The position numbers and the translations under genes are program-made. The notes beneath the pieces are model-generated. The model worked only from the letters and a program-made list of their open reading frames with translations. It did not search any database and was not told where the DNA came from. Positions 1-64,000 of a stretch of 64,000 nt of DNA are shown piece by piece (the first letter of the stretch is position 1; each line of letters starts with the position of its first letter). Origin of the DNA: Acetobacteraceae bacterium H6797 (GTDB taxonomy: Bacteria; Pseudomonadota; Alphaproteobacteria; Acetobacterales; Acetobacteraceae); NCBI GenBank assembly GCA_015223225.1, contig JADFCQ010000004.1, forward strand, positions 434,001-498,000. The letters run 5' to 3'.

Positions 1-1448
1 GGGACCCGTGCCGCGGCGACGGCGTCATAGTTCCGCCCGTCCTCCGCCAGGGTGACCGGCAGGTCGGGGTGCAGCAGGCGCCAGCGGGCGATCGCGAGGT
101 CGACATAGGCCGGGGCGAGCTCGATGGCCCGCACCCGCCGCCCGGTGCGCTGGCCGGCGAGGAGCGTGGTGCCGGAGCCGGCGAAGGGCTCGAACACCGC
201 CTCGCCCTCGTCCGTGTAGGCCCGCATCAGGAACTCCGGCAGCGCGACCGGGAACACCGCCGGGTGCTCGGTCTCGATGCCGCGGCCCTTGTGGCGGGTG
301 ATCCGCAGCACGCTGTCCGGGATCCGGCTCTCCTGCACCGGCAGGCCGATGTGGGTGTAGGCCTTCACCTCGCCGTCGGCGGCGCGCAGCCCGCTGCCCT
401 TGTTCGGGGTGCCGGCCCACTTGCAGGGCACGATCTTGTTCGGCTGGCGCGCCTCGCGGTTGAGGTGGAACACCAGCTCGAAGGCCGGCGCGAGGCGGCC
501 GTTCCAGTCCCCGGGCAGGCCGGGACCCTGGTCCCAGGCGTAGAGGCCGAAGCGGCGCCAGCCCTGCGCTCGCATCCAGTCCAGCCAGCCGGACCAGTAG
601 GGCTGCCATTCCCCCTCGCGGTGGATCAGGCCGAGGTTCACCAGCGCCTGGCCGTCGTCCCGCAGGATCAGCGGCAGATGCTGGAACACGCCCCGCATCA
701 GCGCATCCCAGTCGGAGACGCCGCCGGTGGTGTAGTCGCGCTGGTTGCCATAGGGCGGGCTGGTGAACAGCAGCGCCGCGTGGTCGCCAGCCATGACCTG
801 AGCCACCGAAGCAGCGTCGGTGGAATCCCCGCAGAGCAGGCGGTGCTCGCCGAGCAGCCAGAGGTCACCGGGGCGGGTGATGGCCTGGCGCGGCGGGTCC
901 GTTTCGGCATCGGCGGGGTCCTCCGCCGGCGCCTCGTCCGTATCCGCCATGCCAGGCGCGCCACCCCCGCCGGCCTCCGGCTGATCTGCTTCCTCGGGCG
1001 CTTCGCCATCGGTGACGGCGGTCTCTGCCGCCGCGAGGATCGCGCTCAGCTCGTCGGCCGAGAAGCCGAGCGTGGCCACGTCGATCTCCGCCGCGGCCTG
1101 CACGCCGGCCAGCGCCTCGCGCAGCAGCGCCTGGTCCCAGGTGGCGTTCTCGGCGATGCGGTTGTCGGCGAGTCGGAGCGCGTCCTTCTGCGCCGGCGAG
1201 AGGTGGCGCAGCACGATCACCGGCACCCGCTCGATGCCGAGCGCCACCGCCGCCTCGAGCCGGCCATGGCCGGCGATCAGCACGCCCGCCTCGTCCACCA
1301 GCAGCGGGTTGGTGAAGCCGAAGGCCAGCATGCTGGCCTTGATCTGCTCGATCTGCGCCGCGCCGTGCACCCGGGCGTTGCCGGGGTGGGCGCGCAGCTC
1401 GGCCACCGGGCGCAGCAGGATCTTCGCCGCCATCCAGGGGAGCGTCAT
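1..1448 (-). CDS. ParB-domain site-specific DNA methyltransferase, phage type (3' end beyond window)
   Basis: An open frame runs from an ATG at 1448 off the left edge, so the C terminus is missing. Residues about 10-105 read as a ParB/Spo0J-like N-terminal domain (GHGRLEAA, then ADNRIAENA). A DNA amino-methyltransferase follows: motif IV is TSPPYGN at about residues 229-235 and the SAM-binding motif FEPFAGSGTT is near residue 420, the beta-class order. The family methylates adenine N6 or cytosine N4, and SPPY does not decide between them. ParB-methyltransferase fusions are common in prophages, where they modify phage DNA against host restriction. It is the most distal gene seen in the minus-strand phage block. 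The start is provisional because no strong ribosome site precedes it. Confidence 0.88.
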   Translation of the reverse strand, partial: MTLPWMAAKILLRPVAELRAHPGNARVHGAAQIEQIKASMLAFGFTNPLLVDEAGVLIAGHGRLEAAVALGIERVPVIVLRHLSPAQKDALRLADNRIAENATWDQALLREALAGVQAAAEIDVATLGFSADELSAILAAAETAVTDGEAPEEADQPEAGGGGAPGMADTDEAPAEDPADAETDPPRQAITRPGDLWLLGEHRLLCGDSTDAASVAQVMAGDHAALLFTSPPYGNQRDYTTGGVSDWDALMRGVFQHLPLILRDDGQALVNLGLIHREGEWQPYWSGWLDWMRAQGWRRFGLYAWDQGPGLPGDWNGRLAPAFELVFHLNREARQPNKIVPCKWAGTPNKGSGLRAADGEVKAYTHIGLPVQESRIPDSVLRITRHKGRGIETEHPAVFPVALPEFLMRAYTDEGEAVFEPFAGSGTTLLAGQRTGRRVRAIELAPAYVDLAIARWRLLHPDLPVTLAEDGRNYDAVAAARV

Positions 1449-1919
1449 CGGGCCATCCGGGATCAGGGTGGGTGCGAACCATGCGCGGCGGCCAGCGGGA
1501 ACCGCGCGCCGCCACGGTTCGCAGCTAAACGATTGAGATCAGGGCCGTGTGGTGCGAACCGCGAACCATGTTTTCGGCCTGGCGCTGGCGAAGTCGCGCG
1601 CTTCCGCGTCCCGCATACGCCAGGCCCAGGAAGGACCCTGCGGCTCGCGAGCCACTGTCTCGATCGAGCGACGCTGTGGCTCGTTCGCCACCGCCGCGTC
1701 GAGCTACACGATCTCGACGTAGCCTCAACCTAGCCCCATCGATTTGCGCGCCGCCACGGGGCGAATTGTAACAGAGCGATCGGGCACGGCCCGCCCTGCC
1801 GCTCCGCCACGGCCCCTGCGCCCCCTGCAGCCAACAGCCCGACGAGGTGGCTCGCATTGACCGCTTCTCGCCCTCTTGCTCATTCTGATGCCAAATAAGA
1901 AAGCTCCGCTCCGCATCCG
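1449..1919. other. Non-coding gap with a duplicated 8+10-bp word
   Basis: About 470 bases between the divergent methyltransferase and UDG-like genes hold no convincing gene; the open frames here are Arg/Ala-rich shadows. The only structure I see is a duplicated block upstream of the methyltransferase: GATCAGGG followed by GGTGCGAACC at 1461-1480, and again at 1537-1560 with a longer spacer. Both promoters presumably lie in this gap. Confidence 0.5.
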
Positions 1920-3077
1920 ATGGCTCCTACCACCCACTTCGGCCGCTTCTCGCCCATCCTCCGAGACTGCGGTGCCGCCGCGGTGCGCCGCCCCGACACG
2001 CTGCTCGCGAGCCAGCCGCCCTACGAGATCTTCTACATCCCCTTCGAGCACGTGAATCCGCGGGCTCGCCTGGTGATCGTCGGCATCACACCCGGCATGA
2101 ACCAGCTGGAGCTGGCCTACGCCGAGGCCCAGCGCCTGCTGCGCCTCGGGGCGAGCGAGGCCGCGATCCTGGAGGCGGTGAAGTCCGTCGCCGCGTTCGG
2201 CGGCGACGCGATGCGGCCGAACCTCTTGCGCATGCTCCGGCACTTCGGCTTCGCCGCCATCCTGGGAGTCGACGACGAGGCGGACCTCTGGGGCGCGGCG
2301 GCAGGTCTGCTGCACTCGACGTCCGTCGTCCCGCATGCGGCCTTCAAGGGCGGCAAGATGTTCAGCGGCAGCTTCGAGGAAGTCCTCAGGGTGGGCGCCC
2401 TCCGGGAGCGGTTCGAGGCGGACTTCGTCGGGTCGCTGCGGGGCTTGAGCCCGGAGGCGCTGTACGTCGCGCTGGGCAAGACGCCCTTCGACGCGCTCCT
2501 GCACTGCGTCAAACTCGGCGTCATCAAGGAGCACCAGCTGCTCGGCGCGCTCGCCCACCCGTCGCGGAGTGGCGGGAGCCAGGTGGCGGTCTACCTCGGC
2601 GAGAAGTCGCCAGACGATCTCGATCCCGCGGATCCCGTGCGAGGGCGCGCTGCCTGGCTCCGCGACGCCTACGCCCGGATGCGGTCGGCCACGGACCGCT
2701 TGCGTGGAACGAGGGCGGCAATCGCACCGCCACCCCCGAGGCCGGCGCCGAGTCGGCCTGCCACCGTGGTCAAGGCGCCGAGGCCGAGGGGCGCCACCTC
2801 GGCTGCGCCGGCGGCACCGGCCTCGTCGAACGCCGACCTGCACTACGTCGTCAGCCGCGGCAAGGCGGCCGGCACGGTGCTTCGGCCGCACGTGCAGGAT
2901 GGCCACTACATCGTCAGCCCGACGAGGTTCGAGGCCGACTACGTGCGCGTGCCGATCGGCGAGGCCCTCGAGCCCTATCTCAGGCAGGGGCTGAGCCTGC
3001 GCATGAGTGCGCCGGGCGTCGCCCCCAGCCTGATCTCGCCCGGCTCGATCCTCGGGAGGGATCGGTCGTCACGCTAG
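1920..3077 (+). CDS. Uracil-DNA-glycosylase-fold protein of unknown function (phage cargo)
   Basis: The 385-aa protein has the marks of the UDG superfamily: a strand and loop LVIVGITPGMN at residues 51-61 (like the VGxxPG motif), a later strand ALYVALGKTPFDAL, and AHPSRSGG near residue 212, matching the HPS motif that contacts DNA. A Pro/Ala-rich linker (about 265-305) leads to a small C-terminal domain of about 75 residues that I do not recognise. It lies head-on to the minus-strand phage genes, with its own 470-bp upstream gap and only 6 bp before the convergent neighbour, which suggests an independently expressed cargo gene. Glycosylase activity is inference; it could instead be a sensor or an inactive binding protein. 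No clear Shine-Dalgarno precedes the ATG. Confidence 0.6.
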   Translation: MAPTTHFGRFSPILRDCGAAAVRRPDTLLASQPPYEIFYIPFEHVNPRARLVIVGITPGMNQLELAYAEAQRLLRLGASEAAILEAVKSVAAFGGDAMRPNLLRMLRHFGFAAILGVDDEADLWGAAAGLLHSTSVVPHAAFKGGKMFSGSFEEVLRVGALRERFEADFVGSLRGLSPEALYVALGKTPFDALLHCVKLGVIKEHQLLGALAHPSRSGGSQVAVYLGEKSPDDLDPADPVRGRAAWLRDAYARMRSATDRLRGTRAAIAPPPPRPAPSRPATVVKAPRPRGATSAAPAAPASSNADLHYVVSRGKAAGTVLRPHVQDGHYIVSPTRFEADYVRVPIGEALEPYLRQGLSLRMSAPGVAPSLISPGSILGRDRSSR

Positions 3078-3083
3078 GCGAGG

Positions 3084-3638
3084 TCACGCCGCCCGCGACC
3101 GCGGCGTCAGCCCGAAGTGCATCGCCAGCATGCCGAGGGCCGCGACGAGGATGCCCTGCGCCACCGGGCCGTGCACCGGGCGGCCGGCCCAGCCGCGGCG
3201 CATGGCCCATTCGCGGATCGAGCACTCGAGCCCGACGACGAACCACGCGCACGAGCCCGCCGGGCTGCCGTGGCCGCCGAGCGCGTCCAGGGCTGCAGCC
3301 AGGCGGCGCCGGGCGTCGAGCTGGCGGTCGGAGACGCCGTCCGCCATCGCGCCGGGCAGCCGGAGCAGCTGCGAGGTCGGCATGCCGTCGATGGCCGCGC
3401 TGCGGAACAACGTCCGGAAGATGCAGCCGGACTCGTGCATCTCCGGCGTGATGCTGCCGTTGGCGAGCATCAGGCCGAGCGTGTCCACCGCCCGCCGGTG
3501 CTGCACCGGGGTGCCTGTCTCCGGATCGGCCTCGCGGATCGGCTCGGAGAAGCCGCCATGCTGCAGCCGCCACTTCGAGGGCTTGGACAAATCCTCGACG
3601 CCCTGCGTGGTCCGCTTCGCCCTGCGCTTACCGGCCAT
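3084..3638 (-). CDS. DUF6456-like phage protein
   Basis: The 184-aa protein has a basic N terminus. Its C-terminal half resembles DUF6456, with an ERxxGWxxR-like stretch (REWAMRRGWAGR) followed by a helix ending LGMLAMHFGL. DUF6456 proteins are common in alphaproteobacterial phages and near cell-cycle regulators and may bind DNA; no activity is established here. The ATG at 3638 overlaps the end of the upstream 75-aa gene by 11 bp, which favours it over the longer frame starting at 3740. It is the last gene of the resolvase mini-operon. Confidence 0.6.
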   Translation of the reverse strand: MAGKRRAKRTTQGVEDLSKPSKWRLQHGGFSEPIREADPETGTPVQHRRAVDTLGLMLANGSITPEMHESGCIFRTLFRSAAIDGMPTSQLLRLPGAMADGVSDRQLDARRRLAAALDALGGHGSPAGSCAWFVVGLECSIREWAMRRGWAGRPVHGPVAQGILVAALGMLAMHFGLTPRSRAA

Positions 3639-3855
3639 GAGTCTGCCCTCCCTGGCGGCGGCCCCAGCGCCGGTTGGCCTCGTTGATGATGGCTTGGCGG
3701 AGCCAGGGATCGGCGATGTCGTCGACCGCGATGGCGGCAACGCCGTGGCGATGCCAGGCGGCGGCGCGCATGGCGTTGAGTTCCGTCTCGGTGGTCGGAC
3801 TGCGCAACCGGCCGAGCGGGCTGCGCGCCAGGGTCGGGGGGCCGAAGTGGCTCAT
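3628..3855 (-). CDS. Small phage protein, 75 aa, unknown
   Basis: This short gene is coupled on both sides: its ATG overlaps the resolvase stop by 4 bp (ATGA at 3852-3855) and its end overlaps the next gene. The middle contains LNAMRAAAWHRHGVAAIAVDDIAD, which looks like a small helical domain. I do not recognise a family. The tight packing is the main evidence that it is real. Confidence 0.55.
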   Translation of the reverse strand: MSHFGPPTLARSPLGRLRSPTTETELNAMRAAAWHRHGVAAIAVDDIADPWLRQAIINEANRRWGRRQGGQTHGR

Positions 3856-4400
3856 GCCTGGCGCCCCTGCTGGTCGGTCGCCCAGAGCAACAGGGCGATG
3901 GCGTCGGCCTCATTGTCGTCGGCCGGGGCAAAGCCGCGGGCCCGCACCGCTGCAATCATCGCCGCCTTATCAGCATTGCCCTTGCCCGTGGCGAAGCGCT
4001 TGATCGTCCCGACCGGGACGCCCTGGTAGGGAATGCCACGCTCTTCGCACCAGGCGGAGAGGTGGGCGAGGAAGCCACCATAGAGGTGCGCGGCGTCCGT
4101 CCCGGCATGGGCCCGCACCTCCTCGAACACGATGCGGGCAAGGCCGTCCGAGAGCCCAGCCACCTCGCCGAGCCAGCCGCGGAAGCGCAGGTAGCGCATG
4201 CCCCCGCCCTCGAACCGGCTGGGGCGGAAGATCATCGTGCCGGAGGTGACGCCACCGTCGCGACCGCTCAGCGCCCAGCCGGTCGTGGTGCCGAGGTCGA
4301 GGGCGAGGACGGCCGGACCGGCAAGACGTGGCCGTGGAGACGCGATCGGGGGCGACTGGCTTGCGTGCAGCACCGGGGTGGGCAGAGTCGTGGCTGCCAT
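3852..4400 (-). CDS. RuvC-like Holliday-junction resolvase (phage type)
   Basis: This 182-aa RNase H-fold nuclease would cut branched recombination or replication intermediates. The first catalytic aspartate is D35 in LALDLGTTTGWA, the second acidic site is E93/E94 in IVFEEV, and the C-terminal pair is E164/D166 in DDNEADAIAL. Length and motif order fit phage RuvC-type resolvases. The ATG at 4400 has a good GGAG 6 bp upstream. It is the first gene after the repeat-rich non-coding block and heads a three-gene coupled set, which suggests its own promoter in that block. Confidence 0.85.
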   Translation of the reverse strand: MAATTLPTPVLHASQSPPIASPRPRLAGPAVLALDLGTTTGWALSGRDGGVTSGTMIFRPSRFEGGGMRYLRFRGWLGEVAGLSDGLARIVFEEVRAHAGTDAAHLYGGFLAHLSAWCEERGIPYQGVPVGTIKRFATGKGNADKAAMIAAVRARGFAPADDNEADAIALLLWATDQQGRQA

Positions 4401-4576
4401 GGTGGTCTCCGAGAGGGGATGATCCTGGTGAGGGCGGCGACGGCGCGGTTCTTGGCGGAGCTCGCCGTCGCTGCCCGGCTATAGGGTGCCGGCCGCTCGG
4501 GCCGGCGGTCCGGTGCCGGGCGGGCCGTGCCTGCCGCCGCACCACCCTGGTCGCCCGATGGGCCGACCCATCCCCT

Positions 4577-4857
4577 GTCCCAACCCGACCCAACCTGTTG
4601 AATGGGTGGGAGCAAGATTGCACAGCAAAATCAGTGGCTTGCGCGAGCGTGTCCCAACGTCCCAACGTCCAACCGCTTCCCATACCCCTATAGGGAAAAT
4701 GTGTGTCCTCCCCATCCCACCCCTTTCGCATTGGGGTTTCAGACCCGTTGGGACGGTTGGGACGTTGGGACAAAAGCTCGGAAACGACTGAATTTGCTGC
4801 CTATTCTTCTGTCCCAACCTCACGGTGCAGGTTGGGACAGAGCCGGGGCGTTGGGAC
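4577..4857. repeat. Iteron-like array of GTTGGGAC in mirrored clusters (candidate origin or operator)
   Basis: The non-coding stretch 4401-4876 contains nine exact copies of GTCCCAAC or its complement GTTGGGAC. Copies in the GTCCCAAC orientation start at 4577, 4651, 4659 and 4811. Copies in the GTTGGGAC orientation start at 4747, 4756, 4764, 4831 and 4850. A degenerate GTCCAAC lies at 4667. The triplets at 4651-4673 and 4747-4771 face each other as a long inverted repeat around a 73-bp centre that is AT-richer and includes CCCTATAGGG. The array sits just past the end of the primase-helicase gene and upstream of the resolvase. It fits initiator-binding iterons or a clustered operator; which one is inference. 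Confidence 0.75.
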
Positions 4858-4876
4858 AGGATCACGGCGGGACGCG

Positions 4877-7510
4877 TCATGACCGGTTCCCCGGCTGCGG
4901 CGCCCGGTAGCGCCATTCCCGCGCGGCGCCGTCCCTGGCCGAGCCGCTGGTCTTGTACCGCTCCCATTTCCGGCTCTTCAGGAAGGACGAGACGCGCATC
5001 TGGTCGGCGCGATTCCACTTCGCCGGCTCGATGCCGAGCGCCTGCTCCAGCACCTCACCGATGGAGACATCGGTGAGCGGTGTCCGCCGCGGGACGTACT
5101 GGTCCTGCCAGTCCTCGTAGCTACCGGAGCCCATGTTCACGCTGCGCTTCTCGCAGGCGAGCCAGCGCTCGATCCGCGCGTCCCAGGCATCGGCTTCGTA
5201 GCGCGCCTCCTGCTCGGCAGTGGCGGCCGCGACCAGCTCCCGATCCTCGATCCACCACGCCGCCCCGGCCCGGAAACGCGCCACCGCCTCGGCCCAGAGC
5301 TGGTCGCGATCCCGACGCAGGGCCTCGAGGTCGATCTCGCCGCAGCGCAGCGGCCAGAAGCGCCGGTTGCCGGTCTCGTCGCGCAGGTAGGTGTCGGGAT
5401 TCACGCTGCCAGCGAAGACGCACTGCCGCGGCACAGTGACCACGTAGCGCTCATAGGGTGGGCGGTAGCGGTCCGTCGTGCGGGTGAGGAAGGCCTTGAT
5501 GCGCGACACCTCGGCCCGGCCGATGGCGTCGAGCTCCGCCATCTCGATGATCCACACGCCCCGCATCTGCTGCGCCGCGTCCTTCGAGCCGATCTCGGCG
5601 AGCTCGTCGGTGAACCAGGGCTCGGAGGCGAGGACCTTCAGGGCGGTGGATTTCCGGATTCCCTGCGGCCCCTCCAGGATCAGCATGTGGTCGGCCTTGC
5701 AGCCGGGCTGCATGATCCGGGCTACGGCCGAGATCATCCACAGCGACGCCATGGCCCGGTTCAGCCGGGTGTCGGCGGCGCCGAGATAGGTCACGGCCCA
5801 GGCATCGAGCCGTGGCGTTCCGTCCCAGGCCAGGGCGGTCAGGTAGTCGCGCACCGGGTGGACGCGGGTGTTCCGTGCCGCGGCGACCACGCTGCGCCCC
5901 ACCACGGTGGGCGGAACGTTGACCTCGCGCCGCTGCAGCCATTCGGCGCAGCGGATGTCGTCCGCCTCGCCCCAGGGACGAGGAATGGCGGTGTCGGCGG
6001 CATCCCAGGGCAGCGCGCGAGTGACCACGATCTCCTGGGCGAACTCGTCGAAGACTAGCGCGCCGGCCAAGGTCGCGTCGTTCGTCAGCGCGGTCAGCAC
6101 GTTGGCCTCGTTGCGCTCCGGCGTGCCGCCCGCGTCGAGCCGCAGCAACCCCGCCCAGGGCGGCCGGATCGGTGGCTGCCGGAGGTCGCCGGTAGCGTTC
6201 AGGCGCCGCCGTAGCTCGACCAGCTGCTTCTCCAGGATGGAGACGGCGATACCGGTGGCCGTCTTGATCGCGGCCAGCACTTGCCGCTCCGGCAACGGCT
6301 CCAGCCGGGCGGTGACGAGGCGCCCGAGCAGCTCCGACAAGGGCACGAGGTCGGGCGGGTTGGTCAGCGCCGCGGCGGCGGCGACCAGCTCCTGCACCGT
6401 TGTGGGGGCTGGACCCGCCACAGCCTGGCCCCCCGGCTCGGACGGGAGATAGTCGGCAGCGGTGGCCCCCTGCCGCAGGTCGTCATTGAAGTCGTCGCCA
6501 TGCCGTGGCGCGACGATGCTGGAGGGGATGTCGGCCGCGTTCAGCCGGTCCGCCAGTCCGGCCGCCGCCTGCATGCCGGCCTCGCCGGCGTCAGCGAAGA
6601 TGGTGACGTGGGTGGTGCCGGCCGGCCATTGCCAGCGACGCAGGCCATCAGCCGACAGCGCCGCCATGGTGGGCACCCCGAAGATCGCCTGCGCCGAAAG
6701 CGCCGTCTCGATCCCCTCGGCGACGCCGATGTGCCCGTCCCCGGGGAATCGGGCCAGCCGGACGCTGCCGCCGGCGACGGGGCCGAGCATCTTCTTGCCG
6801 GGCGGCGCCTTCCCCGAACCGTCGTCCAGCAGGAAGGTGCGGTGGATGCCGCCGGTGGGTACGCCGGCGCCGTCGCGCACCACGGCCACCATCCCCGCCC
6901 AGCCGCGCCGCGTCTCGAAGTCGGCGAGGTCCGGGTGGAACAGCAGATCGGGGCTGTCCGGCGGCTCCAGCCCGCGGCTCCGCAAATAGGCCTCCGCGGG
7001 CGTGCCGGCCAGCGGCTGGCAGCCCTCCAGGAGGCGGGCAATCTCGCGGCCATGGTCCGGCCTCAGCTCGGGCGCGCGCACGGGCGGCGCCGGCCGATCC
7101 ATGCCGGCCCAGCGGGCGGCTTCCTCGAACAGCCGCGCCTCCGTCAGGCCGGTTGCGTGGTAGATCATGTCGATGGGCCCGGCGCTCTCGCCGGTAGCAT
7201 GGTCAAAGCCCCAACCTGCGAAGCGCCCCTCCAGGTGGAGGACGCAGGATCCCTCGCCGCGCGGCGGGCGGCCCGAGAGATCGGCGCAGCGCAGGGTCTT
7301 CCGGTCGCGCGAGCGGACCGCCTGCGGGAACAGGGTGGGCAGCCAGTCGCGGGCGGTGTCCGCGAGGCGGCGGCGCACCTCGGCGAGGTCGTGGCGCACT
7401 GGCGCCAAGGGGACCTCATTGAGGTCGATCACTACCTCCGGGGAGAAGGCTGTGGCAGTCGCCGGCAGGCCAGCGCCGGCCGGCGGGTGGGGATGCGGTG
7501 CGGCGTTCAT
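4877..7510 (-). CDS. Primase-helicase: Toprim domain plus VapE/VirE-type helicase
   Basis: The 877-aa replication protein has an N-terminal primase-like region (about 30-115), a Toprim fold with EGIETA near residue 264 and DAGEAG near 307, and a C-terminal VapE/D5-like ATPase with Walker A GPQGIRKST near 612 and Walker B WIIEMAEL near 655. Such proteins prime and unwind DNA for phages and integrative elements. The ATG at 7510 overlaps the stop of the upstream RecD-like gene (ATGA). The iteron-like array lies directly beyond its stop codon, consistent with an origin next to its initiator. No frameshift is seen. Confidence 0.88.
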   Translation of the reverse strand: MNAAPHPHPPAGAGLPATATAFSPEVVIDLNEVPLAPVRHDLAEVRRRLADTARDWLPTLFPQAVRSRDRKTLRCADLSGRPPRGEGSCVLHLEGRFAGWGFDHATGESAGPIDMIYHATGLTEARLFEEAARWAGMDRPAPPVRAPELRPDHGREIARLLEGCQPLAGTPAEAYLRSRGLEPPDSPDLLFHPDLADFETRRGWAGMVAVVRDGAGVPTGGIHRTFLLDDGSGKAPPGKKMLGPVAGGSVRLARFPGDGHIGVAEGIETALSAQAIFGVPTMAALSADGLRRWQWPAGTTHVTIFADAGEAGMQAAAGLADRLNAADIPSSIVAPRHGDDFNDDLRQGATAADYLPSEPGGQAVAGPAPTTVQELVAAAAALTNPPDLVPLSELLGRLVTARLEPLPERQVLAAIKTATGIAVSILEKQLVELRRRLNATGDLRQPPIRPPWAGLLRLDAGGTPERNEANVLTALTNDATLAGALVFDEFAQEIVVTRALPWDAADTAIPRPWGEADDIRCAEWLQRREVNVPPTVVGRSVVAAARNTRVHPVRDYLTALAWDGTPRLDAWAVTYLGAADTRLNRAMASLWMISAVARIMQPGCKADHMLILEGPQGIRKSTALKVLASEPWFTDELAEIGSKDAAQQMRGVWIIEMAELDAIGRAEVSRIKAFLTRTTDRYRPPYERYVVTVPRQCVFAGSVNPDTYLRDETGNRRFWPLRCGEIDLEALRRDRDQLWAEAVARFRAGAAWWIEDRELVAAATAEQEARYEADAWDARIERWLACEKRSVNMGSGSYEDWQDQYVPRRTPLTDVSIGEVLEQALGIEPAKWNRADQMRVSSFLKSRKWERYKTSGSARDGAAREWRYRAPQPGNRS

Positions 7511-8829
7511 GCCAGGATCACCAGCCCCTGCTCGGCGCGGGTGATGACCGTGTAGAGCCAGCGGCGCCGGTCCAGCTCCGTCCGGCCAAGGCCGTCATCC
7601 CAGACCACCACATTCTCCCACTGCGAGCCCTGGCTCTTGTGGCCGGTGATGGCCCAGCCGAAACTCGCCTCGGTCAGCCCCTTCTTCAGCTTCCAGTCGC
7701 GGTCGTGCCGCTGCTTGTCGAAGGCCAGATGATCCTCGAAGTGGCCCTTGTAGATCCGCAGCCGGCCACGACTGCCGTCCGCCTGCGGCGGGCCGATGCG
7801 GTTGCCGTCCTCGTCGGTGACCACTGCCGAGAAGTAGTGGCTGGCCTCGTCGACGATGTCCGAGAGGGTCAGGAACATGCCGTTGATCAGGCCAAGGTCG
7901 TTCTGGTTCTTCAGGCAGATGATCTTCTCGTCCGGCCCGGTCGGCAGCCAGCCGCCCTCGAAGCCGGCGGCCCGGCGCATGGCGTTGTTCAGCTGCAGCC
8001 GGGTGGCGTTCATGCCGCAGATCACCTGGCCGCCGCGCAGCGCCTGCTCCGGCGTGACGTCCAGCTTGCGCATCTTCCAGACATGATCGTCGTACCGCCC
8101 GAAGCCGATCGGCTCGCCCTGCCGCGCCATGGTGGCGAGGCGGATGATGGCGCTCTCCGCTTCCTGGCGGTGGATCTCGGTCAGCATGATGTCGGGCGGA
8201 TCCTTGGTGAAGGCGCCCTCGCCCTGGATCGGCGGCAGCTGACCGGGATCACCGAGCACCAGGATTGGCTTACCGAAGCTCATCAGGTCGCGCGCCATCT
8301 CCGCGCCGACCATCGAGACCTCATCCAGCACGATCAGCCTGGCGTGCGCCGCATCGCTCTTGGGGTTGAGCGCGAAGCGCGGTCGCTTCATGTCGGCCAC
8401 AGCCTGTCGCATGGCCTCGATGGTCGCCTCGGCGGTGGTGCGCTCGAAGCCGGAGAGCCGGCGTGCCTCGGCGATGGCGGCCTCGATCTTCTTCTCGGCG
8501 GCTTCGACCTCTTCCTCGGTGGCCTCGATGACGCTGTAGATCAGGCTGTGGATGGTCCGCGCCGGCGTGCCCTTGCGCCGCAGCACCAGGGCTGCCTTGC
8601 CGGTGAAGGTGGCAGTGACGACGCCAGGCACGCAGGCCTCTCCATCCTCGCTGCCGCGCTGATGCTCGAGGCCAAGCTCTTCGAGTGCGAAGCGCAGCAC
8701 CGTGGACTTGCCCGTCCCGGCATAGCCGAACAGGCGGAACACCTGCTGCTGCTCGGTATCGTTCTGGTACCAGCGCTTGATCGCCGCGATGGCGCGGTGT
8801 TGGGTGTCGGAGGGCGTGATGTCGCTCAT
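7507..8829 (-). CDS. RecD2/Dda-like SF1B DNA helicase
   Basis: The 440-aa ATPase carries Walker A GYAGTGKST (about 33-41), motif II DEVSM near 170, GDPGQLPPI, and the C-terminal UvrD_C_2-type signature AITGHKSQG followed by YTVITRA. SF1B enzymes move 5' to 3' and assist phage replication and recombination. The start is set at the MSDITPSD methionine (8829), because it gives an ATGA overlap with the upstream gene and has GGAGAGG in front; an upstream in-frame methionine would lie deep inside that gene. Confidence 0.9.
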   Translation of the reverse strand: MSDITPSDTQHRAIAAIKRWYQNDTEQQQVFRLFGYAGTGKSTVLRFALEELGLEHQRGSEDGEACVPGVVTATFTGKAALVLRRKGTPARTIHSLIYSVIEATEEEVEAAEKKIEAAIAEARRLSGFERTTAEATIEAMRQAVADMKRPRFALNPKSDAAHARLIVLDEVSMVGAEMARDLMSFGKPILVLGDPGQLPPIQGEGAFTKDPPDIMLTEIHRQEAESAIIRLATMARQGEPIGFGRYDDHVWKMRKLDVTPEQALRGGQVICGMNATRLQLNNAMRRAAGFEGGWLPTGPDEKIICLKNQNDLGLINGMFLTLSDIVDEASHYFSAVVTDEDGNRIGPPQADGSRGRLRIYKGHFEDHLAFDKQRHDRDWKLKKGLTEASFGWAITGHKSQGSQWENVVVWDDGLGRTELDRRRWLYTVITRAEQGLVILA

Positions 8830-9602
8830 GCAGCCTCTCCGAACTGGACCTGGTAGTCCTTCACCACGCCACCGCACGACGCGTCGCCGACCTGGCATTC
8901 GCGGACGAACACGCGCCGGCCGTCACCGAGTTGGCGCCAGTGGCCACGCCGGATGTGCCAGCGCGGAGAGGCGTGCGTGCCACCGCGACGAACAAGCGCG
9001 GCAGCGATCATCGCAGGCTGGATATCCGCGACCCGGTAGGTCCACCCCCGCACCCCCAGTTTGGCGAGCGGCGTCCGGCGGAGCCGGGAGACGGTGTGCT
9101 CGCCGAATGGAGTGTCGGCCGACAGCAGGCCAAGCGCGCGCCAGACGATGGAGGTGGCCGCCTCGAAGTAGGGAAGGTGATGGTCCGGCTCGCGGAACTC
9201 GGGATGGCCTGTGGCCTCGGCGACCCCATCTGGACGAAAGGAGGTGTGGACGAGCACGTCGGTCCACGCCTTGCGTGTGGCGTCGAACCGAAACAGGAAG
9301 CTCTGCACGCCGGCCTCGGTTGCGCGTGTGTAGGCCGCAAGGCAGCCACCGCGATGCAGCTGCTCGGCCACTTCGAAGATGACGTGGTCGTGGGGGAGCT
9401 TCAGTTGGCCTGCCAGATTTCTGACCGAGAGCCTTTCGACGTCATCGCCATCGAAGCGGACCTGGTCGGGGAAGACGTAGATCGGCGCTGCAAGTGCGCC
9501 AGCGACATCGATCGGACACCAGAATCGGTGCGCATGCCGCGCGATGTGACGCTTGAGCGTGTAGGCGTGAGGAATGGCGCCGGGCGCCTTCGCAGAGGTC
9601 AC
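8826..9602 (-). CDS. Phage protein of unknown function with a C-terminal HxRRGHWR motif (possible AcrVA2-like fold)
   Basis: The 258-aa protein has no catalytic motif that I recognise. Its C terminus has THASPRWHIRRGHWRQL, then a Gly-Arg turn, then VFVRECQVGD. This pattern recurs in a broad set of phage and plasmid proteins. As I recall, relatives of the anti-Cas12a protein AcrVA2 share such an end, so an AcrVA2-like assignment is possible but rests on memory of one motif. The gene overlaps both neighbours by 4 bp within the replication and recombination operon, between the Cas4-like nuclease and the RecD-like helicase. Confidence 0.6.
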   Translation of the reverse strand: MTSAKAPGAIPHAYTLKRHIARHAHRFWCPIDVAGALAAPIYVFPDQVRFDGDDVERLSVRNLAGQLKLPHDHVIFEVAEQLHRGGCLAAYTRATEAGVQSFLFRFDATRKAWTDVLVHTSFRPDGVAEATGHPEFREPDHHLPYFEAATSIVWRALGLLSADTPFGEHTVSRLRRTPLAKLGVRGWTYRVADIQPAMIAAALVRRGGTHASPRWHIRRGHWRQLGDGRRVFVRECQVGDASCGGVVKDYQVQFGEAA

Positions 9603-10372
9603 GGCGAATTCTCCCAGCAGCGGATGGCGTAGGGACAGAAGCGGCAGAGGTGAAAGTCGGGGTGGACGGCGATACGCGGCGGCAGTTCGCCGGCCTCGGC
9701 CGCGCGCAGGATGTCGACGGCCCGATCCGAGAGGCGCTGCGCCTCCTCCGGCTCGAAAGGCACCGCCTCATGGTGCAGCGCCAGAGTGTCGCGGTTGAGC
9801 GCGGTGAACAGCGCCACCTCGAGTTCGAGGTAGGCCATGTAGAGCTGCACCTGGGCGAAGTAGACCGGCTTCGAGAGGCGCACACCGCGCTTGACCAGGT
9901 CGGCCCAGGACTTCTGCCCGAGGGCCTTGTGCTCCCAGAGGGCGGGCCAACGGAGGCCGACCTCCGGGCCGGCGACGATCACCCCGTCGACGTGGCCGCG
10001 CAGCCGGCCGCCCGCGGCGGCGAAACCGAACTGCTCGCCATCGGCGCCGCGGTCGCGCAGATCGAAGCCAGCCTGGCGCAGCCAACGGATGGTCAGTGCC
10101 TCAAACTGGTGGCCAGCGTCGAACACGCGCAGGATACCAGCATCGAAGTCGCGGTCGGGATCCTTCGGCGCGTGGGTGACCTCGTAGACCAGCTTCCGCT
10201 CGCAGGCCTCACCGACGCGGCTGCCACCAAGATAGTCGCGTGGGCGCTGCCGGCGGTTGCGCGCCACCAGGGCGGCATCCACGAAGGCGTTCACCCGCGC
10301 CGTGGTGTCCGCGATGGTCGGCGCTTCCCGGCCGTAGATGAGGCCAGAGCCGTGGTTGAGGTCGAGCGGCAC
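9599..10372 (-). CDS. Cas4-like PD-(D/E)XK exonuclease with Fe-S cysteines
   Basis: The 257-aa nuclease combines a PD-(D/E)XK core (HVDG, then WEHKAL giving the ExK pair) with four cysteines placed as in Cas4 and AddB: C57 near the N terminus, and C243, C246 and C252 in a CxxCx5C tail. These should hold an iron-sulfur cluster. In phages such enzymes process DNA ends for recombination. No CRISPR array or other cas gene is present, so this is a phage recombination nuclease rather than an adaptation protein. It is 8 bp from the upstream gene and overlaps the next by 4 bp. Confidence 0.85.
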   Translation of the reverse strand: MPLDLNHGSGLIYGREAPTIADTTARVNAFVDAALVARNRRQRPRDYLGGSRVGEACERKLVYEVTHAPKDPDRDFDAGILRVFDAGHQFEALTIRWLRQAGFDLRDRGADGEQFGFAAAGGRLRGHVDGVIVAGPEVGLRWPALWEHKALGQKSWADLVKRGVRLSKPVYFAQVQLYMAYLELEVALFTALNRDTLALHHEAVPFEPEEAQRLSDRAVDILRAAEAGELPPRIAVHPDFHLCRFCPYAIRCWENSP

Positions 10373-10380
10373 GGACGTCC

Positions 10381-10839
10381 TCAGAAGGGAATTGGGTCCG
10401 ACATCGGGTCGAGCGCCGCGGCCTGACGACGCATCGAAGCCTGGAAGCCATCGACGCAGGCCTCGATGATGCGGTCGATCTCGGCCGCGCTGCGGTCATG
10501 GAAGGGCGCCATCAGCCCGAGCTCGACCAGCACCTCGGCGAGCGAGCGGCGGGCGTCCTTGATCGCCTCGGCCTCCATCGGCGTCTTGTCGATCATGCCG
10601 GCGCTCCGCTGCGCCAGCGCGCCGCCCGCCTCGCAGCAGGCCATCGAGCAGAAGTGGTGGCTCGGGAACTCGCCCCAGCGGAGCTGATGCGTGTAGCCGA
10701 AGCCCTTCGCCTCGCGACCGCACAGGGCGCAGACCAGACGGCGGACCTGGTCCTCCGGCGAGCAGCCAGGGGGCGGCGGAGGCCGGGCCGCATCGGGGCG
10801 GGAGCGCGCCGTGCGCCCCGCCCAGCGTCGGCGTGCCAT
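10381..10839 (-). CDS. Zinc-binding phage protein, DUF6511-like
   Basis: The protein is about 152 aa. A zinc-finger-like segment reads CALCGREAKGFGY followed about 20 residues later by HHFCSMACCE, giving two CxxC-type pairs; this resembles DUF6511 proteins of alphaproteobacterial phages. A helical C-terminal region follows. The ATG at 10839 lies 10 bp after the stop of the upstream ssDNA-binding gene; a GTG at 10845 is the alternative. A role in the replication complex is inferred only from its place in the operon. Confidence 0.65.
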   Translation of the reverse strand: MARRRWAGRTARSRPDAARPPPPPGCSPEDQVRRLVCALCGREAKGFGYTHQLRWGEFPSHHFCSMACCEAGGALAQRSAGMIDKTPMEAEAIKDARRSLAEVLVELGLMAPFHDRSAAEIDRIIEACVDGFQASMRRQAAALDPMSDPIPF

Positions 10840-10849
10840 GCCCACCGCA

Positions 10850-11581
10850 TCAGCCGTTCAGCCAGGCCGGGCTGGTGGCCGTCGGCGCAGCGGCAGGCTG
10901 CGGCGCGGGCTGGGCGGGGGTGGCCGCGGCCGGGCGCTCCCAAGAGCGGGATGCCGCCGGGGCGGACGCGGCAGGCGCCCAGGCCGGGGCCGCGGCCGCA
11001 GGCAGCGCGGCGGGCCGAGCCGCCCGGGTGCTGGGCTGCGCCGGTACGGCCTCGCCGGCCATGATCTGGCGGTATTCCGGCTCGCCCGGCAGCACGACCC
11101 GGTCGAGCCGGTTGCTGTCGCCGTAGCGTGAGTCGCTCGCCGGCTCGACCCGGACCTTCGCGGCGAAGGTGATGCCGGAGAGATCGGCGAGCCCGCGCAG
11201 CACCCGCTTGCCCCTGGCCGCCTCCGACATGTCCTGCGGGTCGAGGCCAAGGGCGCTGTCGATCATCGCCCGGAAGGTCCCCTTCGAGATCTTCCATCCG
11301 ATCGAAATGCCGTGCTCGTCCACCTTGCCCCCGGCGACGGTGAACATCTGCCAGAACTTGCGGCGGATGTGCGGGCCAGCGGTGACGGTGAACTCGCAGT
11401 CGAGCATGCGGACATCGCTGCCGGGGGTCTTCGCCGCCTTCAGCAGGCTACGGTCCACTTCGCCCTGGCCGTCCAGCCCGCCGGGGCGGATGGTCATGGT
11501 GACCTTGACGAAGCTGCCGTCCGGGATCAGGTCGGAGCTGCGCGGCAGTTCGGCGTCGTTCATGTCGTACATCGGGTTCAC
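10850..11581 (-). CDS. DUF669-like phage single-strand DNA-binding protein
   Basis: The 243-aa protein has an OB-fold-like N-terminal part, with alternating strands (FVKVTMTIRPGG, RMLDCEFTVTAGPHIRRKFWQMFTV) typical of DUF669 phage proteins. The tail (about 185-243) is low-complexity Ala/Pro and ends in a short hydrophobic tip, as in SSB-type proteins. It uses a GTG start at 11581 that overlaps the stop of the RecA-fold ATPase (GTGA), so the two are translationally coupled. Neighbours that bind, cut and unwind DNA support the call. Confidence 0.65.
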   Translation of the reverse strand: MNPMYDMNDAELPRSSDLIPDGSFVKVTMTIRPGGLDGQGEVDRSLLKAAKTPGSDVRMLDCEFTVTAGPHIRRKFWQMFTVAGGKVDEHGISIGWKISKGTFRAMIDSALGLDPQDMSEAARGKRVLRGLADLSGITFAAKVRVEPASDSRYGDSNRLDRVVLPGEPEYRQIMAGEAVPAQPSTRAARPAALPAAAAPAWAPAASAPAASRSWERPAAATPAQPAPQPAAAPTATSPAWLNG

Positions 11582-12417
11582 CCCTGGCTGGTGCGGGTCG
11601 CGTTGATTTTGCGGAGGAGGGCGGCGAGGTCGGGCGGCTCGGTCTCGTCGAGGCGGCCGGAGCGATCCTTGGCAGGCAAGCCGAAGGCGTTGCCGGCGCG
11701 GCAGACCAGGCGGCGTTCCGTGCCGCGCTCGGGATCGTGCCGCCAGCCGTCGCCCTCGCGCGCGAACAGCGACATCGACACCACCTGGTCGACGATGCCG
11801 GGCAGCTCCCGGGCGGCCTTGCCGCCTTCCATCTGGGGCTGCCAGGTGACCTTGCCGAAGTCGTCGGTGACGCGTTCCAGGATGCCGACCATGATCACGG
11901 TTTTGCCCGGGGCGTGCTGCAGATGCTTCAGCAGGCCGATCACCTCGCGCGCCATCAGCCCATAGGCGCCGCGGGTGTCCGGCTTGCCGGTCTTCTCCGA
12001 GAAAGCCTCGGGCCGGGTCTTGGCCCAGGCCATCGCCTGGCGCGTCAGGTCGGTGATGCTGTCGAGGAAGACGATCGACTTCGCGGCGAGCAGCCGCACC
12101 AGGTCCGGGTGAGTCGTAGCGAGATGCTGGTAATGCGCCTCAGAGAAAACGCCGTTCGGGTCGGCCGCCGGGTTCACCCCGCCGATCAGGCAGGCAATGT
12201 CGATCGCGTCGTCGAAGCAACGCACCGGGATGCTGTCGCCGCGCCAGTCCTGCACCGATTTGAGACCGGCCTCGAGATCGATGCAGATGGCTTCCGCCGC
12301 CGGCAGGGTGACCAGCTGCGCGGTCTTGCCGACGCCGGTCGGGCCGAACAGCGCCACCGTGGTCTTGTTGGCCGCGCGAGAGAGCCGCTCATCGGCCGTG
12401 ACGATGCGCAGCACCAT
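11578..12417 (-). CDS. RecA-fold ATPase, Sak4-like phage recombination protein
   Basis: The 279-aa P-loop protein has Walker A GPTGVGKT at residues 25-32 and Walker B IVFLDSITDL near 114-123. It belongs to the phage AAA/RecA-core proteins often called Sak4 or nucleotide-binding protein, thought to promote strand annealing with a dedicated SSB. The immediately following, overlapping gene is the DUF669-like ssDNA-binding protein, the usual partner. Its ATG overlaps the upstream stop (ATGA at 12416-12419). Confidence 0.8.
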   Translation of the reverse strand: MVLRIVTADERLSRAANKTTVALFGPTGVGKTAQLVTLPAAEAICIDLEAGLKSVQDWRGDSIPVRCFDDAIDIACLIGGVNPAADPNGVFSEAHYQHLATTHPDLVRLLAAKSIVFLDSITDLTRQAMAWAKTRPEAFSEKTGKPDTRGAYGLMAREVIGLLKHLQHAPGKTVIMVGILERVTDDFGKVTWQPQMEGGKAARELPGIVDQVVSMSLFAREGDGWRHDPERGTERRLVCRAGNAFGLPAKDRSGRLDETEPPDLAALLRKINATRTSQG

Positions 12418-12908
12418 CAGCCGGCCTCTCCGTTCAGGATGAGGCGGAAGGTCTGCCGGCCGGTGCGGACGGTGCGGGCCGGCTCGAAGGCCTGGCGGAT
12501 GCGCTCAGGCCAGGCGGTATAGGCCCGCTCCGGGACCTTGAAGCTAATCTCCAGGTACTCGGCCGGGTCCTCGCCGCCGGCGCGGATCTGTTCAACCAGC
12601 GTGGCGAGCCGCGCCTGATCCCACTCCACCCGCTTCGGCAGATCGACGACGATCGTGACGATACCGTCCTCGAAGCGCACCGTGCCGGTGTCCTTGCCCG
12701 CCGCGGCACGGGCGCCGATCGCGCGCTGCTCGTAGCGCAGCGCGATGGCGGCCTCGACCCAGTCGAGCATGCGCTTGGCGGCCTCCAGCGCCTCGCGGGC
12801 GTCGGCCTGCAGCAAGGCGAGGTGCTCGGGCGGCAGCGCAATCACCTCGCCAACCGGCATATGGCGCAGCGCATTCAGGGTCGGGCGGTTGGAGAGCGGC
12901 GCGACCAT
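12417..12908 (-). CDS. Phage protein, 163 aa, unknown
   Basis: I do not recognise a family. Residues about 28-68 form a long helix (LLQADAREALEAAKRMLDWVEAAI). The middle has a beta-like segment with TVRFEDGIVTIVVDLPKRVEWD, and the C terminus is basic with TVRTGRQTFRLIL. It is coupled by ATGA overlaps to the 116-aa gene upstream and the RecA-fold ATPase downstream, so it probably serves the same replication and recombination complex. Confidence 0.6.
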   Translation of the reverse strand: MVAPLSNRPTLNALRHMPVGEVIALPPEHLALLQADAREALEAAKRMLDWVEAAIALRYEQRAIGARAAAGKDTGTVRFEDGIVTIVVDLPKRVEWDQARLATLVEQIRAGGEDPAEYLEISFKVPERAYTAWPERIRQAFEPARTVRTGRQTFRLILNGEAG

Positions 12909-13258
12909 CAGGCAGCCTCTGCGAGGAGGAGCGGCAGAACCGACGAAGTGAGGCGGCGCGGACGGTGGCAGGCGATGATGAAGTAGGAGTAGTCCTCGTG
13001 CCCGTGACGACGCTGCACGAGGTGCGCGAGGCCGGACTCCGCCAGCGCCCAGGCGCGGTTTGCCAACCGCAACAGGGCCAACCGCTCCGCGTCGGGCAGC
13101 AACTGCGTGAGCGGCGAGGTCTCGCGGGCGAGGAAGCCGCGGTGGTAGGGGAGGCGGTCGCCGGGGGCGGCGGCGCCGAGCCAGGCGCAGAGTGCCGCCT
13201 CGGTGAGCGGCCCCACGCCGGTCGGGGTGTCGGGGATGCGGGTGTCCATGGCCAGCAT
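12908..13258 (-). CDS. Phage protein, 116 aa, unknown
   Basis: This short mainly helical protein is not recognised. Visible features are PYHRGFLARETSPL and a segment HGHEDYSYFIIACHR. The ATG at 13258 has GAGG about 10 bp upstream; a second ATG at 13249 is possible. Its stop overlaps the next start (ATGA), and it is the first gene of the coupled run down to the ssDNA-binding protein. Confidence 0.55.
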   Translation of the reverse strand: MLAMDTRIPDTPTGVGPLTEAALCAWLGAAAPGDRLPYHRGFLARETSPLTQLLPDAERLALLRLANRAWALAESGLAHLVQRRHGHEDYSYFIIACHRPRRLTSSVLPLLLAEAA

Positions 13259-13282
13259 TACTCAGTGACCTCGCAATCCGTA

Positions 13283-13855
13283 TCAGGCGACCGAGGGGAT
13301 GCCGGCGGCGAGCAAACGCAGCCGCAGTTCACGGAGTCGGCGGTAGATCCGCGCGCGCGGCATGGTCTTCTGCTCGCCGAACTCGTGCGGCGTATGCACG
13401 CTGAGCGCAGCACAGAGCGCGTGGTCTTCAGGATCGATGGCGGCCGCCGCGCGCTCCAGGCCGAGGCGACGCTCCAGCCCGGCAATGGCGTCGGTCGGCT
13501 GCCCGCACCAGGCGGTGTAGCCGTCTGCCTCGCCGATGGTGTCGCCGAGCGTCAGGCCGTCGCTGCCGGGCAGAACATCGTCGAGGGAGAGAGGATGGCG
13601 GTTGGCGCGCTCACGCTGCACGCGGTGGGCGATCCGCGCCGCCGCGTGGCGGAAGCAGACCCTCGCGAACGCCTCGAGTGCCCCCTTCGCCGGATTGAAG
13701 GCGGGCAGACGCGCCAGGAAGTCGGCCAGCAGGTCCTGGCGCAGGTCCTCACGTTCCTGGGCGGGAAGGCCCAGGTTGCGGCAGAGGCGCCGCGCCTCCT
13801 GCTCCGCAAGGCTGTGGATGGAGGCAAGGTCGGGGAAGCAGGGCGAGCGAGCCAT
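13283..13855 (-). CDS. Sigma-70-like (ECF-type) factor of the phage region
   Basis: The protein is about 190 aa (209 if started at 13912). Its first half matches sigma region 2: AEQEARRLCRNLGL, then EREDLRQDLLADFLARLPAFNPAKGALEAF, then a helix with FRHAAARIAHRVQRERANRHPLSLD. The C-terminal half has a helix-turn-helix-like stretch (HEFGEQKTMPRARIYRRLRELR) instead of a textbook region 4. It may act as a phage transcription switch; a plain DNA-binding regulator is the alternative. An inverted repeat at 13855-13898 ends exactly on the internal ATG. Confidence 0.62.
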   Translation of the reverse strand: MARSPCFPDLASIHSLAEQEARRLCRNLGLPAQEREDLRQDLLADFLARLPAFNPAKGALEAFARVCFRHAAARIAHRVQRERANRHPLSLDDVLPGSDGLTLGDTIGEADGYTAWCGQPTDAIAGLERRLGLERAAAAIDPEDHALCAALSVHTPHEFGEQKTMPRARIYRRLRELRLRLLAAGIPSVA

Positions 13856-13898
13856 CGGCAGGTCGGTCCATCGGGTTGTGATGGAGCCAACCTGCCGA
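13855..13898 (-). promoter_or_regulatory. Inverted repeat at the start of the sigma-like gene
   Basis: TCGGCAGGT at 13855-13863 pairs with ACCTGCCGA at 13890-13898, with a 26-bp loop and extra matching bases inside the arms. If translation starts at 13855, the RNA hairpin ends on the start codon and could control its access; as DNA it could be an operator. If the gene starts at 13912 the repeat is simply coding. Confidence 0.35.
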
Positions 13899-13960
13899 CC
13901 CTCGCGGCACACGGGTGTGGGCGCGGCGTGTGCTCGGCGTGGGTCCGGGGCGCGAGCCGG

Positions 13961-14941
13961 CTACGTCTCGATGAGGGCGATGTCCTCGGACCCGAGCGCG
14001 AGGGCGTAACCCCGCCCGCCAGGAGCCAGGATTAGCGGTTCGGGGAAGCGCGCCCGTGTCAGAATCTGCTTGAGGCTATTCTGCAGGTCCCGCTTGAGGC
14101 TCCGGACCGTCGCGTCGGTCGCCGTGGAACCCCTGTACATCGCCTCGAGGACGTCACGCGGGGGGACAGGCAGCTTTCCGCGCCGGGCCCGTTCGCAGAG
14201 GAGCCACAGCAGCTCGAACTCCCGCGGCGGGAGCTTCGCCGAATGGCCGTCGAGCATCACGGTGCCTGTCGCCCTCGAGAGCACCAACCGAGGCTCGCTC
14301 TTCGGCATGACGAGCAGCGCGTCGAGGTTCACCAGGACCGGCCGCCGCGGCTCGCTCGGGAGGAACGCCTCGGCCGGCGGCACGGCGTCGACGCCGCGCT
14401 CCTCCAGCCGTGCACGTTCCGTGGGGGGCATGGCGGGCGCGACCAGGCTGATGCGCTGCCCCCGGGCGAGCACGCGAATCTGCTCAAGAACTCCTGGCCG
14501 GCGGACCACCTCGGCCGTCATCGCCAGCAGGAGAAGGCGGCCGCCCGGCAGGTCCCCGATGCAGAACAGGCCAGGCTGGAGTTGTTCTGCGGAACCTTGG
14601 ACGCCCGCAGCACTGGCGATCTGGTCGGCTAGGCGAGCGGCCGAGATGCGGTAGAATTGCAGCTCATCAGAGTCGAGACGCTCGTCGCCGGTACAGGAGA
14701 CGGGACAGGCGGCATAGGGTTCGCCATCCTTCCAGCGAATCCGCCGTTCCTCGGCGCCGCAATCGCAGTCAGGGCACGGGTCCCAGACGTCCAGCTTGCG
14801 GTCGTGCACGACGATGCCGAGCTCAAGCAGCCGCTCGAAGGCACGAGCCCCTTCCGGCGACAGCCTCGGGAGGCCCAGCAGATACGCAGGCTCGCCCGCC
14901 TCACTCCGCTGCAAGAGCAGGACGGGAAGGCTCTCGTTCAT
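13961..14941 (-). CDS. Zinc-cysteine plus winged-helix (Trans_reg_C-like) protein, unknown
   Basis: The 326-aa protein has three visible parts. A cysteine cluster (C56, C59, C61, then C79 and C83) can bind zinc. A middle segment of about 110 residues resembles a receiver-like alpha/beta domain without a clear phosphorylation site. The C-terminal part (about 217-315) is an OmpR-type winged helix: LPPREFELLWLLCERAR, then TVRSLKRDLQNSLKQIL and a GRGYAL turn. It overlaps the end of the 410-aa gene by 41 bp, so the two form a unit. I do not know the family; a DNA-binding regulator or sensor is the safest reading. Confidence 0.65.
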   Translation of the reverse strand: MNESLPVLLLQRSEAGEPAYLLGLPRLSPEGARAFERLLELGIVVHDRKLDVWDPCPDCDCGAEERRIRWKDGEPYAACPVSCTGDERLDSDELQFYRISAARLADQIASAAGVQGSAEQLQPGLFCIGDLPGGRLLLLAMTAEVVRRPGVLEQIRVLARGQRISLVAPAMPPTERARLEERGVDAVPPAEAFLPSEPRRPVLVNLDALLVMPKSEPRLVLSRATGTVMLDGHSAKLPPREFELLWLLCERARRGKLPVPPRDVLEAMYRGSTATDATVRSLKRDLQNSLKQILTRARFPEPLILAPGGRGYALALGSEDIALIET

Positions 14942-16133
14942 GCAGCATCTCGTTCATGGCGAGCAGTTTCATGACCCGCCGCTGGTGTCGCTGCCGTGGG
15001 AAGCTCAGGGTGTCGTGGGGCTTGATCTTGACGGTGATGACCGGCGGCCGGGGGCCCTCAGCCACCAGGATGATCTTGATCACCAGATGGGCCAGGCGCC
15101 AGCCACCAGACTGGTAAATGATCTCCGGGCGGCTGTCGTGCAGCGCCTGCAGGGCATTGCCGTCGCTCTCACGCGCGATCAGCGAGCGAACCACCTTCTC
15201 GCGGCCGTTCCGGGTGACGACCACCCGGTTCGCCTGCGCTTCATAGATCTGGACCCGCGCAATGCCGGGGTCGTGCCGGTGCCGGAACTCGAAGGCACCG
15301 CCGGCCTTCTCTGCCGGTTCAAGGGTGTAGAGGCGCCGCGACGACACCGCGCTGAACAGCCCCGGACGGTCCAGCACCACCTCGGCAAAGGCCTTGGCCA
15401 AGGCAGTGCGGCTGGCCTTGCCGCAGCCCCAGATCTTCAGCCGCCCGTCGATCCCGGAGTAGGCCAGGACCGCGTTGTCAATCTCGCGGAAGCTGCGGAT
15501 CCGCTTTCGGCTGCCCTCCAGCACCTCGGTGATGGTGAGCGCCGCGCCATGCCGGATGGAGACGTGCACCTCGTCGCCGTCCTGATAGGTGATCGCCTCG
15601 CAGAACTCGCCCCGTAGATCGGCCTGGAAGATCGTCTTGGCGTGCGCCTCAAGGGTGCGCAGGCGGTCCTCGCTCAGGTCTGCCGGAATGCCCTCCTCAG
15701 GCGCCACGAACTCCATCACCGAGGCCGGCTGCAGGAATGCCAATCCGTTCTCGGCGTCCTCGAACACCTCCGGATGGTAGATGAAGGCACGGAGCGCAAG
15801 GTTGCGGGCGTTCGTCTTCGAGAGGGCTTCCGGCGGCACCAGTTCGACGCCGCGCCGCCTGGCCTCCTGCAGCAGGGCGTCCTGGCCCACTGGTTTGCCG
15901 AGTCGCTCGATGCGATGCAGGTCCGCGGTCAGGCTCTCCGGGCAGCGGTCCTTTGGCGTCCGCAGGAGGTAGGCCGAGACGGCCTCGCGGCCCTTGCCCG
16001 GGTCGGAGGCCAGAAGATCGAGGTCCAGGGCGTCGGCGGGGATCGCGTGCCGTTCCAGGAAGCGCTTCAGCAGGTCCGGGTCGACGGTACGCAGGAAGCG
16101 GAGATTGGCGAAGCGCTGGTAGTCATCCCTCAT
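14901..16133 (-). CDS. Unknown 410-aa protein, partner of the winged-helix gene
   Basis: I do not recognise this protein. The N-terminal half is helical (RFLRTVDPDLLKRFLERHAI). The centre has strands and a conserved-looking stretch YSGIDGRLKIWGCGKASR. The C-terminal part is a basic segment with SFPRQRHQRRVMKLL. There are no membrane segments, Walker motifs or obvious nuclease residues. It is the first gene of the minus-strand phage block and is divergent from the recombinase cassette. Its overlap with the zinc/winged-helix gene suggests a two-component regulatory or immunity pair. Confidence 0.6.
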   Translation of the reverse strand: MRDDYQRFANLRFLRTVDPDLLKRFLERHAIPADALDLDLLASDPGKGREAVSAYLLRTPKDRCPESLTADLHRIERLGKPVGQDALLQEARRRGVELVPPEALSKTNARNLALRAFIYHPEVFEDAENGLAFLQPASVMEFVAPEEGIPADLSEDRLRTLEAHAKTIFQADLRGEFCEAITYQDGDEVHVSIRHGAALTITEVLEGSRKRIRSFREIDNAVLAYSGIDGRLKIWGCGKASRTALAKAFAEVVLDRPGLFSAVSSRRLYTLEPAEKAGGAFEFRHRHDPGIARVQIYEAQANRVVVTRNGREKVVRSLIARESDGNALQALHDSRPEIIYQSGGWRLAHLVIKIILVAEGPRPPVITVKIKPHDTLSFPRQRHQRRVMKLLAMNEMLHEREPSRPALAAE

Positions 16134-16247
16134 CCTGGGTCCCCGCGAATCGTTCCTTATGTGTTCTACCTAAAGATTGACGTCCAAGTCGAATCCAATC
16201 CGCACTGCGATGATACGGGTCGGCAGTGGCGTGCGTATTGGGAGGAG

Positions 16248-16466
16248 GTGCCCGACCGCATCCCAAACCCAACTAACCCGCACCTTCCACCCCACCTCCG
16301 CGAGGTCTGCACCATCCTGGCCGCCGGCCTTGTGCGGCTGCGCAGCCGCGCTGCCGAGGAACTGGTGCGCGACGCGACACAGGCCCGGGACCGGGGAGAG
16401 GGTTGCCTACACTCCACGCCCCGGCAGCGCCGTCATGCCTACCCGACTCGTCGGAGACAAGCATGA
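16248..16466 (+). CDS. Small protein at the head of the recombinase cassette
   Basis: The frame encodes about 72 aa ending HAYPTRRRQA, with a helical core HLREVCTILAAGLVRLRSRAAEEL. Similar short proteins are, from memory, regularly found just before DUF2924 genes. It overlaps the DUF2924 start by 4 bp (ATGA at 16463-16466), the same coupling used by the next two genes. The start is uncertain: a GTG at 16248 directly abuts GGAGGAG, so translation may begin elsewhere. The remaining upstream DNA, 16134-16247, is a divergent promoter region. Confidence 0.5.
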   Translation: MPDRIPNPTNPHLPPHLREVCTILAAGLVRLRSRAAEELVRDATQARDRGEGCLHSTPRQRRHAYPTRRRQA

Positions 16467-16978
16467 CGAAACGCGCGAATCGCCCCATCCAGCCTACCGC
16501 AGCGCCGGCCGCGGTGGTCACCAGCATCCCGCCGGCCAGCGTGCTGCCCCGCCTGGCGGCCCTGCAGACCGCTGACATCGCCGATCTGAAGCAGCAGTGG
16601 CGCGAGCTCTGCGGCACCGAGCCGCCGCCCTACAACAGGAAGTTCCTGGAGAGCCGGCTCGCCTACCGCATCCAGGAATTGGCCTATGGCGGCCTGAAGC
16701 CAGAGACGGTGGCTCGGCTCGAGGCCCTGGGCGAGCAGCTGGACGGCGGCAACGTGGTGCTGCGCCGCATCCGCGCCGGCGACGACCGGCCGATCGCCGG
16801 CACGCGGCTGGTGCGCGAGTACCAGGGTGTCCAGCACACGGTGACCGTGCTGGCGGACGGCTTCGAATACGAGGACCGGCCCTACCGCTCTCTCTCCGCC
16901 ATCGCCCGGCACATCACCGGCACCCGCTGGAATGGCTGGTCGTTCTTTGGCTTGAAGGTCCAGCGGGGGCAGGCATGA
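16463..16978 (+). CDS. DUF2924 protein of the serine-recombinase cassette
   Basis: The 171-aa protein shows the DUF2924 pattern: LKQQWRELCGTEPPPYNR, then LAYRIQELAYGGL, and a C-terminal domain with GTRLVREYQGVQHTVTVL and a final GTRWNGWSFFGL. The C-terminal part resembles a DNA-binding domain, and the family is almost always next to recombinase genes, where it probably assists recombination. The ATG at 16463 has GGAG just upstream and overlaps the preceding short gene; its stop overlaps the recombinase start (ATGA at 16975-16978). Confidence 0.85.
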   Translation: MTKRANRPIQPTAAPAAVVTSIPPASVLPRLAALQTADIADLKQQWRELCGTEPPPYNRKFLESRLAYRIQELAYGGLKPETVARLEALGEQLDGGNVVLRRIRAGDDRPIAGTRLVREYQGVQHTVTVLADGFEYEDRPYRSLSAIARHITGTRWNGWSFFGLKVQRGQA

Positions 16979-18324
16979 GACGCAAGGCGACCGCGGCGGC
17001 CGAACCCGCCATGCCGGCGACGGTGAAGAAGCTCCGTTGCGCCGTCTACACCCGGAAGTCGACCGACGAGGGGCTGGAGAAGGAGTTCAACAGCCTCGAC
17101 GCCCAGCGTGACGCCTGCGAGGCCTTCATCGCCAGCCAGCGCGCCGAAGGCTGGGTGCTGGTGCCGGACCGCTACGACGACGGCGGCGTCTCCGGTGGCA
17201 CCCTGGAGCGGCCCGCGCTGCAGCGCCTGTTGCGTGACATTGAGGCCAACCGGGTCGACGTGGTGGTGGTCTACAAGATCGACCGCCTCAGCCGCTCGCT
17301 GATGCACTTTGCCAAACTGGTGGAGGTGTTCGACGCCCACAGCGTCACTTTTATTTCAGTAACTCAAAGCTTTAACACGACCACCAGCATGGGGCGGCTG
17401 ACGCTCAACATCTTGCTCAGCTTCGCGCAGTTCGAGCGCGAGGTCATCAGGGAGCGGGTGCAGGATAAGATTGCCGCCTCGAAGGCCCGCGGCATGTGGA
17501 TGGGCGGCCCGGTGCCGCTCGGCTACGAGGTGCGCGACCGCAAGCTGGTGGTGAACGAGGAAGAGGCCGCGCGGGCGCGGCGGGCCTTCGAGCTCTTCGC
17601 CGAAACCGGCTCCGGCGTGGAGGCGGTGCGGCGACTGCGCGCGGAAGGCGTGCTGACCAAGACCGGCCGGCCCTTCGACAAGGGGGCGCTCTACCGACTG
17701 CTGAACAACCGGACCTTCCTCGGCGAGGTGACCCACAAGGAGAAGGTTTTCCCCGGCGAGCACCGGGCCATCGTGGCGCGGGCGCTGTGGAACCGGGTCC
17801 ATGCCATCCTGCAGGAGAGCCCGCGGGTCCGCGCCAACCGGAACCGCCGGCAGACCCCGGCCCTGCTGCGCGGCCTTATCTTCGGGCCGGACGGGCGCGC
17901 CATGTCGCCGACCCACACCCGCCGACGCGGGCGGCTCTACCGCTACTACGTCAGCCAGGCGGTGCTGAAGGGCGAGGCCAGCGACTGCCCGGTCCGGCGG
18001 CTGCCCGCGGCCGAGATCGAGGCCGCGGTGGTCGACCAGGTCCGGGCTCTGTTGCGCCAGCCGGAGGTGGTGGTCGGCACTTGGCGGGCGGCGCGGACCG
18101 AGGCGCCGGACCTGACCGAGGCCGAGACCCTGGCCGCCCTGGAGCGGCTGGACCCGCTGTGGGACGAGCTGTTCCCGGCCGAGCAGGCCCGCATCGTCCG
18201 GCTGCTGGTAGAGCGGGTCGAGATCGGTCCCAGGGGCGCCGACATTCGGTTGCGGCTGGAAGGGCTGGCCAGCCTGGTGCGTGACCTCGGCGGCATCGGG
18301 ACCGAGACTCGGAGGGCGGCATGA
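16975..18324 (+). CDS. Serine recombinase (resolvase/large serine recombinase family)
   Basis: The 449-aa protein begins with a resolvase catalytic domain; the nucleophile is S29 in VYTRKST. The catalytic core continues through YDDGGVSGGTLERPAL, VYKIDRLSRS, and FEREVIRERVQDKI. A recombinase (PF07508-type) domain follows with AEGVLTKTGRPFDKGALYRLLNNRTFLGE at about 220-250. The C-terminal part lacks the usual four-cysteine zinc ribbon and has no long coiled coil, making it shorter than most phage integrases. It should catalyse integration or excision of this element, or rearrange DNA locally. The start overlaps the DUF2924 stop. Confidence 0.9.
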   Translation: MRRKATAAAEPAMPATVKKLRCAVYTRKSTDEGLEKEFNSLDAQRDACEAFIASQRAEGWVLVPDRYDDGGVSGGTLERPALQRLLRDIEANRVDVVVVYKIDRLSRSLMHFAKLVEVFDAHSVTFISVTQSFNTTTSMGRLTLNILLSFAQFEREVIRERVQDKIAASKARGMWMGGPVPLGYEVRDRKLVVNEEEAARARRAFELFAETGSGVEAVRRLRAEGVLTKTGRPFDKGALYRLLNNRTFLGEVTHKEKVFPGEHRAIVARALWNRVHAILQESPRVRANRNRRQTPALLRGLIFGPDGRAMSPTHTRRRGRLYRYYVSQAVLKGEASDCPVRRLPAAEIEAAVVDQVRALLRQPEVVVGTWRAARTEAPDLTEAETLAALERLDPLWDELFPAEQARIVRLLVERVEIGPRGADIRLRLEGLASLVRDLGGIGTETRRAA

Positions 18325-18782
18325 CGACGGCCACCAGCATCACGGTCCGCGTCCCGCTGGCGATTCGCCGCCGTGGCGGGCGGAAATTGGTCGTCGCCCC
18401 GGATGGCGGCGTCCCTGGCGCCACGCCGGCACGCACCCGGGCCGACCCGGCCGTGATGAAGGCACTGGCCCGGGCGCACCGATGGAAGCGGCTGCTCGAA
18501 AGCGGGAGGTACTCCTCGCTCGGTGACTTGGCCAAGGCCGAAAGAATCGACCGATCCTACCTCGGCAAGATGCTGCGACTGACGCTGCTGGCCCCGGACA
18601 TCGTCGAGGCGATCCTGGATGGCAAGCAGGCAGAGACCATCGCGCTGCCAGTACTTCTGGGAGTAGACTGGGTGGAGTGGGGCGACCAGCGCAGGCTCCT
18701 TGCACGCGGTTCTGCTGCGTTCACTGCGGGTAGGTCTGCGGACAACTACGTCCGATCCGATACTCTTGAGCTGTCAGGATAG
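18321..18782 (+). CDS. Small helix-turn-helix protein of the recombinase cassette
   Basis: The 153-aa protein has a clear HTH, SLGDLAKAERIDRSYLGKMLRLTLLAPD, like the KorB/ParB DNA-binding helices, preceded by a basic stretch. Such genes regularly follow DUF2924-recombinase pairs and may direct the recombinase to its site. The ATG overlaps the recombinase stop by 4 bp. The C-terminal tail after WGDQRRLLARG looks like an extension. The last codons lie inside an imperfect palindrome. Confidence 0.75.
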   Translation: MTTATSITVRVPLAIRRRGGRKLVVAPDGGVPGATPARTRADPAVMKALARAHRWKRLLESGRYSSLGDLAKAERIDRSYLGKMLRLTLLAPDIVEAILDGKQAETIALPVLLGVDWVEWGDQRRLLARGSAAFTAGRSADNYVRSDTLELSG

Positions 18783-18798
18783 AATATTCTCTTGACAG
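18771..18798 (+). other. 28-bp imperfect palindrome at the end of the recombinase cassette
   Basis: Outer arms CTGTCA (18771-18776) and TGACAG (18793-18798) enclose the perfect palindrome AGAATATTCT (18781-18790), with unequal spacers of 4 and 2 bp. It spans the stop codon of the HTH gene and marks the change from the recombinase cassette to the restriction operon. It could be a transcription terminator, an operator for the HTH protein, or part of an attachment site. The sequence alone does not choose. Confidence 0.45.
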
Positions 18799-18905
18799 CG
18801 CCCTTCTCCCCTCTTTCAGCCACTCGTTGCGTAAGACGCCATATTCAAACGACACGGTTAGGGCGATAGTCTCACCCCATGGTGATAAGCTTGGGGTCAG
18901 GTTGA

Positions 18906-21900
18906 ATGAGTGGTGGGTTTTTCGCGCAGCCGATCCTGAATTCGCCCTATGGTCCCCCTCTCCGGCACTGGGAGCTCGATCCGGATGGGCAACCGACGTC
19001 GCGCATCATTGAGAGCCGCCGCCGCTCCGACCTGATCACGCCCGTGCCCAAGCCGAAGAAGCGACGGGCCGGTCGCGGCCAGTCTCAGATGATCTTCGAC
19101 GGTGGTGACGGGCTCTCCTCCGAGGCTCAAGAGTACAATCCGACGCCTATCATCAACGAAGTCCGTGGCTTTGTTGAGGCTTGGCGAAACCTGCCGAATC
19201 CGGACCAGTGGCTGGTTTCGCCGGAGACCGCCCGGTTGCTGCAACACTGGCGGCATCATCCTTTTCAAGGCGTCCGCCCGTTCTTCTGCCAAGTCGAGGC
19301 GGTCGAGACCGCGATCTGGCTCGCCGAAGTCGCCCCCAAGCTCGGCGCCCGTGCGGCCAAGTTCGCGGCCCACCTGAAAGGGGCTAACGCCCAGGCGAAC
19401 CCGGAGCTGATGCGCATCGCGCTCAAGCTCGCCACCGGCGCCGGGAAGACGACGGTTATGGCCATGCTGATGGCCTGGCAGACCGTCAACGCCGTCCGGC
19501 ACCCGAACAGCAAGCAATTCTCCCGAGGCTTCCTCGTCGTGGCGCCCGGCATCACCATCCGGGATCGGCTCCGCGTGCTGCTGCCAAACGACCCGGACAG
19601 CTACTACCGGCACCGGGAGATCGTACCCCCGGACATGCTGCCCGATATCGACCGGGCTAAGATCGTCATCACGAACTATCACGCCTTCAAGCTTCGGGAA
19701 CGCATCGATATCGCCAAGGGCACCCGCTCGGCCCTGGAAGGCTGGCGGGAGGAGAAGCTCGAGACGCTGGAAACTGAGGGCCAGATGCTCCAGCGGGTCA
19801 TGCCGGAGCTGATGGGCCTGAAGAACATCGTCGTTCTGAACGACGAGGCGCACCACTGCTACCGCGAGCGTGTCGCTGATGACAACGAGGAAGATCTCAA
19901 GGGCGAGGAGAAGGAAGAAGCCAAGGAGAACAACGAAGCCGCCCGGATGTGGATCAGCGGGCTGGAGGCGGTGAAGCGCAAGCTCGGCATCGCCACCGTC
20001 TACGACCTCTCCGCGACGCCCTTCTTCCTACGCGGCTCGGGCTATGTCGAAGGCACGCTGTTCCCCTGGACCATGAGCGACTTCTCCCTCATGGACGCGA
20101 TCGAGTGCGGCATCGTGAAGCTGCCGCGCGTGCCGGTAGCCGACAACGTCCCGGGTGGCGACACGCCGCGCTTCCGCAATCTGTGGGAGCATATCGGCAA
20201 GGAGATGCCGAAGAAGGGCCGCGGAGCCGCCGGTGCCCTCGATCCGCTGAAGCTGCCGACCGAGCTGCTGACGGCCCTCGACGCGCTCTACGGCCATTAT
20301 CGAAAGACCTTCGATCTCTGGCAGGAGAACGGAATCGGCGTGCCGCCGGTCTTTATCGTCGTCTGCAACAACACATCGACCTCGGAACTGGTCTACAAAT
20401 ACATCTCCGGCTTTCACCGCAAGAACGAGGACGAGAGTGAGAGCTTCGAGAACGGCAGGTTGGAACTGTTCCGTAACTACGACGAGTACGGCAACCGCCT
20501 GGCCCGCCCCAATACGATTCTGGTGGACAGCGCCCAGCTTGAGTCCGGCGAGGCCCTGGACAAGAACTTCCGGGACATGGCCGCCGATGAGATTGAACGG
20601 TTCCGGCGCGAATTGGTGGAGCGCACCGGCGACGCGCGCGCCGGCGAGACCATGGACGACGCCACCCTGCTTCGCGAGGTGATGAACACCGTCGGCAAGA
20701 AGGGGCGCCTCGGCGAGCAGGTGCGCTGCGTCGTTTCCGTCTCTATGCTGACCGAGGGCTGGGACGCCAACACGGTCACGCACATCCTAGGCGTACGCGC
20801 CTTCGGCACCCAGCTTCTCTGCGAGCAGGTGGTGGGCCGCGGCCTGCGCCGGCAGTCCTATGACCTGAACGAGCAGGGGCTGTTCAATGTCGAGTATGCC
20901 GACGTGCTCGGCATCCCCTTCGACTTCGCCGCGAAGCCCGTCATTGCCCCGCCGGCCAAACCGCGGGAGACGGTGCGCGTCCACGCCGTCCGCCCCGAGC
21001 GCGACGCGCTGGAGATCACCTTTCCCCGCGTCGAGGGCTACCGCGTCGAGCTGCCGGATGAGCGGCTGGAGGCGAAGTTCGGCCCGGATTCCGTGCTGGA
21101 GCTGACGCCGGCGCTGGTCGGCCCCTCCGTTACCCAGAACCAGGGCATCATTGGCGAGGCGGTGGACCTGACGATCCAGCATCTGGAGGATGTCCGCGCC
21201 TCCACCATCCTGTTCCATCTGGCGCGGCACCTGATCTACCACACCTATCGCGACCCAGGCACCGAACCGAAGCTGCACCTGTTCGGGCAGATGAAGCGCA
21301 TCACCCGGCAATGGCTGGATGGCGGCTATCTGCGCTGCACCGGCGGCACCTTCCCGGCGCAACTGCTCTACCGTGAACTGGCGGACATGGCGGCGGCGCG
21401 CATCAAGGCGGCCATCACCGAGACGCTGGCCGGCGAGCGACCGGTGAAGGCCATCCTGGACGCCTACAACCCCACCGGCTCCACCAGTCATGTGAACTTC
21501 ACCACCTCGAAGGCGCTGCGCTGGCAGACGGCGCCGCACCGCAGCCACATCAACTGGGTGGTCTGCGACAGCGATTGGGAGGCCGAGTTCTGCCGCGTCG
21601 CCGAAGCCCATCCGCGGGTGCTGGCCTATGTGAAGAACCAGGGGCTGGGCTTCGAGGTGCCTTATCTACTCGGCTCCACCCCGCACCGCTACCGCCCGGA
21701 CTTCCTGCTGCGCATCGATGACGGCGGGGCGGAGCCGCTGAACCTGGTCGTCGAGATCAAGGGCTTCCGCGGCGAGGACGCGGTGGAGAAGGCCAACACC
21801 ATGCGCGCCTACTGGGTGCCGGGCGTCAACAACCTGCAATCCTTTGGCCGCTGGGCCTTTGCGGAGTTCACCGAGGTGTTCGAGATCGAGGCCGAGTTCG

Positions 21901-21950
21901 GCCGTCTGATGGACCAGTTCAGCGCGGCCCAGCCCGCGGCGGCCGAATAA
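18906..21950 (+). CDS. Type III-like restriction helicase-endonuclease (BPTD_3080-like)
   Basis: The 1014-aa protein is the cutting subunit of a restriction-modification system. The SF2 motor has Walker A ATGAGKTT near residue 176, DEAH-box NDEAH near 312, the SAT motif (DLSATPFF), and QVVGRGLRR. The C terminus is a PD-(D/E)XK nuclease: RPDF near 930 and VVEIKGF near 950. The start (NSPYGPPLRHWEL) and neighbouring methyltransferase match what I recall as the BPTD_3080 family. The ATG is preceded by AGGT. The stop is 13 bp before the methyltransferase gene. The frame is intact, so the system is probably functional. Confidence 0.9.
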   Translation: MSGGFFAQPILNSPYGPPLRHWELDPDGQPTSRIIESRRRSDLITPVPKPKKRRAGRGQSQMIFDGGDGLSSEAQEYNPTPIINEVRGFVEAWRNLPNPDQWLVSPETARLLQHWRHHPFQGVRPFFCQVEAVETAIWLAEVAPKLGARAAKFAAHLKGANAQANPELMRIALKLATGAGKTTVMAMLMAWQTVNAVRHPNSKQFSRGFLVVAPGITIRDRLRVLLPNDPDSYYRHREIVPPDMLPDIDRAKIVITNYHAFKLRERIDIAKGTRSALEGWREEKLETLETEGQMLQRVMPELMGLKNIVVLNDEAHHCYRERVADDNEEDLKGEEKEEAKENNEAARMWISGLEAVKRKLGIATVYDLSATPFFLRGSGYVEGTLFPWTMSDFSLMDAIECGIVKLPRVPVADNVPGGDTPRFRNLWEHIGKEMPKKGRGAAGALDPLKLPTELLTALDALYGHYRKTFDLWQENGIGVPPVFIVVCNNTSTSELVYKYISGFHRKNEDESESFENGRLELFRNYDEYGNRLARPNTILVDSAQLESGEALDKNFRDMAADEIERFRRELVERTGDARAGETMDDATLLREVMNTVGKKGRLGEQVRCVVSVSMLTEGWDANTVTHILGVRAFGTQLLCEQVVGRGLRRQSYDLNEQGLFNVEYADVLGIPFDFAAKPVIAPPAKPRETVRVHAVRPERDALEITFPRVEGYRVELPDERLEAKFGPDSVLELTPALVGPSVTQNQGIIGEAVDLTIQHLEDVRASTILFHLARHLIYHTYRDPGTEPKLHLFGQMKRITRQWLDGGYLRCTGGTFPAQLLYRELADMAAARIKAAITETLAGERPVKAILDAYNPTGSTSHVNFTTSKALRWQTAPHRSHINWVVCDSDWEAEFCRVAEAHPRVLAYVKNQGLGFEVPYLLGSTPHRYRPDFLLRIDDGGAEPLNLVVEIKGFRGEDAVEKANTMRAYWVPGVNNLQSFGRWAFAEFTEVFEIEAEFGRLMDQFSAAQPAAAE

Positions 21951-21963
21951 GGGGGCGGGTCGT

Positions 21964-24900
21964 ATGGCTTACGAGGCACAACAGGATCGCTTCCTGGCCG
22001 TGCTGCGGGAACGCGGTGGTTCGGCCGGGAATGGCGCGCTGCGGGAAGCGCTGGGCTGGGCCGAAAGCACCTATGACCGGGTGAAGCAGGCCCTGCTGGA
22101 AGCTGGAGCGATCCTGCCCGGGCGTGGGCGCGGCGGCTCCGTGCGGCTGGCAGACGGGGAGGCAGGCACGCCCGACCTGCCGCTTCCGTCCCCCGCAGCC
22201 TCGGCCGCACCCGCGCCGCGCGCCGCCGCCATGGCCCAGGCGCCCCGCACCCGCACCGCGGCCGCGCCGCGCGCGGCCGCCGTTACCGGTACCGGCCGCC
22301 CAGTGCAGAGCTACCGGCACGACGACGCCACGCGGAAGAACATCCCCACCGCCGAGTTCGAATCGGTGATGCGGGCGGAGGACAAGACGCCCATCCAGCT
22401 CGCCTATGAACGGCGCAACCGCGACCTGGACCCGCAACTCGTCTGGCGCGGCAAGGATGAGCAGGACTGGTCCGACCTAATCGTGCAGGCGCCGCCGCTC
22501 TACATCCAGGAGAAGGTGCACCCGCAGGTTCTGATCGAGGATCTGAAGCGCCAGAGCCGGCAGCGCGCGCAGGAGGTGCCGGGCGCGATGCCGGACCTCT
22601 TCGCCGACTTCAACGGGCTGAAGGACAGCGCGGCGGCGACGGAATTCTACCGGCACGACCAGCACTGGTCGAACCGCATGATCCTGGGGGACTCTCTTTC
22701 TGTCATGGCCAGCCTGGCGGAGCGGGAGGGGCTGCGCGGACAGGTGCAGTGCATCTATTTCGACCCGCCCTATGGCATCAAGTTCAACTCTAACTTCCAG
22801 TGGAGCACGACCAGCCGCGACGTGAAGGATGGCGACAAGAGCCATGTGACGCGGGAGCCGGAGCAGGTGCGGGCCTTCCGCGACACCTGGCGCGACGGCA
22901 TCCATTCGTATCTGACCTATCTGCGGGACCGGCTGACGGTGGCGCGCGATTTGCTGCACGAGAGCGGCAGCATCTTCGTGCAGATTGGCGATGAGAATGT
23001 GCATCGCGTGCGGGCGCTGATGGATGAGGTGTTTGGGATCGACAACTTCTGCGCGCAGATCAGCTACGCCACTTCGGGAGGGACAGCGACAGAATTGCTG
23101 TCCAATCCTTTTGATTTTATTCTCTGGTACGCCCGATCCCGTAAATCTGTTAAATATAGAGACCTATACAGCTTGAAAGATTCTGCTGCTCAGGCAGCAG
23201 GTCCGTACTCACGAGTCTGGCTGCCGAACGGCGAGAAGCGGCCAATGACCTCCCAGGAAAAGGGCGATCCTGCCAAAATTGATAAAGGCGCCCGTCAGTA
23301 CCGCCTCGATAATCTGGTGAGCCAGGGTATTCGGCAAGGAACCACAGGTGATTTTCTGTTTCGTGGCAAAAAATATCACTCCGGGAACGATCGCCATTGG
23401 AAGGCAACCGTAAAGGGCCTAGAAAATCTTGCGAAAGCTGATCGTCTAGAAGCGACAACAGGCGTCTACTACGTCCGAGCGATGGAAGATTTTGCGGTCA
23501 GTCCAATGTCGGCGATTTGGCCGGATACGGGAATCGCGGGCTTCGCGTCGGACAAAATTTTCGTTGTTCAAACAAACGCTAAGGTCATTGCGCGCTGTTT
23601 GCTTATGGCCTCGGATCCCGGTGATCTCGTCCTCGACCCCACCTGCGGCTCCGGCACTACCGCCTACGTCGCCGAGCAATGGGGCCGCCGTTGGATCACC
23701 ATCGACACCTCCCGCGTCTCCCTGGCGCTGGCCCGCTCGCGCCTGATGGGGGCGCGCTACCCCTATTACCTGCTGGCCGACAGCCCCGAGGGTCAGCGCA
23801 AAGAAGCCGAGGTCACCCGCACCACGCCTAAGACCACGCCGACGCAGAACCGCCTGCGCCAGGGCTTCGTCTATGAGCGCGTGCCGCACATCACCCTGAA
23901 ATCCATCGCCAACAACGCCGAGATCGACGTGATTTGGGAGCAGGCGCAGACGGTGCTGGAGCCGCTCCGCGCCACGCTCAATCAGACGCTCGGCAAGACC
24001 TGGCAGGAATGGGAAATCCCGCGCGAGGCCGCGCCCGACTGGCCCGCCAAGGCGAAGGAGGCCCATGCCGCCTGGTGGCAGGCGCGCATCGCCCGGCAGA
24101 AAGACATCGACGCCTCCATCGCCGCCAAGGCCGATGTCGAATACCTCTACGACAAGCCCTATGAGGACAAGTCGCGCACCCGCGTCGCCGGCCCCTTCAC
24201 GGTGGAGAGCCTCTCGCCCCACCGGACGCTCGCGGTGGATTGGGATGACGAGCTGATCGACACCCTCGCCGCCGCCGAGGGCCGCCGCGCCGCGCCGGAG
24301 CGCGACACGGCGGTGCGCGACTTCGCCACCATGATCCTGGAGAATCTGCGCACCGCCGGCGTGCAGCAGGCCGACAAGGCCGACCGCATCAGCTTCACCA
24401 GCCTCACCGGCTGGCCTGGCGACTTCATCGCCGCCGAGGGGCGCTTCATGGAGGGCGAGACGGAGCGCCGCGCCGGCATCTTCATCGGCCCGGAATTCGG
24501 CACCGTCTCCCGCCCCGATCTGGTGGCCGCGGCGCGGGAGGCCGGCGATGCCGGCTTCGATGTGCTGATCGCCTGTGCCTTCGCCTATGATGCCCATTCG
24601 GCCGAATTCGACCGGCTCGGCCGGGTGCGCGTGCTGAAGGCGCGTATGAACCCCGACCTGCACATGGCGAAAGACCTGAAGGCCACCGGCGCCGGCAACC
24701 TCTTCGTCGTCTTCGGCGAGCCCGACATCCGCATCGACACCCTGGCGGATGGCCTGGTGCAGGTGACGATCGAGGGCGTGGACGTGTTCAAGCCGCAGAC
24801 CGGCGAGGTGGTCTCCGAGGGCAAGGAGGGCATCGCGCTGTGGATGATCGACACCGACTACAACGAGGAAAGCTTCTTCGTCCGCCACGCCTACTTCCTC

Positions 24901-25086
24901 GGCGCCAATGATCCCTACAAGGCGCTGAAGACGACACTGCGGGCGGAGATCGACGAGGAGGCCTGGGCCAGCCTGAACAGCGACGTCTCCCGCCCCTTCC
25001 CGAAGCCAGCCTCTGGGCGGATCGCGGTGAAGGTGATCAACCACCTCGGCGACGAGGTGATGAAGGTGTTCTCGGTGGCGCCATGA
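21964..25086 (+). CDS. Type III-like DNA methyltransferase subunit with mosaic target-recognition region
   Basis: The 1040-aa protein methylates the host copy of the target site. It begins with a winged-helix-like domain (ALREALGWAESTYDRVKQAL) and an Ala/Pro/Arg-rich linker. Motif IV FDPPYGI is near residue 267 and motif I DPTCGSGTT near 558, the beta-class order of N6-adenine enzymes. A long C-terminal part (from about 640) probably contacts the restriction subunit. Bases about 23065-23625 (residues about 368-554), exactly between these motifs, are visibly AT-rich against the rest of the gene: 23101-23160 has 22 G/C of 60. This suggests an exchanged target-recognition domain. A GGGGGCGGG stretch precedes the ATG. 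Confidence 0.92.
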   Translation: MAYEAQQDRFLAVLRERGGSAGNGALREALGWAESTYDRVKQALLEAGAILPGRGRGGSVRLADGEAGTPDLPLPSPAASAAPAPRAAAMAQAPRTRTAAAPRAAAVTGTGRPVQSYRHDDATRKNIPTAEFESVMRAEDKTPIQLAYERRNRDLDPQLVWRGKDEQDWSDLIVQAPPLYIQEKVHPQVLIEDLKRQSRQRAQEVPGAMPDLFADFNGLKDSAAATEFYRHDQHWSNRMILGDSLSVMASLAEREGLRGQVQCIYFDPPYGIKFNSNFQWSTTSRDVKDGDKSHVTREPEQVRAFRDTWRDGIHSYLTYLRDRLTVARDLLHESGSIFVQIGDENVHRVRALMDEVFGIDNFCAQISYATSGGTATELLSNPFDFILWYARSRKSVKYRDLYSLKDSAAQAAGPYSRVWLPNGEKRPMTSQEKGDPAKIDKGARQYRLDNLVSQGIRQGTTGDFLFRGKKYHSGNDRHWKATVKGLENLAKADRLEATTGVYYVRAMEDFAVSPMSAIWPDTGIAGFASDKIFVVQTNAKVIARCLLMASDPGDLVLDPTCGSGTTAYVAEQWGRRWITIDTSRVSLALARSRLMGARYPYYLLADSPEGQRKEAEVTRTTPKTTPTQNRLRQGFVYERVPHITLKSIANNAEIDVIWEQAQTVLEPLRATLNQTLGKTWQEWEIPREAAPDWPAKAKEAHAAWWQARIARQKDIDASIAAKADVEYLYDKPYEDKSRTRVAGPFTVESLSPHRTLAVDWDDELIDTLAAAEGRRAAPERDTAVRDFATMILENLRTAGVQQADKADRISFTSLTGWPGDFIAAEGRFMEGETERRAGIFIGPEFGTVSRPDLVAAAREAGDAGFDVLIACAFAYDAHSAEFDRLGRVRVLKARMNPDLHMAKDLKATGAGNLFVVFGEPDIRIDTLADGLVQVTIEGVDVFKPQTGEVVSEGKEGIALWMIDTDYNEESFFVRHAYFLGANDPYKALKTTLRAEIDEEAWASLNSDVSRPFPKPASGRIAVKVINHLGDEVMKVFSVAP

Positions 25087-25907
25087 AAGCGTTGATCTCA
25101 AAGCCCGTGAACGACTACCAGCGCGAGTTCAATGAGCTTTGCGAACTGGGTGGAGGGTTGAGGGGCGGCCCGGCCCGAACCAAGGTACGAGACCTGCTGC
25201 GGCGCAGCGGACAACGGCTGAATGCTCTCGCCTACAGGGAGATCGCCGACCATCTGGCGGCCTATCCCGATGCAAACCCATGGCATGTGTGCTTTGCCGT
25301 CGGACTCTCCTGGGGGCATCTGGCAAAGCTGGATGTTGATTTCACCGGCGCCGTGGTCGGCGTGCTCAGCGAATGGAATGCCTCGGATCTCACGGCCGCC
25401 AAGAAGTTCGCGATGGAGCGCGGTCCTGAACCGATCGAGAATTCCCTCCGCGGCGCGTACGCTCTGTTCGAACGCGTGACACTGGAGCCGAAGCTTCCAG
25501 ACAGTCTGGTGAGGCTGGGTAGAGCTCAGGACAGATGGCTAAGCCCGATCCTGAACGGTCGTGATCGGCCTAAATACATTGGCAGCTGGAATGCCACAGC
25601 CATGTTTATGACTGCTCTGTTTGCCCAACCCGCACTGGCGAGCACCTGTAAGAAGCAGCCGCCGACGCTGCCGCCGGGGGGACCAATCTTCAAAGGACTG
25701 CAGCTACTTCATCAGGCGGGCATCCTGTCTCGCGCACCGGATGGCTCTGAGCTCGACGACGCCTCATTCGAACCCGGGGTTATCTACGTCAATAATGGTC
25801 TCCTGGAAGAGCTACAGGGTGGCCATGATGATTGGAGCCTGATCGATGTCCACAGCGGTGTGTACATGATTGGCACTCGGCACCCTCATTCGGGGACATG
25901 GGCCTGA
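25083..25907 (+). CDS. Unknown 274-aa protein inside the restriction operon
   Basis: The ATG overlaps the methyltransferase stop by 4 bp, so it is translated as part of the operon. I do not recognise the protein. It has a helical N-terminal half (YREIADHLAAYPDANPWH), a segment with LGRAQDRWLSPIL, a hydrophobic stretch ATAMFMTALFAQPALA near the middle, and a C terminus with GVIYVNNGLLEEL. No catalytic motif stands out. Its codon use is less GC-biased than that of the flanking genes, which suggests a separate origin. An accessory, regulatory or immunity factor is possible. Confidence 0.6.
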   Translation: MKALISKPVNDYQREFNELCELGGGLRGGPARTKVRDLLRRSGQRLNALAYREIADHLAAYPDANPWHVCFAVGLSWGHLAKLDVDFTGAVVGVLSEWNASDLTAAKKFAMERGPEPIENSLRGAYALFERVTLEPKLPDSLVRLGRAQDRWLSPILNGRDRPKYIGSWNATAMFMTALFAQPALASTCKKQPPTLPPGGPIFKGLQLLHQAGILSRAPDGSELDDASFEPGVIYVNNGLLEELQGGHDDWSLIDVHSGVYMIGTRHPHSGTWA

Positions 25908-25923
25908 AGGACAGGGCGCCAAA

Positions 25924-27987
25924 ATGGAATTCCGCATCGCCGACACCTTCACCAGCAGCCTGGCCCGCCTGACGGCGCAGGAGCAGAAGGCGGTGAAGAC
26001 CACCGCCTTCGACCTGCAGATGGACCCGTCCTCGCCCGGCCTGTCCTTCCACAAGCTGGACCGGGCGCAGGACAAGAATTTCTGGTCGGTGCGGGTGAAC
26101 GCCGACATCCGCCTGATCGTTCACCGCACGCCGTCCAGCCTGCTGCTGGTGCATGTGGACCGCCACGACAAGGCCTATCGCTGGGCCGAGCGCCGGCGCA
26201 TCGAGCGCCACCCCACCACCGGGGCGATGCAGCTGGTGGAGGTGCGGGAGCGGGTGGAGGAACTGCCTGCCGCCGCACCATCGCCGGCGGCCGCTCCGGG
26301 CCCGAAGCTCTTCGCCGGCCTCCGCAAGTTGGAGCTGATGAGCTTCGGTGTGCCGGAGGATTGGGTGGAAGATGTGCGCGCTGCCACCGAGACATCGCTC
26401 TTCGAGCTGCTGCCCCACCTGCCGCAGGAAGCGCAGGAGGCGCTGCTGCGCCTGGCGGTGGGCGAGAAGCCGGAGGCACCGAAGCCTGCCCCTGCCGAGA
26501 CCGACCCCTTCGCCCATCCCGACGCCCAGCGCCGCTTCCGGGTGCTGCAGGATGTGGAGGAGCTGCGGCGCGCGCTGGATTTCCCCTGGGATCGCTGGGC
26601 CGTCTTCCTGCACCCGACGCAGCGTGAACTGGTGGAGCGGCGCTATTCCGGCCCGGCCCGCGTCACCGGTTCGGCCGGCACGGGCAAGACCATCGTCGCG
26701 CTGCATCGCGCGGTGCATTTGGCGCGGCAGAATCCGCAGGCGCGGATCCTGCTCACCACCTTCTCGAAGCCCTTGGCCAAGGCGCTGGCCATGCGGCTGG
26801 CGAGCCTCGTAGAAGGGGAGACCGAGGTCGCCGGCCGGATCGAGGTTCAGTCTCTAACCGGTGCTGCTTACGATCTATATGGCAAGTTCTTTGGCCAGCC
26901 CAACATTGCCTCCAGCGGCGTCGTCCAGGGACTGCTGCGGAAGGTCGCGGCCAAGGTAGAGGGCGCCAAGTTTCCCCTGCCTTTCCTTGTGAACGAATGG
27001 ACCGAGGTGGTGGACGCCCAGCAATTGACGTCCTGGGATGCCTATCGGGAGGCGCCACGCCTGGGCCGTAAGACCCGCCTCGGCGAGAAGCAGCGACGTG
27101 CGCTGTGGTCGATCTTCGAGGAGGTGCAGGTGGGGTTGCAGGCGCAGAAGCTGGTGACCTGGGCGCAGGTCTTCGGCCGCCTTGCCGAACTGGCCGGCGC
27201 CGGCAAGGCGTTAGGCTACGATTTCGTTGTGGTGGATGAGGCGCAGGACCTCAGCATGGCCGAGGCCCGCTTCCTGGCGGCCATGGCGGGCGGCAAACCC
27301 GATGGGCTGTTCTTCACGGGCGACCTCGGCCAGCGTATCTTCCAGCAGCCCTTCTCGTGGAAGGCCATGGGCGTCGATGTGCGTGGTCGCTCGCACGGCC
27401 TGAAGATCAACTACCGGACCTCGCATCAGATCCGCACCCAGGCGGACCGGCTGCTGCCCGGCATGGTGTCGGACGTGGACGGCACCCAGGAGAGCCGCCG
27501 CGGCACCGTCTCGCTGTTCGACGGCCCGCCGCCGGTGATCAGGCTGTTCCAGAACGAGGCGGAGGAGGTCGCCGCGGTCGGTGCCTGGATCGCCGAGCGG
27601 CTGCGGGAGGGATGCGCCCCGGATGAGGTCGGCATCCTGGTTCGCTCGCAGGGCGAGGTCGCCCGCGCCCGTGCGGCGGCCAAGGCGGCCGGCGCGAAGA
27701 GCACGGAGTTCGACGAGAAGGTGGAGGTGGTGCCGGGCGCTGTCTCGATCAGCCAGATGCACTTGGCGAAGGGCCTCGAGTTCCGCGCGGTGGCCGTCAT
27801 GGCCTGTGACGACGAGGTGCTGCCCCTCCAGGAGCGCGTCGAGAGCGTGACGGACGAGGCGGACCTCGAGGAGGTCTACGAGACGGAACGGCACCTGCTC
27901 TACGTCGCCTGTACCCGGGCGCGGGATAATTTGTGGGTGTCCGGTGTGGAACCAGGGTCGGAGTTCCTGCGCGACGTCACTGGCTGA
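25924..27987 (+). CDS. RelE/ParE-like domain fused to a UvrD-family DNA helicase
   Basis: The 687-aa protein has two modules. Residues about 1-95 follow the RelE/ParE toxin fold: FTSSLARLTAQEQKAV, FHKLDRAQDKNFWSVRVN, then RLIVHRTPSSLLLVHVDRHDKAYRWAERR. After a linker, a UvrD/Rep-like SF1A motor has Walker A GSAGTGKT near 250, VVVDEAQDLS near 437, GDLGQRIF, and the late motifs ISQMHLAKGLEFRAV and LLYVACTRARDNLW. The start is set at 25924, 16 bp after the previous stop with AAGGACAGG in front; an in-frame ATG at 25870 would overlap the previous gene. Its place at the end of the operon suggests an effector or DNA-processing partner of the restriction system. Confidence 0.88.
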   Translation: MEFRIADTFTSSLARLTAQEQKAVKTTAFDLQMDPSSPGLSFHKLDRAQDKNFWSVRVNADIRLIVHRTPSSLLLVHVDRHDKAYRWAERRRIERHPTTGAMQLVEVRERVEELPAAAPSPAAAPGPKLFAGLRKLELMSFGVPEDWVEDVRAATETSLFELLPHLPQEAQEALLRLAVGEKPEAPKPAPAETDPFAHPDAQRRFRVLQDVEELRRALDFPWDRWAVFLHPTQRELVERRYSGPARVTGSAGTGKTIVALHRAVHLARQNPQARILLTTFSKPLAKALAMRLASLVEGETEVAGRIEVQSLTGAAYDLYGKFFGQPNIASSGVVQGLLRKVAAKVEGAKFPLPFLVNEWTEVVDAQQLTSWDAYREAPRLGRKTRLGEKQRRALWSIFEEVQVGLQAQKLVTWAQVFGRLAELAGAGKALGYDFVVVDEAQDLSMAEARFLAAMAGGKPDGLFFTGDLGQRIFQQPFSWKAMGVDVRGRSHGLKINYRTSHQIRTQADRLLPGMVSDVDGTQESRRGTVSLFDGPPPVIRLFQNEAEEVAAVGAWIAERLREGCAPDEVGILVRSQGEVARARAAAKAAGAKSTEFDEKVEVVPGAVSISQMHLAKGLEFRAVAVMACDDEVLPLQERVESVTDEADLEEVYETERHLLYVACTRARDNLWVSGVEPGSEFLRDVTG

Positions 27988-28292
27988 CTGAGGAGCATTG
28001 GGGCGCAGAATGCCGGCAATGGAGATCGAGTTGGGGCAGTCTCGCACCAACCTCCCAACCGACATTCGAAACGTCCGGCCCGCTCTGCCCTGGTAAGCCG
28101 CTGTTCTGCATAGCTTTTGAGGCTTGGGACTAAATCGGCCAAGTCCCCAGGTCCGGAGAGAATGCGCCCTCCGGAGCGAGAATTCCGGCCCACTCCGCCC
28201 CCGGCGCTCCCAAGCTCCCTTCGCCAACCCTGGCGCAACCTGCGCTTCCGTGCAGTCATCGCCCAACCGGAGAGCGAGTTTGCAGGAAGGAA
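27988..28292. other. Gap between the defence operon and tRNA-Arg
   Basis: About 305 bases with no gene that I can support. It is the junction between accessory DNA and conserved chromosome. I found no copy of the tRNA 3' end here or elsewhere in the window, so any partner attachment site lies outside. The plus-strand open frame crossing the tRNA is a typical antisense-tRNA artefact. Confidence 0.5.
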
Positions 28293-28369
28293 TGGTGTCC
28301 CCGGCGGGATTCGAACCCACGGCCCCCAGATTAGGAATCTGATGCTCTATCCGGCTGAGCTACGGAGAC
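28293..28369 (-). tRNA. tRNA-Arg (anticodon CCU)
   Basis: The 77-nt gene folds as a full cloverleaf. The 7-bp acceptor stem pairs GTCTCCG with CGGGGAC, the D arm starts TAGCTCAG, the anticodon loop is TTCCTAA giving anticodon CCT (reads AGG), the T arm contains GGTTCGAATCCC, and CCA is encoded. It lies at the boundary between the phage and defence region on its 3' side and housekeeping genes on its 5' side, a classic integration position. Confidence 0.97.
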
Positions 28370-28446
28370 ACCCGGCGCGGGCATAGCATGGGCCGCGGCC
28401 CAGGGCCAGTATGGGGGGCCAGTATGGAGCCTCGCCCCGCAGGCCC

Positions 28447-28557
28447 TTACCGCGATCCGCCTCGCATATAGCGCCGCTCGGGGCGATAGCTCTCGCGGCC
28501 GCTCAGGCGGGCGAGTAGCGACTTCACGGCGGAACGGAGCCGGCGGGTCCAGAACAT
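28447..28557 (-). CDS. Putative 36-aa basic small protein
   Basis: A short frame starts at an ATG (28557) with a strong GAGGAG ribosome site just upstream. It encodes 36 residues, beginning MFWTRRLRSAVKSLLARL and ending in an Arg/Gly-rich tail. The N-terminal part would form an amphipathic basic helix, suggesting membrane or nucleic-acid contact. The ribosome site and compact frame are the only evidence. Confidence 0.45.
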   Translation of the reverse strand: MFWTRRLRSAVKSLLARLSGRESYRPERRYMRGGSR

Positions 28558-28848
28558 TGTAACTCCTCGTCATTCCTGCTGCTGTAAGGGCCAGGGCCGA
28601 TGCCTTTCCTGAAAGGGGAATGTGGCAAATCCTCGGCAGGTTGCATCGCAGCACTTGACGGATTGTTGCTGTGGTTTTCATCACACAGCCCTATCGGCAG
28701 AGGCGTGCGCATTCCCGTGAGGCTCGCGCTTGGAAGCCCCGCCCCGGCACGCCATATTTTTTCCGCAACACCCCGCCAGCTTCGGGGCATGCCGGGCGTT
28801 GAGCCTGGCGGAGAGGCCCGCATCGGGCCTGGGAGAGAGGAACTCGGC

Positions 28849-29082
28849 ATGTCAGCCCGGCTCGGATCCATCGGCGCGCTTCTGGTCGCCATCGGGATCG
28901 TCGCTTATGTGATCGGGTGGGATGCCCTGCTCTGGATACCGCGAGCGGTCATGGACTCGCTCGTCTGGCTGCCCAATGCGCTGGCGGACGCCTTCCATTC
29001 GGCCCCTTGGGCCTTCGGCATCATCGCGGTCGGCGTGGTGCTGATGCTGGTCTCGCGGATGATGGAGCGGCGGGGGAAGTAG
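28849..29082 (+). CDS. Small two-helix membrane protein
   Basis: The 77-aa protein has two hydrophobic segments, about residues 5-28 (IGALLVAIGIVAYVIG) and 52-69 (AFGIIAVGVVLMLVS), and a short basic tail ERRGK. It would sit in the inner membrane with a short loop. The internal ATG at 28849 is chosen over a longer frame because GGGAGAGAGG precedes it and the extra residues look non-coding. Function unknown. Confidence 0.65.
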   Translation: MSARLGSIGALLVAIGIVAYVIGWDALLWIPRAVMDSLVWLPNALADAFHSAPWAFGIIAVGVVLMLVSRMMERRGK

Positions 29083-29111
29083 CCCCCGCCTGCCCGCTGG
29101 GCCGCCCCGGG

Positions 29112-29966
29112 TCAGCAGCCCTTGGGGAGAAGCTCGAGCTTCTGGAGCTTGCCGTCGACGATGAAGCTGCCGAAATCCATCGACAGCTCATCGGCCACGC
29201 CATTGCGGAAGTAGCGCAGGCCCACCTCGTAATCCGGCGAGGAAGCGCCGTTCTGGCTCGCGCCGCGCTCGAAGAAGGCGATGCGGAAACGCGCGCTCGG
29301 CAGGGTGGCCAGGGCGGGGAAGCCCGCATTCGGCTGGGCGTCGTCCTGCCCGGCGATCACGGTGGTGCTGTCCTGCGCGCCCTCATCGCCGGTGCCGTCG
29401 AAGAGGGGCGCGACCATCAAGCGCTTGCCCGCCTCAGCGGCGGCAATGGCGCGCATGGTGTGCATCATCGGCAGCAGCGTGCCGGCCGGCAGCGGGATTT
29501 CCTTCGCCTCGGGCTCGACATAGCGGACGACGCCGCTGCCATCGGGCTTCAGCTCCGCCTCGCCGCTGATGCGCTGGCTGACCGCGCCCTGCGCACTCTG
29601 AACCATGGAGAAGCGCAGGCTCCTGCCGTCCTTCGCCTCATAGGTCGAGTAGTCGGAGCTGGTATCGACCGTCTCGCCGCTGCGCGTCGTCACCGTCAGG
29701 GTGAGGCGCTGATGCGTGGCCCAGCCTTCGCAGGCATCGGCGGCCTCGAAGAGCATCGCACCCTGCGCATCGGCCACCTCGCCGCCATCGCGGGCGCGTT
29801 GCAGCGTCAGGGTATAGGCGGCGCGATGGGCGGCCAGGGTGATGGGCTGCGCCGCCGCACCCGGCTGAGCGGGCGCGGTGGGCGCTTGCTGGGCCATGAG
29901 CGGCGCGAGGCCGGCTGCGGAAAAGACGAGCGCGAGAAGGGCGACGCGGCGCGTTAGGCGACCCAT
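29112..29966 (-). CDS. eipB: EipB/DUF1849 family periplasmic envelope-integrity protein
   Basis: The 284-aa protein starts with a signal peptide (basic MGRLTRR, hydrophobic core, cleavage after MAQ-like residues). The mature part opens with LAAHRAAYTLTL, as in the DUF1849/EipB family, and continues as beta strands with few helices. Cysteines in EACEGW-like context (DACEGW) and at the extreme C terminus (LPKGC) match the conserved disulfide pair of EipB. In Brucella the protein supports cell-envelope integrity in the periplasm; that role is carried over by homology. The gene is convergent with the small membrane protein. Confidence 0.82.
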   Translation of the reverse strand: MGRLTRRVALLALVFSAAGLAPLMAQQAPTAPAQPGAAAQPITLAAHRAAYTLTLQRARDGGEVADAQGAMLFEAADACEGWATHQRLTLTVTTRSGETVDTSSDYSTYEAKDGRSLRFSMVQSAQGAVSQRISGEAELKPDGSGVVRYVEPEAKEIPLPAGTLLPMMHTMRAIAAAEAGKRLMVAPLFDGTGDEGAQDSTTVIAGQDDAQPNAGFPALATLPSARFRIAFFERGASQNGASSPDYEVGLRYFRNGVADELSMDFGSFIVDGKLQKLELLPKGC

Positions 29967-30252
29967 GAGCAAGGGGCTCCATCCGTGATTCGAACCGTCA
30001 ACATAGGATGCAACGGCAGGTATGGGGGTCACGTTGCGCGACAAAAGGTGTCGGGTAAATCGAATTTCATGCCAGGGCCGGGCGCGGCCGGCGGCGGAAG
30101 GGCCGAAATCCGAAGGCCCGGCTGGCGCAGGAGACAGCGGCCGGGAAGGATTGAACCGGCGTGACGAAGAGCCAGCGGGACGCGGGGCCCGCTCGAGGAA
30201 GGCGCGATTGGACGGCCCAGGCCGGCGCAACGAGGGGCCAAAGGGCTAGGGG
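29967..30252. other. Intergenic region upstream of eipB
   Basis: About 285 bases with no supported gene. It must contain the eipB promoter. The Arg-rich open frames on both strands look like random GC-rich frames. Confidence 0.4.
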
Positions 30253-30284
30253 CACGAAAAAGAAAAGGGGGCCGGAAGTCCCCC
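30253..30284 (-). terminator. Rho-independent terminator of aspS
   Basis: On the minus strand a GGGGG/CCCCC stem with an 8-nt loop (30267-30284) is followed by a T-rich run TTTTCTTTTT. It lies 35 bp past the aspS stop. Confidence 0.8.
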
Positions 30285-30318
30285 TCACCTATTGCAGCCC
30301 TTCGAGCCGGCCTCTGCC

Positions 30319-32106
30319 TCAGCCCTTCGGCTTGGCGGGCGGCAGGTCGAGCTTGATCGACAGTTCCTTCAGGCGCGCCGTATCGACCGGGGCCGGGGCA
30401 TGCATCATGAGGTCCTCGCCCTGCTGGTTCAGCGGGAAGAGGATGACCTCGCGGATGTTAGGCTCGTCGGCCAGCAGCATCACCATGCGGTCGATGCCCG
30501 GCGCCGAGCCGCCATGCGGGGGCGCGCCGAACTTGAAGGCGTTGAGCATACCGCCGAAGCGATCCTCGACATCCTGCGCCGTATAGCCCGCGATCTCGAA
30601 GGCGCGGACCATGATGTCCGGGCGGTGATTACGGATGGCGCCCGAGGAAAGCTCGATGCCGTTGCAGACGATGTCGTACTGGAAGGCCTTGATATCCAGC
30701 GGGTCCATCGTGTTCAGCGCCTCGAGCCCGCCCTGCGGCATCGAGAAAGGATTGTGGCTGAAGTCGATGAGCTTGGTGTCTTCGTTCAGCTCGTACATCG
30801 GGAAGTCCACGATCCAGCAGAAGCGGAACTCGCCCTGCTCGATCAGGCCCAGTTCCTCGCCGAGCTTGGTGCGGACCTTGCCGGCGAATTTCGGCGTCTC
30901 GTCCTTCTTGCCGGCGGCGAAGAAGACGGCGTCGCCCACGTTCAGGCCGCAGGCGGTTCGGATGGCCTCGACCCGCTCGGCCTCGAGGTTCTTCGCGATG
31001 GGGCCCTTGGGGCCTTCGGCGGCGAACTGGATATAGCCCAGGCCGCCGGCGCCTTCGGCGCGGGCCCATTCGTTGAGCTTGTCGAAGAAGCCGCGCGGCT
31101 TGTCGGCCGCACCCGGCGCCGGAATGGCGCGCACGATGCCGCCCGAGGCAACGACCTTGGCGAAGAGGCCGAAGCCGCTGTCGCGGAAGCTCTCGGTGAC
31201 GTCGGTGATCTTGAGCGGGTTGCGCAGGTCGGGCTTGTCCGAGCCGTATTCCAGCATCGCCGTGTCATAGGCGATGCGGGGGAAGGGCGCGGGCGTCACC
31301 TTGCGGCCGCCGCCGAATTCGTTGAACACGCCCTCCATCACCGGCTCGATGGCCGCGAAGACGTCTTCCTGCGTGACGAAGCTCATCTCGAAATCGAGCT
31401 GGTAGAACTCGCCGGGCGAGCGATCGGCGCGGGCCGCCTCGTCGCGGAAGCAGGGGGCGATCTGGAAGTAGCGGTCGAAGCCCGCGACCATGGCGAGCTG
31501 CTTGAACTGCTGCGGCGCCTGCGGGAGGGCATAGAACTTGCCGGGGTGATTGCGGGCCGGGACCAGGAAGTCCCGCGCGCCTTCCGGCGAGGAGGCCGTC
31601 AGGATCGGCGTCTGGAACTCGGTGAAGCCCTGCTCGATCATGCGGCGGCGGATGGAGGCGATGACGCCCGCGCGCAGCATGATGTTGCGATGCTGCTTCT
31701 CGCGGCGCAGGTCCAGGAAGCGATAGCGGAGGCGCATGTCCTCCGGGAATTCCTGCTCGCCGGCGACCTGGATGGGCAGAACCTCGGCAGCCGACTGCAC
31801 CTCGATCTGGCGCACGCGCAGCTCGACCTCGCCGGTCGGCAGCTTGGGGTTCACGGTCGTGGGCTCGCGGAGCACCACCTCGCCGGTGACGGTCACGACG
31901 CTCTCGGGGCGGATCGTCTCGAGGGCGGCGAAGATGTCGCTGCCGAGGGCCGTCACGCACTGGGTCAGGCCGTAATGGTCGCGCAGATCGACGAAGAGCA
32001 GGCCGCCATGATCGCGCTTGCGGTGCACCCAGCCCGAGAGCCGGACGGTCTTGCCGGCATCGCTGGCGCGGAGGGCGCCGCAGGTATGGGTACGGTAGGC
32101 GTGCAT
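30319..32106 (-). CDS. aspS: Aspartyl-tRNA synthetase (probably non-discriminating AspRS)
   Basis: The 595-aa class II synthetase charges tRNA-Asp in the cytoplasm. The N-terminal OB domain reads [23 protein letters not shown]. Motif 2 is [11 protein letters not shown] with the following QLDFEMSF, and motif 3 is [12 protein letters not shown]. The GAD insertion is present between them. The length fits the bacterial type. Bacterial-type AspRS in organisms with GatCAB often also charges tRNA-Asn; I cannot test that here. The start at MHAYRT (32106) is chosen because the longer frame adds unrelated residues. A strong terminator follows. Confidence 0.95.
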
Positions 32107-32249
32107 GGAAGCGAACCCTTGCGTCGAGACAGATGGGGCCCTTCCGGGCCGAACGGGGGGCACAAAAGGGCCGCGCCACCCTCTGATGTCAAGGGTGGAC
32201 AGCCTTTTCCGCGTCTTTGCGCAGGTCGCGGCAGGGTCTAGAGAAAGGC

Positions 32250-33437
32250 ATGAGCCGCCGATCCGCCCCGACCGACCCCGAACCCCGCCTGATCACCACC
32301 TCGGAAGAGCTGGCCGCCCTCTGTGCGCGCCTGAGGACCGAGCCTTTCGTGACGGTCGATACCGAATTCATGCGCGAGCGGACCTATTGGCCCGAGCTTT
32401 GCGTGGTGCAGCTGGGCGGCAAGGACGACGTGGCGGTCATCGACGCGCTCGCGCCGGAGCTGGACATGGCGCCGCTGGGCGAGCTGATGGCGGACCCTTC
32501 GGTGATGAAGGTCTTCCACGCGGCGCGGCAGGATGTGGAGATCTTCCTGCTGAAGTTCGGCCAGGTGCCGGCGCCGATGTTCGATACCCAGATCGCGGCC
32601 ATGGTCGACGGGTTCGGCGATCAGGCGAGCTATGACAGCCTGGTCCGCGCCCTGGCTCATGCCCAGATCGACAAGGCGCATCGCTTCTCCGACTGGTCGG
32701 CGCGGCCGCTCAGCCCGGCCCAGGTGGCTTATGCGGCGGCGGATGTGACGCATCTGCGGCGCGTCTATACCGCCTTGGTGGACCGGCTGACCAAGGAGGA
32801 CCGCCTCTCCTGGGTGGCGCAGGAAATGGGCGCGCTGGTGAACCCGGACACCTATCGGACGGACCCGCAGACCATCTGGGAGAAGCTGCGCCCGCGCACC
32901 AATAACCGCCGCTTCCTCGGCCTGCTGCGGGCCGCAGCCGCTTGGCGGGAGCTCGAGGCCCAGCGGGTGAACATTCCCCGCCAGCGGCTGGTGCGGGACG
33001 AGACGCTGCTGGAGATCGCGGCCACCTCGCCCTCCACGGTCGCGGAATTGGCCCGGGCGCGCGGGATCAGCGAGGGTTTCGCCAAGGGCAAGTCTGGCGC
33101 GAGCCTGTTGGCCGCGCTGGAAGAGGCGAAGAAGCTGCCGGATTCGGCCATGCCGGAACTGCCGAAGGAGCGGAACGGCGGGGCCACGGCCTCCCCTGCC
33201 CTCGTCGCGCTGCTGAAGGTGCTGCTCGCGGCCAAGGCGGAGGAGCATAACGTGGCGCCGAAGCTGCTCGCCAATAGCGAGGATCTCGACCGGCTCGCGA
33301 CCGAGTCGAACCCCGACGTTCCGGCGCTGAGCGGCTGGCGGCGGACGGTCTTCGGCGAAGCGGCGCTGGCGCTGAAGAGCGGCAAGGTCGCCATCGGCGT
33401 GGACGGCCGGAAGATCCGCCTGATCGAGGCGAAATAA
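32250..33437 (+). CDS. rnd: Ribonuclease D
   Basis: The 395-aa 3'-5' exoribonuclease trims tRNA precursors. The DEDDy catalytic domain shows motif [11 protein letters not shown], motif II with [11 protein letters not shown], and motif [12 protein letters not shown] with its tyrosine. HRDC domains follow, with [17 protein letters not shown] and [14 protein letters not shown]. The ATG at 32250 has a GAGAAAGG site. It is divergent from aspS, sharing a 143-bp promoter region, and ends 6 bp before the convergent iclR-type gene. Confidence 0.95.
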
Positions 33438-33443
33438 GTTCCG

Positions 33444-34223
33444 CTAACGCTTCCGGCCTGCCCCCTGGCCCAGCAGCCGGGATGATTTCTCGGCCATGCC
33501 CTTGATCGCCTCGATCAGGGCCGGGGATGGCGGTGTGGTCAGGTATTGGATCGACCCCACGAAGGCGATGGCGGCGACCAGCGTGTCCTTATGATCGAAA
33601 ATCGGGGCCGCGAGGGCGTTGCAGCCGAGCAGCACCTCCTCGGGGGCGACGGCATAGCCGCGCTCGCGCACCTCGGCGATCTCGGCGGCGAGTTGGGCCG
33701 GGTCGGTGATGGTATGCGGCGTCAGGCGCGGCATCTCGATGGAAGGCGCCTTATCGGCCAGGGCCTTGGCGCCGAAGGCCAGGAAGATCTTGCCCTGGGC
33801 CGAGGCATGCGGTGCCAATTCGCTGCCGGGGCGGACGCCGATCTCGATCGGATGGGTGCCAGGGAAGGTCGAGACCACGAAAGCCCCTTTCGGCGAGGGC
33901 GTGCTGAGCACGACGGCGAGGCCGACCTCGTCGCGCAATTCCCGCATTGCGCCTTCGAGAATCCGCGCCAGATCCCATGAGGGCGGCGCGAGATGGGCGA
34001 TGAGGAAGGCCTTGGGGCCGAGCCGGTAGCGATTCGTATCGGCGTCCTGGATCAGGTAGGCGCGGTCCACCAAGGTCTGCAGGTGGCGGAAGACGGCGCT
34101 CTTGGTGCCCTCGATGGCATTGGCGATCTGCGTCACGCCAATGGGCTCGCCGGCCCAGGCGACGGTTTCCAGCACCGCGAGGACCGTATCGGCGGCGCGC
34201 ACGCCACTACCGTTTTCAGACAT
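33444..34223 (-). CDS. IclR family transcriptional regulator
   Basis: The 259-aa regulator has an N-terminal winged helix (ETVAWAGEPIGVTQIANAIEGTKSAVFRHLQTL) and the C-terminal IclR effector domain (GVRPGSELAPHASAQGKIFLAF; EEVLLGCNALAAPIFD). IclR proteins usually control an adjacent catabolic operon and bind a small organic acid. It is divergent from the dihydroorotate-dehydrogenase-like gene, with inverted repeats in the 160-bp gap. The ATG at 34223 has AAAAGGAG upstream. Confidence 0.93.
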   Translation of the reverse strand: MSENGSGVRAADTVLAVLETVAWAGEPIGVTQIANAIEGTKSAVFRHLQTLVDRAYLIQDADTNRYRLGPKAFLIAHLAPPSWDLARILEGAMRELRDEVGLAVVLSTPSPKGAFVVSTFPGTHPIEIGVRPGSELAPHASAQGKIFLAFGAKALADKAPSIEMPRLTPHTITDPAQLAAEIAEVRERGYAVAPEEVLLGCNALAAPIFDHKDTLVAAIAFVGSIQYLTTPPSPALIEAIKGMAEKSSRLLGQGAGRKR

Positions 34224-34327
34224 GGACGCTCCTTTTCGTTCGCGGCTGCCGAACATCAGACGCGATGTGGGAAAAAATCAAGGGCAGAATGGCGGATTGG
34301 CGTTGACTTCGCCGCGCCGGAAGGCTT

Positions 34328-34362
34328 CGTTCTCGCGAACGCCGTTCCATCGAGACGAACGG
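34328..34362. promoter_or_regulatory. Candidate IclR operator pair
   Basis: Two adjacent inverted repeats share the GTTC/GAAC half-site: CGTTC-N4-GAACG at 34328-34341 and CCGTTC-N9-GAACGG at 34342-34362. They lie in the divergent gap, 22 bp before the next ATG. Palindromes here fit an IclR-type operator; binding is inferred. Confidence 0.5.
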
Positions 34363-34383
34363 CATGAGGGAAGGACGTCAAGC

Positions 34384-35493
34384 ATGCCGGACAGCGAGAG
34401 CGCTGCCGCGCCGCCCGTTGGGGAGTGCCGTGCCACGCCTTCGCGGCTGGAGACGCGGGTCGGGCGCGTGAGGCTCAAGAACCCGGTGATCGCCGCCGCC
34501 GCCGAGCATCTGATCGAGCCGGCAGGGATCAGGGCGGCGATCGCGGCAGGGGCCGGGGCGGTCGTGGTGAAATCCACCAACGAATCCCAGGCGGCGAAGG
34601 AGCAGCTCGGCAAGGCCGAATATGTCGCGCTCGATTCCCACTGGAACCCGGTACCCTGGGGCGCCGATGCGCCGCCAGAGGTGACGCTGGCGACCCGCTC
34701 GGGCCTCTATCCCGGCGATTTCGAAACCTGGCTGGCCCAGGCAGTGGCGATGGATGCCGAGGCGCGGGCGCAGGATTGCCTGTTGGTCGCCTCGCTCATC
34801 CTCTCCGGGCTCGACCGCGCGCTGGAGATGGCGCGGCAGGTGGAGGCGGCGGGGCTCAGGGCGCTCGAATTCAATATCGGCACGCCCTATGCGAGCCAGG
34901 CGGTGAAGGGCGCGGTCTCGACCGAGTTGGACCCGAAGCGCGTGGGCGAGTTGGTGCGCGCGATGCGGGGTGCGACCGCCCTCCCCCTCTGGGTGAAGCT
35001 GACCGGGCAGAGCGAGCGCGTGCCGGAACTGGCCGAGGCCGCTTTCGAGGCGGGGGCCGATGCCGTGACCATGGCGGGGCGGCTGCTCGGGATGGTGCCG
35101 GACCTCGAGACGCATCAGCCGGTGCTGGGCACGAGCCTGGGCATCGGCGGTTTCTGGAACCTGCCGCTCACCTGCCATTGGCTGGCGCTGACCCGCGCGC
35201 GGCTGGGGCCGGAGGCGCATCTCATCGGGATCAACGGCGCGCGCGACGGGCATGACGTGGCCCGGATGATCCTGGCCGGGGCGAGCGCCGTGGGCATCGC
35301 CTCCCCCGTCATGCTGCGCGGCTCGGGCCTACTGCGCGAGGCGCTGGCGCAGCTCGAGGAATATCTGGCCGGGAAGGATCTGACGGTCGAGGCCCTGCGC
35401 GGGCGGGCCGCCGACAGCCGCCGCGGCTTCGCCGACATGCCGCCGCTTCAGGAAAACTGGCGGCGCTACATCACCGAGGAAACGACGCCATGA
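34384..35493 (+). CDS. Dihydroorotate dehydrogenase-like flavoenzyme
   Basis: The 369-aa TIM-barrel protein resembles class 1 DHOD and the PreA part of dihydropyrimidine dehydrogenase: RVRLKNPVIAAAAE at the N terminus, VVVKSTNE, LEFNIGTPYASQAV, LPLWVKLTGQ and GINGARDGHDVARMILAGASAVGIAS at the phosphate-binding end. It probably reduces or oxidises a cyclic substrate with FMN. It heads the IclR-controlled cluster and not a pyrimidine operon, so a catabolic role on a pyrimidine-like or related ring is more likely than de novo synthesis. Its stop overlaps the next ATG (ATGA). Confidence 0.8.
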   Translation: MPDSESAAAPPVGECRATPSRLETRVGRVRLKNPVIAAAAEHLIEPAGIRAAIAAGAGAVVVKSTNESQAAKEQLGKAEYVALDSHWNPVPWGADAPPEVTLATRSGLYPGDFETWLAQAVAMDAEARAQDCLLVASLILSGLDRALEMARQVEAAGLRALEFNIGTPYASQAVKGAVSTELDPKRVGELVRAMRGATALPLWVKLTGQSERVPELAEAAFEAGADAVTMAGRLLGMVPDLETHQPVLGTSLGIGGFWNLPLTCHWLALTRARLGPEAHLIGINGARDGHDVARMILAGASAVGIASPVMLRGSGLLREALAQLEEYLAGKDLTVEALRGRAADSRRGFADMPPLQENWRRYITEETTP

Positions 35494-36416
35494 ACGACAA
35501 TATCGCCGCCGAGACGGAAGCGGCCACCATCGACCGGCTGATGCAGGGCGCGATCGACCTGCACACCCATCCCGGCCCCTCGCTCATGCCGCGCGCCGTG
35601 GACCATTTCGAGGTGGTGAAGCAGGCGGCCGAGGCCGGCATGCGCGCCGTGCTGCTCAAGGACCACTACTACCCGACGATGCCCATCGCGCATCTCATCA
35701 ACAAGCACTTCCCCAGCAACTGCGAGACCTTCGGCGCCATCGTGCTGAACAATCCGGTGGGTGGGCTCAATCCCTCGGCGGTGGATTACGCGCTCAAGCA
35801 GGGCGCGCGGGTGGTTTGGATGGCGACGGCCCATGCCCAGAACCACATTGACCACGACAAGAAAGACAAGGACTTCAAGAACAAGTTCCCCACCAACAGC
35901 AAGAAGACCGTGGAGCCCATCGGCGCCACGCTGGTCGATGAAAAGGGCGTGGTGCGGGACGAGGTGAAGCTCATTCTCGACCTCATCGCCGAGGCCGATG
36001 CCGTGGTCTCGGGCGGGCATCACCATATCAGCGAGCTTTTCCCCTTCTATGAGGAAGCGGCGAAGCGCGGGGTGAAGCGGCGCTTCCTGAACCACCCGAC
36101 CTATGTGAACGAGGGCTCCTTCCAGGACATCCAGCAGCTCGTGCGGATGGGCGTGAAGATGGAGCATTCGCTCTGCATGTTCATCCCTTCGGTCTTCCAG
36201 CAATTCGACAAGGAACATCTGAAGCAGGTGATCGAGGCGGCGGGGGTGGAGAATACCTTCTTCGGTTCGGACCTCGGGCAGAAGGGCAATCCCACGCCGG
36301 TCGAGGGCTTCCGCACCTTCATCGGGCTGCTGCTGGAGATGGGCTACGACGAGGCGGCCATCCGCCGGATGGTCTCGACCAATGCGGCGGAGCTGATGGG
36401 CATCAGCGTGAACTAG
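35490..36416 (+). CDS. DUF6282 family metal-dependent hydrolase-like protein
   Basis: The 308-aa protein has amidohydrolase-like metal ligands: DLHTHPGP near the N terminus, KDHYYP, GGHHHISE in the middle and FGSDLGQ near the C terminus. It matches proteins called DUF6282, which have no known reaction. Translation is coupled to the DHOD-like gene by a 4-bp overlap, so the two enzymes probably act on the same compound, for example ring reduction followed by hydrolysis (inference). Confidence 0.78.
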   Translation: MNDNIAAETEAATIDRLMQGAIDLHTHPGPSLMPRAVDHFEVVKQAAEAGMRAVLLKDHYYPTMPIAHLINKHFPSNCETFGAIVLNNPVGGLNPSAVDYALKQGARVVWMATAHAQNHIDHDKKDKDFKNKFPTNSKKTVEPIGATLVDEKGVVRDEVKLILDLIAEADAVVSGGHHHISELFPFYEEAAKRGVKRRFLNHPTYVNEGSFQDIQQLVRMGVKMEHSLCMFIPSVFQQFDKEHLKQVIEAAGVENTFFGSDLGQKGNPTPVEGFRTFIGLLLEMGYDEAAIRRMVSTNAAELMGISVN

Positions 36417-36461
36417 ACTCTCAAACGTCCAAGACAAGAACAGCAAGATCGGAGAACGTTC

Positions 36462-37448
36462 ATGAGCATGAGCCGCCGCGCCCTGATGGGCGCCGCGGCG
36501 GCGGCTGGCCTTGCCAGCCCCGCCCTGATCCGCCCTGCCCTCGCGCAGCGCGCCTGGCCGGATAAGCCGATCCGCATGGTGCTCGGCTTCGCGCCGGGCG
36601 GCGTCGGCGATTTCACCGCGCGGCTCATCGCGCCCAAGATCAGCGAAATCCTCGGTCAGCCCATCGTGATCGACAATCGCCCCGGTGCGGGCGGCATCGT
36701 CTCGGCCGAGGCCGTCGCCCGCTCGGCGCCGGATGGCTATACGCTGCTGCTGCTGACAACGACGAACAGCACCGCTTCTGCACTTTATGAGAAGCTGCCT
36801 TACGACGTGCTGAAGGACTTCGCGCCCGTCGCACGGATCGCGACCTTCGACCACGTGCTGCTCACGGGCGAGAACAGCCGCTTCAAGACGCTGGAGGATG
36901 TGCTGGCCGCCGCCAAAGCCAAGCCGGGCAGCATCAATCTCGGCTCCATCGCGGTGGGCAATGCGCAGCATCTGGGGGCGGAGCTGTTTAAGACCATGGC
37001 CGGGGTCGATATGACCATCGTGACCTATCGCTCGACGCCCGATCTGGTGAATGCCACCTCGACGGGCGAGATCGATATCGCTAGCGAGATCCTCGGCCCA
37101 GTGCTCTCGCAGATCGAGGGCAAGCGGGTGCGGCCGTTGGCCATGACCTCGGCCGAACGCTACCCGCTGCTGCCGAACGTGCCGACGGCGAATGAGAAAG
37201 CCGTGCCCGGCTATGTCGTGGGTTCCTGGAACGGGCTGGCGGCGCCGGCGGGCACCCCGCGCGCGATCATCGAGAAGCTGCAGGGCGCCGTGAAGCAGGC
37301 CATGGCCGATGAGGCCACGCGGAAGAAGCTGCTCGATGTCGGCGTGCAGCCGGCGGTGACCGGGCCGGAGGAATTCGCGGACTTCATCCTCAGCGAGAAC
37401 CGCCGTTGGGCCGCGATCATCGAGCGCGCCAAGATTCCGAAGCAGTGA
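36462..37448 (+). CDS. Tripartite tricarboxylate transporter substrate-binding protein (TctC/Bug family)
   Basis: The 328-aa periplasmic protein has a twin-arginine-like or Sec signal (MSMSRRALMGAAAAAGLA, cleavage after ALA). The Bug signature follows: WPDKPIRMVLGFAPGGVGDFTARLIAPKISE and VIDNRPGAGG. It would bind an organic acid. No TctA or TctB permease genes are nearby, as is common for Bug proteins. Its place between the hydrolase and cupin genes suggests it captures the substrate or inducer of this pathway. Confidence 0.9.
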   Translation: MSMSRRALMGAAAAAGLASPALIRPALAQRAWPDKPIRMVLGFAPGGVGDFTARLIAPKISEILGQPIVIDNRPGAGGIVSAEAVARSAPDGYTLLLLTTTNSTASALYEKLPYDVLKDFAPVARIATFDHVLLTGENSRFKTLEDVLAAAKAKPGSINLGSIAVGNAQHLGAELFKTMAGVDMTIVTYRSTPDLVNATSTGEIDIASEILGPVLSQIEGKRVRPLAMTSAERYPLLPNVPTANEKAVPGYVVGSWNGLAAPAGTPRAIIEKLQGAVKQAMADEATRKKLLDVGVQPAVTGPEEFADFILSENRRWAAIIERAKIPKQ

Positions 37449-37459
37449 GGAGTTGAGCC

Positions 37460-38350
37460 ATGTATGACCAGAGCGACCCTCGCGCGGCGCTGGCCAAGGC
37501 GCCGGCGGCCGGCGCCCCGGTGCCGACCGCCTTCGCGGGCGCCGAATACGCGCGCTTCTACGAGATGCCGCCGCAGATCGAAGGCCCCGGCGAGAAGACC
37601 TGGCTGGCGCGGGGCCAGAATTTCCTCACCGCCTATACCGAGGGCGAGGCCGGGCTGGTCCTCGCGCGGCAGGGGCAGGCCGATGAATATGTCTTGCTTC
37701 TGCCCGATACGGGGGCCAGGATCGAGGCTGGCCAGGAGAGCCGGGACGTGGCGGGCAATAGCCTCGTCATCATCCCGCCGGGCGACAGCCGCATCACCCT
37801 CTTGGGGAAAGGCCGCGCGATCAGGCTGGTCACCACGCGGGCGGAGGATCTGGCGCGGCTTTGCGTGAACGCGGCCTCCTATGCCGAGCGGCATCCGAAT
37901 ATCCCCCCGCTGGAACTGTGGCCCGCCCCGCCCGATGGGTTCCGCATCCGCGCGTATGATCTCGACGTGCCGCCGGAGCCCACGCGTTTCGGGCGCATCT
38001 GGCGCTGCAGCACCTTCATGGTGAACTATCTCGACCCGGCGGATGGGCCGCGCGACCCGCGGAAGATGTCGCCGCATCACCATGACGATTTCGAACAGGG
38101 CTCCTTCGTCATCGACGGGGCCTATACGCATCACCTGCGCTGGCCCTGGACGGTGGACATGACCATCTGGCGGCCGGACGACCATGAATATTGCCGCGGG
38201 CCCTCGCTGACCGTCATCCCGCCGCCCTCGATCCATACCTCGGAGGCGAAGGAGGCGGGGCAGATGGTGGATATCTTCTGCCCGCCGCGTGTGGACTTCT
38301 CCGAAAAGCCCGGCTGGGTGCTGAATGGGAGTGAGTATCCCATGCCCTGA
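37460..38350 (+). CDS. Cupin-fold protein of the catabolic cluster
   Basis: The 296-aa protein appears to be a two-domain cupin. The C-terminal half has a metal site MSPHHHDDFEQGSFVIDG with a later H in PSIHTSE. The N-terminal half has strands (NSLVIIPPGDSRITLLG) without the histidines. It could be an isomerase or dioxygenase of the pathway started by the upstream genes, 11 bp after the TctC gene. The reaction is not known to me. Confidence 0.7.
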   Translation: MYDQSDPRAALAKAPAAGAPVPTAFAGAEYARFYEMPPQIEGPGEKTWLARGQNFLTAYTEGEAGLVLARQGQADEYVLLLPDTGARIEAGQESRDVAGNSLVIIPPGDSRITLLGKGRAIRLVTTRAEDLARLCVNAASYAERHPNIPPLELWPAPPDGFRIRAYDLDVPPEPTRFGRIWRCSTFMVNYLDPADGPRDPRKMSPHHHDDFEQGSFVIDGAYTHHLRWPWTVDMTIWRPDDHEYCRGPSLTVIPPPSIHTSEAKEAGQMVDIFCPPRVDFSEKPGWVLNGSEYPMP

Positions 38351-38377
38351 AAGCCGGGCTTGCCCCTGCACGGTAAT

Positions 38378-38402
38378 GGGCCTTGGATGCGCGCCAAGGC
38401 CC
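38378..38402 (+). terminator. Hairpin after the catabolic cluster
   Basis: A perfect 9-bp inverted repeat, GGGCCTTGG with CCAAGGCCC and a 7-nt loop, lies 27 bp after the cupin stop. No T run follows, so it may end transcription weakly or protect the 3' end. Confidence 0.4.
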
Positions 38403-38465
38403 GCCATGTAACGGGCAACACCAACCTTCCGCCGACGGCACCGGGCGGGAAAAGGAGCCTGGCTG

Positions 38466-39173
38466 ATGATCGACCTTTATTACTGGACGACGCCCAATGG
38501 GCATAAGGTCACGATGTTCCTGGAGGAGGCCGGCCTCCCCTATCGCCTCCATGGCGTGAATATCGGCAAGGGCGAGCAGTTCACGCCCGAATTCCTGGCC
38601 ATCGCGCCGAACAACCGCATCCCCGCCATCGTGGACAATGAGCCCGCGGGCGGCGGCAAGCCGGTGAGCCTCTTCGAGAGCGGCGCCATCCTGCTCTATC
38701 TGGCCGACAAGACGGGCAAGTTCGCGGCCCCCGTTTCCGACCCGGCGGGCCGGGCCGAGGTGCTGCAATGGCTCTTCTGGCAGATGGGCGGGCTGGGGCC
38801 GATGGCCGGGCAGAACCACCATTTCTCCCAATACGCGCCGGAGAAGATCCCCTACGCGATCGACCGCTATGTGAAGGAGACGAACCGGCTCTATGGCGTG
38901 ATGAACAAGCGCCTGGCCGACCGCCCCTTCCTGGCCGGCGAGAGCTATTCGATCGCGGATATGGCGAGCTATCCCTGGGTCGTGCCCCATGAGCGCCAGG
39001 GGCAGGACCTGAACGACTTCCCACATCTGAAGCGCTGGTTCGAGACGATCAAGGCGATGCCCTCGACCGTGCGCGCCTATGCCAGGGCCGCCGAGATCAA
39101 CCCCGCCGCCGGGGCGCCCATGTCGGCTGATGCCAAGAAGGTGCTGTTCGGCCAGACCGCGACGCGGACATGA
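38466..39173 (+). CDS. Glutathione S-transferase, YfcG/Ure2p-like
   Basis: The 235-aa protein has an N-terminal thioredoxin fold with YYWTTPNGHKVTMFLEEAGL and the cis-proline/ESGAILLYLADK glutathione site. An all-helical C-terminal domain contains QWLFWQMGGLGPMAGQ and SIADMASYPWV. This is the Nu-class pattern, whose members act as disulfide-bond reductases. AAAGGAG precedes the start. Its stop overlaps the next GST gene by 4 bp, so the pair is an operon. Confidence 0.9.
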   Translation: MIDLYYWTTPNGHKVTMFLEEAGLPYRLHGVNIGKGEQFTPEFLAIAPNNRIPAIVDNEPAGGGKPVSLFESGAILLYLADKTGKFAAPVSDPAGRAEVLQWLFWQMGGLGPMAGQNHHFSQYAPEKIPYAIDRYVKETNRLYGVMNKRLADRPFLAGESYSIADMASYPWVVPHERQGQDLNDFPHLKRWFETIKAMPSTVRAYARAAEINPAAGAPMSADAKKVLFGQTATRT

Positions 39174-39868
39174 CCGTCACCCTCTTCGAGCTCTGCGGCG
39201 CCGACCCGGACCTCCGCTTCAGCCCCTTCTGCTGGCGGAGCCGGCTGGCGCTCGCGCATAAGGGGCTGGAGGTGGAATCCATGCCCTGGCGCTTCACTGA
39301 GATCGAGCGGCTGGAATTCGCGGATTACGACAAGGTTCCCGTCCTGGTGGATGGGGACAAGGTCGTCACCGACAGTTGGAATATCGCCGTCTATCTCGAA
39401 GCGACCTATCCCGACCGGCCGGCGCTTTTCGCCGGCGGGCCGGCGGCGCAGCGCTTCATGAACGCCTGGGCCGATACGGTGCTGAACCCGGCCCTGGGGC
39501 GGATGATCCTTTGCGACATTCCGGCGCTGCTGACACCGAAGGGGCGCGACTATTTCCTCACCAGCCGCGAGAAGCGCTTCGGCATGAGCGTCGAGGCCTT
39601 CACCGCCGGGCGGGAGGCGCGGCTGCCGGCGTTGCGGGAGCTTTTCGCGCCCGTGCGCGCCGTGCTGCGGCATCAGCCCTTCCTTGGCGGGAGCGGGCCG
39701 GATTACGGGGATTACGCGGTGATGGGCAGCCTGATGTGGGCCCGCTGCGTGAGCCCCCTCGCCCTGCTCGATCCGGCGGATGAGGTTTATGCCTGGCGGG
39801 AGCGGATGCTCGACCTTCATGGCGGGCTGGCGCGCAAGGCGCCCTGCGTGGAAAGCCAGCGCCTGTAA
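39170..39868 (+). CDS. Glutathione S-transferase family protein (LigF-like)
   Basis: The 232-aa protein starts with a thioredoxin-like fold containing FSPFCWRSRLALAHKGL and VTDSWNIAVYLEATYP, the glutathione-binding motifs. This resembles beta-etherase or uncharacterised GST groups more than classical detoxifying ones. It is translated from an ATG overlapping the upstream GST. A long inverted-repeat terminator follows it. Substrate unknown. Confidence 0.85.
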   Translation: MTVTLFELCGADPDLRFSPFCWRSRLALAHKGLEVESMPWRFTEIERLEFADYDKVPVLVDGDKVVTDSWNIAVYLEATYPDRPALFAGGPAAQRFMNAWADTVLNPALGRMILCDIPALLTPKGRDYFLTSREKRFGMSVEAFTAGREARLPALRELFAPVRAVLRHQPFLGGSGPDYGDYAVMGSLMWARCVSPLALLDPADEVYAWRERMLDLHGGLARKAPCVESQRL

Positions 39869-39887
39869 GGCGCTGCCTGGCGGCGCG

Positions 39888-39917
39888 CCCGCCTGCCTTC
39901 CCGATGAGGCAGGCGGG
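39888..39917. terminator. Bidirectional hairpin between convergent genes
   Basis: A perfect 11-bp inverted repeat, CCCGCCTGCCT with AGGCAGGCGGG and an 8-nt loop, lies between the GST stop and the stop of the minus-strand RHH gene. A short TT follows on the plus strand. It probably terminates both transcripts. Confidence 0.6.
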
Positions 39918-39923
39918 TTCCCG

Positions 39924-40178
39924 TCAGACGCTCTCGCTCGGCGGCGGCGGTGGCGCCTTGCCGGCGATCGCCGCTTCGAGCGCGAAGACCCGGAGCGCGC
40001 TGGCCAGCGGCAGCCCGCCCGCCGAACGCTTGGTATCCACGCTCGCGATCAGTGCCGTCAGGCTCATGGCCTCCCGGCGCGCCAGATGTTCGAGGACGGA
40101 CCAGAAGGCCCCCTCGAGTGCCACCGACGTCCGATGGCCGGCAAGTGCGAAAGAGCGTTTACGCAAATGACCTGTCAT
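39924..40178 (-). CDS. Ribbon-helix-helix domain protein
   Basis: The 84-aa protein has the RHH_4-type pattern: RKRSFALAGHRTSVALEGAFWSVLEHLARREAMSLTALIA, with a basic strand followed by two helices. Such small proteins occur widely in alphaproteobacteria, often beside fumC, and are presumed DNA-binding. It lies 45 bp after the fumC stop on the same strand and may be co-transcribed with it. The tail is proline-rich. Confidence 0.8.
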   Translation of the reverse strand: MTGHLRKRSFALAGHRTSVALEGAFWSVLEHLARREAMSLTALIASVDTKRSAGGLPLASALRVFALEAAIAGKAPPPPPSESV

Positions 40179-40223
40179 GCCCGTTCCTTCCCATCGGCCC
40201 GGACCTCCCGGCGAGGCCCGCCC

Positions 40224-41684
40224 TCAAGATACAAACGCCGGACCTGCCGTATCTGGCACGGTAGCGGTTGCGTGAAGCATCTCCTCTGGACGAACCCAAC
40301 GATCGAAATCCTCCGCCGTTACATGCCCCGAACGCGAAGCGGCTTCGCGCAGGGTAAGGTTCTCCTTTAACGCGAGCCGGCCGATGGCGACTGCCTTGTC
40401 GTAGCCGATCCGGGGTGCGAGCGCCGTGACCAGCATCAAGGACCTGGCCAGGTCATCGGCTATACGTTCCCGGTTCGGCTCCAGCCGCCCCACCATATGG
40501 CCCGCGAATGACCGCGCCGCGTCAGCGAGCAGGGTCACGGATTGCAATACCGCATGGAGAATAACGGGCTTGAACACGTTGAGTTCAAGATGCCCCTGCG
40601 CGCCCGCGATGGTGACAGTGACGTGATTGCCCATCACCTGGGCGCAGACCATGGACAGGGCCTCGCTCTGGGTCGCGTTGGTCTTGCCGGGCATGATGGA
40701 GGAGGAAAGCCCATCCTCCGGCAGGGTCAGCTCGGCGAGGCCGGCGCGGGGCCCGGAGGCCAGCAGGCGCAGGTCATTGGCGATCTTGGTGAGCGAGACG
40801 GCGATGGTATTGAGCGCGCCCGACAGCTCCACCAGCGTGTCATGCGCCGCCATGGCCTCGAATTTATGGGGGTGCGGCGTGAAGGGCAGCCCCGTGATCC
40901 GGCTCATGCAGCGGCAGAAGGCGATGTCGAAGTCGGGGTGCCGGTTGAGCCCGGTGCCGACCGCCGTGCCGCCCTGGGGCAGTTCCAGCAGCCGTGGCAG
41001 CACTGCCTCGATCCGGGCGATGCCGCGGCTGACCTGAAGCGCCCAGGTGGCGGCTTCCTGGCCGAGGGTGATGGGGACGGCATCCATGAGATGGGTGCGG
41101 CCGATCTTCACGATATCCCGCCACTCGGCGGCCCGGGCCTCCAGCGAGGCGGCGAGTTCGCGCAGCGCGGGCAGCAACTCGCCGACCACCTGGCGAGCGG
41201 TGGCGACATGCATCACCGTCGGGAAGCTGTCATTGCTCGACTGGCCGCGATTGACGTGGTCGTTGGGGTGGATGGGTGAGCGGCTGCCGAGGGGCTGGCC
41301 GAGCGCTTGGTTGGCGAGGTTCGCGATGACCTCGTTGGCGTTCATATTGGTCTGGGTGCCGCTGCCCGTCTGCCAGATGGGCAGGGGGAAGTCCTCGTAG
41401 CGGCGGCCGGAGGCGACCTCGCGGGCGGCCTCGATGATCGGATTGGCGATCTCGGGCGGCAGCTCGCCCAGTTCCAGATTGGCCTGGGCGGCGGCGAGCT
41501 TCTGCCAGCCGACGGCGCGGATGGCGATGGGCGGAAGGCGCTCGGTGCCGATGCGGAAGAATAGCCGCGCCCGCTCCGTCTGAGGCCCCCAGTAGCGGTC
41601 CTGGGGGATCTTGGCGGTGCCGAGGCTATCGGTTTCGAGCCGCGTGCCTTCTGACTTGGAACTATCTGGCCGGGTCGCGGTCAT
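40224..41684 (-). CDS. fumC: Class II fumarate hydratase
   Basis: The 486-aa enzyme hydrates fumarate to malate in the TCA cycle without a metal cluster. It shows the aspartase/fumarase signatures: WQTGSGTQTNMNANEV, HPNDHVNRGQSSNDSFP, KIGRTHLMDAVP and the family signature SSSIMPGKTN near residue 332. The N terminus DSLGTAKIPQDRYWGPQTERA is typical of FumC. A class I fumarase lies only 1.2 kb away, so the organism has both types here, probably for different oxygen or iron conditions. Confidence 0.95.
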   Translation of the reverse strand: MTATRPDSSKSEGTRLETDSLGTAKIPQDRYWGPQTERARLFFRIGTERLPPIAIRAVGWQKLAAAQANLELGELPPEIANPIIEAAREVASGRRYEDFPLPIWQTGSGTQTNMNANEVIANLANQALGQPLGSRSPIHPNDHVNRGQSSNDSFPTVMHVATARQVVGELLPALRELAASLEARAAEWRDIVKIGRTHLMDAVPITLGQEAATWALQVSRGIARIEAVLPRLLELPQGGTAVGTGLNRHPDFDIAFCRCMSRITGLPFTPHPHKFEAMAAHDTLVELSGALNTIAVSLTKIANDLRLLASGPRAGLAELTLPEDGLSSSIMPGKTNATQSEALSMVCAQVMGNHVTVTIAGAQGHLELNVFKPVILHAVLQSVTLLADAARSFAGHMVGRLEPNRERIADDLARSLMLVTALAPRIGYDKAVAIGRLALKENLTLREAASRSGHVTAEDFDRWVRPEEMLHATATVPDTAGPAFVS

Positions 41685-41781
41685 GGCGCGTGCTGCTCCG
41701 GGGGCTGATGCTGGAGATGGGCATCAACCCACGAATTGCCAAGAACCGGCTACCTCAAATTTAATGCGATCCCGAATTGGA

Positions 41782-42189
41782 TCAGAAAGGGCCTTCGCCA
41801 TAGGTGGCGATCTCGATGAGGTTGCCGTCCGGGTCACGGCAATAGACCGAGGTGATGGGGCCGAGGGCGCCGGCCTTGGGCACCGGGCCGAGCACCACTT
41901 CGACGCCGCATTCGCGCAGATGCTCCACGATGTCGCCGGCCGAGACGGTGACGACGAAGCAGAGATCCTGGCTGCCCACGGCGCCGCCGAGGCCGGTGAA
42001 CCATTCCTCCTGGCTCGCCTCGACGGGGCGGAGGTTCAGCTTCTGGCCGCCGAAGCGCATGGCGGTGCGGTTCTTCTCGCCGAAGGCCGCGCGCTCCATG
42101 CCGAGCACGCGCTGATACCAGCTGGCGCTGGTCTCGACGTCCTTGACGGTGATGACGAGGTGGTCGAGCCGGTCGACGGCGAAACGCAT
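41782..42189 (-). CDS. VOC family metalloprotein (glyoxalase-like)
   Basis: The 135-aa protein is a single vicinal-oxygen-chelate unit: LDHLVITVKDVETSASWYQRVLGM at the start, with the metal histidine in DHLV, and DPDGNLIEIATY at the end with its glutamate. It resembles fosfomycin-thiol-transferase or virulence-associated glyoxalase proteins; the substrate cannot be fixed. It lies in the same-strand run from class I fumarase to fumC. Confidence 0.85.
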   Translation of the reverse strand: MRFAVDRLDHLVITVKDVETSASWYQRVLGMERAAFGEKNRTAMRFGGQKLNLRPVEASQEEWFTGLGGAVGSQDLCFVVTVSAGDIVEHLRECGVEVVLGPVPKAGALGPITSVYCRDPDGNLIEIATYGEGPF

Positions 42190-42258
42190 GGGGGGCTTCC
42201 TTGGCGGCGGGAGGCGTGTCTGGCGGGAGCGTGTCTTGGGGGGCTTTGGCGGGAAGGG

Positions 42259-42657
42259 TCAGCTATCGGTGGCGCGGCGGCGCATCCGGGCGGTGACCTC
42301 GATCTCGATGCGCATCTCGTCGGTCTGCAGCCCGGCAAGGATCAGGGTGGAGGCCGGGCGGGCGCGGCCGAACCACTGGCGGACCACGGGCCAGCAGGGC
42401 TCCCAATCCTCGCGGCGGGGGAGGATGAAATGCGCGCGGACCACGTCATCCATCTTGGCGCCGGCCTCGCGCAGGGCCTGGTCGATGTTCCGGAAGGCCT
42501 GCTCGCATTGCTCGACCACGCCCTCGGCGATGGTCATGGTCGTATAGTCATAGCCCGTGGTGCCGGAGACGAAGACCCAGTCGCCATCCACCACCGCGCG
42601 GGAGTAACCGATCTCCTCCTCGAAGCGGCTGCCTGAGGAAATCAAACGTCGGGCCAT
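42259..42657 (-). CDS. RidA family protein (Rid/YjgF)
   Basis: The 132-aa protein has the RidA fold: GYSRAVVDGDWVFVSGTTGYD, EQAFRNIDQALREAGAKMDDVVR, and PASTLILAGL followed by the acidic EIEVTA strand. RidA proteins hydrolyse reactive enamines and imines. The catalytic arginine of canonical RidA is usually in R-x-x-x-x near PARSTV; here the motif is RPASTLI, so a Rid subgroup is likely. The ATG at 42657 is chosen because the longer frame overlaps the DUF1272 gene. Confidence 0.85.
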   Translation of the reverse strand: MARRLISSGSRFEEEIGYSRAVVDGDWVFVSGTTGYDYTTMTIAEGVVEQCEQAFRNIDQALREAGAKMDDVVRAHFILPRREDWEPCWPVVRQWFGRARPASTLILAGLQTDEMRIEIEVTARMRRRATDS

Positions 42658-42680
42658 CGGGTGCTCCAGGTCGGGGGATG

Positions 42681-42926
42681 TCAGGAGGCGGTGCAGCGTT
42701 CGGGACGATGCACGCGCTCCGCGGAGGCTGGGAAGCGGGCGAATTTCACGGGAGGGCGGATCGGCCGGGGGATGAGTTCGCCCGTGCAATTGGGGCAACG
42801 GCCACCCAGACGGGTGGCCGCGCAATCGGTGCAGAAGGTGCATTCGAAGCTGCAGATCAGGGCGAGGCGCGAGTCGGGCGGCAGGTCCCGGTCGCAGCAT
42901 TCGCAATTGGGCCTGAGCTGCAGCAT
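42681..42926 (-). CDS. DUF1272 zinc-ribbon protein
   Basis: The 81-aa protein shows the DUF1272 pattern of cysteine pairs: NCECCDRDLPP, ICSFECTFCTDCA and GRCPNCTGEL, enough for two zinc sites. The role of the family is unknown. It starts 5 bp after the stop of the class I fumarase gene, within the same operon. Confidence 0.88.
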   Translation of the reverse strand: MLQLRPNCECCDRDLPPDSRLALICSFECTFCTDCAATRLGGRCPNCTGELIPRPIRPPVKFARFPASAERVHRPERCTAS

Positions 42927-42930
42927 TGCG

Positions 42931-44586
<1,656 letters not shown>

Positions 44587-44867
44587 GTTTCTCGTCTCCA
44601 CCTTGGGGACCGGTGACGCGCCATGGAGGGTTATGGCAGGCGGGTGCGGTTCACCTTCCTGCTACTCCAGCCGAAGCGGGAAGCCAACAAGTGGCGGCGC
44701 CTCACGGCGGTATGTCCTGATATGCGATGATCATCATCATTCACGCTGGTGATGACGAATGGGGCTCAGATGCCTTGCGCCTTCGCGTGCAGGGGCTCAC
44801 ATCTGCCGCAACGACGCGGCATCGGCTTGCAGCCCGGTGCCCCAACCCCATGACGGAGATCGATCAG

Positions 44868-45470
44868 ATGGCGAAGGTTCTCGTCCTCTACTACAGCAGC
44901 TACGGGCATATCGAGACGATGGCCAAGGCCGTCGCCGAGGGTGCGGCCAGCGTGCCGGGCACCGAAGTGGTCGTGAAGCGCGTGCCGGAGCTGGTGCCGG
45001 CCGAGGTGGCCAAGGCCTCGCATTTCAAGACCGAGCAGGACGCCCCGATCGCGACGGTCGAGGAACTGCCCGAATATGACGCGATCATCTTCGGCACGCC
45101 GACGCGCTTCGGCATGATGGCCGCGCAGATGCGCAACTTCCTCGACCAGACGGGCGGCCTGTGGTTCAGCGGCAAGCTGATCGGCAAGGTCGGCAGCGTG
45201 TTCGCCTCGACCGCGACCCAGCATGGCGGCCAGGAGAGCACCATCCTCTCCTTCCACACGACGCTGCTGCATCACGGCATGGTCGTCGTCGGCCTGCCCT
45301 ATTCGGCGGCCGGCCAGATGAACATGGAAGAGATCACCGGCGGCTCGCCATATGGCGCGACCACGCTGGCCAAGGGCGACGGCTCGCGTCAGCCGTCGGC
45401 CGGCGAACTGGAGATGGCGAAGTTCCAGGGCGCGCATGTCGCCAAGATCGCGGGCAAGCTCGCGGCCTGA
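44868..45470 (+). CDS. wrbA: NAD(P)H:quinone oxidoreductase WrbA
   Basis: The 200-aa flavodoxin-like enzyme reduces quinones by two electrons, limiting redox cycling. The FMN site is [17 protein letters not shown] at the N terminus, and [25 protein letters not shown] and [12 protein letters not shown] are the WrbA signatures. The length is typical. The ATG at 44868 is favoured by GGAG about 10 bp upstream; an in-frame ATG at 44850 would add six residues. It is divergent from fumA across a gap of about 280 bp. Confidence 0.95.
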
Positions 45471-45490
45471 TCCGGCTTAGCGCCGATATG

Positions 45491-45519
45491 GAAAGGGGAC
45501 CTCGCGGCCCCCTTTTTTG
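45491..45519 (+). terminator. Rho-independent terminator of wrbA
   Basis: A G-rich/C-rich stem (AGGGGACC with GGCCCCCT around TCGC) is followed by six T residues, 20 bp after the wrbA stop. The other side faces a convergent gene. Confidence 0.85.
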
Positions 45520-45548
45520 TGCCCGGCAGCCCGGCGTCGAGGGCAAAC

Positions 45549-46721
45549 TCAGACCGCGCCGTTCCGCTTGAATTCGGCGATCTGCTCGGCGCTGAAGCCG
45601 AATTCGGCCAGAACCTCATCAGTATGCTCGCCGCGCTCCGGCGTCGGGCGGCGCTGCGGTTCGGCGCCGACGATCTGCATGGGCGGCCGGATGAGGTCGA
45701 TGGTGCCGAGCGCGGGGTGCTCGATGGGCATCTTCATTTTGAGATGCTCGACCTGCGGATCGGCAAAGACCTTGTCCATCGTATAGACGAAGCCGCAGGG
45801 CACCCCGGCCTTGTTAAAGGCCGAGACCCAGTGCTCGACCGTATTGCCCGACATCTTCGCCTGGATGACCGCGTTGGTCTTCTTGCGGTTCTGGGCGCGG
45901 AGCTTGTCATTGGCCAGGTCAGGGTCCTTCGCCTCTTCCTGGATGCCGAGCACGCTGACGATGCGCTGCCACATCTCCTCGCCGCCGCCGGCGATATTCA
46001 CCACGCCATCGCTCGCCTGGAAGAGCCCGGTGGGGATGGTGGTCGGGTGATCGTTGCCGGCCTGCTTCGGGACCTCTCCCGCCATGGTCCAGCGCGTAGC
46101 CTGGAAATCCATCATGGCGATCATGGCTTCGAGCAGACTGACATGAACCCAGCGGCCCTTGCCCGTCTCTTCCCGCTCCAGCAGCGCGACCATGATTCCC
46201 AGCGCGGTGTAGAGCCCCGCGGTGAGATCGGCGACGGGAATGCCCGCGCGCACGGGGCCCTGGCCGGGCAGGCCCGTGACGCTCATGAGCCCGCCCATGC
46301 CCTGGGCGATCTGGTCGAAGCCGGGGCGCTTGCCATAGGGCCCGTCCTGGCCGAAGCCCGAGATGGAGCCGAGCACGATGCGCGGGTTGATGGCGGCGAG
46401 CGACTCGTAGTCGATGCCCAGGCGGTTCTTCACGTCGGGGCGGAAATTCTCCACCACCACATCGGCCTTCTTCACCATCTCCTTGAAGAGCGCGAGGCCC
46501 TCGGGGCTCTTCAGGTTGATGGTCAGGCCGCGCTTGTTGCGATGCGTGTTCTGGAAATCCGGCCCGTGCCGGTCACCGCCCAGGCCCTTGCCCGTGTCGA
46601 TCTCGTCCGGTGCCTCGATCTTGATGACATTCGCACCCCAATCGGCGAGCTGGCGCACGCAGGTCGGGCCGGAGCGGACGCGGGTGAGATCAAGGACGGT
46701 GAAGCGGGAAAGCGGGGCCAT
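45549..46721 (-). CDS. CaiB/BaiF family CoA-transferase (class III)
   Basis: The 390-aa enzyme moves CoA between organic acids. It has FTVLDLTRVRSGPTCVRQLADWGANVIKIE, HRNKRGLTINLKSPEG and ADVVVENFRP with the following aspartate, then GQDGPYGKRPGFDQIAQ, all hallmarks of the family. The start at MAPLSR (46721) is chosen over the longer frame. It is divergent from an enoyl-CoA hydratase gene, and a TctC protein follows that gene, so the set probably imports an acid, activates it with CoA and oxidises it (inference). Confidence 0.92.
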   Translation of the reverse strand: MAPLSRFTVLDLTRVRSGPTCVRQLADWGANVIKIEAPDEIDTGKGLGGDRHGPDFQNTHRNKRGLTINLKSPEGLALFKEMVKKADVVVENFRPDVKNRLGIDYESLAAINPRIVLGSISGFGQDGPYGKRPGFDQIAQGMGGLMSVTGLPGQGPVRAGIPVADLTAGLYTALGIMVALLEREETGKGRWVHVSLLEAMIAMMDFQATRWTMAGEVPKQAGNDHPTTIPTGLFQASDGVVNIAGGGEEMWQRIVSVLGIQEEAKDPDLANDKLRAQNRKKTNAVIQAKMSGNTVEHWVSAFNKAGVPCGFVYTMDKVFADPQVEHLKMKMPIEHPALGTIDLIRPPMQIVGAEPQRRPTPERGEHTDEVLAEFGFSAEQIAEFKRNGAV

Positions 46722-46757
46722 GGGCGATGTGGTTCCTCCGGCGAGCCTGTTTGTCGA

Positions 46758-46767
46758 CTGCATGCAG
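46758..46767. promoter_or_regulatory. Palindrome in the CoA-transferase/hydratase divergent gap
   Basis: CTGCATGCAG is a perfect 10-bp palindrome in the 92-bp gap between the two divergent genes. It could be a shared operator. No regulator gene is adjacent, so this is weak. Confidence 0.25.
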
Positions 46768-46813
46768 ACAGACTAACCTGTTCGGAGACGAACGAAAGCC
46801 CGGGAGAGCGATC

Positions 46814-47593
46814 ATGGAAGCCGAACTGCTTCACGAAACCCGTGACGGCATTGCCTTCACCACCTTCAACCGGCCCCAGGCCCGCAATGCCATGACCTTC
46901 CCCATGTATGCCGAGTTGAAGCGGCTGGCGGGAGAAATCGGGGCCGATCCGGCGATCCGGGCCTGGGTCATCACCGGCGCGGGCGGCAAGGCCTTCGCGG
47001 CGGGGACGGATATCGGCCAGTTCCGCGAATTCCGCACGCCGGAGGATGCATTGGCCTATGAGGAGCGGATCGACGGCGTGCTCACCGCGCTGGAGGAATG
47101 CCCCAAGCCGACCATCGCCGCCATCGCCGGCGCCTGCACGGGCGGCGGGCTCGGCATCGCGGGGGTCTGCGACCTGCGGATCGGCGCAGCCAATGCGCGG
47201 CTCGGCCTGCCCATCGCACGCACGCTGGGCAATTGCCTCTCCATGGCCAATTACGCCCGGTTCACCGCGCTGATCGGCCCGGCGAAGCTCACCGACATGA
47301 TCTTCACTGCCCGGCTCGTGGAGGCGGAGGAGGCGCGCGCCATTGGCCTGCTGAATGAAGTGGTGGAGACGCCGGAGGCCCTGGCCATTCGCGCCGAGGA
47401 ACTGGCGCGGCAGGTGGCCAGCATGGCGCCACTCACGCTGAAGGCGAGCAAGACGGCGCTGCGGCGGCTGCGCGAGGCGGCGCGGAACGTGCCGGGGGAC
47501 GACCTGGTGACCATGTGCTTCACCAGCGAGGATTTCCGCAATGCCGTGCCCGCTTTCCTCGAGCGGCGGCCGATGGAATGGCAGGGGCGGTAA
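46814..47593 (+). CDS. Enoyl-CoA hydratase/isomerase family protein
   Basis: The 259-aa crotonase-fold enzyme acts on acyl-CoA thioesters. The oxyanion-hole segments are AFAAGTDIGQF and GACTGGGLGIAGVCDLRIG, both typical. The second catalytic glutamate position of true hydratases (usually in LGLPE) reads RLGLPIAR, with isoleucine instead, so the activity may be a different crotonase reaction. A GGAGAG site precedes the ATG. It pairs with the divergent CoA-transferase. Confidence 0.88.
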   Translation: MEAELLHETRDGIAFTTFNRPQARNAMTFPMYAELKRLAGEIGADPAIRAWVITGAGGKAFAAGTDIGQFREFRTPEDALAYEERIDGVLTALEECPKPTIAAIAGACTGGGLGIAGVCDLRIGAANARLGLPIARTLGNCLSMANYARFTALIGPAKLTDMIFTARLVEAEEARAIGLLNEVVETPEALAIRAEELARQVASMAPLTLKASKTALRRLREAARNVPGDDLVTMCFTSEDFRNAVPAFLERRPMEWQGR

Positions 47594-47692
47594 ACGCTTC
47601 GCGGTAACAGTCGCAGTCTGGACGGATCGGTAACAATCCGCCCATGCTTTCCCCTCGCACCGGGCGCAACAAGCCCGGGCGGGAGGAAAACG

Positions 47693-48673
47693 ATGCATCA
47701 TCTGGAACGGCGCGCCCTGCTCGGCGCCCTGGGCGCCCTGCCCTTCGCCGGCAAGGCCGCCCTGGCCCAGGCCGATTACCCCAACCGCGCCATGACCATG
47801 CTGGTGGGCTTCGCGCCCGGCGGCGGGACCGACATCATCGCCCGGCTCTTGGCGCCGAAGCTGCAGGAAGTGCTGGGCCAGCCCGTGGCGGTGGAAAACC
47901 GGGCCGGGGCGAGCGGGACGCTGGCGAGTGCGGCCGCCGCGCGGGCCAAGCCGGATGGCTATACTTTCGTCATGGGCACCGTCTCGACCCAATCGGTCGT
48001 GGCGCCGCTGATGAAGCCGCCGCCCTATGACCAGATGCGGGATTTCACGCCGGTTCTGCTCGCGGGCACCGTGCCGCTCGTCGCCGTGGTGCCGGCCAAT
48101 GCGCCCTATAAGGACATGGCGGGGCTGATCGACTTCGCGAAGAAGAACCCGGGCAAGATCAACTACGCCTCTTCCGGCGTCGCGACCCAGCAGCATCTGG
48201 CGGCCGAGATGCTCTGCCAGGCGGCGGGGGTGGAGATGACGCATGTGCCCTATCGCGGCACGGGCGCCGTGGTGAATGACCTGATCGCCGGAACGCTGGA
48301 CCTCGCCATCGACACGCTGCCGACGCATCTGCCGCATATCCGCTCAGGCACGACCCGCGCGCTGGCCGTGACCGTACCGGAGCGCGTGCCCTCGCTGCCG
48401 GATGTGCCGACGGTCGCCGAGGGCGGTTATCCGGGCTTCGCCATCACCGTCTGGTACATGGTGCTGGGGCCGGCCGGGCTGCCGAAGGCGGTCGTGGAGA
48501 AATGGGTGGTGGCGCTCAATGCCGGGGTGAATGACCCGCTGATCCGGCAGAGGCTGATGGAATCGGGCTTCGTGCCAGGCGGGGGAAGCGCCGAGGATGC
48601 GGCGACTCTCGTGCGGATGGAGGCGGAGCGTTACGGCGCGCTGATCAGGAAGGCGAATATCAGGATCGAATGA
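47693..48673 (+). CDS. TctC/Bug family solute-binding protein
   Basis: The 326-aa protein has a signal peptide (MHHLERRALLGALGALPFAGKAALA) and the Bug pattern YPNRAMTMLVGFAPGGGTDIIARLLAPKLQE and VENRAGASG. It binds an unknown organic acid in the periplasm. GGGAGGAAA precedes the ATG. It lies 99 bp after the enoyl-CoA hydratase gene on the same strand and may supply its pathway. Confidence 0.9.
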   Translation: MHHLERRALLGALGALPFAGKAALAQADYPNRAMTMLVGFAPGGGTDIIARLLAPKLQEVLGQPVAVENRAGASGTLASAAAARAKPDGYTFVMGTVSTQSVVAPLMKPPPYDQMRDFTPVLLAGTVPLVAVVPANAPYKDMAGLIDFAKKNPGKINYASSGVATQQHLAAEMLCQAAGVEMTHVPYRGTGAVVNDLIAGTLDLAIDTLPTHLPHIRSGTTRALAVTVPERVPSLPDVPTVAEGGYPGFAITVWYMVLGPAGLPKAVVEKWVVALNAGVNDPLIRQRLMESGFVPGGGSAEDAATLVRMEAERYGALIRKANIRIE

Positions 48674-48676
48674 AAT

Positions 48677-48698
48677 GTGAGGGGCTTAAGCCCCCCAC
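48677..48698. terminator. Hairpin between convergent TctC and gloA
   Basis: GGGGCTTAAGCCCC, extended by GTG/CAC on the outside, sits between two convergent stops only 30 bp apart. It probably ends both transcripts, though no clear T run follows. Confidence 0.45.
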
Positions 48699-48703
48699 AC
48701 CCG

Positions 48704-49105
48704 TCACTTGCGCTCGATGAGCTCGATCTTGTAGCCGTCCGGGTCTTCGACGAAGGCGATGATCGTCTTGCCGAACTTCACCGGCCCGGCCTCGCGCGTC
48801 ACCTTGCCGCCGCCCTTGCGCACGGCCTCGCAGGCCGCGGCGACATCGGGGACGCCGACGGCAAGATGGCCGAAGGCCGTGCCCAGCTCGTATTTCTCGA
48901 CGCCGTAATTATAGGTCAGCTCGATCTCGCCGCCGCCCGAGGCATTGCCGTCGCCATAGCCGAGGAAGGCCAGGGTGTACTTGCCTTCGGGCACGTCGTT
49001 GCGGCGCAGCTCCTTCATGCCGAGCAGCTCGGTGTAGAACTTCACGCTGCGGTCCAGATCGCCCACCCGGATCATGGTGTGCAGGAACTTACCCGTCGCG
49101 GTCAT
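48704..49105 (-). CDS. gloA: Lactoylglutathione lyase (glyoxalase I)
   Basis: The 133-aa enzyme converts the methylglyoxal-glutathione adduct to lactoylglutathione. It has [26 protein letters not shown] with the first metal histidine, the conserved YTLAFLGYG and IELTYN with its glutamate, AFGHLAVGV and [13 protein letters not shown]. The length matches bacterial GloA. It is the last gene of the lipid A operon: its ATG overlaps the lpxI stop (ATGA), an unusual partner for that operon. Confidence 0.94.
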
Positions 49106-49971
49106 GGCGAAACTCCTTCTGGATTCTCTGGGTGCTGGGCCAGGAAGGAATCGGGGTGCAGGGCCAGCAGGAAAATCCCCGCCGCATCGGCCATGGACAC
49201 CACCTCATCCCGGTCCAGGATGATGCAACCGTCGGCCTCGATGGCCAGGCCCGCAAGCCCCGCGGCGATCACGGAACGGATGGTATCGGGGCCGATGGTC
49301 GGCAGATCGATCCGCAAATCCTGGCCAGGCTTGACGAGCTTGATGAAAACGCCGCGCGGGCCCTCGCGATGCAGCGCGGCCGTGCGAGCGAGCAGCGCGT
49401 CGGTGCCTTCGATCGCCTCGACGCCGAGCACCATGCCCTGCTGTACCACCGCCCCCTGCCCCACATCCACCGCGCCGAGGGCACGCACGACGCGGATGCC
49501 GCGGGCGATATCCTTCAGCGCCTGGAGCGTCGGCATGGCCTTGGTCAGCAGGCCTGCGGGCGTGAGCAGGCTGCGCATGATCTCCTGCCCGCCGATCGGG
49601 TCGAAGCCCTCTTCGCGGAGCACGGCCATGACGGTGGCGAGGATTTCGTCATCGCCGCCGAAGGCGCGCTTGCTGACGCGGGCGGCAAGCTTCACCGCAC
49701 CCGCATCGGGCCTGAGCGTAAGGAAGGAGGGGCGCTTGACCTTGCCCGAGAGCACGAGCTGCTTCACGCCATGCTCGCGGAACCATTCGAGCATGCGGCC
49801 CGCGGCCCCGATGCGGCAGACGATATGCGGCCAGGCCTGGAAATCGGCCGGGTTACCGAAGCCTTCGAGCACGATGACATAGACGGGGCGGCCCGCCGAA
49901 CGGGCGGCCCCCGCCACCTTGAGCGGCAACTGGCCGCCGCCGGCGATGATGCCGAGCGGCGCGCCGGTCAC
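49102..49971 (-). CDS. lpxI: UDP-2,3-diacylglucosamine pyrophosphatase LpxI
   Basis: The 289-aa enzyme makes lipid X from UDP-diacylglucosamine in organisms lacking LpxH. It starts with [15 protein letters not shown] and has [40 protein letters not shown] and LPTIGPDTI, the LpxI pattern. It uses a GTG start at 49971 that overlaps the lpxA stop. It lacks a signal or membrane segment, so it works at the inner face of the cytoplasmic membrane. The lpxA-lpxI order is typical of alphaproteobacteria. Confidence 0.94.
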
Positions 49972-50813
49972 GCGCCGTCTCCGCTCTCCTCGTCCTTCAC
50001 GGCCGCGCCGCGGCGGAAGGAGCAGAGGCGGTGCTTGCTCTTCACGTTCATGAACTCGACCACCTGGTCGAAGAGCGGGTTGCCGCCATGGGTCGCGATG
50101 GCCGCCTCGAGATTTTCCTCGGGCGTACCGGGGCGGCGATAGAGATCGACCACCGCGGCATGCAGGCCCATGACCTGTTCCTTGGACAGGCCCAGGCGGC
50201 GGCGCATGCCGATGACGTTCAGCCCCGTCAGCACCGCGCGATAGCCCTTCACGCGGCCATAGGGGATGACGTTCTTCTCGACGCCGCTCATGCCCGCGAT
50301 CATGGCATAGGGACCGATACGCACGAATTGCTGCACGGCGGCGCCGCCGGCGATCATCGTGCAGTCGCCCACTTCGACATGGCCGGCGAGCATGACGTTG
50401 TTCACCAGGATGACCTGGTTGCCCACCTGGCAGTCATGGCCCACATGGGCGACGCACATGATGAGGCAGTCATCGCCGATGGTCGTGACGCCATGGCCGC
50501 CGACGCTGCCGCGATGGATCGTGGCATGTTCGCGGATATGGGTGCGCGCGCCGATGACGGTGCGCGTGGGCTCGCCCCGGTATTTGAGGTCCTGCGGCGG
50601 GAGGCCGACGGTGGCGAAGGGCCAGATCTTGGCGCCTACGCCGATCCGCGTGATGCCGTCGACCACCACATGGGAGACGAGTTCCACCCCCTCTTCCAGC
50701 ACGACCTCGGGGCCGATGCTGCAGAAGGGGCCGATGCGGCACTTGGCGCCGATGACCGCGCCCGGGGCGATCACGGCGGTAGGCGCGATGATGGCGCTGG
50801 GATCAATGCTCAC
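49968..50813 (-). CDS. lpxA: UDP-N-acetylglucosamine acyltransferase LpxA
   Basis: The 281-aa enzyme performs the first lipid A step, acylating UDP-GlcNAc at O3. Left-handed beta-helix hexapeptides run through the N-terminal two thirds (IAPTAVIAPGAVIGAKCRIGPF). The catalytic histidine is in CVAHVGHDCQVG. The C-terminal helical part has RLGLSKEQVMGLHAAV. It starts 6 bp after the fabZ stop. Confidence 0.96.
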   Translation of the reverse strand: MSIDPSAIIAPTAVIAPGAVIGAKCRIGPFCSIGPEVVLEEGVELVSHVVVDGITRIGVGAKIWPFATVGLPPQDLKYRGEPTRTVIGARTHIREHATIHRGSVGGHGVTTIGDDCLIMCVAHVGHDCQVGNQVILVNNVMLAGHVEVGDCTMIAGGAAVQQFVRIGPYAMIAGMSGVEKNVIPYGRVKGYRAVLTGLNVIGMRRRLGLSKEQVMGLHAAVVDLYRRPGTPEENLEAAIATHGGNPLFDQVVEFMNVKSKHRLCSFRRGAAVKDEESGDGA

Positions 50814-50819
50814 GGATAA

Positions 50820-51299
50820 TCAGCGATCCAGGATCATGGCGGCATAGGTGGCTTCGGCGACGGTCGTGCCATCCACCTTCGCCTCGCCGATGAAGCGCCA
50901 TACATTGCCGCGCTGGCGCTCCTTGCGGACATGGATGCGCAGCTGATCGCCCGGCACCACCGGACGGCGGAACTTCGCGCCATCGATGGTCATGAAATAG
51001 ACGAGCTTCCCGCGGCTGTCGGGCCCCAGGGTCTCGACCACCAGGACGCCGGCGGTCTGCGCCATCGCCTCGATGATCAGCACGCCCGGCATCACGGGAT
51101 GCGCCGGGAAGTGGCCCTGGAAGAAATTCTCGTTGATGGTGACGTTCTTGATGCCGACGCAGCTCTCGCCGAGCACGACGTCGACGATGCGATCCACCAG
51201 CAGGAAAGGGAAGCGATGGGGGATCGCGGCCATGATGGCCCCGATATCCATCGTCTCGATCACCTGACGGGTCGTCTTGTCAGTATTGGTCTCGTCCAT
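50820..51299 (-). CDS. fabZ: 3-hydroxyacyl-ACP dehydratase FabZ
   Basis: The 159-aa hot-dog-fold enzyme dehydrates 3-hydroxyacyl-ACP, competing with LpxA for 3-hydroxymyristoyl-ACP. The motifs are [13 protein letters not shown], then [23 protein letters not shown], which holds the catalytic His and Glu. It lies between lpxD and lpxA, 5 bp after lpxD, the standard arrangement. Confidence 0.96.
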
Positions 51300-51304
51300 G
51301 CCGC

Positions 51305-52336
51305 TCAGCTCTGCTTGCTTCCATCTTTTTCGCCCAGTCGCCGCAAGCGCGCGATGGCGCGAAATGCTTCCTTTGCCGGCTGGGCCGGGCTGCCGAAGAC
51401 GTCGATCCCCGGCGGCACATCGCTCATCACGCCGGACTGCGCGCCGACCCGGGCCTTGGCACCGATGGTGACATGCCCGGCGACACCCGCCTGTCCGGCC
51501 AGATTCGCGTAGTCGCCGATGACGGTGGAGCCCGCAACGCCGACTTGTGACACCAGGACGACACCTCGCCCGGCGGTCACGTTGTGGCCGATCTGCACAA
51601 GGTTGTCGAGGCGCGTGCCGGTTCCGAGCACCGTGTCATGGCCGGAACCGCGGTCGACGCAGGCATTGGCGCCGATTTCCACCTCGTCACCGAGCATGAC
51701 CCGGCCGAGTTGGGGCATGGTGACGTAGCGGCCCTCGGGGGTCGGGGCGAAGGAGAAACCCTCCTGCCCCACCCTGGCACCCGGATGGAGCGTCACCCGG
51801 TCGCCGGCGATGGTGTGGCTCACCGTCACATGGGCGAGGATGCGGCAATCGGCGCCGAATTTGCAGCCCGCGCCGATGACGGCATGGGGGCCAACCAGGG
51901 CGCGCGGGCCAAGCTCGACGCCGGCCTCGATCACGGCATAGGGGCCGATCTGGCTGCCCTCGCCGATCGCCGCCTCGGGCGAGACGACGGCCGTGGGGTG
52001 GATTTCGGCCCTGAGCGCCGGCTGCGGATGGAAGAGCCCCGCGATACGGGCATAGGCGAGGTAGACACCCTTGGTGATCAGCGCCGCCATGCCCTCAGGC
52101 ACGGCATCGGCATGGGCGGGCGCGATAACCACCGCCCCCGCCTTGCTCTCTTTCAGAGCCGGCAGGAAGCGGCGGTTGTCGAGAAAGGAGACCTCGCCGG
52201 GGCCGGCCACCTGGAGCGGCGCGACACCGGTGAAGACGCGCGCGGCATCGCCGGCCGGGCTTGCGCCCGTCAGCTCAGCCAGCCGCGCGAGGCTGTGGGG
52301 GCCGGTCGCGGCGAAGAAACGCGGATCGGCCGCCAT
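51305..52336 (-). CDS. lpxD: UDP-3-O-acylglucosamine N-acyltransferase LpxD
   Basis: The 343-aa enzyme adds the second acyl chain of lipid A. An N-terminal uridine-binding domain ([24 protein letters not shown]) precedes a left-handed beta-helix of hexapeptides. The catalytic histidine is in NLVQIGHNV, and the [11 protein letters not shown] loop is typical. It starts 2 bp after the skp stop. Confidence 0.96.
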
Positions 52337-52338
52337 TC

Positions 52339-53118
52339 TCAGTTCCGGCGCGGCTGCTGCTGGGTCGGGGCGGCGGGCGCAGCACCGGCGGCGGCCGGCG
52401 CGGGCGCCGGAGCGGCACCCTCGGGCGGGATGTTCACGGTGCGCAGCACGCGGTTGAGCTGGGCCGAAACCTCGTCCGTCAGGTCGAAGGGCGGCTCGTT
52501 GTAGATCACGAGCGGGCGCGGCAGGACGAGGTTGACGTTGCGGCTCGCCGCGACCTGGCGGATCACGGTCGCCAAGGCCTGCTCGATATCCTGCAGCGCG
52601 CCCTGGGCGGCCTGCTCGATACCGCGCTGGCGGTCACGGAAGATGCGCTGGGCATCCGTGATGCGCTCCTGAAGCTCGCGCTCCTTGTTGCGGAGCTGGT
52701 CGGCCGGCAGCGTGTTGCGCTGGTTAGCCAGCTGCTGTTGCTCGTCGCGCCAGCGGGCCTGCTCGCGCTGGAGATCCTCGTTCAGCTTGGCACGGCGCTT
52801 CTCGATTTCCTCGCGGATCTGGCTGAAGGCCGTCGAAGCGCGCTGCACCTCGGGCACGTCCACGATGCCGATCACGGCGGCGGGCGGCGGGGTGCCGGGC
52901 GGCAGCGGGGCGGGATTGGCCTGCGGGCGGGCGGGCGCCTGAGCCGGACGCTGCTGGGCCTGGGCCGGGCGCTGCTGCTGGCCCTGAGCGGGCCGCTGCT
53001 GCTGGCCCTGCTGGCCACCGGGGACGAACCATTCCTGCTGCTGCTGGGCCATGGCCGGCACCGTGGCCGTACCGGCCAGCAGGATGGCCGCCAGGGCCAT
53101 GGATGCGCGTCGCGCCAT
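52339..53118 (-). CDS. skp: OmpH/Skp family periplasmic chaperone with a Gln/Pro-rich insert
   Basis: The protein is 259 aa, longer than the usual 160-190. The start at MARRASMA (53118) gives a good signal peptide ending in MAQ and has GGAG 10 bp upstream. The insert after it (about residues 30-75) contains repeated QQQRPAQ-like units. The OmpH region follows: IGIVDVPEVQRASTAF, a long coiled coil rich in Glu/Arg/Gln, and strands ending VNLVLPRPLVIYNEP. A second low-complexity Ala/Pro stretch forms the tail. It would shield unfolded outer-membrane proteins for BamA, whose gene lies upstream. Confidence 0.88.
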   Translation of the reverse strand: MARRASMALAAILLAGTATVPAMAQQQQEWFVPGGQQGQQQRPAQGQQQRPAQAQQRPAQAPARPQANPAPLPPGTPPPAAVIGIVDVPEVQRASTAFSQIREEIEKRRAKLNEDLQREQARWRDEQQQLANQRNTLPADQLRNKERELQERITDAQRIFRDRQRGIEQAAQGALQDIEQALATVIRQVAASRNVNLVLPRPLVIYNEPPFDLTDEVSAQLNRVLRTVNIPPEGAAPAPAPAAAGAAPAAPTQQQPRRN

Positions 53119-53234
53119 CAGAACTCGCTCCATCAAAAAAACAGGCCGCCCCATCATGCGGGCGGCGGTTCGGACCATTCCGGCACGGGCGAAATCGGGG
53201 CCCGGCCGGGATGGTTCATCGAAAGATGCTCGGC

Positions 53235-55559
53235 TCAGAAACGCGTTCCGAAGCCGAAGCGGAAGACCTGGGTTTCGTCGTAGGACTTCTTTACGACGGC
53301 CTGGGCGAGATCGATATTGATCAGGCCCATCGGGCTGCGCCAGGAGATGCCGACGCCGACGCCGACGCGCGGCGAGCCGTCATCGGCGACATTGGCGCCC
53401 GAGGAGGAGCCGGAGAGCGAGCCGATATCGACGAAGGTGCGGCCGAGCAGGCCGAGCTCGTCGGGAACCGGCAGCGGGAAGCGGAATTCGGTGGACTGGG
53501 TCCACATCGTCCGGCCGCCCAGGCTGTCCTTGGTCGAGATATCGCGCGGGCCGGCACCGGCCGTGGCGAAGCCGCGGAGGTTGTCGCCGCCGAGGAAGAA
53601 GCGGTCGATGATGCGCTCATCCTTGCCGCCGGTCGGCTGCAGGGTGCCGACGGTGCCCTGGATGGCGATCACATAGTTCTGGTCGCCGAGATACTGCTCG
53701 AGCGGGATGTAATAGGCGCCGTCGAGCTTCAGGCGGACATAGGAGACATCGCCACCGAGACCCGCGAAATCCGTGCCGAAGCGCGTGATCCAGCCGCTGC
53801 GCGGCTCGAGGCGGCTGTCGCGGCGGTCATAGGCGATGGTCTGGCTGATCTGCGACAGGACGCTGACGCCCGCTTGATCCTTGATGTAGATGCTCGCATT
53901 CGGGTCAATGTTGAACACGTTGCGGCGGATCAGCGAGTAGGACCAGGTCTGGCGCAGGTGCTCGTTGAACTCGTAGCCGATGCGAATGGCGCCACCGTAG
54001 CGGCGCTCCTCATAGCCCGAGTAGTCGAGCAGGTTGCGGCGCACGGCGAAGAGGTCGAAGCCGGCGGTCAGGTTGCGGTCGAGGAACTGCGGGTCGGTGA
54101 CCGAGAGGTCGATCTGCGAGCTCTTCTGCGCGATCTGCGTGCCGATGCGGGCATCGATGCCGGTGCCGAGGATGTTGCGCTCACGCAGGCTGATATCGGC
54201 CAGGGCGCCGGCATCGGTCGAGAAACCGCCGCCCAGCGAGACTTCGCCGGTGGCGCGCTCGACGACCTGGGTGTTCAGGAGAACCTTGTCGGCCTCGGAA
54301 CCCTGGCTGTTGGCGATATTGACCGAGCTGAAATAGCCCAGATCCTGGATGCGCTGACGCGAACGGCGGACCAGGGTGGCGTTGAAGGCGTCGCCCTCGG
54401 CGATGCGCATCTCCCGCCGGATCACGCGGTCCTGGGTGCGGGTATTGCCGGTGATGTCGATGCGCTCGACATAGCCGCGCGGGCCGTCGGCGATCTCGAA
54501 GGTCACGTCGATGATCTTGCTATCGGCGTGGCGGACGAGCTTCGGCGTCACTTCGACGAAGGGGAAGCCGCGCAGATTGGCTTCGTCCTGGATGGCCTGG
54601 GCGCTGCGCTCGATGGCGTCGCCATCATAGACCTCGCCCGGATCAACATCCGAGCGGTCGCGCAGACGCGAGGCATCGAGGTTGCGCACGCTGGAGGTCA
54701 CGTCGACCTTGCCGATGTGGTAGAGCGGGCCTTCGTTGATCGTATAGGTCACGAAGAAGCTGTCGCGGCTGGGCGAAAGCTCGGCCGAGGCGCCGGTCAC
54801 TTCGGCATCGGCATAGCCGTGGCGCTGATAGTAGCGGCGCAGCAGCTCGCGGTCGAAATTCATGCGCTCGGGCTGGTAGGTGTCGCTATCCGACAGGAAG
54901 CGGTACCAGGCCTGCTCGCGGGTGCCGACGATTTCCTTCAGCTTGCTGTCGGAAAAGGCCGTATTGCCAACGAAGGAGACGCGCGAGACCAGGGCGGCGT
55001 CGCTCTCCTTGATCTCGAAGACGACATCCACGCGATTCTGGTCGAGCTGGATGATCTTGGGCTCGATCTGCGTGCCGAAGCGGCCGCGGCGGGCGTAGAG
55101 ATCCAGCATCGTCTGCCGGTCGGCCTGGGCGACCTGCGGGGTGAAGACGGCGCGGGGGCGCAGCTGGATGGCGGCCTGCAGCACGTCGTCGGACACCTTG
55201 CGGTTGCCCTCGAAAGCGACGCGGTTAACGCTCGGATTCTCGACCACCTGCACGATCAGCGTGCTGCCGTTGCGGGTGATCGTGGCGTCCTTGAAGAGGC
55301 CCGTGCCGAAGAGCGTCCGCAGGCTGCGGTCGACCCGGTCGGCGTCATACGGGTCACCGGGCTGGACCAGCATATAGGAACGGACGGTGGCCGCCTCGAT
55401 CCGCTGGTTGCCGCGCACCTCGATGGCGGAGATCACACCCCCCTGCTGCGCCGCAGCCTGAGGAGAGGAAGGAGCGCGCCTGCTCTGGGCCGACGCCGGA
55501 TCGGCGGCGAACGGGATGAGGCAGGTAGCGGCAAGCAGAAGAGCGCGATGGGCGTACAA
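53235..55559 (-). CDS. bamA: Outer-membrane protein assembly factor BamA
   Basis: The 774-aa Omp85 protein inserts beta-barrel proteins into the outer membrane. It has a signal peptide ending ASA, five POTRA repeats (first: ISAIEVRGNQRIEAATV; last: VERIDITGNTRTQDRVIRREM), and a C-terminal barrel with the FFLGGDNLRGF lid motif and terminal phenylalanine (FGFGTRF). No in-frame ATG exists at the start; a TTG at 55559 with AGGA upstream is used. It heads the skp-lpxD-fabZ-lpxA-lpxI operon. The rseP gene often found before it is absent here. Confidence 0.96.
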   Translation of the reverse strand: MYAHRALLLAATCLIPFAADPASAQSRRAPSSPQAAAQQGGVISAIEVRGNQRIEAATVRSYMLVQPGDPYDADRVDRSLRTLFGTGLFKDATITRNGSTLIVQVVENPSVNRVAFEGNRKVSDDVLQAAIQLRPRAVFTPQVAQADRQTMLDLYARRGRFGTQIEPKIIQLDQNRVDVVFEIKESDAALVSRVSFVGNTAFSDSKLKEIVGTREQAWYRFLSDSDTYQPERMNFDRELLRRYYQRHGYADAEVTGASAELSPSRDSFFVTYTINEGPLYHIGKVDVTSSVRNLDASRLRDRSDVDPGEVYDGDAIERSAQAIQDEANLRGFPFVEVTPKLVRHADSKIIDVTFEIADGPRGYVERIDITGNTRTQDRVIRREMRIAEGDAFNATLVRRSRQRIQDLGYFSSVNIANSQGSEADKVLLNTQVVERATGEVSLGGGFSTDAGALADISLRERNILGTGIDARIGTQIAQKSSQIDLSVTDPQFLDRNLTAGFDLFAVRRNLLDYSGYEERRYGGAIRIGYEFNEHLRQTWSYSLIRRNVFNIDPNASIYIKDQAGVSVLSQISQTIAYDRRDSRLEPRSGWITRFGTDFAGLGGDVSYVRLKLDGAYYIPLEQYLGDQNYVIAIQGTVGTLQPTGGKDERIIDRFFLGGDNLRGFATAGAGPRDISTKDSLGGRTMWTQSTEFRFPLPVPDELGLLGRTFVDIGSLSGSSSGANVADDGSPRVGVGVGISWRSPMGLINIDLAQAVVKKSYDETQVFRFGFGTRF

Positions 55560-55778
55560 ATGCGAATTCCTGGCCGACGTGGGTCGCGGGCGTGCGGCAA
55601 ACTAACCAAGTCGCGCCTGCGCCGCCACCCCCGGTGTGTGACAGGCCTGACCCGTCGCCGTCACATCCTCGGGCTCTCTCCCCTGCCCGGAATCGGGCTG
55701 GGGCCGGCCTTTGGCCTGCGAAAGCGGCGGCAGGACTACGGATGCTTCCTCAAGGCGCTGATATCAAGTCATTTTTCA

Positions 55779-56789
55779 TTATTGTAACCGGCTGGCGTGC
55801 CAGCGGCGGAGCTTGATACGCCCGAGATCGAGCAATTTGAGGCGCAAAAGCCAGGCTTCCGCCTCCTTCACCATGGCGGCCGCCTGGGCCCGGCTGGGGC
55901 GGCGGCCCGTCTCGGCCATGCCGGCGCAAAGCCGCGCCCAGCCGGCCAGAACCTGCTTCCGCTGCCGGTCTCCGAGGTCTTCGGTAACATGGACCTGCAG
56001 TCGGGCCTCCTTGAAGGCGGCGCGCATGGCCGATTCGGCGGGCGGCGGGCCGCTCCGGCCCTCGGCGCGGCACCAGACCGGCAGAAGCTCGGCCCCCGGC
56101 CCCTGCTGGCCGAGCACGATTTCGGTCAGCACGAGCTGGCCGCTGGGTTTCAGCCCCGCGGTGATGGCGGCCAGGAAACGGGCCGCATCGCCCCCGCGCC
56201 GCAATGGTTCGAGCGCCAGGGCGTGTTCGTGGCCGCGCTCCTTGAAGGCGGGGACGGCACCGACATAGCCGTCCATGGCGATGCGGCGGCCGAAGGGGCG
56301 CAGCAGCGGGGCGGCCTCCGCCAGATGCTCCTGCTCTGATTCGTAGGCCGAGATCCAGCAGCCGCGCTGGGTGGCGATGGCCGAGGCCGCGCCGCCGGGG
56401 CCGCCATCGACCAGCAGCAATGTGTTCGCCGAGGTAAGCGGCAGGAGGGCGGCGAGGCGCAGCACCTCCTCCTCCCCGCCCGGCAGGCAATGGCCCTTGC
56501 CCCAGAGGCGCGAGCGGATTTCGGGCAAGGCCAGATCGACGGCGGAGGGGCCGGAGGGGGGCGATTCCTCCTCCGGCTCGGGGCCGAGTTCAGGGGGCAG
56601 GATGCTGTCCGGAAGCGGTTCCGGCGCGTCCTCGGGGTCAGGTTCGGGGAAACGGGGGCGGATGGGCTCGGGAAGCCAAGCGCAGGCCTTCACCACCCCG
56701 CCCCGCAGACGCGCGCCCAGCCTCGCCAGCCCAGGCCGCACCGGGCTGGACGAGCGCACTATTCCCCGCAAGGCGGGCAGGTCGGGCAT
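55779..56789 (-). CDS. Putative SAM-dependent methyltransferase-like protein
   Basis: The 336-aa protein has a disordered Pro/Glu-rich stretch (about 45-85) and then a Rossmann-like domain: NTLLLVDGGPGGAASAIA (motif I-like), a strand with acidic end WISAYESEQEHL, and a later strand SGQLVLTEIVLG. This resembles class I methyltransferases, though the substrate is unknown and motif I is atypical. It lies 219 bp upstream of bamA on the same strand and has a MITE behind its start. Confidence 0.65.
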   Translation of the reverse strand: MPDLPALRGIVRSSSPVRPGLARLGARLRGGVVKACAWLPEPIRPRFPEPDPEDAPEPLPDSILPPELGPEPEEESPPSGPSAVDLALPEIRSRLWGKGHCLPGGEEEVLRLAALLPLTSANTLLLVDGGPGGAASAIATQRGCWISAYESEQEHLAEAAPLLRPFGRRIAMDGYVGAVPAFKERGHEHALALEPLRRGGDAARFLAAITAGLKPSGQLVLTEIVLGQQGPGAELLPVWCRAEGRSGPPPAESAMRAAFKEARLQVHVTEDLGDRQRKQVLAGWARLCAGMAETGRRPSRAQAAAMVKEAEAWLLRLKLLDLGRIKLRRWHASRLQ

Positions 56790-56858
56790 CTGGCGGGCGG
56801 CTCCGTGAAGACCCGCCCAACCTCTCAGGAAAGGCTTAACCGGTTACTAACCGGCTCA

Positions 56859-57035
56859 GAGACTGTTTCGTAAAGCTGGCGGCTGAGGCTCTGGTCCCGA
56901 ATTTTTTGCGCCAGGGAGGCGGAGGCGCCCTCTTTCTCTCAGTGGGCCAAATGCGGGACATTTGGCCAAGCCACCAACGATGCTGGCGGGAAAAAGGCGG
57001 CCGGAGCCGACCCGCCAGCTTTATGAAACAGTCTC
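56859..57035. mobile_element. 177-bp MITE-like element with imperfect inverted ends
   Basis: The ends are near-perfect inverted repeats of about 24 bp: GAGACTGTTTCGTAAAGCTG at the left and its complement at the right, differing at one base (G versus A) within that stretch. The inside codes for nothing and holds a perfect 9-bp stem GGCCAAATG/CATTTGGCC (56945-56967). The flanking trinucleotides are TCA on the left and TTA on the right. The GAGACTGTTTC ends resemble IS5-group (IS1031-like) elements, which duplicate TNA; if so, one copy has mutated. The right TTA is the stop codon of the neighbouring gene. Confidence 0.75.
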
Positions 57036-58217
57036 TTAGTTCCCGTGCCGATTCCGGCGCTCGACATTGTGGCGCAGCAGGAATTCGCGCCCGAGCTTCA
57101 CGCGGCCGGTGCCGTTGTAATCGACGATATCGGCGGTCGCGTAGGTCTCGTTCCACGAATCGGGAATGAAGCTGCCGGTGCCGACCACGTCGATCGGGGC
57201 CTTGGCCTGGGCCATGACCCGGCACTTACCCACGCCGAAGCCGGAGGAGGCGATGATGCGCACCTTGGGGAAGCCGGCCTCGTCAAGCGCCTCGCGCATC
57301 CGCCAGATGGCGGCGGCCGAGACGCCGGTGCCGACCAGGTGGCGCAGTTCCGTCTCGCTGCGGTAGCGGCGGATCGCACCCGGGGCGTGGCGCTCCAGCA
57401 CGGCGTAGCTCTCGGCGGGGTCAAGCCCTTCGAGGAAGCGGCCGCCATGCGTGTCGAGCCGAACCGAGAGCCGGCCTTCCGCGGCGAGGCCGGGGAAGCG
57501 GCGGCAGACCTCCAGACCGTCGGTCACCTCGCGGCCGAAATAATCGACCAGCACGGTGAGGCCGTCATTCGGGAAGGTCTCGTGGAACATCTCGGCGGCG
57601 CGGACGGTGGAGCCGGCATAGCCGATCAGGGCATGCGGCATGGTGCCGAAGCCCTTCTCATTGCCGAACCAATGGGCCGAGCGGTCGGTCGCATTGCCGA
57701 TGAAGCCCTTGGCCCCCTCGGCCTGGGCGGCGCGGCTGCCGACGCTCGCCGCATAGCCCATGAGATCCTGCATCTCGGCACCGGCGCAGTGCCGGGCCTC
57801 CATGGCGAGGAAGGCGACCTCGGGCAGTTCGAGGCACATCTGATAGGCGTTATGCGCGGCGACGCAGGCGGCACCCAGCTTCTGGAGCAGGATGGTTTCG
57901 AGATCGGTCAGCGCGACGAAGGAGCCAGTGATGTAGAGCAGCGGATCGCCCGCGCCCACCCAGTCCCCTTCCTCGTGCATCATCTCGACCTCGATGCCGA
58001 CGCCCCGCGTCTCCGCCACGGCGCGCAGCCAGTCCACCGCCATTTTCGGGGCGAAGACCACCGGACGGCGGAGGAAGACGGCATAGGTGACGGGCGTATC
58101 GCCGAATTTCGAGACGATGGCCTTGGTGCGGTTGAAATAGGCGTCGGTCCGCGCACGGATATGCGCGTCCGACACTTCCTGCGGATCGATGGGCTCACCG
58201 CCCAGGGGGCGGATCAC
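57036..58217 (-). CDS. Nicotinate phosphoribosyltransferase family enzyme
   Basis: The 393-aa enzyme joins a pyridine base such as nicotinate to PRPP in NAD salvage. It shows [10 protein letters not shown] at the start, [54 protein letters not shown] and [17 protein letters not shown] at 58217 overlaps the aroG stop (GTGA), so the two are translationally coupled; the longer frame would run through aroG. The TAA stop lies against a MITE. The subgroup is the shorter, namA-like bacterial form, so the exact base is uncertain. Confidence 0.86.
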
Positions 58218-59602
58218 TGCGCGGCGACCTGCGGGGCGGCACCCAGGCCCAGGCGGCGGGCCTTCAGTTCCTCGGCCACCAGGAAGGCGAGTTCCAGCGA
58301 CTGTTCCGCATTCAGGCGCGGATCGCAGGAGGTGGCGTAATTGGTGGAGAGATCGGTTTCGGAAAGGCGATGGGCGCCGCCGAGGCACTCCGTCACGTCC
58401 TGGCCGGTCATTTCCACATGCACGCCGCCGGCCCAGCTGCCCTCGGCCTGGTGCACGTCGAAGAACTGCTTCACCTCGCCCAGGATCGCGTCGAAGGAGC
58501 GGGTCTTGTACTCGTTCGCGGCCTTGATGGTGTTGCCGTGCATGGGATCACAGAGCCAGACCACTTCGCGGCCCGCGCGCTGAACGGCGCGAATCAGCGC
58601 GGGGAGCTTCTGCTCCACCTTACCCACGCCCATGCGGCTGATGAGCGTCAGGCGGCCGGGCTCGTTATTCGGGTTCAGGATCTCGGTGAGCTTGACCAGC
58701 TCGGCCGGGTCCATGCTGGGGCCGACTTTCATGCCGAGCGGGTTCTTCACGCCGCGGAGGAATTCGACATGCGCGCCGTCCGGCTGGCGGGTGCGGTCGC
58801 CGATCCAGAGGAAATGCGCCGAGCAGGCATAGGGGTCGCCGCTGGTGCTGTCCGTGCGGGTCAGCGCCTCCTCATAGGGAAGCAGCAGGCTCTCATGGGA
58901 GGTGTAGAATTCCGTCTCGCGGATCTGCGGCGCGTTGGAGCTGTTCATGCCGCAGGCGGCCATGAAGCGCAGCGTCTCGTCGATGCGGGTCGAGAGGTCG
59001 CGGTAGCGGTCGGCCAGGGGCGAGCGGGCGACGAAGCCCAGGTTCCAGCGATGGACCTGGTGCAGGTCGGCATAGCCGCCGGTCGCGAAGGCGCGCAGCA
59101 GGTTCAGCGTGCCGGCCGACTGCATATAGGCGAATTCCATGCGCGACGGATCGGGCACGCGGGCCTCGGCGGTGAAATCCGGGCCGTTGATGATGTCGCC
59201 GCGATAGCTCGGCAGGGTCACGCCGTTCGCGGTCTCGACATCGGAGGAGCGGGGTTTGGCGAACTGGCCGGCCATGCGGCCGATCTTCACCACGGGCAGG
59301 CCGCCGCCGAAGGTCAGCACCACGGCCATCTGCAGCAGGACGCGGAAGCTGTCGCGAATGATGTTCGCGTTGAAGTCGGAGAAGCTCTCCGCGCAGTCGC
59401 CGCCCTGCAGCACGAAGGCCTGGCCGCGCGAGGCGGCGGCGAGCGAATCCTTCAGACGGCGGGCTTCGCCGGCGAAGACCAGGGGCGGAAACTTGGCGAG
59501 TTTGGCTTCCATCGCCGTCAGCGCGGTGCTGTCGGGATAATCGGGAACCTGACGGATCGGCATGTCGCGCCAGGAGCCGGGGTGCCAGCTACGCATCGTC
59601 AT
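58214..59602 (-). CDS. aroG: Class II 3-deoxy-7-phosphoheptulonate synthase (DAHP synthase)
   Basis: The 462-aa enzyme starts the shikimate pathway from PEP and erythrose 4-phosphate. It has the plant-type signatures [65 protein letters not shown] and [18 protein letters not shown], with the metal-binding residues in these. The ATG at 59602 is used; the longer frame is not supported. It is coupled to the phosphoribosyltransferase gene. The 260 bp upstream hold its promoter and the end of thiC. Confidence 0.95.
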
Positions 59603-59827
59603 CTCACGTATTTCCAACCCAAAACGGCCGCCAGCATAACGCCGGCTCGGCCTCCAATCCACAGCCTGCGCGATCCGCGGGCAAAGGTCATCCTCTTCGC
59701 CCGCTTGGCAGGCAGGCATTGTGGGCAGGCCTGCCGCCGGGCGGGGCCGTGGATGGCGGGTTGTTTGCCCGCCCTGGCGGCCGGTTTCCAGCGAATTCGG
59801 GGCAGGAACGGCCGCGCAGACGGCTTT

Positions 59828-59853
59828 GGGCCGGCGGTGTCCCCCGCCGGCCC
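59828..59853 (-). terminator. Strong hairpin after thiC
   Basis: A perfect 10-bp inverted repeat GGGCCGGCGG/CCGCCGGCCC with a 6-nt loop lies 10 bp beyond the thiC stop. There is no T run on the minus strand, so it may be a weak intrinsic terminator. Confidence 0.5.
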
Positions 59854-59862
59854 TTTCAAGGG

Positions 59863-61722
<1,860 letters not shown>

Positions 61723-61800
61723 TCATCGAGAAAGGGCTGCGCCGGCGCGAATGCGGCTGCCATGGCGCGGCGGCGCGAGGCGCGCGCCGATGCCGTGAAA

Positions 61801-61895
61801 TTCCCATCCCTTCGCCGGCATGACCCGGATCAGGTTCGACGGGTCAGGGGAGATACCCCTCTCTCAGCCGCTCGGTCGCGGCTCCCCGGAGAACG
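61801..61895 (-). ncRNA. TPP riboswitch (THI element) controlling thiC
   Basis: Read on the minus strand the region contains the conserved blocks in order: GGGGAGCC, GGCTGAGAGAGGGG, GACCCGTCGAACCTGATC, GGGTCATGCCGGCGAAGGGA. These are the thiamine-sensing helices of the THI box, with CTGAGA and GAACCTGATC the key cores. It lies directly before thiC in the right orientation. Ends are approximate. Confidence 0.96.
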
Positions 61896-61957
61896 GGGCG
61901 AGGATAGGCGCGGGAGGGAGGGCGCGGTCAAGCAGGCCGCGCATGAAGGATAGGACA

Positions 61958-61988
61958 GGCAGGGAAAGGCCTAGGCCCCTTCCCTGCC
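61958..61988 (-). terminator. Hairpin after leuB
   Basis: GGCAGGGAA and TTCCCTGCC, with further GGCC pairing inside, form a strong stem 8 bp past the leuB stop and before the thiC leader. Only scattered T residues follow, so termination strength is uncertain. Confidence 0.55.
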
Positions 61989-61995
61989 CGCTTAA

Positions 61996-63111
61996 TCAGG
62001 CGGCGAGCTTGTCCAGCTCGCGCACGATGGCCTCGCCCATCACGCCGGTGCCGACGCGGGCGGCGCCGGGCTGCATGATGTCGGCGGTGCGGAGGCCGCC
62101 GGCCAGCGTCTTCTTCACCGCCTGCTCCAGAAGCTGCGCATCTTCCTCCATGCCGAAGGACCAGCGCAGCAGCATGGCGAAGGAGAGGATCTGGGCGCAG
62201 GGATTGGCGATGCCCTTGCCCGCGATATCCGGCGCCGAGCCGTGGATCGGCTCATAGAGCGCGTTGCGGCGGCCGGATTCGTCAGGCGCGCCGAGGGTCG
62301 CGGAGGGCAGCATGCCGAGCGAGCCCGTCGCGGCGGCGGCAAGATCGGAGAGCAGGTCACCGAAGAGGTTCGAGGCGAGGATGACGTCGAACTGCTTCGG
62401 ACGCATGCAGAGCTGCATGGCGCAATTATCGGCATACATGTTCTCGAGCGTCACGTCCGGGAACTCGGCCTTGTGCACCTCGCCCACGATCTGGCGCCAG
62501 AAGCGGCCGGACTGCATGACGTTCGCCTTCTCGACGCTCGTCACCTTCTTGCCGGGGCGCTTGCGGGCGAGTTCGAAAGCGACGCGGGCGACGCGGGCGA
62601 TCTCGTTCTCGTTGTAGCTCTCGGTATCGAAGGCGCGGCGCAGGCCGGCCGGCGTGGTGTCGAGGCCGCGGGGCTCGCCGAAATAGATGCCGCCCGTGGA
62701 TTCACGGACGATCATGATGTCGAGCCCCTGGACCACCTCCTTCTTGAGCGAGGAGGCATCGACCAAGGGATCAAGCACGATGGCCGGGCGCAGATTGGCG
62801 AAGAGGCCGAGATCCTTGCGCAGGCGCAGGATGCCCAGCTCCGGGCGCTGCTCGAAGGGCAGGCCATCCCATTTCGGGCCGCCGACCGAGCCGAAGAGCA
62901 CGGCGTCGCAGGCCATGGCGCGCTCGACCGTCTTGTCCGGGCAGGGATGACCGGTCGCGTCGATGGCGGCACCGCCGACAAGGCCTTCCTCCAGGGCGAA
63001 GGAGACGTGGCGGCGGCGATCCATCCATTCGATCACGCGGCGCACCTCGCCCATGACCTCGGGGCCGATACCATCGCCGGGGAGGACCAGCAGGCGCTTA
63101 TTGGCAGTCAT
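61996..63111 (-). CDS. leuB: 3-isopropylmalate dehydrogenase
   Basis: The 371-aa enzyme oxidises and decarboxylates 3-isopropylmalate in leucine synthesis. It has [80 protein letters not shown] and [16 protein letters not shown] with the NAD-binding region. It follows leuD by 33 bp in the same operon. Confidence 0.97.
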
Positions 63112-63144
63112 CCGTGTTTCCTCAAGTCAGATCAGGCCCAAAAA

Positions 63145-63756
63145 TCAGGAATATAGCCAGGGGCGCTCGGCCCGGAGCTTGGCCTCGTAGCTGTCGATCG
63201 AGCCGGTGTGCTGCATGGTCTGGCCGATTTCGTCCAGGCCGTTGAGCAGCAGATGCTTGCGCAGCGGGTCGATCTCGAAGGGGATTTCCTCGCCGCTCGG
63301 GCGGATGACCACCTGGCGGGCGAGATCCACCGTGACGCGGGCATTGGCGCCAAGCTTCGCGTCTTCCACCAGCTTTTCGCAGATGGCACGCGGCAGGCGC
63401 ACGGGCAGAATGCCGTTCTTGAAGCAGTTATTGTGGAAGATATCGGCGAAATCCGGCGCGATGACGCAGCGGATGCCGAAATCCAGCAGCGCCCAGGGGG
63501 CGTGCTCGCGCGAGGAGCCGCAGCCGAAATTCTCATAGGCGATGAGAACCTCGGCGTGGCGATAGGGCTCCTGGTTCAGGACGAAATCCGGGTTCTCGGA
63601 GCCGTCGGCCTTGTAGCGCATATTCGCGAAGGCCGATTTGCCGAGGCCGCTGCGCTGAATGGTCTTCAGGAAGCGGGCCGGGATGATCATGTCCGTATCG
63701 ACATTGGCCAGCGGCAGCGGGGCCGCGATGCCGGTGAGCGTGTTGAAGGGCTGCAT
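63145..63756 (-). CDS. leuD: 3-isopropylmalate dehydratase small subunit
   Basis: The 203-aa swivel-domain subunit pairs with LeuC to isomerise isopropylmalate. It shows [42 protein letters not shown] and [17 protein letters not shown]. The start lies 1 bp after the leuC stop (TGA C ATG), indicating translational coupling. Confidence 0.97.
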
Positions 63757-63757
63757 G

Positions 63758-64000
63758 TCAGGCGATCTCCCGCACGTCGGTCAGCTTGCCGGTCACCGCC
63801 GCGGCGGCGGCCATGGCCGGGGAAAGCAGGTGGGTGCGGCCGCCGGGGCCCTGGCGGCCTTCGAAATTGCGGTTCGAGGTGCTGGCGCAGCGCTGGCCGG
63901 GGGTCAGCTTATCGGGGTTCATACCCAGGCACATGGAGCAGCCCGCCTCGCGCCATTCGAAACCGGCTTCCTTGAGGACGATGTCGAGCCCTTCGTCCTC
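63758..64000 (-). CDS. leuC: 3-isopropylmalate dehydratase large subunit, C-terminal end only
   Basis: The last 80 codons are visible; the rest lies beyond the right edge. They contain [16 protein letters not shown] with two cluster-binding cysteines, then [32 protein letters not shown], which is the conserved end of aconitase-type LeuC. The TGA stop at 63758-63760 is 1 bp before leuD. The operon order is leuC-leuD-leuB. Confidence 0.95.

What the first reader, a model, noticed from the sequence alone, without database searches (positions are those of the whole stretch)
4401..4876. Mirrored GTTGGGAC iteron array between the primase and resolvase genes
Nine exact copies of an 8-bp word, plus one near-copy, occur within 281 bp of non-coding DNA. 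Two triplets with 8-9 bp spacing face each other across an AT-richer centre holding CCCTATAGGG. Spacing, symmetry and position beside a Toprim/VapE replication protein fit an initiator-binding origin; a cooperative repressor site is the alternative. Random occurrence of so many copies is very unlikely.
Basis: partly seen in the sequence, partly recalled or inferred. Interest (0 to 1): 0.72.

Follow-up and report, generated by a model that had tools for sequence, protein, structure and literature searches.

The report
Phage origin repeats and their reader
The repeats next to this prophage's DNA-copying enzyme are very probably the docking sites where that enzyme starts copying the phage, and in more than a hundred relatives the spelling of the repeat can be read from just two or three amino acids in the enzyme's tail.

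Summary
Observation confirmed: nine exact GTTGGGAC copies in 281 bp (4577-4857), the only cluster in window and genome; no dinucleotide shuffle exceeded four copies. The origin reading is supported. Of 157 loci fetched only by primase similarity, 145 carry 5-11 copies of a short word shortly upstream of ruvC, in a conserved mirrored layout around an 82-bp AT-richer centre. The word differs between lineages, in all copies together (GTTGGGAC, GTGGGACA, GGTTGGAC, GTTGGTGAC, GTGGTGAC and others), and tracks residues in the primase's C-terminal winged helix: R/K834 separates GTTGG from GTGG in 92/93 non-redundant loci; Q versus K/R853 separates GGTGAC from GG(G)AC in 102/102. On a tree built without that domain the features changed at least 25 and 10 times; independent pairs agree 19:0 and 9:0. 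The rule holds with over 700 bp between gene and array. For the first feature no neighbouring protein comes close; the second rests on fewer changes. Best explanation: the VapE-type primase-helicase loads through its winged helix on this array and opens the origin. Binding and origin activity are untested. It works like SaPI Rep/ori; the word-residue code was not found in the papers searched.

The parts
4877..7510 (-). VapE-type primase-helicase (Toprim_3 + VapE AAA+ + C-terminal winged helix), the proposed initiator
   Evidence: Pfam VapE-like_dom E 1.1e-84, Toprim_3, DUF7146; profile match to solved PriRep1 7PDS, E 6e-63; Foldseek to 7PDS, E 1.9e-24
4880..5071 (-). C-terminal winged-helix part of the primase (aa 814-877) holding the word-determining residues R834, S841, K853
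   Evidence: AlphaFold2 helix 834-846, wing strands 850-853 and 866-869; column scan
4850..4857 (+). iteron GTTGGGAC
   Evidence: exact copy
4831..4838 (+). iteron GTTGGGAC
   Evidence: exact copy
4811..4818 (-). iteron GTTGGGAC (reverse)
   Evidence: exact copy
4764..4771 (+). iteron GTTGGGAC, inner right triplet
   Evidence: exact copy
4756..4763 (+). iteron GTTGGGAC, inner right triplet
   Evidence: exact copy
4747..4754 (+). iteron GTTGGGAC, inner right triplet
   Evidence: exact copy
4667..4746 (.). AT-richer centre (~80 bp) between the facing inner groups, with CCCTATAGGG at 4686-4695; candidate unwinding element
   Evidence: centre 82 bp median and AT 40-58% (peak at its middle) versus 34% locus mean over 85 relatives; window profile
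4659..4666 (-). iteron GTTGGGAC (reverse), inner left group
   Evidence: exact copy
4651..4658 (-). iteron GTTGGGAC (reverse), inner left group
   Evidence: exact copy
4577..4584 (-). outer iteron GTTGGGAC (reverse)
   Evidence: exact copy; a one-mismatch neighbour is listed
3852..4400 (-). RuvC-like Holliday-junction resolvase, next gene past the array in the direction of transcription
   Evidence: PHROG 159, E 1.7e-30; array lies a median 155 bp upstream of the ruvC match in relatives
7507..12417 (-). rest of the replication/recombination module: Dda-like helicase 7507-8898, Cas4-like exonuclease 9599-10372, Sak4-like annealing protein 11578-12417
   Evidence: PHROGs 325, 1990, 124

Best explanation
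The array is the replication origin of a temperate phage. The VapE-type primase-helicase encoded next to it is the initiator: the winged helix at its C-terminus (recognition helix aa 834-846, wing from aa 850) binds each 8-11 bp word, several copies load on the two mirrored halves, the AT-richer ~80-bp centre is opened, and the AAA+ VapE motor plus the Toprim primase start replication, probably in both directions. Shown here: the array, its conserved mirrored geometry, its presence beside this gene family, and the tight covariation of its word with winged-helix residues 834/841 (left half of the word) and 853 (right half). Inferred: physical binding, oligomer loading, unwinding at the centre, bidirectional start.
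For: (1) 145 of 157 closed loci chosen only by primase similarity have an array of at least 5 copies. (2) Of 2004 alignable columns in five proteins, residue 834 best predicts the GTTGG/GTGG difference (leave-one-out 0.989; best in the other proteins 0.69-0.73), next 841 (0.925); residue 853 predicts GGTGAC versus GG(G)AC in 102/102. (3) Tree of aa 66-800 only: at least 25 and 10 word changes; independent pairs 19:0 (p 3.8e-6) for 834 and 9:0 (p 0.004) for 853. (4) Matched close pairs: 97% of different-word pairs differ at 834 against 3% of same-word pairs; 100% against 12% at 853. (5) Holds for arrays over 700 bp from the gene: 32/32 and 35/35. (6) Near-isogenic natural swaps, e.g. L161 versus L166: 97% identical bodies, identical recognition helix, R versus Q at 853, word GTGGGACA versus GTGGTGACA. 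(7) Word-first searches recover the same residues, including in divergent VapE proteins (L017, L231, L240, L100, L256 with GTTGGGAC: R, S/A, R; L385 with GTGGTGAC: K, G, Q). (8) Geometry persists across words and the centre is AT-richer. (9) VapE plasmids carry arrays right after vapE: pGO128 (4.3 kb), pKNA06, p1318-5, p1318-6. (10) Fold and sequence match PriRep1, solved with dsDNA.
Against: No binding or replication data. Three divergent loci have GTTGGGAC with K at 834 (L072, L217, L219), though S841 is kept; L527 and L725 also break the rule, and their alignment to this region is weak. For the 853 feature some columns outside the winged helix score fairly high (RuvC column 3: 0.979 on 47 loci; RuvC A137: 0.905; primase M137: 0.901), since that feature changed fewer times. 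The array sits closer to ruvC than to the primase in many relatives. The C-terminal model has only weak PDB fold matches (best E 0.24). pGO128 also encodes an HTH_36 protein that could be a Rep. Some VapE phages (Aval, VarioGold) show no such array.
Confidence: 0.87

Rival explanations
1. Operator array: the primase (or another phage regulator) binds the repeats mainly to control transcription of ruvC and the genes after it, not to start replication.
For: Array lies a median 155 bp upstream of the ruvC match even when the primase is kilobases away; the centre has a conserved TTTTCCTATA-like stretch.
Against: The covarying reader is a primase-helicase, not a classical repressor; no sigma-70-like promoter found in the region; about 11 mirrored sites around an AT-richer centre exceed usual operators; arrays also follow vapE in plasmids without a ruvC annotated nearby. 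A dual role is compatible.
Confidence: 0.08
2. Linked inheritance only: the primase C-terminus and the array are exchanged together by recombination, so word and residues correlate without contact.
For: In half of the loci the array begins within about 80 bp of the primase stop.
Against: The rule holds when 0.7-5.5 kb lies between (32/32, 35/35); RuvC, on the other side of the array, predicts the first feature poorly (0.685); primase residues nearer the array than 834 and 841 predict worse; divergent families show the same residues.
Confidence: 0.03
3. Site for a host protein, or a partition, packaging or recombination site unrelated to the primase.
For: Many phage cis-sites are short repeated words; pKNA06 carries ParA proteins.
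Against: The word follows primase winged-helix residues through at least 25 switches; the host genome has no other cluster.
Confidence: 0.02

Closest known systems
Staphylococcal pathogenicity island (SaPI) Rep / ori
   Same: Self-loading helicase whose C-terminal domain recognises an origin of short iterons directly downstream of its gene (PMC7581432, citing Ubeda 2007)
   Different: SaPI Reps belong to other helicase families (DUF927 or Primase_Cterm/D5_N); here a Toprim-VapE protein, about 11 mirrored sites, and an origin that can be kilobases from the gene
PriRep1, 'similar to D. nodosus vapE' (PDB 7PDS)
   Same: Closest solved relative of the helicase part; structure includes dsDNA
   Different: About 25% identity in the structural alignment; no iteron specificity compared here
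SCCmec Cch2 helicase and its direct repeats
   Same: C-terminal domain binds repeats downstream of the operon (PMC7581432)
   Different: Three short iterons (AAGTG); different helicase family
PLE RepA / ori of Vibrio cholerae satellites
   Same: DNA-binding domain and origin covary; specificity swapped several times (PMC8263062)
   Different: RepA_N initiator, ~30-bp semi-palindromic iterons; domain-level covariation of two types, not a residue code
Phage P4 alpha protein / ori and crr
   Same: From memory: primase-helicase with C-terminal origin-binding domain reading short repeated words
   Different: Not compared by sequence here; P4 uses two separate sites
Geminivirus Rep iterons
   Same: Positions of repeats conserved while the word varies between close relatives (PMC12548392)
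   Different: Rolling-circle Rep, unrelated protein

Membership tests
Iteron origin read by a self-loading initiator helicase (functional class: SaPI, P4, Cch2) | Initiator with a hexameric-type AAA+/SF3 helicase domain | tested here: met
   By homology: VapE-like domain E 1.1e-84; PriRep1 7PDS match
Iteron origin read by a self-loading initiator helicase (functional class: SaPI, P4, Cch2) | Repeated short words near the initiator gene | tested here: met
   145 of 157 loci; window
Iteron origin read by a self-loading initiator helicase (functional class: SaPI, P4, Cch2) | C-terminal DNA-binding domain sets word specificity | tested here: met
   Indirect test by covariation at 834, 841, 853; binding itself not tested
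Iteron origin read by a self-loading initiator helicase (functional class: SaPI, P4, Cch2) | Region supports autonomous replication with the initiator | not testable with these tools
   Needs a replication assay; pGO128 and other VapE plasmids are suggestive only
SaPI Rep protein family | DUF927 or Primase_Cterm/D5_N helicase family membership | tested here: not met
   Pfam gives VapE-like_dom, Toprim_3, DUF7146 and a sub-threshold DUF5906, none of those
SaPI Rep/ori | Origin directly downstream of the rep gene | tested here: inconclusive
   True in the window and within about 80 bp in half of the loci, up to 5.5 kb away in others
Phage P4 alpha/ori | Sequence homology to P4 alpha and two separated iteron sites (ori and crr) | not tested
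   Recalled from memory only; no direct comparison made
Transcriptional operator array | Promoter within or beside the repeats | tested here: inconclusive
   No sigma-70-like promoter found, but other promoter types are not covered by that scan

The most novel reading that the evidence does not exclude
VapE-type initiators carry a small, portable recognition code: residues 834/841 on the helix read the left half of the iteron and residue 853 in the wing reads the right half, and phages have reprogrammed the initiator-origin pair at least 25 times while keeping the same architecture of about 11 sites, under selection to differ (from co-resident elements, satellites or origin-directed nucleases).
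Probability: 0.45. Interest if true: 0.85.

Novelty: new variant of a known kind. Interest (0 to 1): 0.75.

Why it matters
VapE proteins are widespread in phages and mobile elements and are still named after virulence; this ties a large branch of them to a specific origin and lets the origin word be predicted from the protein. It offers more than twenty natural replays of an initiator-origin specificity switch, so that why iterons diversify between close relatives, a question also raised for geminiviruses (PMC12548392) and phage satellites (PMC8263062), becomes directly testable.

Tried and rejected
Literature search by the word itself gave only unrelated sequence matches. Paper searches for VapE with iterons or winged helix found no description of this origin family; most subscription journals are not in that library. 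Rfam found no RNA family at the array, so an RNA element has no support beyond the inverted order of the words. The idea that the word is a fixed family mark was rejected: close relatives use other words. The first two-copy viral scan must contain chance pairs, so only arrays of at least 4-5 copies were used later. Word-first loci without a VapE hit (L041, L013, L061, L077, L056, L080, L065, L006) were examined: L041 has a PriCT_2/AAA_25 protein, the others gave no replication gene among the proteins scanned; they were left aside. L042 repeats are spread over 2.6 kb and look unlike an array. Avoidance of equal words by co-resident prophages was considered; a handful of genomes is too few to test.

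Full report
Observation. GTTGGGAC occurs nine times in the window, all within 4577-4857. In 5000 dinucleotide shuffles of 4401-4876 no 8-mer exceeded four copies, and no other 476-bp stretch of the window exceeds four. The 4.84-Mb genome has paired copies only here. The genes of the module are on the minus strand: Sak4, Cas4-like, Dda-like helicase, VapE/Toprim primase, array, RuvC-like resolvase.

Unbiased relatives. Loci were fetched by primase protein similarity alone from viral contigs and bacterial genomes; nearest are Siccirubricoccus soli (97%) and Pseudoroseomonas rhizosphaerae (95%). A de novo search for the commonest word showed why: they carry an equivalent array with a different word. 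Of 157 loci with a complete primase end, 145 have at least 5 copies; most of the rest have weak arrays or little DNA after the gene. Words include GTTGGGAC, GTGGGACA, GGTTGGAC, GGTAGGAC, GTTGGTGAC, GTGGTGAC, GTGGTGCA, GTGGGAAC and TGGGTCC. The copies in one array share the word.

Architecture. Read in the direction of transcription, sites run roughly << > <<< centre >> < >>, and the order and spacing persist between word classes. The centre is 82 bp (median) and AT-richer than the flanks: 40-58% in 20-bp bins, highest in the middle, against a locus mean of 34%. The array ends a median 155 bp before the ruvC match, whereas its distance from the primase stop ranges from an overlap to 5.5 kb.

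Words were classed from DNA alone. In 106 non-redundant loci every column of five proteins was tested as predictor. For GTTGG versus GTGG, residue 834 (R or K) scored 0.989 and residue 841 (S/T/A or G) 0.925; the best columns in RuvC, Dda, Cas4 and Sak4 scored 0.69-0.73 against a baseline of 0.58. For GGTGAC versus GG(G)AC, residue 853 (Q or K/R) was right in 102 of 102; here other columns reach 0.90-0.98, the highest being RuvC column 3 on only 47 loci, because this feature changed less often. Two features and about 2000 columns were scanned, so the tree-based test matters more than the raw score.

Independence. A tree of aa 66-800, without the C-terminal domain, needs at least 25 changes of the first feature and 10 of the second. 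Independent pairs on supported branches agree 19 to 0 (one without a difference) for 834 and 9 to 0 for 853. Among closest pairs with different words, 97% differ at 834 (same-word pairs 3%), and 100% at 853 (same-word pairs 12%). When more than 700 bp separate gene and array the rule still holds, 32/32 and 35/35, so neighbourly co-inheritance does not explain it. Natural near-isogenic swaps exist: L161 and L166 share 713 of 735 body residues and the same recognition helix, but R versus Q at 853 (with further wing differences) goes with GTGGGACA versus GTGGTGACA; L261, 94% identical to the window primase, has K834 and G841 with GTGGGACA.

Word-first check. Searching viral contigs by word and then reading the nearby VapE gene gave, after removing duplicates, R, S/T/A and K/R for 19 of 23 GTTGGGAC arrays (one more R, G, R), R and Q for 15 of 15 GTTGGTGAC arrays, K, G, Q for 5 of 5 GTGGTGAC arrays, and K, G, K/R for 7 of 8 GTGGGACA arrays. 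Many of these overlap the first set; the informative ones are divergent proteins such as L017, L100, L231, L240, L256 and L385. Exceptions: L072, L217 and L219 have K834 with S841; L725 and the AGTGGGAC locus L527 also depart. In named records read by eye, Pseudomonas phage vB_Pae_U5 (38% identity) has K, G, R with GTGGGACA, and Roseomonas plasmid p1318-5 has R, S, K with GTTGGGGC.

Structure. AlphaFold2 models give a C-terminal winged-helix-like domain with helix 834-846 and wing strands 850-853 and 866-869; 834 and 841 would lie on one face of the helix and 853 in the wing (inference from spacing). Fold matches for this domain alone are weak, the best being PriRep1 (E 0.24). The full model matches PriRep1 bound to dsDNA strongly, as does the sequence profile (E 6e-63).

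Replicons. The 4.3-kb plasmid pGO128 has five annotated genes, among them a VapE protein followed by a repeat array around an AT-rich stretch; it also encodes an HTH_36 protein, so VapE is not proven to be its Rep. pKNA06, p1318-5 and p1318-6 also carry arrays after vapE. Phages Aval and VarioGold have VapE proteins but no clear array.

Conclusion. The array is best explained as an origin read by the C-terminal winged helix of the VapE primase-helicase. Recognition is strongly supported by covariation; origin activity is inferred. The working principle is that of SaPI Rep and Cch2 origins (PMC7581432) and of covarying RepA/ori pairs in PLE satellites (PMC8263062). It is not a SaPI Rep by family. 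The residue-level word code was not found in the papers searched.

Noticed in passing
L305:7038-9701, L315:6183-7313, L309:8919-13180, L156:8608-9540, L282:10900-11850, L283:11714-13921: The space between primase and array in many relatives holds variable cargo, often on the opposite strand, including defence genes (IetS E 2e-296, RmrA E 3e-174, SbcCD-like pair, PD-T4-7-like): a prophage cargo hotspot between initiator gene and origin.
   Followed up: partly
L180, L184, L186, L284, 2.5-3.4 kb past the primase end: A second repeat array with other words (GGTAACC, GGTTTCC/TGGAAAC) lies downstream of ruvC in Phaeospirillum-like loci.
   Followed up: no
window 4686-4695; array centres of L127, L137, L144, L152 and others: The array centre holds a conserved TTTTCCTATA(C/G)GGG-like stretch in Acetobacteraceae relatives; it could be an unwinding or promoter element.
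   Followed up: no
L778 and L779 (plasmids p1318-5 and p1318-6): Two plasmids of one Roseomonas strain carry related VapE genes with different array words (GTTGGGGC and GTGGGCAC), as expected if co-resident replicons must differ.
   Followed up: no
L161, L166, L165: Three close relatives with the same recognition helix use GTGGGACA, GTGGTGACA and GTGGTGCA; residues from 853 on differ, suggesting that the wing reads the right end of the word.
   Followed up: partly
L261: A record labelled Microbispora MAG carries a primase 94% identical to this Acetobacteraceae prophage; probably a misbinned contig.
   Followed up: no
L006:13736-13816: Nine perfect tandem copies of GTTGGGACC at a contig end, no VapE in the held DNA.
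   Followed up: no
window 13283-13912: Possible sigma-70 region 2-like protein in the phage module, below the Pfam cut-off (E 0.0002).
   Followed up: no
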